Positions 1-64,000 of a DNA stretch of 64,000 nt are shown piece after piece. A program made the translations under genes and the position numbers. How positions within the stretch are numbered: position 1 is the first letter of the stretch; the number at the start of each line of letters is the position of its first letter. The DNA is from Clostridia bacterium (GTDB taxonomy: Bacteria; Bacillota; Clostridia; Oscillospirales; Acutalibacteraceae). Location of the stretch: NCBI GenBank assembly GCA_017430535.1, contig JAFRMR010000023.1, forward strand, positions 169,029 to 233,028, read 5' to 3'. Below the pieces are notes generated by a model. That model did no database searches and was not told where the DNA came from. It saw only the letters and a program-made list of their open reading frames with translations.

Positions 1-1248
1 TATCATACATATCTCCGCCGCAAAAACAACAAGTATATTTGAGGGAAACACACTTAAATTGAAACTGCCGTAAAGCCCCGCGGAAACCGGGAGGCAGAAG
101 CCGGTGGCGGCCACCGTTACAAACAGAAGCTTTGCGGGCTTCTGCAGAATATCAAGCTTTTTACGGCTCTTAAAGAAAGCTGTTACATAGGGGTTGAAAT
201 ACTCGGAATACAGTATAATCCCCAGGGTTGAAAGGGCGGAAAGCCGCAGTGAAAGGGAACCCGGGGAATAAGGATTCCATACCGATACAAGGAGCAGAGC
301 TATGCCCAGGGAATTAAGAGAATCCTTGCGCCTTGAAACAATAACAGACGCAAGATAAATCAGCATCATAATTCCGGCGCGTACCACGGAATAGGTCATA
401 CCGGCTGTTGCCATAAGGAGAATAACCGCCTGTATTGTAAGCGCCGCAGAAAGAACCCTGCCTGCCCCCAGCCTTTTTAAAACCCAAAGTATTGCAGCGG
501 CCCACAGCGAAAGATGAAGGCCGGAAACACATACAATATGGGTAATGCCGCAGGCATTGAGATTGCCCGAGGTTTTGGCTGAAAGCTCACTTCTGTCACC
601 GGTTACAAGGGCAACGCACAGTGCCCCGTAATCATTTGGCAGAAGGGTCATAATATTTCTTTTAAGGGCCTGCCTTATGTTTATGAAAAGTTTACCCGGC
701 TGCAGGGATTTTCCCGCTTTACTAACCGAATAAGAATCACCGGAAAGGTAAGCGCCGAGAAACCTGTTTTCCGCTTTATGGGAAGCAAGGAAGCTGTATG
801 AAGAGCTGCCGAGAGTATAGAACTTAAAGGTTCCGCTTATGCTGTCATAGGGTTCTGCCTCAGGCGGTGAAGAGAAAACAAGACGCACATTTACCTTAAC
901 TTTTTCGCCGTCTATCAGAGTGGTTTTTGCCTTGTAATAGTAATTGCCGTATTCCTTTTCCGGCTCCGAAACAAGTGTAAAACTTGCGGTATGTTCGACG
1001 CCGGAAAGCTGAAGCTGAGGGTAATAATAAAACTCATTTACGCACACAAGCAGCAGGCAGGCGGCTGCGGCGCTTGCCATAGCCACCGGGAACACTCTTC
1101 CCCTGCGAAGTGGGCCTGCAATAAGGCAGATAACGAGAGCGGCGGTAAAGAATATCAGCGCGCCCACCGCAGCCTTGCCGGAGGCATTATACAGCACGGA
1201 AAGAACCAGAAATACGGTTAATCCTATAACGGCAAATGGCCGGGACAT
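1..1248 (-). CDS. comEC: ComEC/Rec2-family DNA uptake channel (partial, C-terminus beyond window)
   Basis: The reading frame opens at an ATG at 1248 and stays open to the window edge, giving about 416 residues of the N-terminal part. It begins with hydrophobic segments, followed by a soluble OB-like stretch. After that comes the signature GITHIVCVSGLHLSL, which matches the conserved 'HxxxxSGLH' region of the ComEC competence domain, and then more membrane helices. ComEC forms the inner-membrane channel for single-stranded DNA in natural transformation. The C-terminal metallo-beta-lactamase-like domain, if present, lies outside the window. The gene starts 12 bp after the phosphoribosyltransferase stop, so it is probably the last visible gene of the alaS operon. 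Its presence does not prove competence, because no other com genes are visible. Confidence 0.85.
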   Translation of the reverse strand, partial: MSRPFAVIGLTVFLVLSVLYNASGKAAVGALIFFTAALVICLIAGPLRRGRVFPVAMASAAAACLLLVCVNEFYYYPQLQLSGVEHTASFTLVSEPEKEYGNYYYKAKTTLIDGEKVKVNVRLVFSSPPEAEPYDSISGTFKFYTLGSSSYSFLASHKAENRFLGAYLSGDSYSVSKAGKSLQPGKLFINIRQALKRNIMTLLPNDYGALCVALVTGDRSELSAKTSGNLNACGITHIVCVSGLHLSLWAAAILWVLKRLGAGRVLSAALTIQAVILLMATAGMTYSVVRAGIMMLIYLASVIVSRRKDSLNSLGIALLLVSVWNPYSPGSLSLRLSALSTLGIILYSEYFNPYVTAFFKSRKKLDILQKPAKLLFVTVAATGFCLPVSAGLYGSFNLSVFPSNILVVFAAEICMI

Positions 1249-1260
1249 CAGGTCACATCC

Positions 1261-1800
1261 TTATCTTTCAATAAGAGGAATGGTGCCGAGGAAAACAATA
1301 TCATCTCTGTTTGCCGCATCCCCTTCTGCGAGAACTGCAGCCCGGGCAACCACTTTGCAGCCAAACTTATCCGCAAGCTCCTGAAGAGCTCTTATTGATT
1401 CGCCTGTGCTGATTACATCATCAAGCAGCACAACCCTTTTGCCCTTTATCTCTTCGCCGTCAACGCCGTCCATAATAAGGGTCTGGATGCCGCTGGTGGT
1501 GATGGACTGAACCTTTACGGTAACGGGAGATTTCATATAGAGCTTTGCCTTTTTTCTGGCAACAAAATATTTTTTGCCGCTCTGCCTGGACATTTCGTAG
1601 GCAAGAGGAATGCTTTTTGCCTCCGGGGTCAGGATACAGTCAAACTCCGGCAGCCTTTTAAGCAGCTCTGTAGCGGCGTGAATTGTTATATCAACATCGC
1701 CGAACATAATGAAGCCGGCAATATCAAGATGCTCATTAAGAGGGCATCTGAGCAGGTCTCTTTTTTTGCCTGCGATATCAACGGTATAATACTTATCCAT
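1261..1800 (-). CDS. Adenine/xanthine-type phosphoribosyltransferase
   Basis: This 179-residue protein carries the PRPP-binding loop VVLLDDVISTGES near residues 124-136, the hallmark of type I phosphoribosyltransferases. It also has the LTPEAKSIPLAYEMSRQSG region and the KKAKLYMKSP flexible-loop region seen in adenine phosphoribosyltransferases. It should convert a purine base plus PRPP to the nucleotide in salvage. The start has a GGAG site six bases upstream. It follows hinT on the same strand, which fits because HinT proteins act on purine nucleotide derivatives. Base specificity (adenine or xanthine) cannot be fixed from sequence alone. Confidence 0.8.
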   Translation of the reverse strand: MDKYYTVDIAGKKRDLLRCPLNEHLDIAGFIMFGDVDITIHAATELLKRLPEFDCILTPEAKSIPLAYEMSRQSGKKYFVARKKAKLYMKSPVTVKVQSITTSGIQTLIMDGVDGEEIKGKRVVLLDDVISTGESIRALQELADKFGCKVVARAAVLAEGDAANRDDIVFLGTIPLIER

Positions 1801-1824
1801 TTTATTCTCCTTTTAAGCCGTCAA

Positions 1825-2163
1825 TCAGCCTGCGGGCCAGCCGAATTCTCTGCCGCTCATAAGATGGAAATGAAGGTGCTTGACACTCTGGCCGGCGGAA
1901 TCACCGCAGTTTGAAACTATTCTGAAACCGTCTGCAAAGCCCTTTTCCGCTGCGATTTTTGCGGCTACCTCAAAGATATGGGCTACAGCTGCGCTGTTTT
2001 GCTCATTGATTTCGGCAGCGGAGGCAATATGAACTTTGGGGATAATGAGAATATGAACCGGAGCCTGGGGCTCGATATCATTAAAAGCAAGGCAGATATC
2101 ATCTTCATAAACCTTTGTTGAGGGGATTTCACCCGCTGCTATTTTGCAGAAAAGACAATCCAT
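1825..2163 (-). CDS. hinT: HIT-family nucleotide hydrolase (HinT-like)
   Basis: A 112-residue histidine-triad protein. The C-terminal HLHFHLMSG provides the HxHxH active site, and the N-terminal CLFCKI provides the CxxC typical of bacterial HinT. These proteins hydrolyse adenosine phosphoramidates and aminoacyl-adenylates, so a position directly behind alaS is functionally sensible. I chose the ATG at 2163 because the AGGAG site lies seven bases upstream of it; the ATG six bases earlier almost touches that site. The gap to alaS is about 12 bp, indicating co-transcription. Confidence 0.9.
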   Translation of the reverse strand: MDCLFCKIAAGEIPSTKVYEDDICLAFNDIEPQAPVHILIIPKVHIASAAEINEQNSAAVAHIFEVAAKIAAEKGFADGFRIVSNCGDSAGQSVKHLHFHLMSGREFGWPAG

Positions 2164-2175
2164 TTTCATTCTCCT

Positions 2176-4812
2176 TTATTTCAGCATTCCGGCAAGTATA
2201 TCCGCAGCACCGGACATAGCTTCGCCTGTTTTATCAACATTTTTTGTGCCCGCCATGGCGCTGTCGGGTCTGCCGCCGCCGGAGCCCCCGGCTATGGCTG
2301 CAACTGCCCTGACTATATTGCCGGCGTGAGCCCCTGCCGCAACAGCAGCTTTACCGCAGGCGCAGGCAAAGTTGGCGGCTGTTTTTTCGGCGTTAATGCC
2401 GCAGATGATAATAACAAGGTCATCTTCATCCTTGGCTTTATCGCACATATTCCTGAGCTCGCCGGGGTTAACTCCCTCAAGGGTTACCGCACTCAGACGG
2501 ATGCCTTTGATATTCTGAACATTATCGGTGAGATCTCCGGCTTTGAAGGCGGAAATTTCGCCGCGGAGCTTTTCTATCTCTTTTTCGTTTGCTTTTATTT
2601 CGCCCATAAGCGCCGACGCTCTCTTATCAATATCCGAAACATTGGTAAGCTTCATAGCGGCGGCTGTGTTTCTTATAAGCTCATTGTTTTCCGCAATATA
2701 ATCCAGCACGCCGAAACCGGTAACGCCCTCTATACGGCGTATGCCTGCGGCAACGGATGACTCATAAACTATTTTGAAAAGACCTATTTTGCCTGTATTT
2801 GATACATGAGTACCGCCGCAGAGTTCGGTTGAGAAATCACCGGCTTTAACTACCCTGACTATATCGCCGTACTTTTCGCCGAACAGAGCCATTGCGCCCT
2901 GCTTCTTTGCTTCTTCAATGGGCATTTCCGTTACGGTAACGGGAAGGGCGGAGAAAATAACCTCATTAACTCTGTTTTCAAGAGCGGTTATTTCATCGGG
3001 GGTAAGTGCGCTGAAGTGGGTAAAGTCAAACCTTACGGCCTTGCCGTTTACAAGCTGACCGGCCTGCTCAACATGAGAGCCCAGCAGCTCTCTGAGAGCA
3101 GCCTGCAGAAGGTGGGCGGAGGTATGGTTGCGGGCGGTGGCTTCCCTTAACTTAACATCAATCCCGGCCCTGCACTTATCGCCTGCGGCAACGCTTTCGC
3201 CTCTGGTGATTCTGCCAATGTGAAGGAATATGCCGTCGGCGGTTTTTGTTACGGTATCAACGGTGAATTCTGCCGAGCCGAAATCAAGAACGCCTTTATC
3301 CCCTGCCTGGCCGCCGCTTTCGCCGTAAAATACGGTTCTGTCAAGCACAAGGGCGGCTTCGGTATCGGGGCCTATAAAATCAACTCTTTCACCGCCGGAA
3401 ATCAGGGCTATAACTTCGCTTTCGCAGCTGTAGCTCTCATAGCCCAGGAACTCTGTTGCATTTATATCTTTGAGGGAGGCTCCGCCGCCTTTCCAGGCCT
3501 CTGCTCCCGCATCCTTGCGGGCGGCTCTTGCGGCGGCTCTGCTCTGAGCATAGAGCTTTTCATACTCTTCCATATCAACCTTCATGCCCTTTTCCTCAAG
3601 GAGCTCTCTTGTGAGATCAATGGGGAAGCCGAAGGTATCCTGAAGCTTGAAGGCATCCGCGCCGGAGAGGGTGTTATTCTCAGCGCCGTCAATAAGGGTT
3701 TCAAGCAGATTAAGGCCGGTATCTATGGTTTTATTGAAGTTTTCTTCCTCGGCCTTTATTACCTTAACGATAAGATCGTGCTTTTCAACAAGGTTGGGGT
3801 ATGCGTTTTCATTCTCTTTAATTACGGTTTCCGCAACTTTATAGAGGAACAGGCCGTCAATACCCAGAAGCCTGCCGTGCCTTGCGGCTCTTCTGAGCAG
3901 GCGGCGCAGAACATAGCCCCTGCCTTCGTTTGAGGGCATTACGCCGTCGCCTATCATAAAGGTAGTGCTCCTTATGTGGTCCGTGATAACGCGAAGGGAA
4001 ATATCGTTCTTTTCGTTTTCGTGATATTTTATGCCGGAAATATCGATTATGTGCTTCATGATATTCTGCACGGTATCAACCTCAAAGAGGTTATCAACCC
4101 CCTGCATTATGCAGGCGATTCTTTCAAGGCCCATACCGGTATCGATATTGCAGCTTTTAAGCCGTGTGTAATTGTTATTTCCGTCGTTTTCAAACTGAGT
4201 GAAAACAAGGTTCCAGAATTCGGTGTATCTGTCACAGTCGCAGCCGACTTTACAGTCCGGCTTGCCGCAGCCGTATTTTTCACCTCTGTCAAAGTACAGC
4301 TCGGAGCAGGGGCCGCAGGGGCCTGCGCCGTGCTCCCAGAAGTTATCCTCTTTGCCAAGGCGTGAAATATGATCCTCGGCAACGCCGATTTCTTTGGTCC
4401 AGATATCATAGGCCTCGTCATCATCGGTATAAACCGTAACATGCAGGCGGTCAACAGGCATTTCCATAACCTGAGTGCAGAATTCCCAGGCCCAGTTTAT
4501 GGCTTCCCTCTTGAAATAATCACCGAAGGAGAAGTTGCCCAGCATCTCAAAATAGGTGCCATGGCGGGCGGTGATGCCTACCCTTTCTATATCAGGGGTA
4601 CGGATGCACTTCTGGCAGGTGGTGACCCTGGTGCGGGGAGGGGTGAGCTCACCGGTAAAGTATTTTTTTAGGGGAGCCATACCTGCGTTTATAAGCAGAA
4701 GGCTTTTGTCGTTCTGGGGCACAAGAGAGAAACTGGGCATGGCAAGGTGCCCTTTTGATTCAAAAAATTTAAGATACTTCTCTCTTATTTCGTTTAAGCC
4801 CATCCATTCCAT
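2176..4812 (-). CDS. alaS: Alanyl-tRNA synthetase
   Basis: A full-length class II synthetase of 878 residues, normal for bacterial AlaRS. The N-terminus MEWMGLNEIREKYLKFFESK leads into the catalytic core with the TRVTTCQKCIRTPDIERVG region. The editing domain shows HTSAHLLQAAL and CGGTHV zinc-ligand motifs, and the C-terminal DHHA1 region has GGSGGGRPDSAMAG. It charges tRNA-Ala and removes misacylated Ser/Gly. The start at 4812 has GGAGG seven bases upstream. The frame continues open further upstream, but that stretch is the T-box leader rather than protein. Expression is probably controlled by uncharged tRNA-Ala through that leader. Confidence 0.97.
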   Translation of the reverse strand: MEWMGLNEIREKYLKFFESKGHLAMPSFSLVPQNDKSLLLINAGMAPLKKYFTGELTPPRTRVTTCQKCIRTPDIERVGITARHGTYFEMLGNFSFGDYFKREAINWAWEFCTQVMEMPVDRLHVTVYTDDDEAYDIWTKEIGVAEDHISRLGKEDNFWEHGAGPCGPCSELYFDRGEKYGCGKPDCKVGCDCDRYTEFWNLVFTQFENDGNNNYTRLKSCNIDTGMGLERIACIMQGVDNLFEVDTVQNIMKHIIDISGIKYHENEKNDISLRVITDHIRSTTFMIGDGVMPSNEGRGYVLRRLLRRAARHGRLLGIDGLFLYKVAETVIKENENAYPNLVEKHDLIVKVIKAEEENFNKTIDTGLNLLETLIDGAENNTLSGADAFKLQDTFGFPIDLTRELLEEKGMKVDMEEYEKLYAQSRAAARAARKDAGAEAWKGGGASLKDINATEFLGYESYSCESEVIALISGGERVDFIGPDTEAALVLDRTVFYGESGGQAGDKGVLDFGSAEFTVDTVTKTADGIFLHIGRITRGESVAAGDKCRAGIDVKLREATARNHTSAHLLQAALRELLGSHVEQAGQLVNGKAVRFDFTHFSALTPDEITALENRVNEVIFSALPVTVTEMPIEEAKKQGAMALFGEKYGDIVRVVKAGDFSTELCGGTHVSNTGKIGLFKIVYESSVAAGIRRIEGVTGFGVLDYIAENNELIRNTAAAMKLTNVSDIDKRASALMGEIKANEKEIEKLRGEISAFKAGDLTDNVQNIKGIRLSAVTLEGVNPGELRNMCDKAKDEDDLVIIICGINAEKTAANFACACGKAAVAAGAHAGNIVRAVAAIAGGSGGGRPDSAMAGTKNVDKTGEAMSGAADILAGMLK

Positions 4813-4836
4813 AATAATTCCTCCAAACTGTATAAA

Positions 4837-5060
4837 AATGAAAAAAGGTGCAGTATTGCAATTGCTTGGGACGATCTTACGACCGCGGTACCACCCAAAT
4901 TGCGCAGAAACTGCACCACTTGATATCCTTAACGCAGAACTTACGCCGCCCTTCAACAGAGCGGAGCTCAAAAGCGGCCCTTCCGTTTCGCTTTGCCCGG
5001 CGGCTGTCTCAGCAAAAAGCCGTCTCTCTGTGAGCTGAAGCGGAATTCTTCTTTATCAAA
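4837..5060 (-). promoter_or_regulatory. T-box leader of alaS
   Basis: On the minus strand, 4882-4896 reads GGGTGGTACCGCGGT, the conserved T-box core that pairs with the free acceptor end of an uncharged tRNA. Downstream, a long hairpin (GGTGCAG pairing with CTGCACC) runs into a T-tract at 4837-4846, forming the competing terminator just before the alaS ribosome site. The upstream 150 bases would hold Stem I and the specifier loop. I did not resolve the specifier codon, though an alanine GCN codon is expected. The 5' boundary is approximate. Confidence 0.88.
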
Positions 5061-5072
5061 GCTTTGTTTGTT

Positions 5073-7061
5073 TTATTTTGCCTGCATATATCCTATGGCT
5101 ACCCAGCCGTATTTGTCGTTATCCATCTTGATTCTCAGCCAGGTTTTGCCGGTATCTTCGGCTTCCTTGGTTTCATAGCCCTCAACTTCATCGCCGGTGG
5201 CAAGGTCGCCAATATCTTCATAGGTTCCGCCGGGGCCGGACCTTACATTGATGCCGCTGTCTGCAACACAGATGTAGGTTCTGGCTTCATCGGTATCGGG
5301 AGGAGTATTTTCGCCGTTCTCGCCGTTTTCATCAACAATATCAATCTTGACACCGGTGAAGGTATTGATTGCGTTGCCCACAAGGATAACGCCCCAGGTG
5401 CCGTCTTTATTGGCAATAAATACGCCGTTATCGCCTACCATGATGTTTCTGTACTCAAAGGGAACAATAACATCATTGCTCATATTGATTATGCCCATAA
5501 CGCCGTTTTTCTTTACGGCAACAAGGCCGTTATTGACGGGACGGCAGTAATCGCAGAATGAAGCCTCTCCGCTGGAGAGATCATTAACGGGTTCATATTC
5601 ATAAGGAACAACTTTTTTATCATCTTCCTGCCTGATATATCCCCATTTGCCGTTCTTTTCGGCGGCGGCGTAGCCCTCAAAGAAGCGGTCCCTTTCATCA
5701 TAGGGGGCTTTCTTATCAAGATCCTGAGGAGTAACGCCGTGCTTGCCGTGAGGTGTTTCTGAAATAATGGCGGTGCCGTTGTCAACGCTGACAAAATACT
5801 GCTCGCCTTCTATGGTAACAAGGGTATGGTACTGGCCCTGGCTTTCATAGTCCCTGCCGTAGCCGCAACGCTGGAATTCATCATAATTGGGCTGAAGAAG
5901 TACATTGCCTCTATAATCGATAAGACCGTACTTTTTGGTAACCGAGGAAAGGAATACGCAGCAGTTCTCATCAAGGTACTGGATATCTGCACAGTTTTCA
6001 AATCCGCCGGGAACCCATTTATAATCGCCGGTTTTGATTTCCGCTGCGGTGGTCTGGCCGGCCATTGTGGTATTATCGTTGCCTTTGTTCTTTTTGCCGT
6101 GGGATGCGGCGGCAACAATAATGATAACAAGAAGAAGGGCGGCGGCGATAATCGCGAGCTTTTTGAAATCCAGATTGCCGATTCTGATTTTTCTGATATC
6201 AAAGCCCTTTTTGCGGGAGCTTACGGGGGCGGGAGTATCGGCAAAGGAATCAAAATCTATTCCGCCGGATTCCGCGTTATCGGGATCTGTGGGGATACCC
6301 GGTGAAGGCGGAACTTTGGGGCCTGAGGAGGGAATGCTGGGCTCCGACCTGAAGTAACCGGAGGGAGCGGGAGCTTCGCCTGCTTTGACCTCTTCTGTAT
6401 GTTTGAATGACTTGTAAATTTCAAGAGCGTAGGAGAATATGTCCTTAACCGTTTCGCCGGAAATCTCAACGCCGCTCATCTGATCCTGAAGGATTCTGGT
6501 GAGAACAGGCAGAGCACCGGAAGCCGGTGAGGGATCGCCGCTTTCGCAGGCGGCGAAGATTTCTTCACGGCCTTTGGCAAGCAGAGAATTGACTGTGCTT
6601 TCGGACACGCCCAGCTGCTTTGAGAGGGACTGAACCGGCATACCGCTGAAATAGTGAAGCACTATGGGCAGACGGTACTCGGGCCTGAGGGCATCAACGG
6701 CATCAAGTGCCGCCGCTGCCTTGCGGCTGTTTTCAAAAACATCCTCTGAGAGGAACTCAAAGGAACCCTCGGGAACATTGCCCTCGGCATCGTCAAAAAC
6801 AAAGTTTTCGCCCTCTTTATAGACGGAGGCAACATTCTGCTTCATCCATATTTCAAAAGCCTCGGGCTTTTTGAGCTTTGTGATTGTGCAGAAAGCCCTT
6901 GCATAAGCTTTTTTGGTAATCTCAGCCGCTGCGCTTTCACTGCCGGAAAGCTTCAGGGCAAGAAAATATGACATCTTGAGAGTACCGGAATACAGCCTTG
7001 CCAGCGCATCGGTGTTTCCGTTACAGGCTGCGTTTACACAGCTTACGATTTCTTCGTTCAT
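5073..7061 (-). CDS. Sigma-factor-like membrane protein with WG repeats and SH3 domain
   Basis: A composite protein of about 662 residues. Residues 1-175 resemble an ECF sigma factor: a region-2-like helical stretch, then a region-4-like helix-turn-helix around 125-170 (LRPEYRLPIVLHYFSGM, then KQLGVSESTVNSLLAKGR). A proline-rich linker follows, then one membrane span at about 303-321 (LAIIAAALLLVIIIVAAA). The outer part has WG-type repeats (KWGYIRQ, GVMGIIN, GTWGVIL) at about 345-570 and a bacterial SH3 domain at about 595-660 (GINVRSGPGG). Topology suggests an outside sensor joined to an inside DNA-binding-like module. ATG 7061 is taken as the start; a TTG lies one codon upstream. A consensus promoter sits at 7118-7146. 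The exact function is unknown. Confidence 0.75.
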   Translation of the reverse strand: MNEEIVSCVNAACNGNTDALARLYSGTLKMSYFLALKLSGSESAAAEITKKAYARAFCTITKLKKPEAFEIWMKQNVASVYKEGENFVFDDAEGNVPEGSFEFLSEDVFENSRKAAAALDAVDALRPEYRLPIVLHYFSGMPVQSLSKQLGVSESTVNSLLAKGREEIFAACESGDPSPASGALPVLTRILQDQMSGVEISGETVKDIFSYALEIYKSFKHTEEVKAGEAPAPSGYFRSEPSIPSSGPKVPPSPGIPTDPDNAESGGIDFDSFADTPAPVSSRKKGFDIRKIRIGNLDFKKLAIIAAALLLVIIIVAAASHGKKNKGNDNTTMAGQTTAAEIKTGDYKWVPGGFENCADIQYLDENCCVFLSSVTKKYGLIDYRGNVLLQPNYDEFQRCGYGRDYESQGQYHTLVTIEGEQYFVSVDNGTAIISETPHGKHGVTPQDLDKKAPYDERDRFFEGYAAAEKNGKWGYIRQEDDKKVVPYEYEPVNDLSSGEASFCDYCRPVNNGLVAVKKNGVMGIINMSNDVIVPFEYRNIMVGDNGVFIANKDGTWGVILVGNAINTFTGVKIDIVDENGENGENTPPDTDEARTYICVADSGINVRSGPGGTYEDIGDLATGDEVEGYETKEAEDTGKTWLRIKMDNDKYGWVAIGYMQAK

Positions 7062-7117
7062 CAATAAATCACTCCTGTCTGCAATATTTTAAGCAACAAT
7101 AGACAATAATATATTAT

Positions 7118-7146
7118 ATTATATAAATATATAGCAGTTTTGTCAA
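7118..7146 (-). promoter_or_regulatory. SigA-type promoter for the sigma-like membrane protein
   Basis: Minus-strand TTGACA at 7141-7146 and TATAAT at 7118-7123 are separated by exactly 17 bases, about 55 bases upstream of the start codon. Both hexamers are perfect consensus. Confidence 0.8.
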
Positions 7147-7217
7147 GCAGTTTATCAATATATTGGGGAATTAAATTGCAGGGAACAATATATTTTGTGT
7201 AAAGAAAATGAAAATCC

Positions 7218-7241
7218 CCTGCCCGGTTTAAACCGGGCAGG
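7218..7241 (-). terminator. Terminator hairpin after zinc-ribbon gene
   Basis: A 24-base perfect palindrome with 12-base arms (CCTGCCCGGTTT and its complement). T-rich sequence follows on the minus strand (GGATTTTCATTTTC), so it should end transcription of the small gene at 7258-7458. Confidence 0.7.
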
Positions 7242-7257
7242 AGTTTTGCCGTACTGA

Positions 7258-7458
7258 TTATCCGCAGCAGTCATAATCTGCGTAAATATAGATGCAGTTA
7301 TTCAGCTTCAGGTTTTCCGAAAGGTCTGCAATATAGCCGGTTCCGTTTTTTACGGAGTAGGCAATCTTTTCTCCGCAGCAGGGGCAGACCGTGTATTTGG
7401 TTTCGCTGTAATTTGTGTGAGCAAGAAGCTTGCCGCATTTAAGGCACCAGATTTTCAT
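7258..7458 (-). CDS. Small zinc-ribbon protein
   Basis: A 66-residue protein with two Cys pairs near the N-terminus, CLKCG and CPCCG, spaced as in a zinc ribbon, plus a CC pair at the C-terminus. A purine-rich GGGTGG lies upstream of the ATG and a hairpin terminator follows the stop, which supports a real gene. The rest is unrecognised and no function can be assigned. It could bind nucleic acid or act as a metal-binding adaptor. Confidence 0.55.
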   Translation of the reverse strand: MKIWCLKCGKLLAHTNYSETKYTVCPCCGEKIAYSVKNGTGYIADLSENLKLNNCIYIYADYDCCG

Positions 7459-7547
7459 AACATAACCACCCTTTTGTTATTTGATACTTTAATTGTAATA
7501 CAAAGGGTGTACAATAAAACCGACTGTAATGCGGTTTTGCCGTATTT

Positions 7548-8531
7548 TTAATATTTTTCCGCAACCTTAAGGGCGGTCTGCTTCAGTTCATCCCTGACAG
7601 ACTGAGGAGATACTATTTCGCAGGCATTGCCGAAGCCGAAAACCCAGGCAAAAAACTGGGGGCTCACCTGAGCGCTGACCGTAACAAGGAAAGTGCCGGA
7701 GAATTCATCGATAATCATAACATCTTTGCCGAAGCGGTCGATAACCGCATCAATAAGAGAATTATCAAAGCGCAGTGTGATTTTTTCCTCCTTGCCGCCG
7801 AACATACCGAAAACCCCGGTGGTATAGGCGGAAAGATCGGTTTTGCCGAATTCCTCTTTGCCGCTTCTGCTTTCATCGGATATCTTTATAGAGGTCATTT
7901 TATCCACTCTGAAGTGCTTGATTTTGCCGGAAAGATTATCATAGCCCAGCATATAATAATTCTCATTATCCCAGATAAGGGCGAAGGGGCTGATACTGTA
8001 AACCATACCGTCGTGGCGGTACTCGCGGCTTTTATCAAGCTTATATCTGTAATACCTGAAACTTATGGCTTTATCATTGTTGATTGCGGCGGAAATGGAG
8101 TCCACATTAAGATAAACGCTTTCGTTCATACTCTTGACCCTGCCGTTTACAAGAACCTGCCGCTGAAGGGAGCCGGCCTGGTAAATGCTGGTAAGGTCCT
8201 CAATGCGTTTTATAAGGCTGAAAGTCTTTTTTTCGGTAATGAATTTGGAAGACTGGACGCTGTCCACAAGCAGCTTGAGCTCGGGCAGCTGAAAGTCCCT
8301 GTCCCCTACAAAATAGCCAACATTTTTTCCTCTGCTCATAATGATATCCATGCCGTATTCTTTAAGCAGGGCAAGGTCGGAATAAACGGTTTTGCGCTCA
8401 ACCTCAATATCGTTTTTGGCAAGGAATTCTGTTATCTGAGCTACGGTTACGGGATGCTCTTCATCGGAATTTTTAAGCAGATAATCCCTGAGATAAAGGA
8501 GCTTTAATTTCTGATTTCTGGACTTGGGCAC
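7548..8531 (-). CDS. WYL-domain transcriptional regulator
   Basis: A 327-residue YafY/PafC-type regulator. Residues 1-65 form a winged helix-turn-helix (VTVAQITEFLAKNDIEVERKTVYSDLALLKEYG). A WYL ligand-binding domain follows at about 140-225 (AISFRYYRY, YSISPFALIWDNENYYMLGY, KIKHFRVDKM), then a WCX-like C-terminal domain. WYL domains sense small ligands or nucleic acids and are often linked to stress or defence control. The GTG start has GGAGG seven bases upstream. It is transcribed away from the acetyltransferase and hydrolase genes at 8703, which are possible targets. A 7-base inverted repeat at 8545-8562 suggests autoregulation. Confidence 0.88.
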   Translation of the reverse strand: MPKSRNQKLKLLYLRDYLLKNSDEEHPVTVAQITEFLAKNDIEVERKTVYSDLALLKEYGMDIIMSRGKNVGYFVGDRDFQLPELKLLVDSVQSSKFITEKKTFSLIKRIEDLTSIYQAGSLQRQVLVNGRVKSMNESVYLNVDSISAAINNDKAISFRYYRYKLDKSREYRHDGMVYSISPFALIWDNENYYMLGYDNLSGKIKHFRVDKMTSIKISDESRSGKEEFGKTDLSAYTTGVFGMFGGKEEKITLRFDNSLIDAVIDRFGKDVMIIDEFSGTFLVTVSAQVSPQFFAWVFGFGNACEIVSPQSVRDELKQTALKVAEKY

Positions 8532-8544
8532 AGTGCCACCTCCG

Positions 8545-8562
8545 AGTACAAATTATTGTACT
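8545..8562. promoter_or_regulatory. Inverted-repeat operator candidate, WYL regulator promoter
   Basis: AGTACAA-ATTA-TTGTACT, a perfect 7-base inverted repeat, sits immediately downstream of the -10 element of the WYL gene, around the expected transcription start. This is a typical place for an autorepressor site. The assignment to the WYL protein is inference. Confidence 0.5.
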
Positions 8563-8565
8563 TTA

Positions 8566-8594
8566 ATTATATTGCCCGGGGTTGAAAATGTCAA
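8566..8594 (-). promoter_or_regulatory. SigA-type promoter for WYL regulator
   Basis: Minus-strand TTGACA (8589-8594) and TATAAT (8566-8571) with a 17-base spacer, 35 bases upstream of the GTG start. Confidence 0.8.
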
Positions 8595-8642
8595 GGAAAC
8601 AAGCATAAAAAACAGATAAAAAATCTGTGCTTCTTTCGCCTA

Positions 8643-8671
8643 TTGACTAAGTAGGCGATTGATGATATAAT
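8643..8671 (+). promoter_or_regulatory. SigA-type promoter for acetyltransferase-hydrolase pair
   Basis: TTGACT at 8643-8648 and TATAAT at 8666-8671 with a 17-base spacer, about 31 bases before the GTG start at 8703. It is divergent from the WYL promoter, about 50 bases away. Confidence 0.8.
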
Positions 8672-8702
8672 TACCGGGAATAATCTTCTGTAAGGTGATA
8701 AT

Positions 8703-9152
8703 GTGAAGGAATATACTATAAATGAAACAGAGGACTTTTTATCCCTTTCAACCCTTTTTCACGAAAGCGGAATGGGTGTATCGATAGAGGAAAGAATGCC
8801 CGACAGAATAATAAAAATGTGGCGAATGGACAGTGCCGGAACCGGCGAACTCATGGCGGCATCAACCCTTGAAATGCGGGCGGGAGTTTACTGCCTGGGC
8901 GATATTGCGGTGCGCAATGACCTGCACTGCAAAGGATACGGCAGGATAATGCAGGATGCCGTATTTGAGGAAGCAAGAAAAAGAAATATAAAGGAACTCT
9001 GGGCCTGCGCCAAGGAACCCGATTACTATATGCACTGCGGCTGGGTAAAAATGAACTGGGATGATGCCCCCTGCATTGCCGTATACTGCAGCACCTGCGG
9101 AAAACGGGGCACGGCCTGCCACCCCGAAATAATGAAATATACACTGGAATAA
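8703..9152 (+). CDS. GNAT-family N-acetyltransferase
   Basis: A 149-residue protein with GNAT motif A in LGDIAVRNDLHCKGYGRIMQ (residues about 66-85), containing the acetyl-CoA pyrophosphate loop CKGYGR. The KELWACAKEPDYYMHCGW stretch matches the late beta-strand and 'YxxxGF/W' region of the family. The substrate is unknown. The C-terminus is rich in Cys (YCSTCGKRGTACH), perhaps binding metal. The GTG start is set by AAGGTG five bases upstream. It lies four bases before the hydrolase gene, so the two are likely co-transcribed. Confidence 0.8.
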   Translation: MKEYTINETEDFLSLSTLFHESGMGVSIEERMPDRIIKMWRMDSAGTGELMAASTLEMRAGVYCLGDIAVRNDLHCKGYGRIMQDAVFEEARKRNIKELWACAKEPDYYMHCGWVKMNWDDAPCIAVYCSTCGKRGTACHPEIMKYTLE

Positions 9153-9156
9153 TATT

Positions 9157-9993
9157 ATGAACACTGAACTGTTATTTACCGAATTTGAATCGGACGAAAA
9201 AGATACTTCGCCGGAAGTATATGAGCTGAATATAATAAGCGGCGGCTGCCGTATATACGGCTATCTGCTTTCACCGGACAAAAGAATACCCGCCCCCTTC
9301 CCTGCAGTGATTATGTCACACGGATTCCCCGGTTATACCACAAACAACGACCTGGAGCTTGCGCTTATGAGAGCCGGATGCGTTGTTATTCACCTGAACC
9401 ACAGAGGCGCCTGGGGAAGCGAAGGAAACTACCTTTTTACAAACCTTAAGGACGATATGACCGCTGTTGCCAAATGGGCTCATAACCCTGCAATTGCCGA
9501 GCAATATAATATTGATACGGATAATATATTCCTTGTAGGGCACAGTATGGGAGGGCAGACCGTGCTGAATGCGGCAAAAGAACTGCCGTTTATAAAAGGA
9601 ACTGCCGCCCTTGCCGCCTACGATATAGGCGCAGCTTTCCGCTGCAATCTGGAAAAAGAACTGTTCCTTATGATTGAAACAGAAGGTCAGTGCCTTAAGA
9701 TGAGCTCTGCAGGGGATGTGTATGAGAATGCCCTTAAAAACAAATTTGAACTGAGCATTCTCAATGATTATGAAAAGCTGGCCGGGCGCAATATTCTTTT
9801 TGTTGAAGCAGCCCTTGATACAGTTGCGCCGGCAGATAAAATGATGAAACCCCTGGCGGAAAAGCTTATGGATTTATCGGATAAAGCGGAGTATAAATCC
9901 ATTGTAAGCGGCCACAGTTTTGCCGGGCAGAGAATGAAGCTTGCGGAAACGGTGGGACAATGGATGGAAAAGGTTATAGGAAAAGGTGAATAA
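9157..9993 (+). CDS. Alpha/beta-hydrolase (dienelactone hydrolase/peptidase-like)
   Basis: A 278-residue alpha/beta-hydrolase fold. The oxyanion-hole region is VIMSHGFPGYT, the nucleophile elbow is GHSMGG at about residue 129, an acidic residue lies in VEAALDTVAP, and the histidine is in VSGHSF near the C-terminus. It lacks a signal peptide, so it is probably a cytosolic esterase or peptidase. It follows the acetyltransferase by four bases and ends at a strong hairpin. The substrate cannot be predicted. Confidence 0.8.
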   Translation: MNTELLFTEFESDEKDTSPEVYELNIISGGCRIYGYLLSPDKRIPAPFPAVIMSHGFPGYTTNNDLELALMRAGCVVIHLNHRGAWGSEGNYLFTNLKDDMTAVAKWAHNPAIAEQYNIDTDNIFLVGHSMGGQTVLNAAKELPFIKGTAALAAYDIGAAFRCNLEKELFLMIETEGQCLKMSSAGDVYENALKNKFELSILNDYEKLAGRNILFVEAALDTVAPADKMMKPLAEKLMDLSDKAEYKSIVSGHSFAGQRMKLAETVGQWMEKVIGKGE

Positions 9994-10019
9994 AAAGAGC
10001 ACGCCGAAGCGTGCTCTTT
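9994..10019. terminator. Bidirectional terminator, hydrolase / tRNA-Gln
   Basis: AAAGAGCACGC-CGAA-GCGTGCTCTTT is an 11-base stem with a CGAA loop. On the minus strand it is followed by TTTTTATT, so it ends tRNA-Gln transcription. On the plus strand it sits at the hydrolase stop. Confidence 0.8.
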
Positions 10020-10021
10020 GC

Positions 10022-10096
10022 TGGCTGGGACGGCTGGATTTGAACCAGCGGATGCGGGAGTCAAAGTCCCGTGCCTTACCCCTTGGCTACGCCCCA
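10022..10096 (-). tRNA. tRNA-Gln (anticodon TTG)
   Basis: A complete cloverleaf on the minus strand. The acceptor TGGGGCG pairs with CGTCCCA (one G-T), the discriminator is G, and CCA is encoded. The anticodon loop ACTTTGACT carries TTG, and the T-arm has GGTTCAAATCC. Confidence 0.95.
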
Positions 10097-10102
10097 ATAT
10101 TC

Positions 10103-10131
10103 AAAAAAAACGCAAGACCTGAGCCTTGCGT
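10103..10131 (-). terminator. Terminator after tRNA-His
   Basis: Minus-strand stem ACGCAAG / CTTGCGT with an 8-base loop, followed by a run of eight T. It lies between tRNA-His and tRNA-Gln, so the two tRNAs appear to be separately terminated. Confidence 0.75.
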
Positions 10132-10141
10132 AGTAATTTAA

Positions 10142-10218
10142 TGGGGTGGTTAGAGGGATTCGAACCCTCGACCTCCAGGGCCACAACCTGGCACTCTAAC
10201 CAACTGAGCTATAACCAC
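10142..10218 (-). tRNA. tRNA-His (anticodon GTG)
   Basis: A complete cloverleaf on the minus strand. The acceptor GTGGTTA pairs with TAACCAC, the anticodon is GTG in TTGTGGC, the T-loop is GGTTCGAATCC, and CCA is encoded. The base before position 1 is G, opposite discriminator C, the G-1:C73 identity pair typical of tRNA-His. Confidence 0.95.
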
Positions 10219-10299
10219 CATAAACTGCATTGGACTTACAGCGTTTACAGATTATACATTATAATTATATGTTTGTCAAGATTTTCACGGCATAAAATA

Positions 10300-10333
10300 A
10301 ACCCGCAGTAACTGAGGTTCAGAACTGCGGGTT
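10300..10333 (-). terminator. Terminator after ftsZ
   Basis: AACCCGCAGT pairs with ACTGCGGGTT (10 bases). On the minus strand the stem is followed by TATTTTATG. It lies about 20 bases after the ftsZ stop. Confidence 0.75.
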
Positions 10334-10353
10334 AGTGTTTATAATTGATTTTA

Positions 10354-11583
10354 TTACTTCTTATCCTTATCGAGGATATCGCTTACCATAAGGTAAAAAT
10401 CATCGTCGCCGTAATTGCCTTTGGGAGCTTCGGGAGCAGCTGCAGGAGCTTCGGGAGCCTCAGATGATGATGAAATATCATTGCCGTCAAACTTGGGGAT
10501 TGAGGGCAGGCCTGAGGGAGCGGCAGACTTGGAAGCTGCGGGCTTTGCCTCTGCTACGGGCTCAGCTGCGGGCTTGGATGAAGCATAGAAGGGATTAACG
10601 GGAGCTGCTTTGGCCGCATCGCCGGCAACGGACTCAAAACCGGTGGCAATAACGGTGATAACAAGCTCATCATCAAGAGCGGAATCAAATACGATACCCC
10701 AGGTGATGTTGGCATCTTCACTGGCGGAAGCTGTAATGAGCTCTGCTGCTCTTTCAATCTCTTCGATATCGATATCTTCGGATGCGGTGAAGGAGATGAT
10801 AACGCCCTTGGCGCCGGCAATTGAAGTTTCAAGCAGGGGGCTTGAAATTGCAAGCTGTGCGGCAACCTCGGCCTTATCTTTACCCTTTGCTCTGCCTACG
10901 CCCATGTGAGCGTAGCCGGCATCTTTCATAACGCTGGTAACATCGGCAAAGTCAAGGTTAATGAAACCGGGAACTGTGATAAGCTCGGAAATGCTCTTTA
11001 CGCCCTGAAGAAGAACTTCATCGGCCTTTGCAAAAGCATCTCTGAAATGGGTGGTTCTGTTTTCACCCACAAGGAGCTTCTGGTTGGGTATAACAACGAG
11101 GGAGTCAACATTTTTGGCAAGCTTTTCTATGCCTGCGACTGCCTCGTTCATTTTTCTTTTACCTTCAAAATTGAAGGGCTTGGTAACAACGCCTATGGTG
11201 AGGCAACCCATCTCTTTTGCGATACCTGCGATTACGGGAGCTGCGCCTGTGCCGGTGCCGCCGCCCATACCGGTGGTAACAAATACCATATCGGTACCTT
11301 TGATAGCGTCGGAAATGGAATCCGCGCTCTCTTCGGCTGCTCTTGCGCCTACCTCGGGTTTGCCGCCGGCGCCCTGGCCGTGGGTGGATTTTTCGCCGAT
11401 CTGAATCTTATGAGTTGCCTTTGACTGCATAAGAACCTGCTTATCGGTATTTACAGCGATAAACTCCGCGCCCTGGATGCCTTCGTCAATCATTCTGTTT
11501 ACAGCGTTTCCGCCGCCGCCTCCTACGCCTATGACTTTTATCTGGACAGCGCTTTCAAACTCTGAATCAATTTCAAATGCCAT
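10354..11583 (-). CDS. ftsZ: Cell division protein FtsZ
   Basis: A 409-residue tubulin homologue. The GTP-binding regions [17 protein letters not shown] and the tubulin signature [14 protein letters not shown] (about residues 105-118) are intact, and the catalytic T7 region is present around [13 protein letters not shown] variable Pro/Ala-rich linker leads to a C-terminal tail ([13 protein letters not shown]). FtsZ polymerises into the division ring. It is the last gene of the division cluster here, but it has its own upstream promoter candidate and terminator. There is no ftsA neighbour. Confidence 0.97.
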
Positions 11584-11623
11584 TATTTTTACCTCCGTGT
11601 ACTAGTTGCATACATACAAGCAT

Positions 11624-11652
11624 ATATTATCATACCTAAAAAGAAAATACAA
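11624..11652 (-). promoter_or_regulatory. Candidate promoter for ftsZ
   Basis: Minus-strand TTGTAT at 11647-11652 and TAATAT at 11624-11629 with a 17-base spacer, about 40 bases upstream of ftsZ. The gap after ftsQ also holds a 9-base inverted repeat (TGAAAAACA around a central C) without a T-run. Confidence 0.55.
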
Positions 11653-11700
11653 GAGTAATTTTCTTTATAAACACATTTTTTGAAAAACAGTGTTTTTCAT

Positions 11701-12651
11701 CTATTCCTCAGAGGCTTCGCCGGTATCTTCTTCCGATTCTTCTTCGTTTTCCTCCCCTTCCTCTTCCGGGGACTCATCTTCGGGGAGCTCTCCGGCCTCT
11801 TCAGTATTGGAATTATATGCAACGAGTTCATCCATATTTTTATAATCTTTGGGAGCGAAAACGGCTTTTTCCGCCTGGGTAACATCCATCTCACCGTACT
11901 GGGCTGAGGAAAGCCGGTTTTCTTCGGCTATGGCTTTGCCGGCAAGGGTAATCTTCTGAAGGGCGTCGCTTGTGCTGCCCATCCTGATGATTATGCGCCC
12001 GTCATAAATGAGATAGATATTGTTTTTATCCTCAACATTTATATATTCAATTCCGGTTATCTCACTCTCGGCAATTGCCTGAGAAACCTGGGAAAGAGCC
12101 TGCTTTACGGGGTCGTCTCCCGGCTCATCCGTAAAGGGAAGCTCGCTGCCGGTTTCATAGGAAATTGCGTCGCTGTGCCCCTCAACAATTACCGTACCCT
12201 CTGCGGGAGTGCCGGCAACCTCAAGCACTTTCATATCTTCATTTGTGATTGCGAAAACACCTTTGCCGATGATAACCGAATAGGTTACATTGGCCGGAGC
12301 GGCATTTATAACAACAGTTGAGGGCAGTTTTTTGGTGATTTTTACATTATCGCAGTAGGGAAGCATTTTTTCTATGCTTTCACAGGCGGAATCATAATCT
12401 GTAAGGAACAGGTTTTTGCCTGTTTCAAGGCCGCTTTTTTCAACAACCTGGGCAGAGGTGTATCTGTCCGGAGCCTTGACGGTTATGGTTTTTATGCGGA
12501 AAAGCGCAAAGAATATAACCACAGCCGCAATTATCAGACAGATAACCAGCACGGCTATGCGCACAAGAGCTTTTCTCAGCCGCCTTTTTTTGGCTGCAGC
12601 GGCTCTTCTCCCGGCGATTATTTCCGCATTATCCGGTGTTTCTCTAAGCAT
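11701..12651 (-). CDS. ftsQ: Cell division protein FtsQ/DivIB
   Basis: A 316-residue bitopic protein: a short basic cytoplasmic N-terminus (KKRRLRKALVR), one membrane span at about 30-52 (IAVLVICLIIAAVVIFFAL), then a POTRA-like domain (RIKTITVKAPDRYTSAQVVEKSG) and a beta domain. The C-terminal 45 residues are almost all Glu/Asp/Ser, an acidic tail also found in some Gram-positive DivIB proteins. It stabilises the FtsL/FtsB complex at the septum. Its position between murG and ftsZ agrees with the family. Confidence 0.88.
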   Translation of the reverse strand: MLRETPDNAEIIAGRRAAAAKKRRLRKALVRIAVLVICLIIAAVVIFFALFRIKTITVKAPDRYTSAQVVEKSGLETGKNLFLTDYDSACESIEKMLPYCDNVKITKKLPSTVVINAAPANVTYSVIIGKGVFAITNEDMKVLEVAGTPAEGTVIVEGHSDAISYETGSELPFTDEPGDDPVKQALSQVSQAIAESEITGIEYINVEDKNNIYLIYDGRIIIRMGSTSDALQKITLAGKAIAEENRLSSAQYGEMDVTQAEKAVFAPKDYKNMDELVAYNSNTEEAGELPEDESPEEEGEENEEESEEDTGEASEE

Positions 12652-12665
12652 TATAAAACAATCCT

Positions 12666-13787
12666 TTAAACAATTTCACACAAAGTATTGTAAATTTTTT
12701 CGGTTGCGTCGGTAACAGCCATTGCCTTGGCATTTGCGACGATTGACTGCAGCTTTTCTCTGTTTTCAAGCAGATCGTTTACGGTTTGCGTAAGCTTTTC
12801 AACCGTAAGGTCTTTTTCTTCAATTATCAGCGCCGCTCCGTTATTAACAAGAGCCATGGCGTTATGATACTGGTGATTTTCAGCAACATAGGGGGAAGGA
12901 ATCAGGATTGAGGCCTTACCCAGAACCTGAAGCTCGCTTAAAGTGCTGGCGCCGGAACGGCAGATAACGATATCCGCCCCGGGAAGGCACTTGGGAATAT
13001 CAATATATTCACATACCCTGACATTTTCATTTTTGGAAATGCCGGGGGCTTTTTCTTCAAGCTCTTTTCTGAAATCATCGGCATTTTTGCCTGTAGCGTG
13101 AAGGAAAACGCAGTCATTATCCTTATATTTATTGAGGATAAGACCCATAACCGCCTCGTTTATCGGCCTTGCTCCGAGGGAGCCGCCCATTGATAAAATA
13201 AGGGGTTTGCCGTTAAGATTCAGCTCGCTTACGGATTCCTCCCTGCTTGCTCTGAGCAGGTCGCCCCTTACGGGAAGGCCGGTAACAACACAGGGATTTT
13301 TGGGCTGCATATACTTTTCGGCATTGCCGTTTGTAAGCATTACTCTGTCTACCCTTTTGGCAAGGGCCTTGTTGGTTACGCCGGGGAAGGCGTTCTGCTC
13401 GTGAACTGCTGTGGGGATGCCCATTTTTGCGGCCATACGCACTACGGGGCCGCTGACATATCCGCCGAAGCCGATTACGAGATCGGGCTTGAAATCCTTT
13501 ATGATTTTCTTTACCGCCGATGATGACCTTAGAAGAAGGAATAACGTTTTAAGGTTATGCTTTATATCCTCCCATTTGAAAGAGCGGTAAAAGCCCTGAA
13601 TCTTAATGGTTTTAAGCTCAAACCCCGCTTCGGGAACAAGGCGGGATTCCATCTTTTCCGCAGTGCCCACAAAAAGTATCTGAGCATCGGGATTCTTTTC
13701 TTTTATATATGCCGCAGTTCCGAGGGCCGGGTTTATATGGCCGCCGGTGCCCCCTGCGGAGATAAGTATTCTTTTATTATTCAGCAT
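12666..13787 (-). CDS. murG: MurG, lipid II-forming GlcNAc transferase
   Basis: A GT28 glycosyltransferase of 373 residues. The N-terminal glycine loop ISAGGTGGHINPAL binds the acceptor phosphate. The central motif GGSLGARPINEAV and the C-terminal CRSGASTLSEL plus PYVAENHQYHNA form the UDP-GlcNAc site. It adds GlcNAc to lipid I on the inner face of the membrane. The start at 13787 is an ATG that overlaps the ftsW end by 11 bases, indicating translational coupling; an upstream in-frame TTG lacks homology support. Confidence 0.95.
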   Translation of the reverse strand: MLNNKRILISAGGTGGHINPALGTAAYIKEKNPDAQILFVGTAEKMESRLVPEAGFELKTIKIQGFYRSFKWEDIKHNLKTLFLLLRSSSAVKKIIKDFKPDLVIGFGGYVSGPVVRMAAKMGIPTAVHEQNAFPGVTNKALAKRVDRVMLTNGNAEKYMQPKNPCVVTGLPVRGDLLRASREESVSELNLNGKPLILSMGGSLGARPINEAVMGLILNKYKDNDCVFLHATGKNADDFRKELEEKAPGISKNENVRVCEYIDIPKCLPGADIVICRSGASTLSELQVLGKASILIPSPYVAENHQYHNAMALVNNGAALIIEEKDLTVEKLTQTVNDLLENREKLQSIVANAKAMAVTDATEKIYNTLCEIV

Positions 13788-15033
13788 TTTTTTCAGGCCT
13801 TCCGTCTTCTTTTGATATTGCAAGCATAATGCCCATACTTATAAGGGTAACCACCATTGAGGTACCGCCGTCGCTGAAGAAGGGAAGACTTATGCCCGTG
13901 TTGGGTATAAGGGAGGTGGCAACCGCAACATTTATAAGCACCTGCAGGGCCATCTGGGTACTGATACCCAGAGCCACAAGGGAGCCGAAATATGACTTTG
14001 ACTTAAAGGCAATCCTGATGCCCAGAGCCACAAGCAGGCCGTAAAGGATAAGCATTATCATACTGCCTGCAAAGCCGAGCTCTTCGCCCAGCACGGAGAA
14101 AATGAAGTCATTTGCCTTCTCCTGAAGGTTGCTGACCTTCTGGCCGGATTCACCGAAGCCCACGCCGAAAAGTCCGCCGGAGCCGATGCCGTAAAGGGAC
14201 TGGAGAACCTGGCGGGCGTTATTCTGCTTTTCACCCGGGGTTATTTCTTTATTGAAAAGAATCTTTTTCCAGATAAGTATACGGTCAACCTGATAGTCCC
14301 TGAGCGCCGGTATTTTTTCGGGGCTTGTAAGAAGGATGAGCATTGCGATTACCGCAAACACCGTAAGCACAACAAACCACTTTTTGCTTAAATTCGCATA
14401 CCACATCATTGCATAACCTATGGCAAGGAAAAGTATGCAGCCGGAAAGGTGGCTTTCAAGGAATACAAGGCCGGCGTAAAAAATAATAATTGTAAGATAA
14501 ACAGCAAAGGCGCTGCCCTTTGCTTTATGCACCCTGTACTTATCCATAAGGTAAGCAAGGAAAAGAATCAATGTTACTTTTGCAACCTCGGAGGGCTGAA
14601 AGAAAATAAAGGTACGGTGGGTTCCGTTATAATCCACCCTTGTAAAAACAAGAATCAGAAATACTGTGGCAACCGCCATTGCAAATGTGGCAAAATCCCT
14701 GAAAACTGACAGCCGTAGCTGAGAAACAATCAGCATAAGAATAATACCCGCAAGGGCGAAAATTGCCTGTGTTTTATTGGAATAGCTGGCGGAATAATGC
14801 ACCGCAAGGCCGAAGGCCACAAGCAGGATAACAACAACAAAATAATAAACATCAAACAGGCGGAAATTGAAAATACCGCCGGGAGATTTTGCAAACCTCC
14901 TGAGCACATCCATGGGCCCCGTGAATATCCGGAGAATCTCCGGCTTCAGATATTTGCCGGCAACGGTTTTCGGCTTTTCTTCCGATGTTTCCTCAGCGGA
15001 AAATCCTGAGTATTCATACTCTTCCGTATTCAA
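13777..15033 (-). CDS. ftsW: SEDS-family glycosyltransferase, FtsW/SpoVE-like
   Basis: A polytopic SEDS protein of about 418 residues with roughly ten membrane segments. Family motifs include VDYNGTHRTFIFFQPSEVAK, the extracellular loop GIGSGGLFGVGFGESGQK, and NTGISLPFFSDGGTSM near the C-terminus. These enzymes polymerise glycan strands from lipid II with a partner class B PBP, probably the protein at 17887-20313. The long soluble N-terminus is unusual. The start is probably TTG 15033: GGGAGG lies eight bases upstream, whereas GTG 15042 overlaps that site. FtsW and SpoVE cannot be separated by sequence alone. Confidence 0.9.
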   Translation of the reverse strand: MNTEEYEYSGFSAEETSEEKPKTVAGKYLKPEILRIFTGPMDVLRRFAKSPGGIFNFRLFDVYYFVVVILLVAFGLAVHYSASYSNKTQAIFALAGIILMLIVSQLRLSVFRDFATFAMAVATVFLILVFTRVDYNGTHRTFIFFQPSEVAKVTLILFLAYLMDKYRVHKAKGSAFAVYLTIIIFYAGLVFLESHLSGCILFLAIGYAMMWYANLSKKWFVVLTVFAVIAMLILLTSPEKIPALRDYQVDRILIWKKILFNKEITPGEKQNNARQVLQSLYGIGSGGLFGVGFGESGQKVSNLQEKANDFIFSVLGEELGFAGSMIMLILYGLLVALGIRIAFKSKSYFGSLVALGISTQMALQVLINVAVATSLIPNTGISLPFFSDGGTSMVVTLISMGIMLAISKEDGRPEKNAE

Positions 15034-15053
15034 AGGGCTCACCTCCCTGCCTG

Positions 15054-16418
15054 TTATTTTTCTTCTTCAAATCTTGAATAAATTCCTTCTATTACTTCTT
15101 CAAGCTTCATACCACGGCTGGCCTTGAAAAGAACGCAGTCCCCTTTTTCAAGGGCAGCGAAAAGCTCCGAAGTAAGCTCTGCTTTATCAAGAAATACTCT
15201 GGTATCTTTTACGCCCCGTTCCTTTGCGGCGGCAGCGCAGAGCTTTGCCCTTTCGCCGTAGGTGAACAGAATATCCACTCCGTTTGCGGCGGCGTAACCG
15301 CCCACATCGCGATGGGCTTTTTCGCTGTAATCGCCAAGCTCCAGCATATCGCCTATAACCGCAATTTTTCTTTTGCAGTCCATAGCCCCAAGCACGGACA
15401 TAGCCGCCGCCTGGGAATCCGGGCTGGCATTATAGCAATCCTCAATAAATGTGATGCCGTATTTTTTTACAATCTTCTGCCTCATACCGGTTGTACGGTA
15501 ATTCTTAAGCGCCTCAAAGCCCTGAGCGGGGCTAACGCCGAAGCGCTCCCCTACGGCAGCAGCCGCAAGGGAATTGTAGATGTTATGGCGGCCCGTAAAG
15601 GGAAGGCAGACCCTGACCGGGCCGCCATCGAAACCGCAGGTAAAAACGGTTTCTGCATCTGTGGAGGTAATATCAAGCGCCTGATAGGCGCAACCGGAAT
15701 TCTCAATTGCGTAGCGGATAACGGGATGTGTGCCGCAGTCCGCCTTCAAAAGCATATCGTCATCCCCGTTGAGTATTACGGGAGAACCGGGTTTCATACT
15801 TTCCAGTATCTCAAGTTTGGCTTTTAAAATGCCTTCTCTTGAGCCCAGATTCTCAATATGGGAAACGCCGATATTTGTGATAACAGCGGCATCTGGCTTT
15901 ACCGCCGCCGTTATGCGGGAAATTTCGCCGAAATTGCTCATACCCATTTCTATAACCGCCGCCTCATAGCTTTTGTCAAGGCGGAACAGGGTCATGGGAA
16001 CGCCGATTTCATTGTTGAGATTACCCTCGTTTTTGAGGGTTTTGTATTTTGAACTCATTACCGTCCATATCATTTCCTTGGTGGTGGTTTTGCCTACGGA
16101 ACCGGTAATGCCGATAAAAGGAATATCAAAAAGACTTCTGTAATAGCCCGCCAGTTTAAGCAGGGCATCTCTTGTGCTTTTTACAAGAATCTGTTTATCA
16201 CCGAGGCCGCAGTCTTTTTCGGTAACAACGGCGGCAGCGCCAAGCTCAAGGGCTTTCGCGGCAAAATCGTGGCCGTCGAACCTGTCGCCTTTAAGAGCTA
16301 TGAAAAGGCAGCCCGGGGTTATTTTACGGGTATCGGTACACACATCTGCAAAGGAGCCCTCAGGCACCCTTACATTACCCAGCGGTTCCGATATTTCCTT
16401 AAAAGTCAAAGGCAGCAT
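15054..16418 (-). CDS. murF: MurF, UDP-MurNAc-tripeptide D-Ala-D-Ala ligase
   Basis: A 454-residue Mur ligase. The P-loop is GITGSVGKTTTKEM (about residues 105-118), followed by the KNEGNLNNEIGVPMTL signature characteristic of MurF. The C-terminal domain contains ITFIEDCYNASPDSQ and AVIGDMLELGDYS. It completes the UDP-MurNAc-pentapeptide by adding D-Ala-D-Ala. The start lies two bases after the murE stop, so translation is coupled. Directly downstream comes ftsW, with no mraY or murD between. Confidence 0.96.
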   Translation of the reverse strand: MLPLTFKEISEPLGNVRVPEGSFADVCTDTRKITPGCLFIALKGDRFDGHDFAAKALELGAAAVVTEKDCGLGDKQILVKSTRDALLKLAGYYRSLFDIPFIGITGSVGKTTTKEMIWTVMSSKYKTLKNEGNLNNEIGVPMTLFRLDKSYEAAVIEMGMSNFGEISRITAAVKPDAAVITNIGVSHIENLGSREGILKAKLEILESMKPGSPVILNGDDDMLLKADCGTHPVIRYAIENSGCAYQALDITSTDAETVFTCGFDGGPVRVCLPFTGRHNIYNSLAAAAVGERFGVSPAQGFEALKNYRTTGMRQKIVKKYGITFIEDCYNASPDSQAAAMSVLGAMDCKRKIAVIGDMLELGDYSEKAHRDVGGYAAANGVDILFTYGERAKLCAAAAKERGVKDTRVFLDKAELTSELFAALEKGDCVLFKASRGMKLEEVIEGIYSRFEEEK

Positions 16419-16420
16419 TT

Positions 16421-17854
16421 TTATACCTGCTTAAGAATAGAATCAACTATTTCTCTTTCGTCATAATGAATTTTTCCGGTGGAAAGAATCTGATAGGTTT
16501 CATGGCCCTTGCCCGCAAGGAGAACCGTATCCCCTTCCTGAGCCAGGGAAAGCGCCTTGGCTATGGCCTTTGTTCTGTCACACTCCACCACTATTTTTGC
16601 AGTGTGTTTTGCGGTGCCCTCAAGCACATCCTCAATAATGGCCATAGGGTCTTCTGTTCTGGGATTATCGGAGGTTATTACGGCTATATCCGCAAGATTG
16701 GCTCCGATACCGCCCATAATGGGACGCTTGGTTTTATCTCTGTCTCCGCCGCAGCCGAATACCGCTATGATACGGCCTTCGCAGACTTCTCTGAGTGATT
16801 TGAGCACATTTTCAAGGCCGTCCGGCGTATGGGCGTAATCAACGATTACGGTATAGGGTGTGCCTGTGGGCAAAACCTCCATCCTGCCGGGAACGCCTGT
16901 GAAAGTTGAAATGGCATCAAGTACGGCTTTGAAATTAAGCCCAAGCTCCATAACGCAAATTATGGCGGCCATTGAATTATAAACATTGAAAAGCCCGGGA
17001 ACATTGAATTTTACCCTGCCTATATCACTGCTGCTCACAAGCTCATATTTGAGGCCCATAGCGGAGGACCTGATATTTTTGGCGGTAAAATCGCTGTTAT
17101 CCTGCTTTGCGGAATAGGTTACAACCTTAGTGTCTGTGCCGGAAACCATATACTCAGCCGCTTCATCATCGCTGTTGATTACGGAGATATCCGCATTCTC
17201 AAACAGCATGTGCTTTGCGGCCATATAATTCTCAAAAGTGCCGTGATAATCAAGATGATCCCTTGTAAGATTTGTGAACACGGCGGTTTCAAAGTGAATG
17301 CCGTCCACCCTGTACTGAGCGAGAGCCTGGGAGGAAACTTCCATTATGCAGAACTCGCAGCCCGCGGCAGCCATCTTTGCCAGGATTGAAAAAAGCTCGT
17401 TTGCATCCGGAGTGGTGAAGGCGGCGGGATAATCCTCATTATCTATTACATTCTTAACCGTACCTATAAGCCCGGATTTAAGGCCCAGACTGTCAAGGAT
17501 ATGTTTGATAACAAAGGTGGTGGTGGTTTTGCCGTTTGTGCCTGTGACGCCCACCATCCTCAGCTTTTTTTCGGGGTGGCCGTAATAGGCGGCGCAGAGC
17601 CTTGTGTAGGCGCTTCTTGTATTCTCAACAAGAATCTGGTTGGGAAGCCCCAGATTTCTGCTGACCACAACAGCGGCGGCGCCCTTTTCCGTTGCCTCGG
17701 CGGCCTTTGTGTGGCCGTCAAAACGCTTGCCCTCAATGCATACGAATATACAGCCCGGGCAGACGGCGGAAGAGTTATCGGTAATTTCCGTAACCTCCCT
17801 GTCGGCGAAGGTTCCGCTGTAAGATATATCTTTAACAAGATCGGAAAGTTTCAT
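16421..17854 (-). CDS. murE: MurE, UDP-MurNAc-dipeptide diaminopimelate ligase
   Basis: A 477-residue Mur ligase with ATP motif GVTGTNGKTTTTFVIKH and catalytic region AAFTTPDANEL. The C-terminal motif SDNPRTEDP contains DNPR, which in this family marks ligases that add meso-diaminopimelate rather than lysine. From this I infer an mDAP-type peptide. The ATG has GGAGG upstream. It sits between the PBP gene and murF. Confidence 0.96.
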   Translation of the reverse strand: MKLSDLVKDISYSGTFADREVTEITDNSSAVCPGCIFVCIEGKRFDGHTKAAEATEKGAAAVVVSRNLGLPNQILVENTRSAYTRLCAAYYGHPEKKLRMVGVTGTNGKTTTTFVIKHILDSLGLKSGLIGTVKNVIDNEDYPAAFTTPDANELFSILAKMAAAGCEFCIMEVSSQALAQYRVDGIHFETAVFTNLTRDHLDYHGTFENYMAAKHMLFENADISVINSDDEAAEYMVSGTDTKVVTYSAKQDNSDFTAKNIRSSAMGLKYELVSSSDIGRVKFNVPGLFNVYNSMAAIICVMELGLNFKAVLDAISTFTGVPGRMEVLPTGTPYTVIVDYAHTPDGLENVLKSLREVCEGRIIAVFGCGGDRDKTKRPIMGGIGANLADIAVITSDNPRTEDPMAIIEDVLEGTAKHTAKIVVECDRTKAIAKALSLAQEGDTVLLAGKGHETYQILSTGKIHYDEREIVDSILKQV

Positions 17855-17886
17855 CTTGTTTTCCTCCGTTAATAGAAACTCCGGAT

Positions 17887-20313
17887 TTATGTATCTCCCA
17901 CATCCTGATAGGACTTGAAGTAAACCATTATTATTGAGCCGTATTCCACGGTTTCGCCGGGAGCTGTGCTCTGATCGTAAGAGACAACTCCGCTGCCGGC
18001 ATTGCCGAAAATCCTGACATTGAGGCCTTCCGATGCGGCAAAGCGTTTTACTTCGTTTATTCCCCTGCCGGATAAATCGGGAACCGTAACCTCAAGGCGT
18101 TCCTCATCGGCGGCGGTATAAATGGCCACAACGCCGCCCTTGGGAATGGTCTGGCCGCCGGCGGGGCTCTGGCTGACTACCTTATCGCCGTCGCCTACAA
18201 CCCTGACGCTGAACCCGGCCTGCTCAAGGATATCCTCTGCCTCGTTCACATCCTTGCCGATTACACCGGGAGTGGATGTGTCAAGGTCTTCCATTTCGTT
18301 TTCGGTATATTGCCTTTCAACGCCGAGATACTCAAGGACGGTTTCAACAACCTTTGCCGCCGCAGGGGCGCAAACGGTGCTGCCGTTAATCTCGCCTACG
18401 GGTTCATCAACAATGATAAGAACCGCTATCTCGGGATTATCCGCGGGAGCGAAACACCCGAAGGAGGCAATGTAAGTACCTTTGAGCTGATATTTCTGTG
18501 TGGTTCCGGTTTTGCCCGCAACCCTGTAACCGGCTACATAGCCGTTTTTACCGGTACCGCTTTTGACAACATCCTCCATCATTGAGGCAACCTGTGCGGC
18601 GGTATCCGATGAAATAACCTGACGCCTGACTACGGGCTCGGTTTTGCTGACTACATTGCCTTCGCTGTCAATCTCCTGAGCAACAATATAGGGCCTCATA
18701 AGATACCCGCCGTTTGCTATGGAGGAAATTGCCGTAATCATCTGCATGGGGGTTATGCTGAAGGTCTGGCCGAAGGATTCACTGGCAAGGGCAACCCTTG
18801 TGAGCTGGTCCTCATTGTAATAAATCGGGTTAGCTTCGCCGGGAAGCTCTATGCCGGTTTTTTCAGTAAAGCCGAAGGCCTTGAAATATTTGAAAAATCT
18901 TTCTGCGCCGAGGGTAAGACCGACTTTGATAAAGAAGGGGTTGCAGGAATGCATAAGGCCTTCTCTTAAATTCTGGGGACCGTGGCCGGAACCCTGGTGG
19001 CAGTTGAAGATTCTGTCCTCAATCGCTATTGAACCGCCGCAGGAGTAGCTGAAATCATCACCGAGAGCATTCTCTTCTATAGCGGCTGCGGTAAGGAAAA
19101 TTTTGAAAACCGAACCGGGATGATAGGTTTCGGATACCATATAGTTATTCCACTGCTCCATCATAAAGTAATAATGCAGCTTTTCGGAATGAAGTTTAAG
19201 TCGGGTATCGTAATCCTCTGTGTTTTCTATTGCTTCAAGCTCGGCTTCGCCGCCCTCTTTTTTGGAAAGATACTCTTCGAGATTTTCAAAGTTATCGTTA
19301 TTTACGGAGCGGTTAAGGCGGTTCTCATAATAGCCGTTGAGCTCTGTGGGGCTGTTGAGATTGTAACTGCCTTTATAGCCCACGCAGTCAAGGCCGAGAA
19401 TGCCGCCGGTTTTTACATCCATAACAACACCGTAGGCGCCGATGCCGCCGCTGGATTTATAAACCGAGGTGAGCTGATCGTGAAGACAGTACTGCACGGT
19501 TTCATCTATGGTAAGCACAAGACTTGTGCCGTCCTTTGCATCAAACCTTGTTTCGTTTTTGCCGTTTATATTTGAGCCGTAGGAGGTGATTTTGCCGTTA
19601 TGACCCGAGAGAAGGGTATTGTAAAAACCTTCAAGGCCGCTGACACCGTTGCCGTCAACATTTACATCCGCATTAACAAAACCGACTACGGAAGATGCAA
19701 ATTCCTCCATGGGATAATAGCGCTTGGAATCCTGCTCAAGACCCATTACTTCGCTGTACTTATATGTTCTTGAGCTTGCTTTGCCGTCAACATAGGTGGT
19801 CTTTTTATAGCTTCTGTGCATAAGACAGTTGGTATTGCAGTCCTTTGCAGATTTTGCGCCGCAGTCCACAAGCTTTTTCACATCAAGCTCCATCTGAGCT
19901 TTAACATCTTTCCTGTGGGCTATTACCTGAGCGCCCTCCTCTGCTTTTTCAACCTTGCACAGCTCAATGAGCTCATCGTAATCAAGCTCGAGGGTATCGG
20001 CAACATCGTGGCAGACCTGACTTCTGAAATCATCATCCCTGAAATTTTCGGGGATAAGATAAAGCTTCCAGGTGCCGGCGCTTTTTGCAAGAACATTGCC
20101 CTGGGCATCATAAATGGCGCCCCTTTCGGCAACTATGGGCTCCTCATTCCACTGGGCCGCCGTGGCGTATTTCTTATAAGTATCGGAATGAATAAGCTGT
20201 ATATCAATAAGGCGGCACGAAATAACGAGAGCGGCGGCTACAAGCACTGCGGCAGCGCTCTTTGCCTTGGATTTTATGATGGATTTTTCGCTGACTTTTT
20301 GGGATTTACTCAT
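17887..20313 (-). CDS. Class B penicillin-binding protein with PASTA domains (SpoVD/FtsI type)
   Basis: An 808-residue transpeptidase. One N-terminal membrane span lies at about 18-36, then a pedestal (dimerisation) domain, then the catalytic motifs S401-V-F-K, S456-C-N and K601-T-G. Two PASTA domains follow (about 672-735 and 740-800), a feature of SpoVD and of PBP2x-type FtsI. The enzyme cross-links septal or spore-cortex peptidoglycan together with the SEDS protein of this cluster. It is preceded by an intra-operon terminator at 20349-20381. Assignment to vegetative division or sporulation is open; since the cluster has no second class B PBP, a division role is likely. Confidence 0.9.
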   Translation of the reverse strand: MSKSQKVSEKSIIKSKAKSAAAVLVAAALVISCRLIDIQLIHSDTYKKYATAAQWNEEPIVAERGAIYDAQGNVLAKSAGTWKLYLIPENFRDDDFRSQVCHDVADTLELDYDELIELCKVEKAEEGAQVIAHRKDVKAQMELDVKKLVDCGAKSAKDCNTNCLMHRSYKKTTYVDGKASSRTYKYSEVMGLEQDSKRYYPMEEFASSVVGFVNADVNVDGNGVSGLEGFYNTLLSGHNGKITSYGSNINGKNETRFDAKDGTSLVLTIDETVQYCLHDQLTSVYKSSGGIGAYGVVMDVKTGGILGLDCVGYKGSYNLNSPTELNGYYENRLNRSVNNDNFENLEEYLSKKEGGEAELEAIENTEDYDTRLKLHSEKLHYYFMMEQWNNYMVSETYHPGSVFKIFLTAAAIEENALGDDFSYSCGGSIAIEDRIFNCHQGSGHGPQNLREGLMHSCNPFFIKVGLTLGAERFFKYFKAFGFTEKTGIELPGEANPIYYNEDQLTRVALASESFGQTFSITPMQMITAISSIANGGYLMRPYIVAQEIDSEGNVVSKTEPVVRRQVISSDTAAQVASMMEDVVKSGTGKNGYVAGYRVAGKTGTTQKYQLKGTYIASFGCFAPADNPEIAVLIIVDEPVGEINGSTVCAPAAAKVVETVLEYLGVERQYTENEMEDLDTSTPGVIGKDVNEAEDILEQAGFSVRVVGDGDKVVSQSPAGGQTIPKGGVVAIYTAADEERLEVTVPDLSGRGINEVKRFAASEGLNVRIFGNAGSGVVSYDQSTAPGETVEYGSIIMVYFKSYQDVGDT

Positions 20314-20348
20314 AAAATCCGCCCTCCTTTCATACCTTTCTATATGTC

Positions 20349-20381
20349 AAAAAAAGCTGTCCCAATTTTAGTTGAGACAGC
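20349..20381 (-). terminator. Intrinsic terminator inside the division cluster
   Basis: Minus-strand stem GCTGTCTCAA / TTGGGACAGC (10 pairs, one G-T) with a 6-base loop, directly followed by seven T. It lies between the ftsL-like gene and the PBP gene, about 35 bases before the latter. It should reduce read-through from the mraZ promoter into the mur genes. Confidence 0.8.
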
Positions 20382-20390
20382 ATTTGCAGG

Positions 20391-20879
20391 TCAGGAGGCC
20401 TGCATATCTGCATTCAGAGCTTTACCATCCGCTATAACTACTTCGTCGCCATCCCTGTCATCGAAGTAGTGGATCTGATAACGCTCGGCTTTCTGCATAC
20501 CTAAAACGCCTACGGCATAATCGCGGATTTTATCCGCCGATACCGTGGCGGTTGCCAAAGCGTGCAATCTTACATTTTCCGCCTCGGCCTGATTCATCTC
20601 CACACGGAGATTATCAATTGTTTTGCTGTTGTTAACAATGCTTTTATCAAGGGTGATTACTGTGGTTGCCATAATAAGAAGCACAACTGCACAGGCAACT
20701 ACCATAACCAGCCGCTTAAGCTGTGTGATGCGGGCATCCGCCGCGCTCTTCCTCTGAGGAGGCCTTTGGCGGGGCTCGTCAATATTGATTGAGGGGAACT
20801 GATACTCGGATAATTTGGGAGCGGCTGTTGACGAGAAGGGCGAAGGTACAATACCGGGGATATAATCAAAATCGTCCAA
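20391..20879 (-). CDS. ftsL: FtsL-like septum protein
   Basis: A 162-residue bitopic protein: a 60-residue proline-rich cytoplasmic N-terminus, a membrane span at about 76-96 (LVMVVACAVVLLIMATTVITL), then a short coiled coil (NSKTIDNLRVEMNQAEAENVRL). FtsL is too variable for a motif, but the size, topology and position between rsmH and the PBP match it. It would bridge FtsQ/DivIB to the FtsW-PBP synthase. A terminator follows the stop immediately. Confidence 0.78.
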   Translation of the reverse strand: MDDFDYIPGIVPSPFSSTAAPKLSEYQFPSINIDEPRQRPPQRKSAADARITQLKRLVMVVACAVVLLIMATTVITLDKSIVNNSKTIDNLRVEMNQAEAENVRLHALATATVSADKIRDYAVGVLGMQKAERYQIHYFDDRDGDEVVIADGKALNADMQAS

Positions 20880-20905
20880 TTTTCAGCAGCTCCTTTCCTT
20901 ATATA

Positions 20906-21838
20906 TTATTCCAGCTTTTCCGCCACCCTCAGTTTTGCGGAACGGCTGCGGGGATTATTCTGTATTTCTTCGCTTCCCGGGATCACGGGCTTAAGGAGCC
21001 TTGCGGCAGGTTTTTTGCCGCAGACGCACACGGGGAAGTTTTTGGGGCAGGTGCATCCTTTTGTAAAAGGCTGCATGGCCTGCTTTACGATTCTGTCTTC
21101 AAGTGAGTGGAAACTTATAACGCAGAGCCTGCCGCCGGGCAGAAGGCAATCCATCATATCGGTTATTGCCTGCTCCAGGCCGTCCAGCTCGCCGTTAACA
21201 TATATCCTGAGCGCCTGAAAGGTTTTTCTTGCGGGGTGCCCCTCCCGCCTTACGGCTGCGGGAACCGCAGATGAAACTATATCGCTGAGCTCCAGTGTTG
21301 TTTCAATGGGTTTGATTTCTCTTGCCCTGACTATGGCCGAAGCTATGGGAGAAGCAAACTTTTCTTCGCCGTAAACCCTGAGAATTCTGCTCAGCTCTTC
21401 TTTTGAAAGAGTGTTTACTGCGTCTGCGGCGCTTGCCCCTTCTTTGCTCATACGCATATCAAGGGGAGCATCGCTGTGAAAGGAAAAACCTCTTGAGGTT
21501 TCATCCAGCTGGTGGGAACTTACCCCCAGATCGGCAAGGATACCATTTACTTTATATATATTATTTCTTTTTATTATTTCCTTAATGTTGAAGAAATTGT
21601 CGTGCTCAACGGTGACGCATTTGAAATTTCCGAGGCGTTCCTTAAGCACGGCAACGGCTTCCGGGTCTCTGTCCACCGCAATAAGCTTACCGGTTGTGAG
21701 CCTTGATGCGATTTCGGCAGAATGCCCTCCCCCGCCTGCCGTGCAATCAACATAGAAGCCATCCGAGTCTATGTTGATTGCAGCAATTGTTTCTTTTAGC
21801 AGAACGGGATTATGATGAAAGGAGATAGGAGTATTCAT
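20906..21838 (-). CDS. rsmH: RsmH, 16S rRNA (cytosine1402-N4)-methyltransferase
   Basis: A 310-residue SAM methyltransferase. The opening HHNPVLLKETI, SAM motif VDCTAGGGGHSAEI, ILADLGVSSHQLDE and the C-terminal RSRSAKLRVAEK are diagnostic of RsmH (MraW). It methylates C1402 of 16S rRNA in the decoding centre. It starts three bases after mraZ, the usual arrangement. Confidence 0.97.
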   Translation of the reverse strand: MNTPISFHHNPVLLKETIAAINIDSDGFYVDCTAGGGGHSAEIASRLTTGKLIAVDRDPEAVAVLKERLGNFKCVTVEHDNFFNIKEIIKRNNIYKVNGILADLGVSSHQLDETSRGFSFHSDAPLDMRMSKEGASAADAVNTLSKEELSRILRVYGEEKFASPIASAIVRAREIKPIETTLELSDIVSSAVPAAVRREGHPARKTFQALRIYVNGELDGLEQAITDMMDCLLPGGRLCVISFHSLEDRIVKQAMQPFTKGCTCPKNFPVCVCGKKPAARLLKPVIPGSEEIQNNPRSRSAKLRVAEKLE

Positions 21839-21841
21839 ACA

Positions 21842-22294
21842 TCAGCGCTTGGGTGAAAGGCTGAACCTTGAGAGATCCGGAACAATGGGCTGCTTGAACT
21901 GGGCTTCCCATCTGTCCTGATTCCAGAGTTCAATCCTGTCGGGATGAGCTATTACAAGAGCTTCATCCGTAAGGCCGGCAAATTCGATGAAGTCGGGCTT
22001 AATGGTGATTCTTCCGGCTTTATCAATAACCGCCATATCGATATTATTGGAAAACAGCCTCTGAACATAAGTGAGCTCTGCGCCGCTGTAAACATCGGCA
22101 AGGCCGTCATAAACCTTGAGGTAATCCTCTTCGGAATAAACAACTATACAGTCGTTGCTCTGGAAGTTTTTGAAAAGGTAAACCGTATTGCCGTACCTTG
22201 ACCTGAACCTGGTAGGAATGGTTATTCTGTTTACCTGATCGAATTTCCTGAGTTCTCTGCCTCCGAAACATTCGGGCTGGGCTGCAGCAGGCAT
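21842..22294 (-). CDS. mraZ: MraZ transcriptional regulator
   Basis: A 150-residue protein with two SpoVT/AbrB-like halves. The first contains FGGRELRKFDQVNRITIPTRFR and the second DMAVIDKAGRITIKPDFIEFAGL, both matching the DxxGRhxhP signature. MraZ binds repeated GGGA boxes near its own promoter and controls the division cluster. Exactly such boxes occur upstream (22344-22367). About nine residues precede the usual N-terminus (FGG...). Confidence 0.95.
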   Translation of the reverse strand: MPAAAQPECFGGRELRKFDQVNRITIPTRFRSRYGNTVYLFKNFQSNDCIVVYSEEDYLKVYDGLADVYSGAELTYVQRLFSNNIDMAVIDKAGRITIKPDFIEFAGLTDEALVIAHPDRIELWNQDRWEAQFKQPIVPDLSRFSLSPKR

Positions 22295-22343
22295 CGGTTT
22301 TCCCCCTTTCGTATGTTTATAGTCGACAATAATTGGGTATAGC

Positions 22344-22367
22344 TCCCAATTACTCCCTTTTCTTCCC
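22344..22367 (-). promoter_or_regulatory. MraZ boxes (three direct repeats)
   Basis: On the minus strand, GGGA occurs at 22364-22367, 22354-22357 and 22344-22347, spaced exactly 10 bases. This is the organisation of known MraZ operators. The repeats begin about ten bases downstream of the -10 element, so binding would block initiation. A 7-base inverted repeat (AATTGGG / CCCAATT, 22332-22352) overlaps the last box. Confidence 0.8.
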
Positions 22368-22377
22368 TTGCAAGCCG

Positions 22378-22406
22378 ATTATACACACAATTTTTCCCAA
22401 ATGCAA
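22378..22406 (-). promoter_or_regulatory. Promoter of the mraZ division cluster
   Basis: Minus-strand TTGCAT at 22401-22406 and TATAAT at 22378-22383, 17-base spacer, directly upstream of the MraZ boxes. Confidence 0.78.
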
Positions 22407-22719
22407 GCTTTTTTTCATATTTTTTTAACATTTTTTGATATTTTTCTTAAAAAAGGGGCGTTTTTCCGCCTTTTTGCCTGTTTTTCTTATAAATAACGGC
22501 CCTGAGCTGCTTGATCCGGCCCGCGGAGAGCGGACCGGATTTCAGACATCGGAGGGCGGTTGCGGGGCGGATCCTCTCCCCTTTCGCGTACAGCCCGGGC
22601 AGAGAAAAACACTGGCCGGAGTCCGGATTTCCGCAATTTCCCGTTTTCCCCTCCGGAAAGGGTAAAATGCCCGGGGATTGAGGCCTTTGAAAAAAGCGGA
22701 AACTTTTTTAATTTTTTTC
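22407..22719. other. Intergenic stretch between mraZ and rpsT
   Basis: About 310 bases between divergent promoters. The first part is very T-rich on the plus strand; the middle (about 22500-22680) is GC-rich with several short inverted repeats, for example TCCGG and CCGGA. I see no convincing gene, and the reading frames crossing it have no recognisable content. Confidence 0.5.
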
Positions 22720-22748
22720 TTGCAATCCCGTAAAAAGTGTGATAATAT
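22720..22748 (+). promoter_or_regulatory. Promoter of rpsT
   Basis: TTGCAA at 22720-22725 and TAATAT at 22743-22748 with a 17-base spacer, 31 bases before the rpsT start. Confidence 0.7.
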
Positions 22749-22779
22749 AACAACCTGTATGAAAGAAGGAGGTGTACAT

Positions 22780-23031
22780 ATGCCTAACATTAAGTCAGCC
22801 AAAAAGAGAGTTACAGTTAACAAGACCAGAGCTGCAAGAAACAAGTCCCGCAATACCGCTCTCAAAACAGCTATCAAAAAAGCAAACATCGCAGTTGCTG
22901 ACGGCGCCCCCGAAGCAGAAGCTCTCATAAAGGACGCCATTAAAAAGATCGATCAGGCAGCGGCTAAAGGCCTTATCCACAAAAACAACGCCGCCCACAA
23001 AAAGTCTGCACTTGCAAAGCTCGCAAAATAA
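22780..23031 (+). CDS. rpsT: 30S ribosomal protein S20
   Basis: An 83-residue basic protein starting MPNIKSAKKRVTVNKTRAAR, the typical bS20 N-terminus, and ending NNAAHKKSALAKLAK. It binds 16S rRNA early in 30S assembly. The ATG at 22780 has AAGGAGGTG nine bases upstream. The gene is monocistronic between its own promoter and a hairpin. Confidence 0.97.
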   Translation: MPNIKSAKKRVTVNKTRAARNKSRNTALKTAIKKANIAVADGAPEAEALIKDAIKKIDQAAAKGLIHKNNAAHKKSALAKLAK

Positions 23032-23055
23032 AATACCCTTATTTTAAAGAGTCCG

Positions 23056-23086
23056 GCCGCGGTTGTAAACAAATTATGACCGCGGC
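23056..23086 (+). terminator. Hairpin after rpsT
   Basis: GCCGCGGT pairs with ACCGCGGC around a 15-base loop, 25 bases after the rpsT stop. The T-tract is weak (TGTT), so termination strength is uncertain. Confidence 0.55.
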
Positions 23087-23095
23087 TGTTAAATG

Positions 23096-23124
23096 TTGAC
23101 AATTAAGTTCAGCTTTGATATAAT
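23096..23124 (+). promoter_or_regulatory. Perfect-consensus promoter before membrane peptide and acpP
   Basis: TTGACA at 23096-23101 and TATAAT at 23119-23124 with a 17-base spacer, 42 bases upstream of the small gene at 23166. Confidence 0.85.
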
Positions 23125-23165
23125 GACCCTGCATGAGGCATAAAACCATATTTCGGAGGAAGTAT

Positions 23166-23336
23166 ATGAAAACTTTCAAAAAAATAGCCAAGATAGTTGC
23201 AATAGTTATCGCCATTGCCGCGGCTGTTGCCGGCATAATCTATGCAGTTAAGAAAATCAAAGAAAAGAAAAACAGCGAGGACAGCGAAGAAAATTATGTT
23301 TCCTGCTCCTGCTATGAAAAACCCGAAAATATGTAA
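23166..23336 (+). CDS. Small single-span membrane protein
   Basis: A 56-residue protein. A basic start (MKTFKKIAKI) leads into one hydrophobic segment at about 9-27 (IVAIVIAIAAAVAGIIYAV), then a highly charged KKIKEKK/SEDSEE tail ending in CSCYEKPENM. The GGAGGA site and a consensus promoter support expression. It lies 21 bases before acpP in the same transcript. Function unknown; the adjacent-Cys motif CSC could bind metal or form a disulphide. Confidence 0.7.
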   Translation: MKTFKKIAKIVAIVIAIAAAVAGIIYAVKKIKEKKNSEDSEENYVSCSCYEKPENM

Positions 23337-23357
23337 TTAAACATCCCGGAGGATATT

Positions 23358-23588
23358 ATGGTACTTGAAAAAATTACAGACATAATCAGCGAACAGCTTG
23401 AAATCGACAAATCCGTTATCAAAGAGACTTCTTCCTTTACCGATGACCTTGGCGCAGGCAGCCTTGATATGATTGACCTTGCCATGTCCATTGAAGACGA
23501 ATTCGGTTTTGAACTCCCCGACACCGACCTTGATAAAATCAAGACCGTAGGTCAGCTTGCAGAGTTCATTGAAAAGAATATGAAATAA
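23358..23588 (+). CDS. acpP: Acyl carrier protein
   Basis: A 76-residue acidic four-helix protein. The phosphopantetheine site is in DDLGAGSLDMIDL (Ser about 37), close to the canonical DLGADSLD, with Gly in place of the usual Asp before the Ser. It carries acyl chains for fatty acid synthesis. No fab genes are adjacent. The gene ends at a strong terminator at 23595. Confidence 0.93.
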   Translation: MVLEKITDIISEQLEIDKSVIKETSSFTDDLGAGSLDMIDLAMSIEDEFGFELPDTDLDKIKTVGQLAEFIEKNMK

Positions 23589-23594
23589 AAAATA

Positions 23595-23621
23595 CGCGGC
23601 ACGGTGTGCCGCGGTTTTTTT
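23595..23621 (+). terminator. Terminator after acpP
   Basis: CGCGGCAC-GGT-GTGCCGCG, an 8-base stem with a 3-base loop, followed by G and seven T. Confidence 0.85.
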
Positions 23622-23641
23622 AGGTAAAGTAGGCTTTATAT

Positions 23642-24760
23642 ATGACAATCCTGAAAAACGCCCTGGTCTGCAACAGGGACTTCGAATTTGAAAAAACAGA
23701 TATTGTTATTGAAAACGAAAGAATAAAAGAAACCGGTATTACGGACAGAGACGGTATTGACTGCAGCGGAAAAGTGATTCTGCCCGGGTTTATAGATATA
23801 CACATTCACGGCTGCGCCGGAAGAGACTGCACCGATGAAAAGCCGGACAGCTTAAATGTAATGAGCCGGTACCTTGCGGAAAAAGGAGTAACCTCCTTCT
23901 GCCCAACAACCATGAGCTACCCGGCGGAAAAGCTGGAGAGAGCTCTGAAGGTTATAAAAGAGTCCATGGGTAAGGAAAAAGGAGCTTATATTCAGGGTGT
24001 TAATCTTGAAGGTCCGTTTCTTTCTAAGGAAAAATGCGGGGCTCAGAACCCGGAATATATAATATCCCCTGATTATGAGCTTACGGAAAAGCTCGCCGGA
24101 ATATGCCCCGTAAAAATTGTAAATATTGCTCCCGAAGCGCAGGGCGCCCCGGAATTCATTGAAAAATGCAGCAAGAAATATCTTGTTTCCATTGCCCATA
24201 CCGCCGCGGATTATGAAACAGTAAAAAAAGCGGAAGAAGCAGGAGCAAGGCACGCCACCCATCTTTATAATGCCATGACACAGCTTACGCCAAGGCAGCC
24301 GGGAGCTGTAGGCGCAGTATTTGACAGCGATATAATAACGGCAGAACTTATCTGCGACCTTATACATGTTTCCTCCCCCGCCCTGAGGACTGCCTTCGGA
24401 ATTTTAGGCGAAGACAGGACTGTGGTTATAAGCGACGCCATGATGGCGGCGGGCCTTGAAGAGGGAGAATATGAGCTGGGCGGGCAGAAAGTTATTAAAA
24501 CAAATGCCGCAAGGCTTGCAAACGGCACCCTGGCCGGCAGTACAACGAACTTGTTTGAGGAATTCGGAAATCTGCTGAAAATCGGTATTCCCGTAAAACA
24601 GGTGATAAAATCGCTTACAATAAACCCTGCAAAATGCATCGACGAGGATAAAAATACAGGCTCAATAGAACCGGGAAAGTTTGCCGATTTAATAATTCTC
24701 AGCGGAGATATGAGCAGAATAGAAAATGTCTGCATAAAGGGCAGATTTTTTCAAAAATAA
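23642..24760 (+). CDS. nagA: N-acetylglucosamine-6-phosphate deacetylase
   Basis: A 372-residue amidohydrolase. Motifs include LPGFIDIHIHGCAG (metal HxH), NLEGPFLS, ATHLYNAM and the catalytic-acid region VVISDAMMAAG. The C-terminal NPAKCIDEDKNTGSIEPGKFADL is typical. It converts GlcNAc-6-P to GlcN-6-P and acetate in amino sugar and cell-wall recycling. It stands alone here without nagB or a transporter. The start lies about 20 bases after the acpP terminator. Confidence 0.94.
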   Translation: MTILKNALVCNRDFEFEKTDIVIENERIKETGITDRDGIDCSGKVILPGFIDIHIHGCAGRDCTDEKPDSLNVMSRYLAEKGVTSFCPTTMSYPAEKLERALKVIKESMGKEKGAYIQGVNLEGPFLSKEKCGAQNPEYIISPDYELTEKLAGICPVKIVNIAPEAQGAPEFIEKCSKKYLVSIAHTAADYETVKKAEEAGARHATHLYNAMTQLTPRQPGAVGAVFDSDIITAELICDLIHVSSPALRTAFGILGEDRTVVISDAMMAAGLEEGEYELGGQKVIKTNAARLANGTLAGSTTNLFEEFGNLLKIGIPVKQVIKSLTINPAKCIDEDKNTGSIEPGKFADLIILSGDMSRIENVCIKGRFFQK

Positions 24761-24847
24761 GCATCGGAAAACGCCGGATTTTTCCCGGATTTAAACTGCA
24801 GTTATTTTATGAATTTTATCCTTCAAAATTCATACGGAAAAATATAG

Positions 24848-24887
24848 AAAAGCGCCTGTAAAGTTATATAACTTTACAGGCGCTTTT
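24848..24887. terminator. Strong palindromic terminator after nagA
   Basis: A 40-base perfect palindrome (AAAAGCGCCTGTAAAGTT, a central ATAT, and the complement) with T-tracts on both strands. It ends nagA and can act in both directions. Confidence 0.85.
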
Positions 24888-25193
24888 TGTAAAGTATGAC
24901 TACTTTCAAAAGTGAAAAACTCGGTGAAAAATGTGAAAAAATCCGATTTATATTTCTATAATCGCATAATAAAGTAAAGATTTGAGCTTTACAACAGCAT
25001 TTTTATTCTGTTTTGGCAATTTACTGCGTGAATATCCTGTTGTTTTGTGTGAATAAGAAATGCAAGCAAATCCGGTTTTCTTGCATTTTTACGCCAGTTT
25101 TTTTCCTGCAATTCTTTCCGGGCGAAGCTGCTTTGCAGGCTGCAGAATGCCGTGCTTTTTCTGCCTTTTTACCCGGATTACGGGCATAAAAAT
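24888..25193. other. Intergenic stretch between nagA and rpsR
   Basis: About 300 AT-rich bases between the convergent nagA and rpsF-ssb-rpsR units. The reading frames crossing it show low-complexity content without homology. I see no gene, RNA or repeat. Confidence 0.5.
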
Positions 25194-25246
25194 AACCGCG
25201 TGTTTTATGCTCTGTAAATGAGCTTGTAAAACACGCGGTTTTTTGC
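25194..25246. terminator. Terminator of the rpsF-ssb-rpsR operon
   Basis: AACCGCGTGTTTTA pairs with TAAAACACGCGGTT (14-base stem, 19-base loop), with T-tracts on both sides. It lies just after the rpsR stop on the minus strand. Confidence 0.8.
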
Positions 25247-25261
25247 AGTTTTATACCGTTA

Positions 25262-25507
25262 TCAGTCGCTGATGTAGGGCATAAGAGCAACCTGACGGGC
25301 GCGCTTGATGGCGGTGGTAAGCTCGCGCTGATGTTTTGCGCAAGTGCCGGTTACGCGGCGGGGAAGAATTTTAGCTCTTTCGGATGTGAAACGGGTAAGT
25401 TTGCTAACATCCTTATAATCTATGGATTCTACCTTATCAACACAAAAAGCGCATACTTTTCTGCGGCCTTTTTTGTTGGGTCTTCTTTCGCCTTTTTCAA
25501 AAGCCAT
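25262..25507 (-). CDS. rpsR: 30S ribosomal protein S18
   Basis: An 81-residue protein with [19 protein letters not shown], followed by [39 protein letters not shown], which is diagnostic of bS18. The CxxC and C..H pairs indicate the zinc-binding form. It pairs with S6 on the 30S platform. Last gene of the rpsF-ssb-rpsR operon. Confidence 0.97.
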
Positions 25508-25540
25508 GGATTAAACCTCCTTTTACAGGTTATAACTTTT

Positions 25541-25978
25541 TCAGAACGGTAAATCGTCCTCGGGAATTTCTTTGAAATCTCCTGCATCGGCAGTTGCAAA
25601 TGATGCCGCGCTCTGGAAGGGAGCGGCGCCCTCAGCTCTGGGGGCTGCGCTGCCGTCGTTTCTGGAGCCGCAGAAATTCACATTGTTTGCTATAAGCTCG
25701 GTGCTTTTTCTTCTGTTGCCGTTCTTATCCTCATAGTTTCTGGTCTGGATGGAACCGTCAACGGCTATCATTGAGCCCTTGCGGAAATACTTGCATACGA
25801 ATTCAGCAGTATTTCTCCAGGCAACAACATCAATGAAATCTGCCTGACGCTCTTCACCCTGTTTAACGAAGCTTCTGTCAACGGCTACGGTAAAAGAACA
25901 CACCTGTACGCCTGTGCCCGTGGTATGGAGCTCAGGGTCGGCAGTAAGCCTGCCCATAATTGCTGCACAATTAAGCAT
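25541..25978 (-). CDS. ssb: Single-stranded DNA-binding protein
   Basis: A 145-residue OB-fold protein starting MLNCAAIMGRLTADPELHTT, with the conserved FIDVVAWRNTAEFVCKYFRKG core. A flexible Ala/Ser-rich linker leads to the acidic tip EIPEDDLPF, which recruits replication and repair partners. ATG 25978 has GGAGG eight to nine bases upstream. Located between rpsF and rpsR, as in most Firmicutes. Confidence 0.96.
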   Translation of the reverse strand: MLNCAAIMGRLTADPELHTTGTGVQVCSFTVAVDRSFVKQGEERQADFIDVVAWRNTAEFVCKYFRKGSMIAVDGSIQTRNYEDKNGNRRKSTELIANNVNFCGSRNDGSAAPRAEGAAPFQSAASFATADAGDFKEIPEDDLPF

Positions 25979-25991
25979 TTGTGTTTCCTCC

Positions 25992-26285
25992 TCAGTCGTT
26001 CTTATTAAGGATAAGGGAACGAAGTACGCCTTCCGTGATCTTGAAAACACGGTCAAGCTCGGCGGGGAACTCTACGGGAGCTGTGTAATAATAAATTACA
26101 TAGTAGCCATCGGGCTCATCGTTGATGGGATATGCAAGCTTGCGCTTACCCCACTCATCAATGCTCTCAAGAGTGCCGTTTGCCTCAATCATGGCTTTGA
26201 ACTTTTCGGAAAGAGCCTGTGCGGCTTCTTCGCCGTCAGCTACGGAATAAACTGCCATGGTCTCATACTTGTTGGTTGCTGACAT
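25992..26285 (-). CDS. rpsF: 30S ribosomal protein S6
   Basis: A 97-residue protein with KYETMAVYSV at the start and WGKRKLAYPINDEPDGYYVIYYY in the middle, the signature of bS6. The ATG at 26285 has AGGAGGTG upstream; an in-frame upstream extension lacks homology. A leader hairpin compatible with S6:S18 autoregulation precedes it. Confidence 0.96.
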   Translation of the reverse strand: MSATNKYETMAVYSVADGEEAAQALSEKFKAMIEANGTLESIDEWGKRKLAYPINDEPDGYYVIYYYTAPVEFPAELDRVFKITEGVLRSLILNKND

Positions 26286-26344
26286 CCTTAAGCACCTCCT
26301 TTCGGTCTTAGGCCGTTTGCACGGCAAGGATATAAAAGTTATCT

Positions 26345-26372
26345 AATCCGGCGGGAAACCCCGCGGCGGAAT
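26345..26372 (-). promoter_or_regulatory. Candidate S6:S18-binding leader hairpin of rpsF
   Basis: In the rpsF leader, the minus strand reads TTCCG-CCG-CGGG-GTTT-CCCG-C-CGGAT: an outer and an inner stem separated by a bulge containing CCG. The described S6:S18 autoregulatory motif has a CCG trinucleotide in this position. The structure was folded by eye. Confidence 0.5.
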
Positions 26373-26375
26373 GCT

Positions 26376-26404
26376 ATTTTAACAGAAAGATATATTAAAG
26401 TCAA
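26376..26404 (-). promoter_or_regulatory. Promoter of rpsF operon
   Basis: Minus-strand TTGACT at 26399-26404 and TAAAAT at 26376-26381 with a 17-base spacer, placing the start just before the leader hairpin. It overlaps the end of the upstream acyl-CoA synthetase gene region. Confidence 0.72.
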
Positions 26405-26406
26405 GT

Positions 26407-28056
26407 TTAATTTTGCTCTCTGTTTCTTACTATTTTCATAGTGGTGGTCTTGGGGAATTCCTCATCCCTGATCTTGCGGCGCTGAACTCTCTTGAACTGA
26501 GGCAGTTTTTCGTTGATTTTTGCCACATCGCCCTTGAGCCTGTCGCGGGCATCGGGATACTCCTCTTCGTTAAGGAAGAACTCGGCGGTAATCTTGTCAT
26601 CCTCCTGATAAACAAGGACCTCGTTTACATAATCGATGCAGATGAGTTTATCCTCAATCTCTTCGGGAGAAACATTTTTGCCGTTTGAAAGAACGATAAG
26701 ATTCTTTACGCGGCCGATAAAGAACAGGAAACCGTCCTCATCAATATAGCCGTGGTCGCCGGTTTTAAGCCACTCTCCGTCAAAGGCGGCGGCGGTAGCT
26801 TCGGGGTCATTGTAATATCCCTTCATTACATTGGTACCTTTAACATAAACTTCGCCTACGCCGTACTCATCGGGATTGTTGATTTTGATTTCGTTACAGG
26901 GGATGGGAAGACCCACGGAGCCGATTTTATAATTATCCCTGCGGTTTACGGTGATTGCCGGGGAGCACTCGGTCATACCGTAGCCGTTAAGAATCTGGAT
27001 ACCGAAATCGTTCATTCCGTTTTCATACTTGGGATCAAGGTTTGCGCCGCCGCATATGATGAACTCCAGCTCTCCGCCAAGATTATCGATAATGGTTTTG
27101 AAGAGCTTTCTGCGGACATCTATACCCACTTTAAGCAGGGCTTTGCTGATTTTAAGGCCTTTTTTAAGAGCATCTTCTCTGCCGGTGGCTCTGGCAGTGC
27201 GCCAGATGCGGTCGTAAATTGTATTTACAACAAGGGGAACGGCGGAGAAATTCTGAGGCTTATAGGTTTTCATATCTTTCTGGAGATCTTTGAGGTTATC
27301 GCAAATATAGCCCCACTCGGCCAGCAGATAGCCGGAGAAAAGAGCGCCTACCCAGCAGAAGGTATGGTTAAGGGGCAGGAAACCGATGGCGTGCTTGCCG
27401 GAGTTGGTTTCGCAGGAAGCAACAACATCGCTGGTGATATTGAAATGAGTGAGCATAACGCCTTTGCTCAGGCCCGTTGTGCCTGAGGTGTAAACTATGC
27501 AGGCAAGATCTTCCGGGTCGATTTCGGCATCAATACATCTGGTATCGCCGGCGGCGATGGCTTTCCTTCCCTCTTCTTTGTAAGTGGGAAAATCGGAAAC
27601 AAGGAAAAACTCCTTGATGGTATTATCGGGGGATGCTTTTGCCGCCTCCATAACATGGGCGGTTTTTTCGGTATAAACAAGAGCATCGCAGCCGCAGCGG
27701 TTAAACTGGCTGACAAGTTCCTCATCGCTGAGCTTCATATCCATGGGAACGGAGATATTGCCGCCGATAAGGGTTGAATAATAGGCAACAATCCATTCAT
27801 AGGAGTTTTCGGCAACGATGGCAACCTTCTTTTTGCCGTCAATACCGTGAAGATAATAATAGGTGCCAAGGGCAGTGATTTCGTCCCAGGTCTGGTTGAA
27901 GGACCTTTTATCCTCGTTTTTATCGGCATCAAGGAACATAAACTGAAGGGAATCCCCTCCCTTTTTGGTGCCGTAAATGATAATTTCTTTAAGGGTTTTG
28001 ATATCGTGGATTTCTTTGATAAGCTGAGGATCGATTGCGAACTTTGATTTTTTCAA
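26407..28056 (-). CDS. AMP-forming acyl-CoA synthetase / ligase
   Basis: A 549-residue ANL-superfamily enzyme. The P-loop-like motif is YTSGTTGLSKGVMLTH, followed by NGYGMTECSPAIT and LKTGDHGYIDEDGFLFFIGR, and the C-terminal catalytic Lys region TTTMKIVRN. It activates a carboxylate, probably a medium or long fatty acid, as acyl-AMP and then transfers it to CoA. The start is a TTG with AAGGGA upstream; no nearby ATG fits. The gene has its own promoter and stands alone. Substrate length is not determinable. Confidence 0.88.
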   Translation of the reverse strand: MKKSKFAIDPQLIKEIHDIKTLKEIIIYGTKKGGDSLQFMFLDADKNEDKRSFNQTWDEITALGTYYYLHGIDGKKKVAIVAENSYEWIVAYYSTLIGGNISVPMDMKLSDEELVSQFNRCGCDALVYTEKTAHVMEAAKASPDNTIKEFFLVSDFPTYKEEGRKAIAAGDTRCIDAEIDPEDLACIVYTSGTTGLSKGVMLTHFNITSDVVASCETNSGKHAIGFLPLNHTFCWVGALFSGYLLAEWGYICDNLKDLQKDMKTYKPQNFSAVPLVVNTIYDRIWRTARATGREDALKKGLKISKALLKVGIDVRRKLFKTIIDNLGGELEFIICGGANLDPKYENGMNDFGIQILNGYGMTECSPAITVNRRDNYKIGSVGLPIPCNEIKINNPDEYGVGEVYVKGTNVMKGYYNDPEATAAAFDGEWLKTGDHGYIDEDGFLFFIGRVKNLIVLSNGKNVSPEEIEDKLICIDYVNEVLVYQEDDKITAEFFLNEEEYPDARDRLKGDVAKINEKLPQFKRVQRRKIRDEEFPKTTTMKIVRNREQN

Positions 28057-28103
28057 TGCTGTTCTTCCCTTCTCAATTGATTCATTTAATCACAAACAGG
28101 AGT

Positions 28104-28132
28104 ATTTTATTACTTTATACCGCTGTTTTCAA
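28104..28132 (-). promoter_or_regulatory. Promoter of acyl-CoA synthetase
   Basis: Minus-strand TTGAAA at 28127-28132 and TAAAAT at 28104-28109, 17-base spacer, about 48 bases upstream of the TTG start. Confidence 0.65.
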
Positions 28133-28182
28133 TGGGCATTTTTATTTATATGTATAAAAAGGGCTGATATGTATCACTCTGT

Positions 28183-28211
28183 TTGACAGTACTATATGCC
28201 TATGATATAAT
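28183..28211 (+). promoter_or_regulatory. Promoter of uvrC-obg operon
   Basis: TTGACA at 28183-28188 and TATAAT at 28206-28211 with a 17-base spacer, about 52 bases before the uvrC start. Confidence 0.82.
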
Positions 28212-28262
28212 AATTATTTAGATTGAAAAGCAAACGAAAACCGTAACAAAGGTGGTGAGACT

Positions 28263-30104
28263 GTGAACGAAAACCTGAAAAAGCTCCGCAAAAAAGCCAT
28301 GAGCCTGCCCCTTACCCCGGGTGTTTACCTGATGAAAAACAAAAAGGGCGAAATAATCTATGTGGGCAAAGCAAAAGCCCTTAAAAACAGAGTGAGCCAG
28401 TATTTCGGTTCACAGCACAACCACACGGAAAAAGTGCGGAAGATGGTTGAAAACGTTGAAGATTTTGACTATATTCTGTGCGGCAGCGAATTTGAAGCCC
28501 TTGTACTGGAATGCTCCCTGATAAAACAGCATTCGCCGAAATACAATATTCTGCTCAAGGATGACAAGGGATACAGCTACATAAAGGTAACCGGCGGAGA
28601 GTGGAAAAACTTCACCGCCGTTAAACAGAAGGATGACCCGGATGCGGAATATATAGGCCCGTATATGAACTCCTTCGGCATATCCAACGCAATTTCAAAC
28701 GCAAAAAAGATATTCCGCATACCCCAGTGCGGCAAGAAATTCCCCAAAGAATACAAAAAAAGCAGGCCCTGCCTTAACTATTCAATAGGCCAGTGCTCCG
28801 CCCCCTGCGCAGGCAAAATAACTGCCGAAGCCCATAACGAAGCCGTTGAAAGAGCCCTTGATTTTATAGTAAACGGCTCAGGGCCCGTGGTGGAAGAGCT
28901 TACGGCAAAAATGAATGCGGCGGCGGAAAACCTGGAATATGAAAAAGCCGCAAAGCTGAGGGATATAATAAACTCAATAAAAAAGGTTACGGATAAGCAA
29001 AAGGTTGTGGCTGCGGCCGTGGAGGAGCAGGATGTGTTTGCCGTTGTGGGCGCTTCACAGGGCAATACCTCAAAAGCCTGCCTTTCGGTGCTGAGATTCA
29101 AGGAATCCCGCCTCTATGAAAGCGAGCATTTTATTATTGACTTGCCGGAGGATCTGCCACAGGCAAGGAATGAACTGCTCAGAAGCTACTACAGCATGCG
29201 GGATTTTGTGCCCGGCAGAGTAACCCTGGACGGAAACATTGAAGATGCCTCTCTTATGGAGGAATGGCTCACATCCCTTGCGGGCAGAAGAGTGCATATT
29301 GTTATACCCCGGCGCGGGGAGCAGTATTCCCTTGTGGAAATGTGCCGCTCAAACGCAGCCCAGAAGCTGGCAATTTATATGGGTGTTGCAGGCAAATCCA
29401 CCGCCGCCCTTGATGAGCTGGGCAAACTGCTTGGGCTTAAGGCTCCCCCGTCCTATATAGAATCCTACGATATTTCACACACCGCAGGCACCAACAATGT
29501 GGCGGGTATGGTTGTTTTCAAGGACGGCCTTCCCTTTAAAAAAGCTTATAAACGCTTTGCGGTCAAGAGCTTCTCAGGCCAGGATGACTACGGCTCCATG
29601 GCCGAGGTGCTGGACAGAAGGCTTACGGAATATGAAAACGCAGAGGATAAAACAGAAGGATTCGGCAGGCTGCCGGACCTGATACTGCTTGATGGCGGCA
29701 AAGGTCAGGTAAACGCGGTAATACCAGTGCTTGAAGCCCACGGAATAGATGTGCCGGTTTTCGGTATGGTAAAGGATAACCACCACAGGACAAGGGCCAT
29801 AGCCACCTCGGGAGATGAGCTTGTGCTTACCTCAAAAAGAGCCGCTTTTGCTCTTGTGGGCTCAATTCAGGAGGAAGTGCACAGATATTCCGTTGCCTAC
29901 CATCACAGCAAAAACAAGAAATCCGCCCTTGCCACATCCCTTAAAACCATTGACGGTATAGGAGACGGCAGAGCCAAAGCCCTGCTCAGGCAGTTCAAAA
30001 CAATGCAGGCAATTTCACAGGCAACTGAAGAAGAACTTATGAAGGTTAAGGGCATGAGCAGAAATGCCGCCCGTGAAGTATACAGCGCATTTCACAGCGA
30101 GTGA
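28263..30104 (+). CDS. uvrC: Excinuclease ABC subunit C
   Basis: A 613-residue nuclease. The N-terminal GIY-YIG domain shows PGVYLMKNKKGEIIYVGKA. A Cys-rich region (RPCLNYSIGQCSAPCAGKI) follows, then a UVR segment (NLEYEKAAKLRD), an RNase H-like C-terminal nuclease (IESYDISHTAGTNNVAGMVVF and LILLDGGKGQVNA), and a helix-hairpin-helix end. It makes both incisions in nucleotide excision repair. GTG start with AGGTGGTGAG upstream. First gene of an operon with obg, mrnC and yitT. Confidence 0.97.
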   Translation: MNENLKKLRKKAMSLPLTPGVYLMKNKKGEIIYVGKAKALKNRVSQYFGSQHNHTEKVRKMVENVEDFDYILCGSEFEALVLECSLIKQHSPKYNILLKDDKGYSYIKVTGGEWKNFTAVKQKDDPDAEYIGPYMNSFGISNAISNAKKIFRIPQCGKKFPKEYKKSRPCLNYSIGQCSAPCAGKITAEAHNEAVERALDFIVNGSGPVVEELTAKMNAAAENLEYEKAAKLRDIINSIKKVTDKQKVVAAAVEEQDVFAVVGASQGNTSKACLSVLRFKESRLYESEHFIIDLPEDLPQARNELLRSYYSMRDFVPGRVTLDGNIEDASLMEEWLTSLAGRRVHIVIPRRGEQYSLVEMCRSNAAQKLAIYMGVAGKSTAALDELGKLLGLKAPPSYIESYDISHTAGTNNVAGMVVFKDGLPFKKAYKRFAVKSFSGQDDYGSMAEVLDRRLTEYENAEDKTEGFGRLPDLILLDGGKGQVNAVIPVLEAHGIDVPVFGMVKDNHHRTRAIATSGDELVLTSKRAAFALVGSIQEEVHRYSVAYHHSKNKKSALATSLKTIDGIGDGRAKALLRQFKTMQAISQATEEELMKVKGMSRNAAREVYSAFHSE

Positions 30105-30117
30105 TACGGAGGAAGAA

Positions 30118-31389
30118 ATGTTTGTAGATAAAGCCAAAATAAAGATAAAAGCCGGTGACGGCGGCAACGGAGCAGTAAGCTTCAGGCGCGAAAAATATGT
30201 TGCCGCAGGCGGACCGGACGGAGGCGACGGCGGAAGAGGCGGAAACATAGTTTTCAAGGTTGACAGCAACCTTTCCACCCTTTCGGATTTCCGTTACAAG
30301 AGAAAATACACCGCCCCCAGAGGCGGCAACGGCTCCGGCGGAAGGAAAAACGGAAAAAGCGGAGAAGACCTTGTGATATATGTGCCCAGAGGCACAATCA
30401 TAAGAGAGGCCGAAAGCGGAGCGGTTATGGCGGATATGTCCACAGACGAGCCGTTTATTGCCGCCAAAGGCGGCAGAGGCGGCTGGGGCAACCCCCACTT
30501 TGCCACACCCACAAGGCAGGTGCCGAGATTTGCAAAAGAAGGCACACCCGGTGAGGAGTGGGAGGTTACCCTTGAACTGAAGCTCCTTGCGGATGTGGGG
30601 CTTATCGGCTTCCCCAATGTAGGTAAATCCACGCTGGTATCCGTTGTGAGCGAAGCGAAACCCATAATTGCAAACTACCATTTCACCACCATAACCCCGG
30701 TGCTGGGAGTAGTGGCAATGGGAGAAGGTAATTCCTTTGTAATGGCCGATATTCCCGGGCTTATAGAGGGCGCGGGAGACGGCGTGGGGCTGGGCCACGA
30801 GTTTCTGAGGCACGTGGACAGATGCCGGCTGCTGGTGCATATAATTGATGCGGCAGGCAGCGAAGGCAGAGACCCCGTAAATGATTTTGAGATAATAAAC
30901 AATGAGCTTGAAAAATTCAGCCCGGAGCTTGCCGAAAGGCCTCAGATTGTGGCCGCCAACAAGATTGATATGGCATCCGATGAGCAGAGAGAAGCTTTAA
31001 GGAAGCATTTTGAAGATCTGGGTTACGAATACTATGAGATATGCGCCCCTATTCAGGAGGGAACCCGCGAGCTTGTGAACGCCCTGTGGAACAAACTGCA
31101 GACACTGCCACCCATTAAGAGGTATGAAACGGAGTCAATCCCTGCTGAGATGTTTGAAAAAACCGAGGATAAGGGCTTCACAATCAGGGTTGAGGATAAT
31201 GTATATTTTGTGGAGGCGCCCTGGCTGCTTAAAATACTGAGAGCCTGCGACCTTGACGACTATGAATCGCTGCAGTATTTCCAGAAAGTGCTTGTGCGCA
31301 GCGGAATTGTGGATGCACTGCTGGAAAAGGGAATTAACGAAGGAGATACGGTTTCAATTTACGACCTTGAGTTTGATTTCGTAAATTAA
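30118..31389 (+). CDS. obg: Obg GTPase
   Basis: A 423-residue GTPase. The glycine-rich Obg fold occupies residues 1-158 (KAGDGGNGAVSFRREK, GGDGGRGG). The G domain has GFPNVGKSTLVS and DIPGLIEGA, plus NKID, and the C-terminal OCT domain is the Firmicute type. It acts in 50S maturation and stress signalling. ATG 30118 has GGAGGAAGAA upstream and lies 13 bases after uvrC. Confidence 0.96.
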   Translation: MFVDKAKIKIKAGDGGNGAVSFRREKYVAAGGPDGGDGGRGGNIVFKVDSNLSTLSDFRYKRKYTAPRGGNGSGGRKNGKSGEDLVIYVPRGTIIREAESGAVMADMSTDEPFIAAKGGRGGWGNPHFATPTRQVPRFAKEGTPGEEWEVTLELKLLADVGLIGFPNVGKSTLVSVVSEAKPIIANYHFTTITPVLGVVAMGEGNSFVMADIPGLIEGAGDGVGLGHEFLRHVDRCRLLVHIIDAAGSEGRDPVNDFEIINNELEKFSPELAERPQIVAANKIDMASDEQREALRKHFEDLGYEYYEICAPIQEGTRELVNALWNKLQTLPPIKRYETESIPAEMFEKTEDKGFTIRVEDNVYFVEAPWLLKILRACDLDDYESLQYFQKVLVRSGIVDALLEKGINEGDTVSIYDLEFDFVN

Positions 31390-31401
31390 GCCCGGAATTC
31401 T

Positions 31402-31800
31402 ATGGATAAAGATCTGAACCCCAACGCAATAAATCCCCTGGCCCTTGCCTTTCTGGGAGATACGGTTTTTGATTTCTTTGTAAGAAGAGAACTTGTGACA
31501 GGCCCGGGAAAGCCCGTGAACGAACTGCACAGGGACGCCAGCGCAATGGTATGCGCCGGCTCGCAGGCGGCCTATGCAAGGGAAATTATGCCCTGCCTGA
31601 GTGAAGAGGAAACGGAAATATTCAAAAGGGGGCGTAACGCGCACCCCGGCTCTTCGCCGAAAAATCAGAGCTCTGCGGATTATCATTACGCCACAGGCCT
31701 TGAGTGCCTTTTCGGCTGGCTGTACCTTAAGGGCAGAACAGACAGGGCGGAAGAACTTTACGAAATGATAAAAAGGACAGACGAAAATGAAAAAAGATAA
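31402..31800 (+). CDS. mrnC: Mini-ribonuclease III (MrnC)
   Basis: A 132-residue RNase III catalytic domain without a dsRNA-binding domain: NPLALAFLGDTVFDFFVRREL at the start, KRGRNAHPGSSPKNQSSADYHYATGLECLFGWLY at the end. In Bacillus the family matures 23S rRNA ends. It lies 12 bases after obg and overlaps the next gene by 14 bases. Its usual neighbour cysS is absent. Confidence 0.92.
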   Translation: MDKDLNPNAINPLALAFLGDTVFDFFVRRELVTGPGKPVNELHRDASAMVCAGSQAAYAREIMPCLSEEETEIFKRGRNAHPGSSPKNQSSADYHYATGLECLFGWLYLKGRTDRAEELYEMIKRTDENEKR

Positions 31801-32662
31801 AAGCAAAGCCCTGCTTCTGCTGAAGGAAAACCTGCTGTGGGTATTGGGCTGCCTGCTGTATTCGGTGGCGGTGAATGCGCTGGTGCTGCCGAACCACCTT
31901 GCCCAAAGCGGAATGACCGGCGCATCGGTTATTTTACACCGGCTTTTTGACCTGCCGGTAGGCGCCGTGGGCTTCCTGCTCAACCTGCCCCTGCTGTTTC
32001 TTATGTGGAAGTTCCTGGGGAAAACCAGCCTTGCAAAAACCCTGTGGGTATCGGTGATACTTTCACTGTGCCTTGACGGCGTTGCCTGGCTTTTTGCAAA
32101 CTATCTGCCGGTATATACCGGGGATAAAATCCTTGCCTCCCTTATCTGCGGTGTGCTGGAAGGCTCCGGGCTGGGTATAATAATGACCACCGGCGCCACA
32201 AGCGGCGGCACGGATATTATAGGCAAGCTGATAAACAAAAGATGGCCCCATATATCTGTGGGAACTATTGTAATGGCGGCAGACGGAATTATTGTTACCG
32301 CCTATATGATTGTTTTCAGAAGCCTTGAAAGCGGCCTTTATGCCCTTATTGTGGCCTTTGTGAGCACCAGGGTGATTGATGCCCTTATCTACGGCACGGG
32401 CAACGGAAAATGCCTGATGATATTCACAAAGAAGGCGGATGAGGTTTCAAAGGCGATGATTTCAAACTCCCCCAGAGGCGTTTCAATAATACCTGCAAAG
32501 GGAGCATACAGCGGCGAAGATAACAATATGCTTATATGCGTTGCAAGAAAAAGCGAAATAAGAAAGCTGATAAAAATTGTGAAATCAATAGATAATCAGA
32601 CCTTTATCATTGTGAGTGAGGCCAACGAAATACTGGGCAACGGCTTCAATACGGATTTCTGA
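31787..32662 (+). CDS. YitT-family membrane protein
   Basis: A 291-residue protein: five or so membrane helices (LLWVLGCLLYSVAVNALVL near the start, VGAVGFLLNLPLLFLMWKFLG, TTGATSGGTDIIGKLIN), then a soluble DUF2179-type domain (about 205-285). This is the standard YitT layout. Family members are proposed transporters with unknown substrates. Its start overlaps mrnC, so translation is coupled. Confidence 0.85.
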   Translation: MKKDKSKALLLLKENLLWVLGCLLYSVAVNALVLPNHLAQSGMTGASVILHRLFDLPVGAVGFLLNLPLLFLMWKFLGKTSLAKTLWVSVILSLCLDGVAWLFANYLPVYTGDKILASLICGVLEGSGLGIIMTTGATSGGTDIIGKLINKRWPHISVGTIVMAADGIIVTAYMIVFRSLESGLYALIVAFVSTRVIDALIYGTGNGKCLMIFTKKADEVSKAMISNSPRGVSIIPAKGAYSGEDNNMLICVARKSEIRKLIKIVKSIDNQTFIIVSEANEILGNGFNTDF

Positions 32663-32674
32663 GCCCCGGCAGGG

Positions 32675-32704
32675 TTGACAAAGTATTGAGGAGCGTTATA
32701 TAAT
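32675..32704 (+). promoter_or_regulatory. Promoter of yebC
   Basis: TTGACA at 32675-32680 and TATAAT at 32699-32704 with an 18-base spacer, 36 bases before the start. Confidence 0.78.
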
Positions 32705-32740
32705 TTAAAAGTTAAATCTGTACCGAAACGAGGTTTTTTT

Positions 32741-33478
32741 ATGTCAGGTCATTCAAAATGGAGCACAATCAAGCGCAAGAAAGAGAAAACAGATAACGCC
32801 AGAGCAAAGGTATTCACCAAAATCGGCAGAGAAATTGCCGTTGTAGTGCGCGAAGGCGGCCCCGACCCCGCCAGTAACTCAAAGCTGAAAGATGTTATCG
32901 CCAAGGCGAAGGCCAACAATGTGCCCAACGACAACATTGAAAGAATAATCAAAAAAGCCGCCGGCGAACAGGGCGGAGCAAATTACGAAACAATCATTTA
33001 CGAAGGATACGGCCCCAAGGGTGTTGCAGTTATTGTTGAAGCCCTTACGGACAACCGCAACAGAACCGCCGGCGATGTGCGCCACTATTTTGACAAATAC
33101 GGCGGAAACATGGGCCAAAGCGGCAGCGTTTCTTTCCTTTTCACCAAGCAGGGCGTTATACTGCTTGAGAGCGAAGGAATAGATGAAGAAAAACTGATGG
33201 AAGATGCTCTTGAAGCAGGTGCCACCGATTTCCTCACCGATGAAGGCATATTTGAAATACGCACCGATCCCTATGACTGCGGCGCAGTCAGCGAAGCGCT
33301 TGCTGCAAAGGGATACACCTTCCTTTCAGCCGAAGCCGCCTACATCCCCTCCACTTATGTTACCCTTACGGAGCAGGATGATATGGTGAACATGAACAAG
33401 ATGCTTGAAATGTTTGAAGATAACGATGATATTCAGGGCGTATGGCATAACTGGGAGAATACAGACGACGCCGAGTAA
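32741..33478 (+). CDS. YebC/PmpR-family protein
   Basis: A 245-residue protein beginning MSGHSKWSTIKRKKEKTDNARAKVFTKIGREI, the diagnostic YebC N-terminus, with DNIERIIKKA, IYEGYGPKGVAVIVEALTDN and the acidic C-terminal end. Members act as transcription regulators (PmpR) or as ribosome-associated translation factors for proline-rich stretches. Normally YebC lies near ruvCAB; here ruvCAB is about 6 kb downstream. Confidence 0.94.
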   Translation: MSGHSKWSTIKRKKEKTDNARAKVFTKIGREIAVVVREGGPDPASNSKLKDVIAKAKANNVPNDNIERIIKKAAGEQGGANYETIIYEGYGPKGVAVIVEALTDNRNRTAGDVRHYFDKYGGNMGQSGSVSFLFTKQGVILLESEGIDEEKLMEDALEAGATDFLTDEGIFEIRTDPYDCGAVSEALAAKGYTFLSAEAAYIPSTYVTLTEQDDMVNMNKMLEMFEDNDDIQGVWHNWENTDDAE

Positions 33479-33492
33479 TAAAAGAATATATG

Positions 33493-33522
33493 AAAAGAGC
33501 AACCGGAGGGTTGCTCTTTTTT
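33493..33522 (+). terminator. Terminator after yebC
   Basis: AAAAGAGCAACC pairs with GGTTGCTCTTTT, then more T. It ends directly before the queT promoter. Confidence 0.85.
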
Positions 33523-33523
33523 G

Positions 33524-33552
33524 TTGACAATTGAAAGATTATCCTGTATAAT
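33524..33552 (+). promoter_or_regulatory. Promoter of queT
   Basis: TTGACA at 33524-33529 and TATAAT at 33547-33552 with a 17-base spacer. The transcript would begin just before the riboswitch aptamer. Confidence 0.83.
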
Positions 33553-33557
33553 GCCGC

Positions 33558-33598
33558 CGTCAGTTCGAAACCATCCTGACGTAAAACAAAACTAAGGG
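33558..33598 (+). promoter_or_regulatory. preQ1-I riboswitch
   Basis: Stem CGTCAG / CTGACG (33558-33563 with 33576-33581) encloses the loop TTCGAAACCATC. It is followed by an A-rich tail ending ACTAAGG, which can form the pseudoknot with the loop and also contains the ribosome-binding purines. This is the compact preQ1-I (type I/II) layout. The downstream gene encodes a QueT-family queuosine-precursor transporter, so sequence and context agree. Control is probably at translation, because no terminator intervenes. Confidence 0.8.
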
Positions 33599-33611
33599 AG
33601 ACAATTTAATA

Positions 33612-34157
33612 ATGCGAAACAAAAAAACCATGTTTATCACCCAGGCGGCGATTATTGCGGCAATGTATGCTGCGCTGACCTATGCACAGAACTTTCTGCT
33701 GCCGGGCACAACATCCATGGCCGTTCAGTTCAGGGCTTCGGAAGCGCTGAATGTGCTGGCCCTTTTCACCCCTGCCGCAATCCCGGGCCTTACGCTGGGA
33801 TGTGTGGTATCAAATCTGTATAATATCGGCTCAGGTCTGCCCCTGGATATGATTTTCGGCTCCCTGGCCACCCTGGGCTCCGCAATCTGCATGTATCTGC
33901 TCAGAAAAGCATGTGTAAATGGGTATCCCCTTACGGCAATGCTTATGCCGGCAATATGGAACGGAGTGATTGTGGGCTGGGAAATAGAGTACTTTTTTAT
34001 TGAAGGAAAGTTTGAGCCCATAGGCTTCCTTACACAGGGCGGATTTGTAGCCCTGGGAGAGCTTGCGGTAATGTTTACTTTAGGCACCGGCCTGTTTTAC
34101 GCAATAAAAAAGCACAATATAGATAAACAGTTGAAAAATAACAGAACCCCGGGTTAA
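33612..34157 (+). CDS. queT: QueT-family queuosine precursor ECF transporter S component
   Basis: A 181-residue membrane protein with about five helices and the family motifs AAIIAAMYAALTYAQ, VQFRASEALNVLALF and TLGCVVSNLYNIGSG. QueT proteins are substrate-binding S components for queuosine precursors such as preQ1. The preQ1 riboswitch in its leader supports this. The matching energising module EcfA1-EcfA2-EcfT is encoded about 9 kb away, at 42697-45234. The stop codon lies inside the terminator hairpin. Confidence 0.9.
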   Translation: MRNKKTMFITQAAIIAAMYAALTYAQNFLLPGTTSMAVQFRASEALNVLALFTPAAIPGLTLGCVVSNLYNIGSGLPLDMIFGSLATLGSAICMYLLRKACVNGYPLTAMLMPAIWNGVIVGWEIEYFFIEGKFEPIGFLTQGGFVALGELAVMFTLGTGLFYAIKKHNIDKQLKNNRTPG

Positions 34158-34173
34158 CCCGAGGTTCTTTTTT
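34143..34173 (+). terminator. Terminator overlapping the queT end
   Basis: AGAACC-C-CGGGTT pairs with AACCCG-A-GGTTCT, then T6. The left arm is still coding sequence. It separates queT from the convergent HAD gene. Confidence 0.82.
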
Positions 34174-34187
34174 GTGCTTATTCAAGC

Positions 34188-34973
34188 TTACAGATACTCT
34201 GCGAGAGCTTTGAGATTCTCTACCTGAACATCTGCTTTTATATCCTGTTTTTCATACTCTTCCTTAGTGGTGACGCCGCTGTAAACCAGGGCGCAGGGTA
34301 TGCCGTTATTCATGCCGATTGCAATATCCGTTGCGAGCCGGTCACCCACAAACGCAAGTTCTTCACCTTTACACCCAAGATACTCGGTTATGTACTCAAC
34401 CGTGGTGGCCATGGGCTTGCCCAGCACCAGTGGGCGCCTGCCGGTGGAGGCATAAAACATTTCTATCATAGAGCCGGTATCCAGCATAAAGCCGTCTGCC
34501 GTGGGGCAGTTGAGATCCGGGTGGGTGGCAATATAAACTGCGCCGCCGTAAATATACATTGCGGCTTTTCTTATCTTTTCGTAAGTGAGGGTTGTATCAA
34601 ACCCCAGCAGAACGATATCCGGGTTATCATCCACAAGGTTTATGCCGGCGTTTTTCATATCTGCAGTAAGCCGTTCGTTACCCAGAAGGTAAACCCTTTT
34701 GCCGGGATAATGCTTCTTGAGGTAATGGATTGCAACATGGGTGGAAACGATTATTTTGCTCTCATCCACGGGAAAGCCCATTTTTTCCAGCTTTTCGCGG
34801 CAGACTGCCGTGTTGTTTGAGGAATTGTTGGTGAAGAAGCAGAAATCCCTGCCTGTTTCTTTAAGCCGGTTTATAAAATCTACGGAACCTTCTATGAGCT
34901 TTCCGCTTAAATAGAAGGTACCGTCCATATCGATTATGAAATACCTGGTTTTTTCAAAAACTGATTTATCCAT
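34188..34973 (-). CDS. HAD-superfamily hydrolase, NagD-like (IIA)
   Basis: A 261-residue phosphatase with motif I FIIDMDGTFYLSG, motif II FFTNNSSNN, a class IIA cap domain, the VLGKP motif and motif IV FVGDRLATDIAIG. The NagD/AraL-like family dephosphorylates small sugar phosphates or nucleotides, and the precise substrate is unknown. It lies 34 bases after the coiled-coil gene on the same strand. Confidence 0.87.
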   Translation of the reverse strand: MDKSVFEKTRYFIIDMDGTFYLSGKLIEGSVDFINRLKETGRDFCFFTNNSSNNTAVCREKLEKMGFPVDESKIIVSTHVAIHYLKKHYPGKRVYLLGNERLTADMKNAGINLVDDNPDIVLLGFDTTLTYEKIRKAAMYIYGGAVYIATHPDLNCPTADGFMLDTGSMIEMFYASTGRRPLVLGKPMATTVEYITEYLGCKGEELAFVGDRLATDIAIGMNNGIPCALVYSGVTTKEEYEKQDIKADVQVENLKALAEYL

Positions 34974-35007
34974 TGTAAGTTTTGCACCGCAGCCGGATGC
35001 CTTCCTC

Positions 35008-35781
35008 TCAGTCCGTAAGATTATCCTGAGCTTCCTGTGTTGTGAGTGCCCTTATTTTATTGCGGGCATCCTGAAGCTCCCTGAGGCTCTGAGCGACGGC
35101 CTCATCCGCCTTGTTGAGGATATCGTCAACAAAATCCGTGGCGGAGCTTCTTATTTCGGAAGACCAGTTATTGGCCTTTTCAACAGAAGCGGCGGCATCA
35201 ATTTCTGCCTGGCCGGTAATATTTTCAAACTGCGCGTTGGCGGCGTCGATAATGGCTTTCGCCTTCTTTTCGGCTTCGTCAACCGTATTTTTTGCGTGCT
35301 CGGCAGAAACGGCAAGCAGATTATCGGCCTTTTCCTTTGCCTCAATAACTATTACGCTGTCATCCACAAGGGCGGCAGCTTCGGTACGGGCCCCTTCCCT
35401 TATCTGTGCGGCTTCGCCCTCGGCATCGCTGATTATCTTACCAGCCTGAGCTTCTGCCTCTGTAACTTTATTTTTACAGTAATCTTCTGTTTTGAGCACA
35501 AGGGTCCTTACTCTGTCCTCCGCGGCGGAAACAAGGGCTCTTGATTTTTCCTGAGCTTCAGTAACAACATTTACGGATTCGGTTTTTGCCTTGGCAAGGA
35601 TATTGTTTCTGTCCACAACAATAAGCTTTGCCTGGGAAATCTCTTTGGGAAGGCCTGCTCTTATTTCATCTATGGTGGTCCTTATGGCTTCCGCATCCAC
35701 CGCAACCTTTCCGCCCCTGAGTGTTTTGGAGCCGGATTCGATTATATCGTCTATCTGATTGAGAAGCTGGTCTGTATTCAT
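35008..35781 (-). CDS. Coiled-coil protein encoded with coaD
   Basis: A 257-residue, almost fully helical, Ala/Glu/Lys-rich protein with heptad-like spacing over residues 40-240 and no membrane span. It resembles ATP synthase b/E-type stalks or DivIVA-like filaments, but I see no specific signature. Its ATG overlaps the coaD stop by four bases (ATGA), so the two are translationally coupled. Function unknown; a scaffold or polar protein is possible. Confidence 0.65.
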
Positions 35782-36275
35782 CTGTATTTACTCCTTTCCC
35801 TTATGCGCTTTATGATGTCTTCGCAGACTTCTTCGGGCACAAAGTCCTTTATATCTCCGCCGAACTCGCAAACCTGCTTGACCACGCTGGAGGAGAGGAA
35901 CATATTCTCGGCGTTTGTGGTCATAAACACGGTTTCAAGCTCGGGGTTGAGTTTTTTATTGGTAAGGGCCTGCTGAAATTCATACTCAAAATCGGAAACG
36001 GCGCGCAGGCCTTTCACAACTACGCAGGCGCCCTTTTTCTCGGCGTACTCCGCAAGCAGGCCGCCGTACATATCAACCTCAACATTATCTATGCCGGCCG
36101 TGCATCTCTCAATGAGCTCAACTCTTTCGGAGGCGGTAAAGTAACTGTCCGGCTTATGGAAATTAACCATAACAACCACTATGACTTTATCAAAAACTTT
36201 TGCCGCCCGGCGGATAATATCTACATGGCCTTTTGTTACCGGGTCAAAGGAACCCGGGCAGATTGCAATTTTCAT
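35778..36275 (-). CDS. coaD: Phosphopantetheine adenylyltransferase
   Basis: A 165-residue nucleotidyltransferase starting [21 protein letters not shown], containing the TxGH ATP-binding motif. Later regions [24 protein letters not shown] and [15 protein letters not shown] are diagnostic. It makes dephospho-CoA, the fourth step of CoA synthesis. It follows rsmD by four bases, a pairing conserved in Firmicutes. Confidence 0.95.
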
Positions 36276-36279
36276 ACTG

Positions 36280-36816
36280 TCAGTCCTTCCTGTATATGGC
36301 AACCGAGGTTCTGCTGTACTTGTAAATCTTGTGCTCGCTCAGGCCTTCGGGGAGCTTCGGGGGCTGATTTTCAGAGGGGTATTCGCACACAGCCACGCCC
36401 CCGGGGGCGATAAAATCACTGACCTGCTCAAGGGCTCTGTCAAGCACTCCCGCGGCATAAGGCGGGTCAAGAAAAACAATATCAAACTTTTTGACATTCA
36501 TCCTGAGAAATGAGAAAGAATCCATGTGGACTATCTGCGATTTTTCGGTGAATTTTGTTTTTGTGACATTTTCCTTGATAACCGCAGCTGCGTTTTTATC
36601 GGAATCCACAAAAACAGCGCTTTCCGCTCCCCTGCTCAGGGCCTCAATGCCCAGCTGACCGGAGCCGGCAAACAGATCCAGAACCCGGCGGCCTTCAATC
36701 TCAAACTGAAGGGCGCTGAATACGGCTTCTTTGACTTTTTCGGATGTGGGCCTCGTGGTAAGGCCTTCAAGGGTTTTTAAGCTCATTCCCCTTGCAGAGC
36801 CGGTAATAACTCTCAT
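36280..36816 (-). CDS. rsmD: RsmD, 16S rRNA (guanine966-N2)-methyltransferase
   Basis: A 178-residue SAM enzyme with RVITGSARG at the start, SAM motif [20 protein letters not shown] and catalytic DPPY (FLDPPYAAG). It methylates G966 of 16S rRNA. ATG start with GGAGG upstream; it leads the rsmD-coaD-coiled-coil-HAD group. Confidence 0.93.
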
Positions 36817-36862
36817 AATATCCTCCGGTTTCAGGCGGAATAACGGACGCTCCGCTCTTTTT

Positions 36863-36892
36863 ATTTTCTCATACAGCGCCGATGATTGTCAA
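36863..36892 (-). promoter_or_regulatory. Candidate promoter of rsmD-coaD
   Basis: Minus-strand TTGACA at 36887-36892 and GAAAAT at 36863-36868 with an 18-base spacer. The -10 is imperfect. Confidence 0.5.
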
Positions 36893-37006
36893 GGCATATT
36901 TTACCTGCCAAATAATAATTATTTGTGAATTATTTTTAAAAAGTATTTTATTTTTAAGGCGGATGTGATATACTGTGTGCCGATTATGATGGGGTAGTAC
37001 AGGCAG

Positions 37007-38323
37007 GTGAGAGGGTTGGCAGTTAAAATATCTTCCGTTGACAAAGGAAGCTTATGCGATAAAAAGAAAATAGCGGCCGGCGACTGCGTAATCACCGTAA
37101 ACGGAAACCCCGTAAAGGATGTGCTTGACTACCGCTTTTACCTCAACGATACCAAAATCACCCTTGAAATACGCAAAGAAAACGGAAAAATCAAAAAATA
37201 CAGGTTCAGAAAAAGCGAAAGCGAAGATATAGGCCTTAATTTTGAAACCTACCTTATGGATAAGCAGCACGCCTGCAAAAACAAGTGTATCTTTTGCTTT
37301 ATTGACCAGCTGCCCAAGGGGCTGAGGGACAGCCTTTACTTTAAAGATGATGATGACCGCCTCTCCTTCCTTTTCGGCAACTATGTTACGCTGACCAACC
37401 TTGATGACGAAGAGGTTGAACGGCTTATAAAGATGCGAATAAGCCCCATAAACATTTCCGTGCACACTATGAACCCGCAGCTCCGGGTTGAGATGATGAA
37501 AAACTCCCGCTCCGGCGAATGCCTTGCATATATCAAAAAGTTTGCCGATGCGGGTATAGATATAAACGCCCAGCTTGTGCTCTGCCCCGGAATAAACGAC
37601 GGCAAGGAGCTGGAGTTTTCGCTGAAATCCCTTTTTGAGTACTACCCTGCAATGAAGAGCATTGCCTGCGTGCCCGTAGGCATCACCGCCCACAGGCAGA
37701 ACCTGCCCCACCTTGAATCCTACAACAGGGAGAGTGCAAGGCGGGTAATTGAAACCGTTGACAGGTTCAACAGAGAATTTGAGAAAATCCACGGCGAAAA
37801 AATTGCCTACGCTTCGGATGAATTTTACCTGATTGCCGAAGAAGAGATGCCCGGGGAAGATTATTACGATGATTACCCCCAGCTTGAAAACGGCGTGGGT
37901 ATGTGGACCCTGATGAAGGAAGAATTTTCACACGCTCTTGAAAATTGTGAAATCACGGAGCTCAGCCGAAAGGTTACCCTTGTGACGGGAACTGCCGCCT
38001 TCCCCCTTATTGAGGAACTGGCCGGGAAAGCCATGGAGAAAATAACAGGCCTGGATATTCAGGTTGTGCCGGTAATAAACCACCTTTTCGGCGAAACCGT
38101 TACGGTTTCCGGGCTGATTACCGGAGGAGATATTATAACTGCCGTTGAAGGAAAGGAACTTGGCGAAGAGCTTGTGATACCCCCCAACTGCCTGAGAAAA
38201 GAGGGGGATATGTTCCTTGACAATATGACGGTGGATGAGCTCAGCGAAAAGCTGGGAGTAAAAGTACGCACCAACGCAAACGGCGGAGACGGTTTGCTCC
38301 GCGCCATGACAGGAGGAGAATAA
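37007..38323 (+). CDS. DUF512 / PDZ-radical SAM family protein
   Basis: A 438-residue protein. Residues 1-60 form a PDZ-like domain (GSLCDKKKIAAGDCVITVNG). A radical-SAM-type cluster motif follows at Cys90-x3-Cys94-x2-Cys97 (CKNKCIFCF), then the DUF512 C-terminal region. These proteins commonly stand next to der in Firmicutes, as here: the stop shares one base with the der ATG. The function of the family is not established. The GTG at 37007 is used as start; a TTG at 37016 has a better-placed AGGTGAGAGG. Confidence 0.88.
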   Translation: MRGLAVKISSVDKGSLCDKKKIAAGDCVITVNGNPVKDVLDYRFYLNDTKITLEIRKENGKIKKYRFRKSESEDIGLNFETYLMDKQHACKNKCIFCFIDQLPKGLRDSLYFKDDDDRLSFLFGNYVTLTNLDDEEVERLIKMRISPINISVHTMNPQLRVEMMKNSRSGECLAYIKKFADAGIDINAQLVLCPGINDGKELEFSLKSLFEYYPAMKSIACVPVGITAHRQNLPHLESYNRESARRVIETVDRFNREFEKIHGEKIAYASDEFYLIAEEEMPGEDYYDDYPQLENGVGMWTLMKEEFSHALENCEITELSRKVTLVTGTAAFPLIEELAGKAMEKITGLDIQVVPVINHLFGETVTVSGLITGGDIITAVEGKELGEELVIPPNCLRKEGDMFLDNMTVDELSEKLGVKVRTNANGGDGLLRAMTGGE

Positions 38324-39654
38324 TGGCCCGTAGTATTGTAGCCATTGTGGGAAGACCCAATGTGGGCAAATCCACGCTTTTCAATAAACTTGTGGGCTCC
38401 CGGGTTGCCATAGTGGATGATACGCCGGGGGTTACAAGAGACAGAATATTCGGTGACTGCGAGTGGCTCAACAGGCATTTTACCCTTATTGATACCGGCG
38501 GAATTGAGCCCTCCGGGGATGATATTATCCTTAAGCAGATGATAAGGCAGGCCCAGCTTGCCATTGACAGCGCCGATGTGATTATCTTTGTGACCGATAT
38601 ACGCACCGGGGTTGTATCAACGGATATGGATGTTGCCGCCATGCTTCAGAAGAGCGGTAAGCCGGTTATACTTGCCGTAAACAAGTGCGACACCATAGGC
38701 GAACTGCCCCCGGATTTTTATGAATTTTACAATCTCGGCCTCGGCGACCCCATTGCCGTTTCATCGGTTCACGGCCACGGCACCGGAGACCTGCTGGATG
38801 AGGTTCTTAAATATCTGCCCTCATACGATGAGGAGGCGGAAGATACCGATGACTGCGTAAAGGTGGCGGTTATAGGCAAGCCCAATGTGGGCAAATCCTC
38901 ACTGGTAAATGCGGTGCTTGGCGAAAACAGGATGATTGTATCCGACATAGCGGGCACCACCAGAGACGCCACGGACTCACTGGTTGAAAATGAGCACGGC
39001 AGATTTGTGTTTATTGATACCGCAGGCCTGCGCCGCAAAAGCAAGGTTTACGATCAGGTGGAAAAATATTCCGTTATAAGAGCCCGTATGGCTGTGGAAA
39101 GATCCACGGTGTGCGTTATTATGATTGACGCTCAGGAGGGCTTTACGGAGCAGGATTCTAAAATTGCCGGCATTGCCCACGAAATGGGCAAGGGCTGCAT
39201 AATTGCGGTGAATAAATGGGATGCTGTTGAAAAAGACGGCAAAACCATGGACAGCATGCGCAAAAAACTGATGAACGATTTTTCCTTTATGTCCTACGCA
39301 CCCATTATATTCATCTCGGCAAAAGAGGGCACAAGAATAGACCGCCTGTTTGAGCTGATAAAATTTGTGGATTCACAGAACGCAATGAGGATTTCCACCG
39401 GCAAGCTCAATGAGGTGCTGGCAGATGCCACCGCCAGGGTTCAGCCCCCTTCGGACAAAGGAAGACGGCTTAAGGTTTTCTATATGACACAGGCCTCCAC
39501 AAGGCCGCCCACATTTGTTTGCTTTGTTAACAGCGCGGAGCTGTTCCATTACAGTTATCAGAGATATATCGATAACCGTATAAGAGAGGTTTTCGGCCTT
39601 GAAGGCACACCTACGAGAATGGTTATAAGAGAAAGAGAGTCCAAAAAGAAATGA
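38323..39654 (+). CDS. der: Der (EngA) ribosome-associated GTPase
   Basis: A 443-residue protein with two tandem G domains (GRPNVGKSTLFNKL at about 8 and GKPNVGKSSLVNAV at about 186) and a C-terminal KH-like domain (GRRLKVFYMTQASTRPPTFVCFVN). It is needed for 50S assembly. It overlaps both neighbours by one and four bases. Confidence 0.97.
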   Translation: MARSIVAIVGRPNVGKSTLFNKLVGSRVAIVDDTPGVTRDRIFGDCEWLNRHFTLIDTGGIEPSGDDIILKQMIRQAQLAIDSADVIIFVTDIRTGVVSTDMDVAAMLQKSGKPVILAVNKCDTIGELPPDFYEFYNLGLGDPIAVSSVHGHGTGDLLDEVLKYLPSYDEEAEDTDDCVKVAVIGKPNVGKSSLVNAVLGENRMIVSDIAGTTRDATDSLVENEHGRFVFIDTAGLRRKSKVYDQVEKYSVIRARMAVERSTVCVIMIDAQEGFTEQDSKIAGIAHEMGKGCIIAVNKWDAVEKDGKTMDSMRKKLMNDFSFMSYAPIIFISAKEGTRIDRLFELIKFVDSQNAMRISTGKLNEVLADATARVQPPSDKGRRLKVFYMTQASTRPPTFVCFVNSAELFHYSYQRYIDNRIREVFGLEGTPTRMVIRERESKKK

Positions 39655-40151
39655 TTGTTTTGGGAATTGACCCCGGCTACGCAATTGTGGGCTGCGGTGT
39701 TGTGGAGTATAAGGATAATAAATTCCGTATGCTTGAATTCGGCGCCATTACCACACAGGCCGGCGCCCCCTTTTCGGAGAGGCTGGAAAAAATCTGGGAT
39801 GAAATAAACGCCCTGATGAATAAATACCCCATTTCCGCCGTGGCTATGGAAAAGCTGTTTTTCAACACAAACCAGAAAACGGCCATTGATGTTGCCCAGG
39901 CAAGAGGAGTTCTGGCCCTTGCGGCAAAAAAGAACAACCTGCCCCTTTTTGAATACACCCCTCTGCAGGTAAAGCAGAGCGTGGTGGGTTACGGCAGGGC
40001 GGAAAAAAAGCAGGTTCAGGAAATGACAAAAATCCTGCTTAATCTTGAAAAAATACCCAAGCCCGACGACGCCGCCGATGCCCTTGCAATGGCAATATGC
40101 CACTGCCACAGCGCAGGCTCCCGTCTGGGTTCGCTGAGAGTGAAAGGATAA
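39651..40151 (+). CDS. ruvC: Holliday junction resolvase RuvC
   Basis: A 166-residue RNase H-fold nuclease with the N-terminal catalytic Asp in VLGIDPGYA, the acidic residue in VAMEKLFFNTNQKTA, and the final pair in KPDDAADALAMA. It cleaves Holliday junctions with RuvAB. Start overlaps der by four bases (ATGA). Confidence 0.96.
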   Translation: MIVLGIDPGYAIVGCGVVEYKDNKFRMLEFGAITTQAGAPFSERLEKIWDEINALMNKYPISAVAMEKLFFNTNQKTAIDVAQARGVLALAAKKNNLPLFEYTPLQVKQSVVGYGRAEKKQVQEMTKILLNLEKIPKPDDAADALAMAICHCHSAGSRLGSLRVKG

Positions 40152-40154
40152 ACT

Positions 40155-40763
40155 ATGTTTTACAGTATTACCGGCAAAATCGTATATACCGGCGAGAATG
40201 CAATAGCCGTTGACTGCAGCGGAGTGGCTTTTTACCTTACCGTATCCGCCAACACACTGAGAAAGTGCGGGGATGTGGGAGATACACAGACTCTCTTTAC
40301 TTACCTGAGCGTAAGAGAGGATGCCCTTGACCTTTTCGGCTTTGCGGATAAAGCGGAGCTTGACTGCTATAAACTGCTCACCGGTATTTCGGGAGTAGGC
40401 CCCAAGGCGGCCATAGCCATACTTTCTGCCCTTACACCGGATGCCCTTGCCCTGGCAGTTGCCGGGGACGACGCCAAATCCATTTCGGCGGCTCAGGGTA
40501 TAGGCGCAAAAATTGCAAACAGAATTATCCTTGAGCTCAAGGGAAAGATAGATTCAATCCCCGTTTCTTCCGGCTCCCTGGGCAATATTGCCGCAGTCAA
40601 GAAATCCGCCCTGAGCTATGCGGGAGAGGATGCGGTGAACGCCCTTGTGATGCTGGGATACTCCAAGAGCGAAGCGGGCATTGCCGTAGGCAAGCTTGAC
40701 GGCAACCTTTCCACCGAGGAAATGATTAAGCAGGCCCTTGCTCTGCTGGCAAAGAATATGTAA
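40155..40763 (+). CDS. ruvA: Holliday junction branch migration protein RuvA
   Basis: A 202-residue protein: OB-fold N-terminus (MFYSITGKIVYTGENAIAVDCSGV), tandem helix-hairpin-helix (ISGVGPKAAIAIL, AQGIGAKIANRIILELKGK), and a C-terminal RuvB-binding domain (DAVNALVMLGYSKSEA). It binds four-way junctions. Confidence 0.96.
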   Translation: MFYSITGKIVYTGENAIAVDCSGVAFYLTVSANTLRKCGDVGDTQTLFTYLSVREDALDLFGFADKAELDCYKLLTGISGVGPKAAIAILSALTPDALALAVAGDDAKSISAAQGIGAKIANRIILELKGKIDSIPVSSGSLGNIAAVKKSALSYAGEDAVNALVMLGYSKSEAGIAVGKLDGNLSTEEMIKQALALLAKNM

Positions 40764-40777
40764 GGAGGAAGAGATAA

Positions 40778-41809
40778 ATGGACAGTGACTTTGAGAGCAG
40801 ATTTGTGAATGCGGAATACTCCCCCTCCGATGACAACGATATAGAATTATCTTTAAGGCCTAAAATCATTGCGGATTATGTGGGCCAGGAAAAGGTTAAA
40901 GAGAACCTTTCCGTCTATATAGAGGCAGCCCGGCAGAGGGGCGAACCCCTTGACCATGTGCTGCTTTACGGCCCTCCGGGCCTGGGCAAAACCACACTTG
41001 CAGGCATTATAGCCAACGAGATGGGAGTAAACTTCCGGGTAACCAGCGGCCCTGCCATTGAAAAACCCGGCGACCTTGCAGCCCTGCTGACTAACCTGAG
41101 CGAAGGGGATGTGCTGTTTATTGATGAAATCCACCGCCTTTCAAGGGCAGTGGAGGAAGTGCTTTACCCGGCAATGGAAGATAACGAGCTGGATATTATC
41201 ATAGGCAAAGGGCCCTCCGCCCGTTCAATACGCCTTGACCTTAACCCCTTTACCCTTGTAGGCGCCACCACAAGGGCGGGTCAGCTTTCCGCCCCCCTGC
41301 GTGACAGGTTCGGCGTTATTTTCCGCCTGGAGCTTTACACACCCGAAGAGCTTTCGGAAATTGTTACCCGCTCCGCCGGAATACTGGGCATTAACATTGA
41401 GCCTGAGGGAGCTATGGAAATTGCCTCACGCTCAAGGGGAACACCCAGAATTGCAAACCGCTTCCTCAAGAGGGCCAGAGACTTTGCCCAGATTGTGGGG
41501 GACGGCTCAATCACAAAGGAAGTGGCGTCCCTTGCCCTTTCAAAAATGGAAGTGGACGACCTGGGCCTTGATTCCATTGACAGGCTCATACTTACCACAA
41601 TGATAAAGAACTACAACGGCGGACCCGTAGGCCTTGAAACCATTGCCGCCGCCATAGGCGAAGAATCCGTAACCATTGAGGATGTTTACGAGCCCTATCT
41701 TATGCAGATAGGTTTTCTGAGCAGAACTCCCAGGGGAAGATGCGTTTCCCCGGCGGGCTACAGGCACCTGGGCTTCCAGATGCCCGGCCAGCAGAAACTT
41801 GACGTGTAA
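40778..41809 (+). CDS. ruvB: Holliday junction helicase RuvB
   Basis: A 343-residue AAA+ motor: [19 protein letters not shown], Walker [15 protein letters not shown], Walker [10 protein letters not shown], sensor GATTRAG, and the C-terminal winged helix ending [30 protein letters not shown] precedes the ATG. Completes ruvCAB. Confidence 0.97.
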
Positions 41810-41821
41810 AGAGGATTACCA

Positions 41822-42691
41822 ATGCGTACTGCAGATTACTGGAAAGAATATGAACTGATTGACTGTTCGGGCGGCGAAAGGCTTGAACGGTGGGGCGATA
41901 TTATACTTGTGCGCCCGGATCCTCAGGTTATCTGGAATACGCCGAAGGAAAATCCTCTCTGGTATAATCCCCATGCAGTCTACAACCGCTCAAGCTCCGG
42001 CGGCGGAAGCTGGCAGGTAAAAAAGAAAATGCCGGATGTGTGGCAGATAGGGTTTGAAAACCTTAAATTCAACATTAAAGCCATGGGCTTCAAGCACACC
42101 GGTCTTTTCCCCGAGCAGGCGGTAAACTGGAAAATGACTGCCGAAATAATAAAAAACGCAGGAAGGCCCGTTAAGGCGCTGAACCTTTTTGCCTATACAG
42201 GCGGAGCCACCCTTGCAGCCCTCAATGCGGGGGCAAGCGTAACACATGTAGATGCTTCCAAGGGAATGACCCTGTGGGCAAAGGAAAATGCCGCCGCCAG
42301 CGGACTTTCGGACAGACCCGTAAGGTGGCTTGTGGATGACTGCATAAAATTTGTTCAGAGAGAAATCCGCAGAGGCAACACCTACGATATTATCATAATG
42401 GACCCGCCCTCCTACGGCAGAGGCCCCGGAGGCGAGGTATGGAAGCTGGAAAACGAAATATATGATTTTGTGAGCCTCTGCTCACAGCTGCTTTCGGAGA
42501 GCCCCCTTATGGTGCTGATAAATTCCTACACCACCGGGCTTTCACCCAGCGTAATGGAATACATACTCTGTGAAACCGTGGGCAGAAAATATACGGGCAA
42601 AACAGAGAGCGATGAAATAGGACTGCCCGTTTCTTCAAAGCCCGGCAGGGTACTGCCCTGCGGCGCCAGCGCAATCTGGAAAAAAGGATAA
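41822..42691 (+). CDS. RlmI/RlmK-like SAM-dependent rRNA methyltransferase
   Basis: A 289-residue Rossmann methyltransferase. The SAM motif is [19 protein letters not shown], with ASKGM following it, and the catalytic segment is [14 protein letters not shown]. It lacks the N-terminal PUA domain of full RlmI. It probably modifies rRNA, but the target base is unknown. It lies 13 bases after ruvB and five before ecfA1. Confidence 0.85.
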
Positions 42692-42696
42692 CAGGA

Positions 42697-43542
42697 ATGG
42701 AAAATAAGCTCATCGAAATCAAAAACGCATATTATTTTTATGATCCGGAAGAAGAGGGCAAAGAACCCGAACCGGCTCTTAAAAATGTAAGCCTTGACAT
42801 ATATGAGGGCGAATTTGTTGCTGTGCTCGGTCACAACGGCTCGGGCAAGAGCACCCTTGCCAAGCTTTGCAATGCGGTTTTTGAGCCTGCCCGGGGTACA
42901 GTTACCGTGGACGGCATACCCTCGGACTCGGAAGAAAACGGCGACCTTATACGCCGCAAGGTGGGCATGGTATTTCAGAACCCGGATAACCAGATTGTGG
43001 CTACCATAGTGGAGGATGATGTGGCCTTCGGTCCCGAAAACTTAGGGGTTGATCCCGCGGAAATAAGGAAAAGAGTTGACAGCGCTTTAAAGAGCGTGAA
43101 TATGTATGAATACCGTGAAAGGCAGCCTCACAACCTTTCCGGCGGCCAGAAGCAGAGGGTTGCCATTGCCGGAGTTATTGCCATGCAGACAAAGTGCATT
43201 GTGCTTGACGAGCCCACGGCAATGCTGGACCCTATGGGCCGTGATGAGGTAATGGATACCATACACAAGCTGAATAAAGAAATGGGCATAACCGTGGTGC
43301 TTATCACTCATTTTATGGATGAGGCGGTAAAAGCAGACAGGGTTGTGATTATGGATAAAGGCGAAATTATAACAACCGGTACTCCCCGCGAAGTGTTTTC
43401 AAAGGTGGATTTCCTCAGAGAACATAAGCTGGATGTGCCCCAGTCAACCGAGCTGTGCAATGCCCTTGGCATAAAAGGCTGCGTACTTGATACCGATGAG
43501 TGCGTAGAAGTGCTTGGCAGGATATTGGGAGGTGCGGTATGA
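42697..43542 (+). CDS. ecfA1: ECF transporter ATPase EcfA1
   Basis: A 281-residue ABC ATPase: Walker [16 protein letters not shown]-loop [26 protein letters not shown] (typical of EcfA), signature [13 protein letters not shown], Walker [14 protein letters not shown]. One of the two ATPases driving vitamin-type ECF transporters. Coupled to ecfA2 through an ATGA overlap. Confidence 0.94.
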
Positions 43543-44408
43543 GCAAAGCCATTGAAATTACCAACCTAACCCACAAATACACCCAGAGCGGAGCTCAGGA
43601 GGTTGTCGCCGTATCGGATGTGAACCTTTCCATAGAGAAAGGTGAATCCATAGGCATAATCGGCCACACCGGCTCCGGCAAGAGCACGCTTATTTCCCAT
43701 TTCAACGGGTTGCTCAAACCCACATCGGGAGATGTGGTTGTGGACGGCACAAATATCTGGGCCGATAAGGAGACCCTCAGAAACGCAAGATTCAAGGTGG
43801 GCCTTTGCTTCCAGTACCCGGAGTATCAGCTTTTTGAAGAAACCGTTTATAAAGATATTGCTTTCGGCCCCAAAAACATGAAGCTTTCACCGGAAGAAAT
43901 TGATGAAAGAGTGCTCAGGGCCGCAGAGTTTACCGGAATAAGCAAAAGCATGCTGGAAAAATCACCCTTTGAGCTTTCCGGCGGCGAAAAACGCAGGGCG
44001 GCAATAGCAGGGGTTATTGCCATGAACCCGGAGGTAATAGTGCTGGATGAGCCGGCTGCAGGCCTCGACCCCGCAGGGCGCAAGAGCCTTATTGATATGA
44101 TAAAAGCCTACCGTGACAGCACCGGCTCCACGGTTATTATGGTTACCCATAATATGGAGGATATTGCCCGCATTGCGGAAAGACTTATTGTAATAAACAG
44201 AGGTAAAATTGCCCTTGACGGCACGGTTGACGAGGTTTTCTCACGCAGCGACGACCTGGTTCAGTGGGGCCTCAAAGTGCCTGAAATAACCGAAGTATTT
44301 ACCCGCCTTCACAATATGGGCTGCAATGTGCCCCGGGGGGTATATACCGTTGATGAGGGCGTAAAAATCCTCTCACGGGTTATGAGGGGAGGTGCAGGCC
44401 TTGGTTAA
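43539..44408 (+). CDS. ecfA2: ECF transporter ATPase EcfA2
   Basis: A 289-residue ABC ATPase with [50 protein letters not shown] and [13 protein letters not shown]. The YPE-x-QLF stretch is characteristic of EcfA2. The ATG at 43539 overlaps the ecfA1 stop; an upstream in-frame extension inside ecfA1 is unlikely. Confidence 0.94.
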
Positions 44409-45234
44409 AGATATCACCTTCGGCCAGTATTACGCCTCAAAATCCGTGCTCCACAGGCTGGACCCGAGAATCAAGCTGGTTCTGTGCCTGCTTATGATTG
44501 TTTTCCTGTTTGTGTGCAGAAGCTTCCCCGCCCTTGCTCTTATGGTGGTTTTCACTCTGGTTGCCGTGGGATTTTCCTCGGTGCACGTAAAGATGATTGC
44601 AAAAAGCATAAAGCCCGTGGCGGTTATTCTGATATTCACCGCAATACTCAACATTTTTTATACCAAAGGAAAATACGAAAACGGCGACAGCCTTGTTTTC
44701 ACGGTTCTTGGCAGATTTGAGGTATGGGATAAGGGCCTCTATACCGCCCTGTTCACAATGCTGAGAATCATCTCGCTGGTGATTATAAGCTCCCTGCTTA
44801 CCTATACCACCACCCCCACCATGCTTACAGACGGCCTTGAAAAGTTGCTGTCCCCTCTAAAAAAACTGCACATTAGGGTTGACACCCTGGCAATGATGAT
44901 GACACTGGCTTTAAGGTTTATACCCACCCTTATTGAAGAGACAGACAGAATTATAAGCGCCCAGAAATCAAGAGGAGCCGACCTTGACAGCGGAGGGCTT
45001 GTGAAAAGAGCGAAAGCCCTTATACCTGTATTCATACCGCTTATGGTCTCCGCTTTCAGGAGAGCTTATGAACTTGCCTTTGCCATGACCTGCCGCTGCT
45101 ACACAGGCGGCGACGGCAGAACAAGGATGAAGCAGATGAAAATTGCCCCAAGGGATATTATCTGCCTTGTTATCTGCCTGCTTGTCTGCGGCGGAGTTAT
45201 TGCCCTTAACATATTCTTCAAGAAAGTTATCTGA
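44401..45234 (+). CDS. ecfT: ECF transporter membrane component EcfT
   Basis: A polytopic protein of about 277 residues with HRLDPRIKLVL at the start and the coupling-helix motifs AQKSRGADLDSGG and AFRRAYELAFAMTCRCY. It joins interchangeable S components to EcfA1A2. No S component is adjacent; QueT at 33612 is one candidate partner. TTG 44401 is taken as start because GGAGG lies eight bases upstream; GTG 44392 overlaps that site. Confidence 0.92.
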   Translation: MVKDITFGQYYASKSVLHRLDPRIKLVLCLLMIVFLFVCRSFPALALMVVFTLVAVGFSSVHVKMIAKSIKPVAVILIFTAILNIFYTKGKYENGDSLVFTVLGRFEVWDKGLYTALFTMLRIISLVIISSLLTYTTTPTMLTDGLEKLLSPLKKLHIRVDTLAMMMTLALRFIPTLIEETDRIISAQKSRGADLDSGGLVKRAKALIPVFIPLMVSAFRRAYELAFAMTCRCYTGGDGRTRMKQMKIAPRDIICLVICLLVCGGVIALNIFFKKVI

Positions 45235-45241
45235 GAAACAA

Positions 45242-45976
45242 ATGAGAAATATTCTTATGACCCTTCGCTTTGACGGCACAGCATACCACGGCTGGCAGGT
45301 GCAGAAAAACGCCGTAACCGTGCAGGAAACCCTGCAGGATGCCGCTGAGCGCATACTGGGAAAAAGAGAAAATATTACAGGCTGCTCCCGTACGGATACG
45401 GGGGTGCACGCCAATATGTACTGCTGCAATATGCGCACGGAGCACCCTATGGACTGCGAAAAGCTTGCAACCGCCCTCAATGCGGTGCTGCCCCGTGATA
45501 TTGCCGTGCTGCAGTGCAAAGAGGTGCCCTTTGAATTTCACGCAAGATATGACTGCAAATCAAAGGAATACATTTACAGGATAAATGATTCCGGCATAAA
45601 AGATCCCTTTGATTACAAGTATTCATATTTCCGCCCCTATCCCCTTGATACGGAATTCCTGAGCAAAGAGGCATCGGGTTACCTGGGCGCTCACGATTTC
45701 AGCGCCTTCTGCGCCGCAGGAAGCAGCGTTAAGGATACGGTAAGGACCGTAAGCGGCGCAAAATTTGAAAGAGATGGAAATATCGTGGTTTTCCGTGTGG
45801 AGGCCGACGGTTTCCTCTACAATATGGTGAGAATAATGGTGGGAACCCTGCTGGATATTTCCGCCGGAAAAATCCCCCCGGGTTCAATACCGGAGATTAT
45901 AGATTCGCTGGACAGAAACAGGGCAGGTTTCACCGCCCCGGCCGAAGGACTGTTTCTGAACAAAATTATTTACTGA
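45242..45976 (+). CDS. truA: TruA, tRNA pseudouridine(38-40) synthase
   Basis: A 244-residue enzyme: MTLRFDGTAYHGWQVQ, catalytic Asp in GCSRTDTGVHA, and VEADGFLYNMVRIMVGTLLD. It makes pseudouridine in the anticodon arm of tRNAs. The ATG at 45242 lies seven bases after ecfT; the ecfT-truA pairing is common in Firmicutes. Confidence 0.96.
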   Translation: MRNILMTLRFDGTAYHGWQVQKNAVTVQETLQDAAERILGKRENITGCSRTDTGVHANMYCCNMRTEHPMDCEKLATALNAVLPRDIAVLQCKEVPFEFHARYDCKSKEYIYRINDSGIKDPFDYKYSYFRPYPLDTEFLSKEASGYLGAHDFSAFCAAGSSVKDTVRTVSGAKFERDGNIVVFRVEADGFLYNMVRIMVGTLLDISAGKIPPGSIPEIIDSLDRNRAGFTAPAEGLFLNKIIY

Positions 45977-45986
45977 GGTATTATCC

Positions 45987-47159
45987 GTGAAAAACAAAGC
46001 CGAAACCAATAAGGTTGATTTTCAGAAAGCAAAAAACCGGGCTTCCGCAAAAAGAACTCTGCGAAAGCTCAGGATACCCGCCTGCATTCTGGCTGTTCTG
46101 ATTGCGGCGGCAGCAATATATACGGCGCTGGGAGAAACAAGGCGCTCCAATTTTGCAGACAGCTTCAAGGCCATACCCTCAACCCTGAGGAGCAGCGCAG
46201 GCTACCCATTCAACGAGGATGATCTTTCGCTGGAAAAGCTTGCGCTGGTAGGCGATAAGCCTATGCTTATAAGCAAATCAAGCGTGCAGGTGCTCTCTCA
46301 GGAGGCGGATATTCTGCAGGAAATATATCCGGATTGGGCTGATACCCGCGCCGTTTCGGTAAACGGCAGAGCCCTGATATACAGCAACAATTCAAATAAA
46401 GCCATGCTCATAAGCCGCACGGACACCCTTGCCTCCTTCAGCGAGGAGGGCACCGTTGTAACAGGCGCTGTTTCCCGCTGCGGAAGAATAGCATTATCAT
46501 ACACCACGGATAAAGCCCAGAGCGTAGTCAAGGTTTATTCGCCCCGGCAGAAAACCGACTTCCAGTGGAACTGCTCAAGGGATTATGTTTCATCCCTTTC
46601 ACTTTCATCTTCAGGCAAAGCCGTGCTTATTTCAGCCATGGGCGTTGACAATGCCGAGATTTACTCAAGAATAGTGCTTTTCAAAACATCAAAAACCAAG
46701 CCGGAATTTGATGTAAAAATTGAAAACACAAGCATTATAAAAGTTGTTTACGCCGCAAGGGGCAAATATGTTGCAATAGGCGACAACAAAACACTTATAC
46801 TGAACTCCAAAGGCGAAATAAAATCGGAAATACCCTACTCTTACAATTCCCTTTTTGCTGTGGACTGCGACAGCGAGGGCAACACCCTGCTGTGCTGTAA
46901 AATTTCCGGAGGCTCAAAAATTCGGGTTATGAAAATACCCTCGCTTGGTTCGGTAAAGCAGTTTGATATTGACTATACCCCCGCAAGCGCGGATATAAGA
47001 AAAGGGCGCATTGCTCTGGCAATAGACAACACCGTAAACATATACTCCCCTTCCGGGTTCAAAAAGGAAACCTATACCTGCGATAACAATGTAAGCACGG
47101 CGCTTATTACAAGCGCGGGTATTTATACCCTTGAAAACGGAAGCGTCTGCAAATACTGA
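45987..47159 (+). CDS. Membrane-anchored beta-propeller protein (DUF5711-like)
   Basis: A 390-residue protein. A basic N-terminus and one membrane span at about 32-50 (IPACILAVLIAAAAIYTAL) lead into an extracytoplasmic region made of repeated beta-strand units (KLALVGDKPMLISKSSVQVL and similar), consistent with a WD40/PQQ-like propeller. It resembles the DUF5711 family, which has no assigned role. GTG start. Followed directly by a CvpA-like gene, suggesting a joint envelope role. Confidence 0.7.
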   Translation: MKNKAETNKVDFQKAKNRASAKRTLRKLRIPACILAVLIAAAAIYTALGETRRSNFADSFKAIPSTLRSSAGYPFNEDDLSLEKLALVGDKPMLISKSSVQVLSQEADILQEIYPDWADTRAVSVNGRALIYSNNSNKAMLISRTDTLASFSEEGTVVTGAVSRCGRIALSYTTDKAQSVVKVYSPRQKTDFQWNCSRDYVSSLSLSSSGKAVLISAMGVDNAEIYSRIVLFKTSKTKPEFDVKIENTSIIKVVYAARGKYVAIGDNKTLILNSKGEIKSEIPYSYNSLFAVDCDSEGNTLLCCKISGGSKIRVMKIPSLGSVKQFDIDYTPASADIRKGRIALAIDNTVNIYSPSGFKKETYTCDNNVSTALITSAGIYTLENGSVCKY

Positions 47160-47160
47160 T

Positions 47161-47832
47161 ATGGATAATACTTACATACCCTACATAATTGACGGCGTAA
47201 TAATTGCAATACCCGTGATATCAATTATAATCGGCAGGTTCAGGGGCTTTGCCGCAACCATACTGCCCATTGTCCTTACCATAGCCTGCATGATTTTCTG
47301 CAGAATTTACGCCGGCCCGGCGGCGAACCGGGCGTCGGAGCTATTTATTCACGAAAATCTTACGAAATATACCGAAGATCAGATTGAGAAAAAGCTGATA
47401 GACAATGAATCCGAAAGCAATCTGCCCTCCCTTGTTTCGGAATCCCTTAGTCAGGCTGGAATTAACACGGATGAAATTGTTGCAGACTCCCTGCACTCCG
47501 TAAGCGAAAAGGCGGCCTCGGCGGCGGAAAAGGTATTTATAATACCTGCCCTCACCTGCCTTATATGGTTTGCAGTTTACATAATATCAAGATTTGCCGG
47601 CAGGCTTCTTGCCGGGACAGCGGGGATTTTTCTCAAGCTGCCCGTCATAAAGCAGGCAAACAATCTGCTGGGCGCCCTTCTCGGAGCTCTGCTTGGCATA
47701 ATAAGGGTTGCGGTGCTTCTGATTATTGCCTTTACCGTAATAAAAATTGCGGATAATGAAAGCATTAACCTTGCGGTATCGCATAGCCATATAATTCCGC
47801 TTATAGTGGATAAGTTCAATATTGCACTCTGA
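47161..47832 (+). CDS. CvpA-family membrane protein
   Basis: A 223-residue protein with about four membrane helices. The N-terminal DGVIIAIPVISIIIGRFRGF and C-terminal NNLLGALLGALLGIIRVAVLLII match the CvpA (colicin V production) family pattern. The central part is an acidic extracytoplasmic loop. The ATG is one base after the previous stop. The role of the family in Firmicutes is not settled. Confidence 0.75.
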   Translation: MDNTYIPYIIDGVIIAIPVISIIIGRFRGFAATILPIVLTIACMIFCRIYAGPAANRASELFIHENLTKYTEDQIEKKLIDNESESNLPSLVSESLSQAGINTDEIVADSLHSVSEKAASAAEKVFIIPALTCLIWFAVYIISRFAGRLLAGTAGIFLKLPVIKQANNLLGALLGALLGIIRVAVLLIIAFTVIKIADNESINLAVSHSHIIPLIVDKFNIAL

Positions 47833-47846
47833 AAGGAGCAGACATT

Positions 47847-48497
47847 ATGAAAGAAACATTGAAAGATTTATTCTCAAACTGGAAAACCATACCCAATTTA
47901 CTCTCATTCCTGAGAATACTTATGGTGCCCGTTTTTGCCGTTCTGTTTATGCACGGCCATTACGGCTGGAGCATATTTGTGCTTGCCCTTTCAGGCCTGA
48001 GCGACTTTTTTGACGGCAAAATCGCCCGCCGCTTCAACCAGATAAGCTCCCTTGGCAAAATACTTGACCCACTGGCGGACAAGCTGACCCAGATTACAAT
48101 AGCGGTTGTATTCTTTATTACCTTCTGGAAAGCAGAAGACAAATGGGTTCACTATATAAGCCTGATTTTCCTTATCTTCCTTATCAAGGAAGCGGTTATG
48201 GTGCTGGGCTCCGTTGCAATGATTATACTGGGCCTTCGCCCCGGCGCCGCAGAAATGCCGGGCAAAGTGGCAACATTTGCATTTTATCTTATTATGATTT
48301 CCATTATGGCTTTCGGGCCCGAAATAGGAATATTCAGGGAAACCCTGTTTGAATATCCGCCCCAGGTGATGGCGGTGCTGGTTGTTATCAGCGCAATACT
48401 CACCATAGTGGCATTCTGCGGCTACATACCCGGGGTAAAACAGCAGCTCAGGGAAAAGAAAGAGAAAGAAGCGGCACAAGCCGCCGAAAAGCAATAA
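47847..48497 (+). CDS. pgsA: CDP-diacylglycerol-glycerol-3-phosphate 3-phosphatidyltransferase
   Basis: A 216-residue CDP-alcohol phosphatidyltransferase. The motif SDFFDGKIARRFNQISSLG followed by KILDPLADK gives the D-x2-DG-x2-AR-x8-G-x3-D-x3-D signature. Several membrane helices follow. It makes phosphatidylglycerol phosphate. Start has GAAAGGAG upstream. Confidence 0.92.
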   Translation: MKETLKDLFSNWKTIPNLLSFLRILMVPVFAVLFMHGHYGWSIFVLALSGLSDFFDGKIARRFNQISSLGKILDPLADKLTQITIAVVFFITFWKAEDKWVHYISLIFLIFLIKEAVMVLGSVAMIILGLRPGAAEMPGKVATFAFYLIMISIMAFGPEIGIFRETLFEYPPQVMAVLVVISAILTIVAFCGYIPGVKQQLREKKEKEAAQAAEKQ

Positions 48498-48507
48498 GAG
48501 GTAAACT

Positions 48508-50781
48508 ATGAAACAGGTAATGTGTTCAAGATGTCATGAAAGGCCCGCAATGTTTTTCATGACAAAAGTTGAGGGGGATAAAACCACCCAGGAAGGTCTG
48601 TGCATCAAGTGCGCCATGGACCTTAATATAGGCCCCATCAAACAGATAATACAGTCCATGGGAATATCCGAGGACGAATTTGACGAGGTCAGCGAGCAGT
48701 TCAACGAGATGTTTGAAAACGGCTCCTTTGAACCCGGCGGCGCCGGCACGATGCCCTTTATGCACAATTTCAGCGCAATGCAGGAGGGCGCCGACAGCGG
48801 CACGGAAGAAAAGAAAAACAAGAAATTCGGCAAAAAAGAAAAGCCGGCCAATCCGCAGAAAAAGAGGAAATACCTTACCCAGTTCTGCACGGACCTTACC
48901 CAAAAGGCAAGGGACGGAAAAATTGACCGCATAATAGGCAGAGATAACGAGATTTACCGCTCCATTCAGATCCTCTGCAGAAGAACAAAGAACAACCCCT
49001 GCCTTATAGGCGAGCCGGGCGTAGGCAAAACCGCCATTGCGGAAGGCCTTGCCCTCAAAATTGCCGCCGGCGATGTGCCTGCAAAGCTTAAGGACAGAGA
49101 AATTCAGATGCTGGATATTGCCGCCCTCGTGGCAGGCACCCAGTTCAGGGGCCAGTTTGAAAGCAGAATAAAAGGCCTTATTGAAGAGGTAAAATCAGAA
49201 GGCAACATTATACTTTTCATTGATGAGGTTCATCAGCTTGTGGGCGCCGGAGAATCCGAGGGCTCAATGAACGCTGCAAACATCCTTAAGCCCTCGCTTT
49301 CAAGGGGCGAAATTCAGATAATCGGCGCAACAACATTTACCGAATACAGAAAGTATATTGAAAAGGATGCCGCCCTTGAGAGAAGGCTTCAGCCCGTTAA
49401 GGTGGAGGAACCCTCCATTGCGGAAACCGTGGAGATGCTCAAAGGAGTAAAGACTTACTATGAGGATTTCCACAAGGTTAGGGTAAACGATACCCTTGTG
49501 GAAAAGGCGGTTAACCTCAGCGAAAGATATATAAACGACCGCTTCCTGCCGGATAAGGCCATTGACCTGCTGGATGAGGCCTGCACCTGCGCAAACCTGA
49601 GAAATGTGAATATAAGCAAATATGAGGTTGCCGTAAAAGAGCTCAGCGAACTTGAAGAGCTTGAAAACAAGCTTATGGAGGGCAACGAAGAGGGAGAAGC
49701 GGATTATGAGGAAATAGCAAAGGTCAAATCCGAAATACTCCAGAAAAAGAGCGAAACAGAAGAGCTTGAAAAGCTGGCGTCGGATAACCTGGTAACCGAA
49801 GAGGACCTTGCAAGGGTTATTCAGTTGTGGACCGGCATACCAGCAAGCAAGGTGATTGAAAGCGACCTTCGCAAGCTTTCAAAGATGGAGGAAAACATAA
49901 AGGCGCACCTGATAGGTCAGGATGAGGCGGTTGAGCTGGTCTGTGCCGCCATACGCAGAAGCAGGATTCAGATAAATCCACGCCGCCGTCCCGCCTCCTT
50001 CATATTTGTAGGACCCACGGGGGTTGGTAAAACCGAGCTTGTAAAGCTGCTTTCAAAAGAGCTGTTTGACACCCCGGAAACCCTTATTCGCCTTGATATG
50101 AGCGAGTTTATGGAGAAGCACTCCGTTTCGCGCATCATCGGATCCCCTCCGGGATATGTGGGCTATGACGAGGCCGGCCAGCTTACGGAAAAGGTGCGCA
50201 GAAAGCCTTATTCCGTGGTGCTGTTTGATGAAATAGAAAAAGCTCACCCGGATGTTATGAACATCCTGCTTCAGATACTTGACGAGGGCAAGATAACGGA
50301 TGCACAGGGCAGGCAGGTAAGCTTTGAGAATACCATTATCATTATGACCTCCAACGCCGGCAGCAACAGGGCCGGAGGCGCTCTCGGCTTCGGCAAAACA
50401 AAGAACGAGGCATCAAAAGAGAGAGCCATGAAAGGGCTTACCGATTTCCTTAGGCCCGAATTCATAGGCAGAGTTGATGAGGTTGTTGTATTCAATGACC
50501 TTACAAAGGAAAACTATGTGGAAATTGCTGGCCTGCTGCTTGATGAGCTTGTGGCTCCCCTTGAGGATAAGGGCATAAAGCTCACCTGGGACAGCAAGGC
50601 AACCGAAACCATTGCCGAACTTTCCGCCGACGGCACAAGAGGAGCAAGAGACCTGCGCTCCTGCATAAGGCGTAACGTGGAGGATGCAATAACCGCAAGG
50701 ATGGTTGAGGATGTTGATACCCCGGTTAAATCCGTTTCGGTAACGGCACAAGACGGTAAAATTATTTGCAACTTTAAATAA
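48508..50781 (+). CDS. Clp ATPase with N-terminal zinc finger in place of the Clp-N domain
   Basis: A 757-residue double AAA+ unfoldase. Instead of ClpC's Clp-N repeats it starts with a McsA-like zinc finger (Cys6-x2-Cys9 and Cys32-x2-Cys35). A linker (about 90-120) follows, then D1 (Walker [29 protein letters not shown]), a short middle coiled coil ([15 protein letters not shown]), and D2 ([15 protein letters not shown]). The loop GALGFGKT in D2 matches the ClpP-binding [LIV]GF loop, so it probably feeds ClpP. The zinc finger may select substrates or an adaptor. No ctsR, mcsA or mcsB is adjacent. Confidence 0.88.
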
Positions 50782-50798
50782 ATCAGGAGGAAATAATT

Positions 50799-52820
50799 AT
50801 GGCGCGTTTCAGGTTTTCGGCTTTTGCAGATGAGGCATCGGCCAATATAGATGAGCAGATTGCCGCCTGCAAAAAGAACGGCATAGAGTTTATTGAGCTG
50901 CGCAACTGCGATGGTAAGAATGTTTCAAACCTCACGGTTGACGAAGCAAGGGCAATCAAGGCAAAGCTGGATGAAGGCGGTATCGGCGTTTATTCCATAG
51001 GTTCACACTACGGAAAAATTGAGATTACCGATGATTTTGCACCTCATTTCGAGGCCTTCAAGAATACCGTTGAGGTTGCTAAGGTATTCGGGGCAAAATA
51101 TATCAGGATGTTCAGCTTCTACTTCCTTAAAGGCGAAAACAGGGCCGATTACAAAGACGAAGTTTTTGCCCGTATGGGAGCTATGGCTGATTACGCCCTT
51201 GAGCAGGGCATAAAATGCTGCCACGAAAATGAGAGAGGCATTTACGGCGACACCCCCGAAAGAGCCATTGAAATAGCCGATTATTTCGGAGACAGGCTGG
51301 GAGTTATCTTTGACCCGGCCAACTACCTTATAAACCCCAACAAGACCTTCCCCGCCTTTGAAACCCTGTGCGACAGAATAACATATATGCACATAAAGGA
51401 TGCTATATACGGTACAGAGAATATTGTACCCGCCGGAGAGGGCGACGGTGAAATTGAAAAGATGCTGAGAATGCTGGACAAGAGGGAAGATGAGATTATC
51501 CTCAGCGTTGAGCCACATCTGAGAGTTTTTGACGGCCTTAAGGATCTGGAGGTTGATGACAGCCTCACCCTTAAGCTCAGCGACAAATATGTTTACAAAA
51601 ACAATGAGGAATCCTTTGCGGCCGCCTGCGGAGCTATCCACAAGCTGGTTGAGAAGGTTCAGCCCGTGCGCCTTGGCGTTATAGGCACCGGCAATATGGG
51701 TTCATCCCACATCAAGAGCTATGCCGCAGGCAAGCACCACGAGCTGCGCATTACCGCCTGCGCGGATATTATCCCGGAAAGAGCGGAAAACATGAAGGAA
51801 TTTCTGCCGGGTATAAAAACCTACTATACGGCGGAGGAGCTTATTGACAGCGGCGAGGTTGACGCGGTAATTATAGCCACCCCCCACTACTTCCACCCGC
51901 CTATTGCAGAATATGCTTTTTCAAAGGGCATTCATGTGCTTACGGAAAAACCTGCCGGTGTTTACACAAAGCAGGTGCGTGAAATGAACGAAGCCGCGGC
52001 AAAGAGCGGCCTTGTATTCGGAATAATGTATAACCAGCGCACAAACTGCGTTTACAGAAAGCTCCGCGAGCTTGTCAAGAGCGGAGAACTGGGCGAAATA
52101 AGAAGAGTTAACTGGATTATTACGGACTGGTACAGAACCCAGGCCTACTATAATTCCGGCGGATGGAGAGCAACCTGGGCAGGCGAAGGCGGCGGAGTGC
52201 TGCTTAACCAGAGCCCCCACAACCTTGACCTGTGGCAGTGGATATGCGGCATGCCCGTTAAAATCAGAGCATTCTGCCACGAGGGCAAATGGCACGATAT
52301 TGAGGTTGAGGACGATGTAACAATCTATGCCGAATACCCCAACGGAGCCACAGGCGTATTTATCACCACCACAGGAGACTGCCCCGGCACAAACAGGCTT
52401 GAAATCACTATGGACGGCGGAAAGATTATATGCGAAAACGGCAGTTCCCTTAAGCTTTACCGGCTCAAGGGCAGAGTTTCGGACCATATAAAAAACGCCG
52501 CTCAGGGCTTCGGAAACCTTGAGGGCGAATGGGAAGATGTGGAAACCGACGGCATAAACAAGCAGCACATTGAGGTTGTAAGCAAATTTGCCGCCGCCAT
52601 ACTCAGGGGCGAACCCCTGACCGCAAGAGGCGAAGAGGGCATAAACGGTCTTAATATCTCCAATGCCGCCCACCTCTCCTCCTGGCTTGACAGAGAGGTT
52701 TCGCTCCCTGTTGACGAGGACCTTTTCTACAGCGAACTTCAGAAGAAAGTTGCCAAAGGCAAAGCTGAAAAACAGAATGTTACCGGCGCGGTACAGGGAG
52801 ATATGTCAAGCACATTCTGA
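50799..52820 (+). CDS. Fusion: sugar phosphate isomerase/epimerase + Gfo/Idh/MocA dehydrogenase
   Basis: A 673-residue fusion. Residues 1-290 form a xylose-isomerase-like TIM barrel (FSAFADEASANIDEQIAAC, CCHENERGIYGDTPE, VIFDPANYLI, YMHIKDA, with metal-type Glu/Asp/His ligands). From about 292 a Rossmann dehydrogenase starts (RLGVIGTGNMGSSHIKSY), with the EKPAG motif of the Gfo/Idh/MocA family and its C-terminal domain. The two halves are normally separate proteins of inositol or sugar-acid pathways. Followed by a second Gfo/Idh gene and an SDR gene. Substrate unknown. Confidence 0.88.
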   Translation: MARFRFSAFADEASANIDEQIAACKKNGIEFIELRNCDGKNVSNLTVDEARAIKAKLDEGGIGVYSIGSHYGKIEITDDFAPHFEAFKNTVEVAKVFGAKYIRMFSFYFLKGENRADYKDEVFARMGAMADYALEQGIKCCHENERGIYGDTPERAIEIADYFGDRLGVIFDPANYLINPNKTFPAFETLCDRITYMHIKDAIYGTENIVPAGEGDGEIEKMLRMLDKREDEIILSVEPHLRVFDGLKDLEVDDSLTLKLSDKYVYKNNEESFAAACGAIHKLVEKVQPVRLGVIGTGNMGSSHIKSYAAGKHHELRITACADIIPERAENMKEFLPGIKTYYTAEELIDSGEVDAVIIATPHYFHPPIAEYAFSKGIHVLTEKPAGVYTKQVREMNEAAAKSGLVFGIMYNQRTNCVYRKLRELVKSGELGEIRRVNWIITDWYRTQAYYNSGGWRATWAGEGGGVLLNQSPHNLDLWQWICGMPVKIRAFCHEGKWHDIEVEDDVTIYAEYPNGATGVFITTTGDCPGTNRLEITMDGGKIICENGSSLKLYRLKGRVSDHIKNAAQGFGNLEGEWEDVETDGINKQHIEVVSKFAAAILRGEPLTARGEEGINGLNISNAAHLSSWLDREVSLPVDEDLFYSELQKKVAKGKAEKQNVTGAVQGDMSSTF

Positions 52821-52837
52821 TTACGGAGAGATAGCTT

Positions 52838-53845
52838 ATGATTAAAACGGCAGTTGTGGGCTGCGGCAATGTTTCAAAAAATCACTTTCACGCCCTGGGG
52901 CTGATTGATGAAGTGAAAATAACCGCAGTTGCGGATATAAAGCCGGAAAGAGCGGATGAAAAAGCCCGTGAAACCGGAGCAAAGGCATACTATGACTTTG
53001 ATGAGCTTCTTGAAAAAGAGGAGCTTGACTGCATACACATTGTAACGCCCCACTACCTGCATACCTCCATGGCCGTTAAAGCCCTGATGAAGGGGATAAA
53101 TGTTTTTCTTGAAAAGCCCTGCTCCGTTACGGCGGAAGAGGCGGATGCACTTATCAAGGCGGAAAAACGATACGGCAGGCAGGTGGGTATATGCTTCCAG
53201 AACCGCTACAACGAAAGTTCAATTACCGCAAAAGAGATAATTGACAGCGGAAAATACGGCGGCATAAAAGGGGCCAGAGCCTTTGTAACCTGGAACCGGG
53301 GCGCCGACTACTATTCGGATGATTGGCACGGCACGGCGGATAAAGAGTGCGGAGGCGTATTCATAAACCAGGCCATACACACACTTGATCTGCTTCAGTG
53401 GTTTTGCGGCGGATGCGAAAACATCACCGCCCACACCTTCAACGACCACCTGAAGGGCGTGATTGAGGTTGAGGATACCGTAAGCGCACTTATGGATATG
53501 AAATGCGGCGCAAAAGCCGTATTTTACGCCACCACCGCAAGCGCCGTGAATTCCGATGTGTTTATTGAAATTGTTACGGAAAAAACCACCCTCAGGATTG
53601 AGGGGGAAAAGCTTATCAAAATTGATAACAGCACAGCGGAAATCCTCTGCGACAAAAGCCCGGAGGAATTTACCGGGCGAAGCTACTGGGGTCACGGCCA
53701 CCAGGCAATAATCAGGGATTTTTACGATTGCCTTAAAACCAGAAGGCAGTTTTCAATCAACGCGGAGGAAGGTGCCAAAGCGGCAAAAATTGTTGCCGCC
53801 GGCTACAAATCATCAAAAGAAAATATTACCGTTGAGGTGAAATGA
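52838..53845 (+). CDS. Gfo/Idh/MocA-family dehydrogenase
   Basis: A 335-residue NAD(P)-dependent oxidoreductase: IKTAVVGCGNVSKNHFHAL at the N-terminus, VTPHYLHTSMAVKALMKGINVFLEKPC with the catalytic Lys of EKP, then GGVFINQAIHTLDLLQWFCG. It resembles the second half of the preceding fusion protein but is not a duplicate. It probably oxidises a cyclic polyol or sugar. One base separates it from the SDR gene. Confidence 0.88.
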   Translation: MIKTAVVGCGNVSKNHFHALGLIDEVKITAVADIKPERADEKARETGAKAYYDFDELLEKEELDCIHIVTPHYLHTSMAVKALMKGINVFLEKPCSVTAEEADALIKAEKRYGRQVGICFQNRYNESSITAKEIIDSGKYGGIKGARAFVTWNRGADYYSDDWHGTADKECGGVFINQAIHTLDLLQWFCGGCENITAHTFNDHLKGVIEVEDTVSALMDMKCGAKAVFYATTASAVNSDVFIEIVTEKTTLRIEGEKLIKIDNSTAEILCDKSPEEFTGRSYWGHGHQAIIRDFYDCLKTRRQFSINAEEGAKAAKIVAAGYKSSKENITVEVK

Positions 53846-53846
53846 T

Positions 53847-54695
53847 ATGACACACGAAAACATAAGAAACAGAGTAGCAGTTATTACCGGAGGCGGCGGA
53901 GTGCTCTGCAGCGGATTTGCCGAGACACTTGCGGACCTCGGAGTTAAGGTTGCGGTGCTTGACCTTAATGAGGGCGCGGCTGCTGCAGTTGCGGATAAAA
54001 TAACCGCAAAAGGCGGTAAAGCCATTGCCGTAGGCTGCAATGTGCTGGAAGCCGAAAGCCTTGAAAATGCAAGGCAGGTTATCAACAAGGAGCTTGGGCC
54101 CTGCGATATACTCATAAACGGCGCAGGCGGCAACAGTCCCAAAGGCACCACCACAAAGGAATACTACGAAAAAGGTGACCTTGAAAACAAGGTAGAAGGG
54201 GTAAAGACTTTCTTTGACCTTGACGCCGGCGGAATACAGTTTGTATTTAACCTGAATATTCTGGGCACACTGCTTACTACCCAGTGCTTTGCAAAAGATA
54301 TGGTAAACAGGGAAAACACCTGCATTATCAATATATCATCAATGAACGCCTTTTCTCCCCTTACCAAAATACCCGCCTACTCGGCGGCTAAGGCCGGTGT
54401 TTCAAACTTTACCCAGTGGCTCGCCGTTCACTTTGCGGGTGCCGGCATAAGGGTAAACGCCATTGCCCCCGGCTTTTTCGCCACAAACCAGAACCACAGC
54501 CTGCTCTTCAATGAGGACGGCTCCCTTACCCCCAGAAGTGAAAAGATTATAAGCCACACCCCTATGGCACGTTTTGGCGTACCTGAGGATTTAAGCGGAG
54601 CTCTGGCCTTCTTCTGCGATGAAACCTACTCCGGCTTTATTACCGGAGTTGTGCTGCCCATAGACGGCGGCTTCAGCGCATATTCGGGAGTGTAA
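53847..54695 (+). CDS. SDR-family oxidoreductase (D-mannonate oxidoreductase-like)
   Basis: A 282-residue short-chain dehydrogenase with cofactor motif TGGGGVLCSGFAETL, INGAGGN, catalytic Ser (NISSMNAF) and YSAAK, and C-terminal VLPIDGGFSAYSGV. Size and the GGGGVL/GGFSAYSGV ends resemble SDR D-mannonate (fructuronate) oxidoreductases, which would place it in hexuronate catabolism. No uxuA or uxaC is adjacent, so this assignment is tentative. Confidence 0.83.
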   Translation: MTHENIRNRVAVITGGGGVLCSGFAETLADLGVKVAVLDLNEGAAAAVADKITAKGGKAIAVGCNVLEAESLENARQVINKELGPCDILINGAGGNSPKGTTTKEYYEKGDLENKVEGVKTFFDLDAGGIQFVFNLNILGTLLTTQCFAKDMVNRENTCIINISSMNAFSPLTKIPAYSAAKAGVSNFTQWLAVHFAGAGIRVNAIAPGFFATNQNHSLLFNEDGSLTPRSEKIISHTPMARFGVPEDLSGALAFFCDETYSGFITGVVLPIDGGFSAYSGV

Positions 54696-54727
54696 ATAAA
54701 GCAAAAATCTGATATTTAATTATCATA

Positions 54728-54760
54728 TAAAAAATCTCCCCGGCCGGGAAGGTCGGGGAG
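54728..54760 (-). terminator. Terminator after ppdK
   Basis: Minus-strand CTCCCCGACC pairs with GGCCGGGGAG (one G-T), followed by ATTTTTTA. It separates ppdK from the convergent SDR gene. Confidence 0.8.
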
Positions 54761-54803
54761 AAAGTGTTTATTGGGTGTTTGTTTGCTGCTTTGCGGTTCG
54801 CAA

Positions 54804-57437
54804 TCAGCCGTTGATTGCTGCCTGGGCGGCTGCAAGGCGGGCGATGGGAACTCTGAAGGGTGAGCAGGAAACATAGTCAAGGCCGATCTTGTGGCAGAAC
54901 TCAACGGATGAGGGATCACCGCCGTGCTCGCCGCAGATGCCGCAGTGAAGCTTGGGATTAACGGGCTTGCCAAGGGAAATAGCCATCTCCATAAGCTTGC
55001 CTACGCCGGCCTGATCAAGCTTTGCAAAGGGATCGTTTTCAAAAATCTTGGTATCATAGTAAGCGTCAAGGAACTTACCTGCATCGTCACGGCTGAAGCC
55101 GAAGGTCATCTGGGTAAGGTCATTGGTACCGAAGCAGAAGAAATCGGCTTCTGTAGCAATCTCATCGGCTGTAAGAGCAGCTCTGGGGATCTCAATCATG
55201 GTGCCTACTTCATACTCAAGGTTTGCGCCTGCTGCTGCGATTTCGGCATCAGCGGTTTCAACAACGATCTTCTTGACGAACTTAAGCTCTTTGATTTCGC
55301 ATACAAGGGGAATCATGATCTCGGGCTTAACATTCCAGTCGGGATGAGCTTTCTGAACATTGATGGCAGCGCGGATAACGGCCTTGGTCTGCATAGCAGC
55401 GATTTCGGGGTAGGTAACTGCAAGACGGCATCCTCTGTGGCCCATCATGGGGTTGAACTCATGAAGAGAGCTGATGATTGCCTTTATTGCTTCAACGCTC
55501 TTGCCCTGGGTTTCGGCAAGGAGTTTGATTTCGTCTTCGGTGTTGGGAACGAACTCATGAAGAGGAGGATCAAGGAATCTGATGGTAACGGGGTTACCTT
55601 CAAGTGCCTCATAAAGCTTTTCAAAGTCGCCCTGCTGATAGGGAAGAATCTTATTAAGAGCAGCTTCTCTCTCTTCAACGGTATCGGAGCAAATCATCTC
55701 GCGGAAAGCTGCGATTCTGTCTGCCTCGAAGAACATGTGCTCTGTACGGCAAAGGCCGATGCCTTCTGCGCCGAGCTCGCGGGCCTTCTTGGCATCTGCG
55801 GGTGTATCGGCATTGGTGCGTACCTTAAGCTTGCGGTATTTATCTGCCCAGGCCATGATTCTGCCGAATTCGCCTGCGATAGTGGCGTCAACGGTGGGAA
55901 TGATGCCGTCATAAATGTTACCGGTGGAACCGTCTATTGAAATATAGTCGCCCTCGTTGAAGGTTTTACCTGCAAGGGTGAACTTCTTGTTATCTTCATC
56001 CATAATGATGTCACCGCAGCCGGAAACACAGCAGGTGCCCATACCGCGGGCAACAACGGCTGCGTGGGAGGTCATACCGCCGCGAACGGTGAGGATGCCC
56101 TGGGAGGCCTTCATGCCGGTGATATCTTCGGGGGAGGTTTCAAGACGGACGAGAACTACCTTTTCGCCTCTTGCGTTCCAGGCGTCAGCGTCATCGGCAG
56201 TGAATACTACCTTGCCGCAGGCAGCGCCGGGGGATGCGCCGAGGCCCTTGCCGATGGGAGTTGCAGCCTTAAGGGCAGCAGCATCAAACTGAGGATGAAG
56301 GAGGGTGTCAAGGTTTCTGGGGTCTATCATGGCAACTGCCTTCTTCTCATCAATCATACCTTCGTCAACAAGGTCACAGGCAATCTTGAGAGCGGCCTGA
56401 GCGGTTCTCTTGCCGTTACGGCACTGGAGCATATAAAGTTTGCCGTTTTCAACGGTGAACTCCATATCCTGCATATCTCTGTAATGATCCTCAAGCAGAG
56501 CGCAGACTTTGATGAAATCTGCATAAGCTTCGGGGAACTCTTCTTCCATCTGGGAAATGGGCATGGGGGTACGAACGCCTGCAACAACATCTTCGCCCTG
56601 TGCGTTCTTAAGGAACTCGCCCATAAGCTTCTTTTCGCCGGTGGCGGGGTCTCTTGTGAAGGCAACGCCGGTACCGGAATTGTTATTAAGGTTGCCGAAT
56701 ACCATAGGCATAATGTTAACTGCGGTGCCCCATGAATAGGGAATATCATTATCACGGCGGTAAACATTGGCTCTGGGGTTATCCCATGAACGGAAAACGG
56801 CCTCAATAGCAAGCTTAAGCTGCTCGATGGGGTCTGAGGGGAAATCCTGGCCTAGCTGATTCTTATACTCTGCCTTGAACTGGGTTGCAAGCTCTTTGAG
56901 ATCGGCGGCGGTAAGGTCAACATCAAACTTAACGCCCTTTCTCTCTTTCATCTCGTCGATGAGCTTTTCAAAATATTTCTTGCCGACTTCCATAACAACG
57001 TCGGAGAACATCTGGATAAATCTTCTGTATGAATCGTAAACGAATCTCTCAAAAGCGGGATCCGGGTTGCCGGCGATCATAGCGGCAACAACATCATCAT
57101 TAAGGCCGAGGTTAAGGATGGTATCCATCATACCGGGCATGGAAGCACGGGCGCCGGAACGAACGGAAACGAGAAGAGGATTGGTCTTGGAGCCGAACTC
57201 TTTGCCGTTGGCCTCTTCCATAAGCTTAACATAGCTCATAGCCTCTGCCATGATTTCATCATTGATTTTTCTGCCGTCTTCATAATACTGAGTGCAGGCC
57301 TCGGTTGAAATTGTGAAACCGAAAGGCACGGGAAGACCGATATTGGTCATTTCAGCAAGGTTTGCGCCCTTACCGCCGAGGAGCTCTCTCATAGAAGCGT
57401 TGCCCTCTTTGAATGAATAACAGTACTTGTGGGACAT
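54804..57437 (-). CDS. ppdK: Pyruvate, phosphate dikinase
   Basis: An 877-residue enzyme of normal length. N-terminal ATP-grasp part (LLGGKGANLAEMTNIGLPVP), central phosphohistidine GGMTSHAAVVARGMG, and C-terminal TIM barrel with GIGLCRTEHMFFE, MGHRGCRL, FGTNDLTQMTFG and the Cys in LHCGICGEHGG. It interconverts pyruvate/ATP/Pi and PEP/AMP/PPi, common in anaerobes using PPi-linked glycolysis. The start lies 11 bases after GGAGG. Standalone with its own promoter. Confidence 0.97.
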   Translation of the reverse strand: MSHKYCYSFKEGNASMRELLGGKGANLAEMTNIGLPVPFGFTISTEACTQYYEDGRKINDEIMAEAMSYVKLMEEANGKEFGSKTNPLLVSVRSGARASMPGMMDTILNLGLNDDVVAAMIAGNPDPAFERFVYDSYRRFIQMFSDVVMEVGKKYFEKLIDEMKERKGVKFDVDLTAADLKELATQFKAEYKNQLGQDFPSDPIEQLKLAIEAVFRSWDNPRANVYRRDNDIPYSWGTAVNIMPMVFGNLNNNSGTGVAFTRDPATGEKKLMGEFLKNAQGEDVVAGVRTPMPISQMEEEFPEAYADFIKVCALLEDHYRDMQDMEFTVENGKLYMLQCRNGKRTAQAALKIACDLVDEGMIDEKKAVAMIDPRNLDTLLHPQFDAAALKAATPIGKGLGASPGAACGKVVFTADDADAWNARGEKVVLVRLETSPEDITGMKASQGILTVRGGMTSHAAVVARGMGTCCVSGCGDIIMDEDNKKFTLAGKTFNEGDYISIDGSTGNIYDGIIPTVDATIAGEFGRIMAWADKYRKLKVRTNADTPADAKKARELGAEGIGLCRTEHMFFEADRIAAFREMICSDTVEEREAALNKILPYQQGDFEKLYEALEGNPVTIRFLDPPLHEFVPNTEDEIKLLAETQGKSVEAIKAIISSLHEFNPMMGHRGCRLAVTYPEIAAMQTKAVIRAAINVQKAHPDWNVKPEIMIPLVCEIKELKFVKKIVVETADAEIAAAGANLEYEVGTMIEIPRAALTADEIATEADFFCFGTNDLTQMTFGFSRDDAGKFLDAYYDTKIFENDPFAKLDQAGVGKLMEMAISLGKPVNPKLHCGICGEHGGDPSSVEFCHKIGLDYVSCSPFRVPIARLAAAQAAING

Positions 57438-57495
57438 AAGTCATTCTACCTCCGAATTATATAGATTTGAGTTTTTCGTAAAATTGACCGCAACT

Positions 57496-57524
57496 ATTAT
57501 ATCAAAGCATATAATAAAAGTCCA
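57496..57524 (-). promoter_or_regulatory. Candidate promoter of ppdK
   Basis: Minus-strand TGGACT at 57519-57524 and TATAAT at 57496-57501 with a 17-base spacer, about 60 bases upstream of the start. Confidence 0.6.
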
Positions 57525-57644
57525 TAGTACATTATAAAAATAAATGCGCACCCGAGGCAAATGTTTTTGTTTACATTAAACAATACGGGTATTGAAACCG
57601 GATAAAAAGCCTGCCTGAATACATCTAAAAACCGCAAAATCTGC

Positions 57645-57673
57645 TTGACATACCGTTCCCGTTATGATATTAT
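57645..57673 (+). promoter_or_regulatory. Promoter of the tRNA-Ser genes
   Basis: TTGACA at 57645-57650 and TATTAT at 57668-57673 with a 17-base spacer, 12 bases before the first tRNA. Confidence 0.78.
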
Positions 57674-57685
57674 ACTCTAGCATTC

Positions 57686-57776
57686 GGAGAGATACCGAAG
57701 TGGTCATAACGGAACGGTCTTGAAAACCGTCGTACTCTTACGGGTACCGTGGGTTCGAATCCCACTCTCTCCGCCA
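57686..57776 (+). tRNA. tRNA-Ser (anticodon TGA)
   Basis: A class II tRNA with acceptor GGAGAGA / TCTCTCC, discriminator G and encoded CCA. The anticodon loop CTTGAAA holds TGA, and a long variable arm (CGTACTCTTACGGGTACC region) precedes the T-loop GGTTCGAATCC. Confidence 0.95.
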
Positions 57777-57822
57777 GTAAAAAACAATCCTCAATTTCAT
57801 ATATAAGCATTAACGCTGCCAT

Positions 57823-57913
57823 GGAGAAGTACTCAAGTTGGTGACGAGGCGCCCCTGCTAAGGGCGTAGGTCGGGTAACCGGCGCGGGAGTTCGAGTCTC
57901 CCCTTCTCCGCCA
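57823..57913 (+). tRNA. tRNA-Ser (anticodon GCT)
   Basis: A class II tRNA with acceptor GGAGAAG / CTTCTCC, discriminator G and encoded CCA. The anticodon loop CTGCTAA gives GCT, with a long variable arm and T-loop AGTTCGAGTCT. A terminator follows directly. The accessory region begins just downstream. Confidence 0.95.
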
Positions 57914-57951
57914 TTGCAAAAGGCACCCCTTTTTGGGGTGCCTTTTGCAAT
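57913..57951. terminator. Terminator after the tRNA-Ser pair
   Basis: A 17-base perfect stem (ATTGCAAAAGGCACCCC and complement) with a TTTTT loop, beginning at the last base of the tRNA CCA. Confidence 0.85.
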
Positions 57952-57959
57952 AACAGAAA

Positions 57960-58060
57960 GCGAGAACTCACGCGCCGGGACCCGGCGTGGGGCAAACCCG
58001 CTGAGCGCGCCCGGTGGGCGATGCAGCGAAAGCGGGTTTGGTGAAGAAACAAGGAGCAAT
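57960..58060. other. GC-rich structured intergenic element
   Basis: About 100 bases with nested inverted repeats: CGCCGGG-A-CCCGGCG near 57971-57990, and CAAACCCGCT pairing with AGCGGGTTTG (58003-58041) around an inner CGCCC-GGT-GGGCG hairpin. It joins directly to the 55-bp direct repeat. No coding content is visible. It could be a structured RNA, a mobile repeat end or a recombination site. Confidence 0.5.
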
Positions 58061-58115
58061 GCGACGCAAACCGGCGAGCAGTGCGACTATGTTTCTGAGG
58101 GGGGAGTCTCCGCTT
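58061..58115. repeat. 55-bp direct repeat, copy 1 (left flank of restriction cassette)
   Basis: Matches 62312-62366 at 54 of 55 positions (difference at 58068, A against G). It contains GCAGTGCGACTATGTTTC and GGGGGGAGTCTCCGCTT. Both copies have the same orientation and enclose the restriction-modification cassette. It begins about 150 bases after tRNA-Ser(GCT). Confidence 0.9.
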
Positions 58116-58150
58116 CTTAATCATTCCGGTATCTTGAAATGATAGCAACA

Positions 58151-58177
58151 CAAAAAGCCCTTGTATTAAGGGCTTTT
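58151..58177. terminator. Terminator hairpin downstream of the specificity gene
   Basis: AAAAAGCCCTT-GTATT-AAGGGCTTTTT, an 11-base perfect stem with A/T tracts on both sides. On the minus strand it lies about 155 bases past the specificity-subunit stop, so it can end the cassette transcript. Confidence 0.75.
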
Positions 58178-58332
58178 TACTTTGTTATGAACTTTTTGTA
58201 TGCAGGGTTTTACCCGGCTTTTTTGCTTTTGAAAAGTATACTCGGTAAAAAATGGATTTCATTTTTCATCGGGTTCTTTCAATTTTCACCGGGTTTGGTA
58301 ATTTTTCGCCGAGTAATAATTTTGCTTGGGCT

Positions 58333-59808
58333 TCAAGCAAAAATTACTTCTTCGTCCATTATGCGAAGCGCTTCTTGCTCTAAACAATATGCTTCATATC
58401 TCTTTTCGTTTGCTAATAACGCAAGGTCATTGATGTGTTTTTGGACAGCACTATGTTTAAGGATTGGTATTTGAACCTGCTTTATATGTTCTGGTTCAAT
58501 CGCATCAACAACTCCACCATATGTGTACCTTTGAATTAGTCTTTTTCCGTAGTCTGAATTAAGAAATACAAACAGATACCCGCAGATGGTTTCAAAAGAA
58601 AAAATTTGCATCATATTATCACTAATAGCCCAATTGATAAAGTGTTTTGGCGGCAAAACAACTTCTCCCAATGAACCTCTTGCGGGGGTTAGAATAGAGT
58701 TTTCTTTAATTCCCAACGATTCATCAAGTTGTTTTTTGTGCGCTTTTATGGATAAAAACTTTTCGCTTGATGGGTCTAACTGTTTCATTACTTTTCCGCC
58801 GAGAAACTTAACACCATATTCTTCATCAACATAGACCCGCTTAAATCTTCCGGGAAGCACAACATCAGAACTTATCCGCTTATCGCCTATGGTTGTTACT
58901 TCTTCTGCGTGATTTTTGAGATGCTCAACAATAGCGTCAACTATCGGCAAATGATAGGAGGCGTCAGCGCGACCAGCCATACTGCTGAGTTTCACACTAA
59001 AGGTTTCTACAGGTGCGTCTTTTTTGTAATCATTAACATCAAAATCTTCTATTCTCGGAAGTTGCAATTCTTTAACCATTAATTCCGTAGCTTCATCAAT
59101 TAAATCATTTGATTCATCACGAAGCTCATAGGATTTAACGATTAAATCATTAATTCTGTTCTTTATTTCATCAGGCGCATCCGGAATGGGAATTGTAGCA
59201 AGATGCTCGGGTTCCAAATGAGTAATGACAGAACCGTAACCATTCGTTGTAAGTATAATATTACCTGTTTTTGATTTAAGGAATGTGAATACATATCCTA
59301 AATCTTCTTTACGTTTAAAGGTTACTCTAATTACATCATCGGAAAAAACAGTTCCAACAGTTGTTCTTGATGATAGCGAGATAGTTCCTATTGTACCAGA
59401 ACGAGTTAGTAACAAAGTGTCTTTATTTAGGCGTAATTCTTCTAAATCACATTTTGTTAAAGCAGAGATATACTTATCCGGTTTAGGATAAATATCAGTC
59501 ATCTGCGATGGAAGAAAAAACGGTATCCCGTTAATTTTGTTACTATATACTCTTTTAAACCTACCAGGGTAAAAAGCCGTATTAATGAAACCACTTTCAC
59601 CGCCAAGTTTTTTGTGCTTGTATTTTCCGTTTATTACTCTTGACCAAGCCTGTTTTGCTTCAACATCAAAAACACTTGCCTCTAATCGCTTTTCTCGGTT
59701 TATAACATCTGATAATGATACAGAACACCATTTTAAAGGTTTTTCATTGACAATTACCTGTAACGTACTGTCTTGTTGCGTTTTCGTTGCAAGAGATGAA
59801 TTTACCAT
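58333..59808 (-). CDS. Type I-like specificity subunit with two target-recognition domains
   Basis: A 491-residue DNA recognition subunit built as a duplicated unit. Both halves carry PGRFKRVY. Both also end in a similar block: GYGSVITHLEPEHLATIPIP in the first half and TYGGVVDAIEPEHIKQVQIP in the second. Each half ends in a helical spacer, as in HsdS proteins that read a bipartite site. It should direct the methyltransferase-nuclease encoded upstream. ATG 59808 has GGAGG seven bases upstream and overlaps the upstream gene's stop (ATGGTAA). The sequence is AT-richer than the neighbouring chromosome, suggesting transfer. Confidence 0.88.
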   Translation of the reverse strand: MVNSSLATKTQQDSTLQVIVNEKPLKWCSVSLSDVINREKRLEASVFDVEAKQAWSRVINGKYKHKKLGGESGFINTAFYPGRFKRVYSNKINGIPFFLPSQMTDIYPKPDKYISALTKCDLEELRLNKDTLLLTRSGTIGTISLSSRTTVGTVFSDDVIRVTFKRKEDLGYVFTFLKSKTGNIILTTNGYGSVITHLEPEHLATIPIPDAPDEIKNRINDLIVKSYELRDESNDLIDEATELMVKELQLPRIEDFDVNDYKKDAPVETFSVKLSSMAGRADASYHLPIVDAIVEHLKNHAEEVTTIGDKRISSDVVLPGRFKRVYVDEEYGVKFLGGKVMKQLDPSSEKFLSIKAHKKQLDESLGIKENSILTPARGSLGEVVLPPKHFINWAISDNMMQIFSFETICGYLFVFLNSDYGKRLIQRYTYGGVVDAIEPEHIKQVQIPILKHSAVQKHINDLALLANEKRYEAYCLEQEALRIMDEEVIFA

Positions 59809-61823
59809 AACAAGCCCTCCTGCGTTTTCCACTCATTGAAAATCGAGGGAACATCATATGTCTGATCGTCCTCAACCTTCTTCTTTTGCTGTTGTGATAC
59901 TGTTCGGTCGCCTTCGCTGGTTTCGCCTAATACAAGAATGCTGTTTGTATCGGGAACGAGTATTTCATTTCCTTCTGCGTCTCGTTTAAAGAGCGGATTG
60001 CCACGCTTATCATGACCGACTTTTTCAACCATAGCCATAAATATATTATAATCAGCCATTGTGCCGCTTTTTTCCTCTTTATCCTTTTGCTCCTGCGTTT
60101 TCTTTTCAAGGAAAAGAACCGAGGTTTGTGTACCGTTACGAGGCTGGAACGTGTCTACATGAAGGTCAACACTGGCAACAATACGGTGATTTTTGATTAA
60201 CCATTCTCTGATATATCCCAATCCGGGAGAACCAAGAATAGAATCAGGCAAAACAATACCCATTCTGCCACCCGGAACGAGGAATTGTGTGCAACGTTCA
60301 ATAAAGAGTATTTCCGGCGGAACCGATGATTGCAATCGCTTTGTCATTGTCCATGTTCCGGTGGATTTATTGTTTTCCCAAATATGCGCTAATTCAAATT
60401 GTTCCAAAACATTTTTGTCTTTAACAGGGATTTTGCTGCCGAAAGGCGGATTTGTTACAATTACATCAAAGAATTCAAGAGTAGAATAATTACGAATGTC
60501 TGTTTTTGAAACTCCGAGTGCTTCCGCTAATTTTGTTCTGAATTCATCAGACCATTCGTGAGGCGGTAAAAGTGAATTCGTTTGGAGAATATTACCGCTA
60601 CCGTCGTTGTTCATAACCATATTCATTTTGGTCGCTTTTACGAGGTCAGGGTTAATATCAAATCCAAAATAATTATGAGAAGCCATATCTGAAATACGGT
60701 CATTAAATGCTTTTACGGTATCGGTATCCCAATCTTTTCTTTCCTGCCCGAGCTGTTCTGAGAACTCTTTTTCAACCTCGTTCATAACATGAGTCATAGC
60801 GGTAACCAAGAAGCCGCCTGTGCCGCAAGAGCTGTCTAAAACCTTTTCATCAATTTTGGGGTTAACCATGTCAACCACCATTTTCATAACATTTCTGGGC
60901 GTGAAAAATTCACCCCTGTCCCCACGGAGGTTAGCACCGACGATTTCTTCATAAGCTTTGCCTTTAATATCAATATTTGTGTTTAAAAGGCTATATTTTT
61001 GCAACTCGCTAACGATATATGCCAGACTTCGAGGTGAAAGCTTTATTTCGTCGTTTGAATCAAATATTTTACCATGCTTTTTCTTAACACGCTCAAATAT
61101 TTTTGATATTCTTTTCTTTACGGTCAACTGTCCGTCAGGATTAGAACGTTCTTCCGAAGTGGTATAGAACTCCAAAGGATTTGGGATATTCCTTTCATCC
61201 TCTATTTTACAGAATATTACTTTGAGCAGTTCAAAGAAAGCAGGTTGTTTCTGCAGACCGTCATTGACATGAATATGATTGTGGCATGTTTTGAATACGA
61301 ATAAAAGGTTGTCGTCATAAGCGTTCTTTAACGATGTTCTTTTCGGACGGTTAACATCGTCAAGATTACCGTCAGCTGAAGGAATATCGTTATATTCCAT
61401 AAAATCTACCGAGCCCTTATCGTTGGTGTATTTACGGAACACTTCTTTTTGTTTTCCGTTAGTCCACATACCCCATTCGCAATTCGGACAAGCGGACATA
61501 TAAGATTTGAGCTGTTCTACACCGTCTTTGGCATTTCGAGCGTCAACAGCTTCCTTTTTGCACTCAATAATAAGTTTAATATTATTTTGAGTTTGTTCTG
61601 TGCAATCTTTGTCGAAAATAACTATATCAGCTCTTGGCTTACGCGAACCAAGTTGAAGCGTGTATTCGATTTTTACCTGACGGGGAAGATATTTGTGTTC
61701 ATTCACAAGACGCTTTTCAATCGTTTGGCGTACATATTCTTCCGGCGTGTCATTACGGAATTTTCCGTCAATATAGTCGCAGATTTTACCTTCTGGTATT
61801 ACTATTACTTTCGTTTCAGCCAT
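59802..61823 (-). CDS. Nuclease-adenine methyltransferase fusion (BcgI-like RM subunit)
   Basis: A 673-residue protein. The N-terminus (about 25-135) resembles the HsdR N-terminal nuclease, with a PD-(D/E)xK-type triad: Glu53, Asp66 in RADIVIFD, and Glu87-x-Lys89 in IIECKKE. A helical HsdM-like region follows, then the N6-adenine methyltransferase domain with motif I DSSCGTGGF at 330-338 and catalytic NPPF at 458-461. No helicase is present. This matches RM subunits such as BcgI A that work with a separate specificity subunit. An annotation tool would probably call it HsdM. Start with GGAGG nine bases upstream; overlaps the antitoxin-like gene by eight bases. Confidence 0.85.
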   Translation of the reverse strand: MAETKVIVIPEGKICDYIDGKFRNDTPEEYVRQTIEKRLVNEHKYLPRQVKIEYTLQLGSRKPRADIVIFDKDCTEQTQNNIKLIIECKKEAVDARNAKDGVEQLKSYMSACPNCEWGMWTNGKQKEVFRKYTNDKGSVDFMEYNDIPSADGNLDDVNRPKRTSLKNAYDDNLLFVFKTCHNHIHVNDGLQKQPAFFELLKVIFCKIEDERNIPNPLEFYTTSEERSNPDGQLTVKKRISKIFERVKKKHGKIFDSNDEIKLSPRSLAYIVSELQKYSLLNTNIDIKGKAYEEIVGANLRGDRGEFFTPRNVMKMVVDMVNPKIDEKVLDSSCGTGGFLVTAMTHVMNEVEKEFSEQLGQERKDWDTDTVKAFNDRISDMASHNYFGFDINPDLVKATKMNMVMNNDGSGNILQTNSLLPPHEWSDEFRTKLAEALGVSKTDIRNYSTLEFFDVIVTNPPFGSKIPVKDKNVLEQFELAHIWENNKSTGTWTMTKRLQSSVPPEILFIERCTQFLVPGGRMGIVLPDSILGSPGLGYIREWLIKNHRIVASVDLHVDTFQPRNGTQTSVLFLEKKTQEQKDKEEKSGTMADYNIFMAMVEKVGHDKRGNPLFKRDAEGNEILVPDTNSILVLGETSEGDRTVSQQQKKKVEDDQTYDVPSIFNEWKTQEGLLW

Positions 61824-62040
61824 TATTCTTATCCTCCGTTTGTAATAATTCTACTTTATCGTTATCAATCATTCTTTTATATCTCTCATAAGAAATAATT
61901 ACATTTTGCGGCTTACTGTTTCTGTTAACAATAACAACAGAATCATTATCAGCAACTTCTCTGAAAATAATTGAAGCCTTACCGCGTAAAAAGTCAGTTA
62001 TAGGCTTATAATCAAGCGTTTTGCTTTTCTTTTTTGCCAC
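61816..62040 (-). CDS. Phd/YefM-type antitoxin-like DNA-binding protein (putative RM controller)
   Basis: A 74-residue protein. The N-terminal basic stretch (AKKKSKTLDYKPITDFL) precedes SIIFREVADNDSVVIVNRNSKPQNVIISYERYKRM, which matches the fold pattern of Phd/YefM antitoxins (SKNGKPxAVLxSYExY). No toxin gene is adjacent. Instead the coding region overlaps the methyltransferase-nuclease start by eight bases. Palindromes in the promoter at 62087 and 62134 are likely binding sites, so it may serve as the control protein of the operon. GTG start with GGGGG upstream. Confidence 0.72.
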   Translation of the reverse strand: MAKKKSKTLDYKPITDFLRGKASIIFREVADNDSVVIVNRNSKPQNVIISYERYKRMIDNDKVELLQTEDKNNG

Positions 62041-62076
62041 TATTCAATCGCCCCCTTGACAAAATACTATGCATTA

Positions 62077-62106
62077 ATCTTACCATAAAGTAATTACTTT
62101 TGTCAA
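62077..62106 (-). promoter_or_regulatory. Promoter of the restriction cassette
   Basis: Minus-strand TTGACA at 62101-62106 and TAAGAT at 62077-62082 with an 18-base spacer. The spacer is almost filled by the palindrome at 62087-62100, so a bound repressor would exclude RNA polymerase. Confidence 0.75.
62087..62100. promoter_or_regulatory. Operator palindrome O1 in the promoter spacer
   Basis: AAAGTAATTACTTT is a perfect 14-base palindrome located between the -35 and -10 elements. The same core recurs at 62134-62149. Confidence 0.75.
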
Positions 62107-62133
62107 TATAATAACAATTTTAATAGTAATTAT

Positions 62134-62149
62134 AAAAGTAATTACTTTT
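62134..62149. promoter_or_regulatory. Operator palindrome O2 upstream of the -35
   Basis: AAAAGTAATTACTTTT is a perfect 16-base palindrome sharing the 14-base core of O1; centres are 48 bases apart. A partial site (AGTAATTA at 62125-62132) lies between them. Confidence 0.72.
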
Positions 62150-62240
62150 CGGTATAGCAACACACCGTTCTAAAATGCAACAAGAATCATTATTTTTGTA
62201 ACTCGCTGTTGCTTGTGTAATTACAGTTACATATAAACAG

Positions 62241-62272
62241 AAAAGAGCACTTGAATCAATAAGTGCTCTTTT
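62241..62272. terminator. Terminator hairpin between the cassette and the second repeat
   Basis: AAAAGAGCACTT pairs with AAGTGCTCTTTT (12 bases, 8-base loop) with T-tracts on both strands. It separates the cassette promoter region from the truncated regulator gene. Confidence 0.7.
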
Positions 62273-62311
62273 CAACTAAGTGGTCCTTGCGGCACGATAA
62301 GCACGCCTCGC

Positions 62312-62366
62312 GCGACGCGAACCGGCGAGCAGTGCGACTATGTTTCTGAGGGGGGAGTCTCCGCTT
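62312..62366. repeat. 55-bp direct repeat, copy 2 (right flank of restriction cassette)
   Basis: Direct repeat of 58061-58115 with one mismatch. Sequence identity stops sharply at both ends: the preceding base and the base after CCGCTT differ between copies. Confidence 0.9.
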
Positions 62367-62424
62367 ATCCACAATAAAAGCTTGCTAAAATCGGAAAATC
62401 CGGTTATTCAATAACTTGATCTCC

Positions 62425-63449
62425 TCACTTCATTATATCCAGTATTTCCTTGAATTCCGGTTTTGCCTTGAACTCGTCGGACAGCGGATAATTATCCAGC
62501 ATGTGATGTGTCATCTGCCTGCATAAACCGGTATCAAGAAGTATATCAACATCCTCCTGCTTGTTTAATTTCATGCCTTTAAACAGCAAAGCGGTGCGCT
62601 CCGAAACTTCCGGCAGAGTGTCAAACCGCTTTGCAAGTTCGGCGCATTTCCTGAGGTTTTCAATGGCTTTTGAATTGTTGCCGATTCTGTGATAATACTG
62701 CCCGAGATAGCCGTAATTGTATATTGCAAACTTCCAGCTGGGGCCGTAATTGCCGTCCGAATACACTTTTTCCTGAATACCGGTTATCAGCTCAAAGGCC
62801 TCAATGGCTTCCCTCAGCTCTTCATCTGTGGGCTCTCTGTGATAAAGCAAATAGGGCCGGGCATAATTAGATACGGTATCATCAAGATGATAAAGGAGCG
62901 AATCAATAAACTTCTGACAGCTAAGCCTTGCATTTTCCGGATCTTTTTCAACATGGCACAGCAGCCTTTCTTTTGTATCACGGATGCCGGGCATCTCATC
63001 AACCAGATCATACATATCCCTGGCAGTTACACCGCTGTTTTCAACATCGGTAAGCTCACTGTAATAATAAATAAGGGCTCTTTTTGCCTGAATTCTAATT
63101 CTGTCATTGGTGCAGAAATTCTGTATTCTGTCATAGATTGACAAGATTTCTTTCTTGTTTTTAAGACAGTCGCCTGATCTGTAATTATCGGTGATAAGAG
63201 CATCCATATACCTGAGAAGAATGCGGAAATCCGAGGGATATCTGACAACCGCCTCTTTCATAAACTCAAGGGCGCCCTCGCTGCCCTTATATTTGCCGTT
63301 ATCATATTTATCGATATATGCGAGGATTTCCTTTTCGCTCTTTGCCCTGTCAATACCCAGCAGACTGTCTGCTGACACACCGAAGAAATCGGCAATTGCC
63401 GGCAGAAGCTCGATATCCGGGTAGCTCTCGCCGGTTTCCCCAAGATAAA
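62425..63449 (-). pseudogene. XRE-type regulator with helical repeats, truncated by element insertion
   Basis: The frame reads GETGESYPDIELLPAIADFFGVSADSLLG, the C-terminal end of an XRE helix-turn-helix domain in this group (normally KWExGxSYPDIELLP). A TPR-like helical region of about 330 residues follows to a normal stop. The first ~40 residues of the HTH are missing. Homology stops at the Trp codon, where the sequence becomes the end of the recombinase-bearing element. An ATG/GTG upstream could give a chimeric product, but DNA binding should be lost. Boundaries of the break are approximate. Confidence 0.75.
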
Positions 63450-63454
63450 GATAC

Positions 63455-64000
63455 TTACTCGATTTTTCCGATAAAACGATAGAAGATTTCAATCGTCTGT
63501 ATTCGATTTCCTTCTTCATCGGAATGAGGCTCATGAACAACGATTTTTTCAATCAGAGTGTTCAGCAATTCTGCGGTAAGTTCCTGAGGGCTTGCATACT
63601 GTTCAAGTAGCTGTATCCACTGCTGAACATTGTCCTCATTTTGTTTCTCTTTTTTCATCGCTTCCGTCAGATTGGAAATTGTTTCTGAAATTGCTTGCTG
63701 CTCAGCCTGATATTTTTGAGAAAGCATCGTGAAATTGTATTCCGTAATCCGTGACGCTGCCCAATCTTCATACAGTTTAGCAAACAAACGATTCAGTTCG
63801 GCTTGCCGCCTCTGTGCTTTTTCAAGAGCGGAAGCTTTTTTCTTTGTCTCCGAGGTAAGCAGACGGTTCCCTTTTTTCAAAAGTTCTTTACGCATTGCTT
63901 CTTTGTCTTGCACAAGCCTCGATGACCAATACTGAATACGTGCCAACACATAGTGATAAAGCACATCATAGCGAAGATAATGAGATGTACAGGAATGCGG
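63455..64000 (-). mobile_element. Large serine recombinase, C-terminal part (partial at window edge)
   Basis: A frame open to the right edge gives 181 residues of the C-terminal part. CTSHYLRYDVLYHYVLARIQYW matches the end of the zinc-ribbon/recombinase region. A coiled coil follows (KKKASALEKAQRRQAELNRLFAKLYEDW), then the DUF4368-type end LIEKIVVHEPHSDEEGNRIQTIEIFYRFIGKI. Such recombinases excise and insert conjugative or mobilisable elements of the Tn4451/Tn5397 type. The stop lies about eight bases before the regulator homology resumes, so this is the element's terminal gene. Confidence 0.88.

Follow-up and report, generated by a model that had tools for sequence, protein, structure and literature searches.

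A three-gene cassette in the window, the 64,000-nt stretch of DNA analysed here, probably encodes a self-contained restriction-modification enzyme in the style of Type IIB. This reading of the sequence rests on nuclease and methylase domains fused in one chain, invariant residues at the putative catalytic positions, tandem repeats in the specificity (S) subunit, the absence of any detected HsdR nearby and a best structure match to the Type IIB enzyme BsaXI. Its closest named kin are components of the MADS defence system, in which the corresponding nuclease appears to have been lost.

Layout of the cassette

The genes lie on the minus strand in the order Phd/YefM-like ORF, RM subunit (M), S, and the ORFs for M and S are both open. 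The Phd/YefM-like ORF overlaps the start of M by 8 nt at its 3′ end. Our view of the locus upstream is limited because the contig stops at the window end, about 2.2 kb upstream of M.

62240–62273, minus strand: terminator-like hairpin ahead of the operon (9 in the region versus 4.1 expected)
61816–62040, minus strand: Phd/YefM antitoxin-like small protein, 74 aa (PF02604, E = 2.1e-7), probable operon autoregulator
59802–61823, minus strand: RM subunit, 673 aa, with nuclease domain, linker and N6-adenine methyltransferase (profile matches)
58333–59808, minus strand: S (specificity) subunit, 491 aa from ATG 59808
58320–58342, minus strand: terminator-like hairpin 3′ of S (terminator scan)

The longest ORF for S opens at GTG 59832, but ATG 59808 is the likelier start, since the junction that it forms with M, in which the ATG precedes the stop codon of M by four nt (ATGGTAA), recurs in 70 of 111 relatives. 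Neighbour clustering recovered M in 81/81 loci and S in 76/81, the next-largest cluster occurring in 12 loci, and the family is represented in records whose titles range from Clostridia to archaea. A 55-nt direct repeat flanks the cassette; we rejected it as specific evidence of an insertion footprint because diverged copies are dispersed across related genomes (in genome G010, 16 of 19 matches overlap the repeat).

The region ahead of the operon contains candidate regulatory elements:

62077–62106, minus strand: promoter-like TTGACA-18-TAAGAT with TG before the −10 element (10/12; a consensus match only, 15 found versus 12.1 expected in shuffles)
62087–62100, no strand: palindrome AAAGTAATTACTTT within the promoter spacer, putative operator (copy count versus expectation)
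62135–62148, no strand: second copy of AAAGTAATTACTTT, 48 nt upstream of the first (copy count versus expectation)

The palindrome occurs twice in the window against 0.02 copies expected. Type II toxin–antitoxin systems place a toxin gene next to the antitoxin; here M directly follows the Phd/YefM-like ORF, and no cognate toxin gene was seen by eye beside it among the listed ORFs of at least 60 aa. In relatives, small ORFs at the upstream position match other models, namely HTH, winged-HTH or RHH.

Nuclease and methylase domains of the M subunit

Profile and alignment evidence identifies M as a PD-(D/E)xK-type nuclease domain fused N-terminally to a gamma-class adenine methylase.

61380–61745, minus strand: HSDR_N_2/PD-(D/E)xK-type nuclease domain, residues 27–148 (Pfam PF13588)
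61665–61667, minus strand: putative catalytic residue E53 (alignment of relatives)
61626–61628, minus strand: putative catalytic residue D66 (alignment of relatives)
61563–61565, minus strand: putative catalytic residue E87 (alignment of relatives)
61557–61559, minus strand: putative catalytic residue K89 (alignment of relatives)
60078–60974, minus strand: N6_Mtase domain, residues 284–582, with DSSCGTGGF and NPPF (Pfam PF02384)
59065–59568, minus strand: first TRD/conserved-region repeat of S (self-alignment; PF01420)
58345–58854, minus strand: second TRD/conserved-region repeat of S (self-alignment)

A Pfam profile search matched HSDR_N_2 with E = 3e-27 (95.3 bits versus a cut-off of 25) and, in the same chain, N6_Mtase with E = 4.7e-33. 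E53, D66, E87, K89 and Q104 are invariant across 74 aligned sequences with identities down to 64%, comprising the window and 73 of 80 fetched loci after omission of seven near-copies or broken sequences. The methylase motifs DSSCGTGGF and NPPF stand at residues 330–338 and 458–461. PADLOC profiles fit the Type IIB reading less well: of the 53 models matching M, the best 25 include three Type IIG ones that cover the methylase part only, whereas MTase_II (PDLC03318) and MTase_I (PDLC03034, PDLC03030) also extend over the N-terminus. In a self-alignment, one half of S matches the other at 31% over 171 aa (E = 3e-24), making S a tandem repeat and, with two TRDs on a separate chain, the type of subunit found in RM + S Type IIB enzymes. 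The sequence-only reading had proposed this N-terminal nuclease with Glu53, Asp66 and Glu87-x-Lys89, intact methylase motifs and a two-TRD specificity subunit following the methyltransferase, and each of these is borne out. Its guess that automated annotation would pass such genes off as an orphan Type I pair held in both examples, one labelled ‘N-6 DNA methylase’ and ‘restriction endonuclease subunit S’ and the other ‘type I restriction-modification system methyltransferase’ twice.

The best PDB match of M is BsaXI (8w0p), with 174.8 bits; the top-scoring Type I M reaches 77.6. The match extends over the methylase (2.2e-50) but is remote, and the placement of BsaXI in our tree carries a long-branch warning. 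A BsaXI methylase fragment scores 118 bits with the window M versus 50.7 with the HsdM of the same genome. The PDB search gives the BsaXI nuclease domain only a weak match (9.6 bits, i-Evalue 2.1). The match is better in a small set, where the N-terminal BsaXI fragment and the N-terminal end of the M family align with BsaXI D90 opposite D66; E53 stands opposite BsaXI E75, not E73. According to the available part of one report, BsaXI cleavage requires E73, D90, E105 and K107 together with two residues of a C-terminal paddle said to be absent from other Type IIB enzymes (PMC11997821). The paddle has no aligned counterpart in M, because BsaXI aligns only to profile positions 27–72 and 179–582 and a 17-residue piece. 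This difference, together with the fact that sequence does not reveal where an enzyme cuts, leaves some room for single-sided cleavage, nicking or activity in another DNA context. Against these alternatives, the combination of a separate RM chain with a two-TRD S chain implies an (RM)2S assembly that carries a nuclease on either side, as described in the available parts of the reports on BcgI and BsaXI (PMC3874165, PMC11997821), and we regard cutting other than on both sides as improbable.

HsdR queries detected no HsdR gene next to the cassette or in any of the 157 loci that hold M relatives; the single match, a weak one, was to a protein of 568 aa at 29 bits. The earlier expectation that no HsdR accompanies the cassette, in the window or next to it in related genomes, thus stands. 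In the window's genome (96.9% complete), the one PF04313 (HSDR_N) match lies on another contig, in a Type I operon. Some PF04313 match occurs in 42/49 and 26/34 genomes or records with the pair in two sets (above the cut-off in 32 and 20). Several of these matches are the M protein itself, so a weak hit to HSDR_N does not indicate an HsdR. As most pair-carrying genomes, including that of the window, have some match, it is possible that HsdR is supplied in trans from elsewhere in the genome. The cassette could then be a Type I M/S pair that only marks DNA or borrows the HsdR of the genome's Type I operon, its N-terminal domain being a structural relic. The single HsdR on another contig and the HSDR_N proteins elsewhere in many genomes with relatives favour this account, yet that HsdR has its own M and S adjacent to it. 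Moreover, PF04313 matches are absent from 7/49 genomes of the first set and from seven genomes and one record of the second, including Anaerococcus vaginalis ATCC 51170 and Alkaliphilus transvaalensis ATCC 700919; these 14 genomes and one record carry the pair, but many are MAGs and some HsdR proteins may escape a single model. Selection also seems to hold the nuclease residues: of 149 distinct relatives, 108 have a separate S and an N-terminus that could be aligned, and all 108 retain D66, E87 and K89 (107 retain E53), whereas these positions drift in the MADS branch. A marking-only or HsdR-borrowing pair is therefore unlikely.

Kinship with the MADS defence system

The nearest named families of M and S are MAD2 and MAD5 of MADS, a relationship that, like the nuclease loss described below, goes beyond the sequence-only reading. 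Both matches are nearly full-length but fall under the curated cut-offs (M to MAD2, NCBIfam NF047738, E = 1.9e-197, 657.6 bits versus 720; S to MAD5, NF047740, E = 1.6e-94, 317.3 bits versus 400). No mad6, mad7 or mad8 was seen near the window M up to the contig end. The kinship could suggest that the cassette is a remnant of a mad2–mad5 system that lost its other genes. However, the window M has the nuclease residues that 13 MADS-context proteins do not (E87 is kept in 0/13 of them), and S is present without mad7 or mad8 in 111 of the 149 distinct relatives, the window's included (in scanned ORFs, some with short flanks). The 70-row and 38-row trees group the window M with these separate-S, non-MADS relatives, making a MADS remnant very improbable.

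MADS rows are nested inside the live-nuclease family, consistent with one or two losses of the nuclease. Long branches prompted a warning for each of the three trees, and the two smaller ones are rooted on outgroups with very long branches. The 70-row tree has a single change between live and dead nuclease, the 38-row tree joins MADS as one group with support of 79/52, and a 33-row tree including BsaXI divides MADS into two groups. Set aside was the idea that MADS-type MAD2 retains a shifted catalytic motif; in two further alignments just 4 of 16 MADS-branch rows (L094, L098, L116 and L155) have a D-x-K shifted three residues C-terminally, and it is absent from L157 and the remaining rows. We infer that the nuclease was lost in MADS MAD2.

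Because of this nesting, MADS probably arose from a self-sufficient enzyme of the window's kind. We consider it rather likely that a stand-alone RM + S ancestor had its nuclease inactivated once, perhaps twice, when its methylase/specificity core joined an operon of NERD-kinase MAD6, MAD7 and MAD8. Cutting or another effector action would have moved to other subunits, MAD2–MAD5 keeping self/non-self marking, and the stand-alone family would swap upstream regulators of different folds before a fixed M start. If so, MAD2 would not cut DNA, its stand-alone relatives would, and MADS would cut or kill through another subunit. In their available portions, PMC11980395 names MADS in one sentence and PMC11842806 in its reference list only, and we found no passages on it in those of PMC12926258 and PMC12707154. 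Our analysis proposes a specific source for the MADS methylation core, and genes whose annotation reads plain or Type I methylase emerge from it as a family of compact candidate restriction enzymes whose activity can be tested.

Proposed mechanism and comparison with known systems

In the Type IIB-like enzyme that we favour, an S chain together with a pair of RM chains would bind a bipartite site through the two TRDs of S, and the methylase domains would add an N6-methyl group to one adenine per half-site. At unmethylated sites, the N-terminal PD-(D/E)xK domains may form transient pairs that cut nearby, with no need for translocation by HsdR. Autorepression by the Phd-like protein at its promoter is probable and would set the dose of the enzyme.

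The sequence-only reading preferred Type IIB to Type I, and architecture and the BsaXI match support it, although it missed both the MAD2/MAD5 kinship and the regulator-like gene heading the operon. BsaXI likewise fuses an N-terminal nuclease to a gamma-type methylase and uses a separate two-TRD S, but is distant (no more than 31% identical to any of the other 32 sequences in the 33-row tree) and longer, at 916 aa. The Type IIB archetype BcgI shares the RM + S layout, a likeness drawn from published description, as far as available, and not from sequence (PMC3874165, PMC4027205). Type I systems, in which hsdR accompanies hsdM and hsdS, resemble the cassette in S organization and methylase motifs; unlike them, the window system, up to the contig end, contains no detected HsdR translocase and its M bears a nuclease domain, and the genome's own HsdM forms a very long branch outside the M family. 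HSDR_N_2 is still detectable in MADS MAD2 (E = 2.9e-10 in L091 and 2.4e-9 in L153), which differs in having no nuclease residues and in its partners MAD6 (a kinase with a NERD domain in L091), MAD7 and MAD8. C-protein-controlled restriction-modification operons are headed by a small DNA-binding protein; the window operon is likewise headed by a small DNA-binding-like protein, but one of Phd/YefM type.

The cassette and its proteins

Close to the end of contig C21 of this genome, three co-oriented minus-strand genes encode a Phd/YefM-like protein, a nuclease–methylase subunit (RM, hereafter M) and a specificity subunit (S). The cassette lies within a stretch of 38% GC, and the adjoining sequence has 50%.

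Features of the cassette and its surroundings
57686-57913: two tRNA-Ser genes, on one flank of the cassette
58333-59808 or 59832, minus: S gene, two candidate starts
59802-61823, minus: RM gene, 673 aa
61816-62040, minus: Phd/YefM-like ORF, 74 aa
63455-64000, upstream of the cassette: recombinase-like gene, 3′ part (DUF4368)
Upstream of the cassette: TPR-protein ORF

A Pfam profile search places the PD-(D/E)xK-type nuclease domain HSDR_N_2 at residues 27–148 of M (95.3 bits, E=3e-27) and N6_Mtase at residues 284–582, and bears out the sequence-only reading that the methyltransferase subunit has its own N-terminal nuclease. The putative nuclease residues E53, D66, E87 and K89, together with Q104, are invariant across 74 aligned sequences (lowest identity 64%); the alignment omits seven of the 80 loci as near-copies or broken. 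S matches Methylase_S, and its two halves align with each other (31% over 171 aa, E=3e-24), in agreement with the two target-recognition domains (TRDs) that had been proposed. Of the two candidate S starts, ATG 59808 is the more likely, since an ATG at the same place, four nucleotides before the M stop codon, recurs in 70 of the 111 distinct relatives compared.

The window's ORF list includes no toxin partner for the Phd-like gene. A promoter-like site upstream of this gene (TTGACA-18-TAAGAT, 62106-62077) is the best of 15 found, with 12.1 expected in shuffles, and its spacer contains the exact palindrome AAAGTAATTACTTT, a second copy of which lies 48 nt upstream (0.02 chance matches expected in the window). 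In 56 of the 104 relatives with enough sequence, M is immediately preceded by a small ORF on its own strand, which is missing from the other 48; 15 of the 56 repeat the window's 8-nt overlap with the M start. Models matched by the window's ORF and 54 of these 56 were HTH_3 (16), HTH_26 (15), HTH_17 (4), winged-HTH (2) and Phd (one, the window's); the HTH models overlap, and several other ORFs look spurious. L004, a locus with 96% identical M, encodes a 71-aa protein unlike the window's in the regulator position, and its DNA similarity to the window ends 14 nt before the M start. Given this replacement and the variety of models in relatives, the regulator looks like a swappable module. Similarity between the two S genes is limited to the S start and two further stretches, and the TRDs look likewise swappable. 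Another antitoxin-type protein occupies the regulator position in Collinsella (L120, 5650-5847), where a gene annotated RelB/DinJ antitoxin directly precedes an 885-aa relative.

A 55-nt repeat flanks the cassette (58061-58115 and 62312-62366, copies 98% identical). Diverged copies are scattered through related genomes, and 16 of 19 matches in genome G010 overlap it, so that it represents a repeat family. At 62425-64000 the reading frame of the TPR protein, which has an incomplete HTH match at its N-terminus, is overlapped by the 3′ part of the recombinase-like gene. The arrangement looks like the insertion of a recombinase element into the TPR-protein gene; the region is cut by the contig end, which is also the end of the window.

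Relatives and the search for HsdR

Scanning genome contigs gave 294 relatives, the best 80 of which were retained; these are mostly from Clostridia, with others in records titled archaea, Poribacteria, Nitrospirae, Bacteroidales and more. Since MAGs are common among them, part of this labelling may be in error. When eight ORFs on each side of M were clustered across 81 loci including the window, M was present in 81 and S in 76, any other cluster occurred in at most 12, and 74 S-cluster ORFs lay directly after M in locus order. In seven of the 81 loci, the ORF two places after M encodes a protein of about 260 aa; the copy in L039 (11738-12520) has no match in Pfam or PADLOC. In L083 (M match from 10001) and L117 (5839-9378), RM and S form single chains of 1117 and 1241 aa, which sit within branches of separate-chain enzymes and resemble single-chain Type IIB enzymes. 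In L185 the S matches are split between 84-aa and 389-aa ORFs with two ORFs in between, a pattern suggestive of an insertion in S. Relatives also occur in a Mycobacterium prophage (L092; M 45% identical, nuclease residues kept, S-like gene present, the two annotated as Type I methyltransferases) and, as a single 816-aa gene, on an Aerococcus plasmid (L096) with a predicted optrA gene.

The lack of a detected HsdR beside the pair, noted from the sequence, extends to the loci of relatives. Thirteen proteins taken as HsdR were used as queries against the ORFs called in 157 loci, which include MADS loci (see below) and near-copies; the single match was weak, a 568-aa protein at 29 bits lying 6 kb from M. 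Some loci have short flanks: 35 of the first 81 reach 3 kb before M and 4.5 kb after it. In a control search, 12 of the 13 queries were recovered by one or more of the rest; the remaining one (L216) is probably in the wrong frame. HSDR_N was also absent from the 25 listed of 135 Pfam families found in 42 large neighbours.

In any one genome, an HsdR encoded elsewhere may nevertheless act in trans with the pair. The window's genome has a single match to PF04313 (HSDR_N), on contig C19, within an operon of R (778 aa), M (482 aa) and S (489 aa). A PF04313 match of some kind occurs in 42 of 49 genomes or records with relatives (L048 and L005 not included) and in 26 of 34 in a second set; several are the M protein itself and others are HsdR-sized proteins elsewhere. 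No match was found in 7 of the 49, nor in seven genomes and one record of the 34, including the genomes behind L041 and L054. Because these carry relatives, HsdR does not seem necessary for persistence of the M+S pair.

Nuclease residues in MADS loci

The best NCBIfam models for the window's M and S are MAD2 (657.6 bits, below the cut-off of 720) and MAD5 (317.3 bits, below 400) of the defence system MADS. MAD2-model matches at E<=1e-80 occur in 7 of 398 sampled genomes of the window's own phylum, 14 of 395 in the phylum of G503 (record title Bacteroidia) and 8 of 377 in that of G458 (record title Proteobacteria), each count including a centre genome already known to match; only five genomes, all in the G458 sample, pass the MAD2 cut-off. 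We collected twelve loci with mad7 and/or mad8 matches beside M.

Loci in MADS context
L091: Piscinibacter; PADLOC mad6 E=8e-221, mad7 E=8e-266, mad8 E=3e-53
L094: Hymenobacter
L098: Bacteroides
L116: Phocaeicola, M split in two ORFs
L177-L180: four loci, phylum of G458
L153, L157, L160: viral contigs
L191: phylum of G503

We classed 149 distinct M proteins (from 159) by seven ORFs before and eight after M. An S match with no mad7 or mad8 among the scanned ORFs accompanies 111, comprising 107 with E/D/E/K at the four nuclease positions, one with R/D/E/K (L165) and three without an aligned N-terminus; 75 of the 107 loci have at least 2.5 kb beyond S, enough to reveal the start of mad6. E87 is present in none of the 13 MADS-context proteins (L180 has two), and 11 of these have D at position 53. 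The other 25 comprise 18 long or fused proteins (11 EDEK, 2 QDEK, 1 dead, that is, with nuclease residues lost, and 4 without an aligned N-terminus) and seven with no S found (3 EDEK, 2 QDEK and 2 dead). These last two, L155 and L170, belong to the MADS clade, and their contigs stop at M or shortly beyond it. One protein breaks the pattern: L115 (Streptomyces) is dead with no mad7 or mad8 nearby, and falls on a long branch in the MADS clade. E87 and K89 occur together in no MADS-branch row of two further alignments. Methylase motifs are largely kept in the 15 MADS-branch rows: CG(S/T)GGF in 14 and CGTGTF in one; NPPF in 13, NPWF in one and one cut.

On a methylase-only tree of 70 of the 149 rows, the live/dead state needs one change and the MADS label four, because L115, L155 and L170 sit inside the group without the label. 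A 38-row tree rooted on the genome's HsdM has fusions and a Klebsiella-type M+S group branching first, with D66, E87 and K89 kept; MADS falls in a strongly supported group (99/98) whose other branches include live M+S relatives. A 33-row tree with BsaXI sets the mad6-mad7-M-S-mad8 loci L153 and L191 apart from other MADS rows with weak support (83/66). Together the trees, whose roots lie on very long branches, make nuclease loss, once or twice, the likely direction. As the split represents one or two events, 13 versus 108 does not amount to 121 independent observations.

The copy of the window-type enzyme's nuclease that MADS carries appears to be dead. This wider finding is the source of the case's interest, and we found no statement of it in the literature searched, which did not extend to the MADS primary paper. 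Piscinibacter MAD6 has a nuclease-related NERD domain (12-119, E=1.1e-14) ahead of its kinase domain, and D...(D/E)xK was read by eye in all 10 MAD6 proteins longer than 1000 aa, out of 14 ORFs matching MAD6. We infer that MAD6 may have taken over DNA cutting.

The second MADS-like order of L153 and L191 has shorter MAD6-like ORFs (594 and 430 aa), with M nuclease residues lost. A single MADS operon of L180 holds a tandem pair of MAD2-like genes, both dead, which share 63% and 37% identity with Piscinibacter MAD2. In L051 a protein after S (3542-5146) has a region like the MAD6 kinase part (E=2e-19), beside an M that is split in two ORFs and keeps its nuclease residues; the locus may represent a step from the stand-alone pair towards MADS.

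Possible kinship with Type IIB enzymes

The genes, domains and residues described from sequence are all present. The best PDB entry is BsaXI (profile E=2.2e-50 over the methylase part, versus 5.5e-21 for the best Type I M protein). PMC11997821 describes BsaXI as a Type IIB enzyme whose cleavage requires E73, D90, E105 and K107, residues reported as conserved among Type IIB enzymes, and also two paddle residues. In a second, weak stretch, profile positions 27–72 align to BsaXI 47–96, with D66 opposite D90. When BsaXI fragments were searched against 151 sequences, the methylase fragment scored 118 bits with the window's M versus 50.7 with the genome's own HsdM, and the N-terminal fragment matched 43, none classed as MADS. 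The best reading of the RM+S pair is a probable Type IIB-style enzyme that is predicted to cut, with kinship judged against BsaXI.
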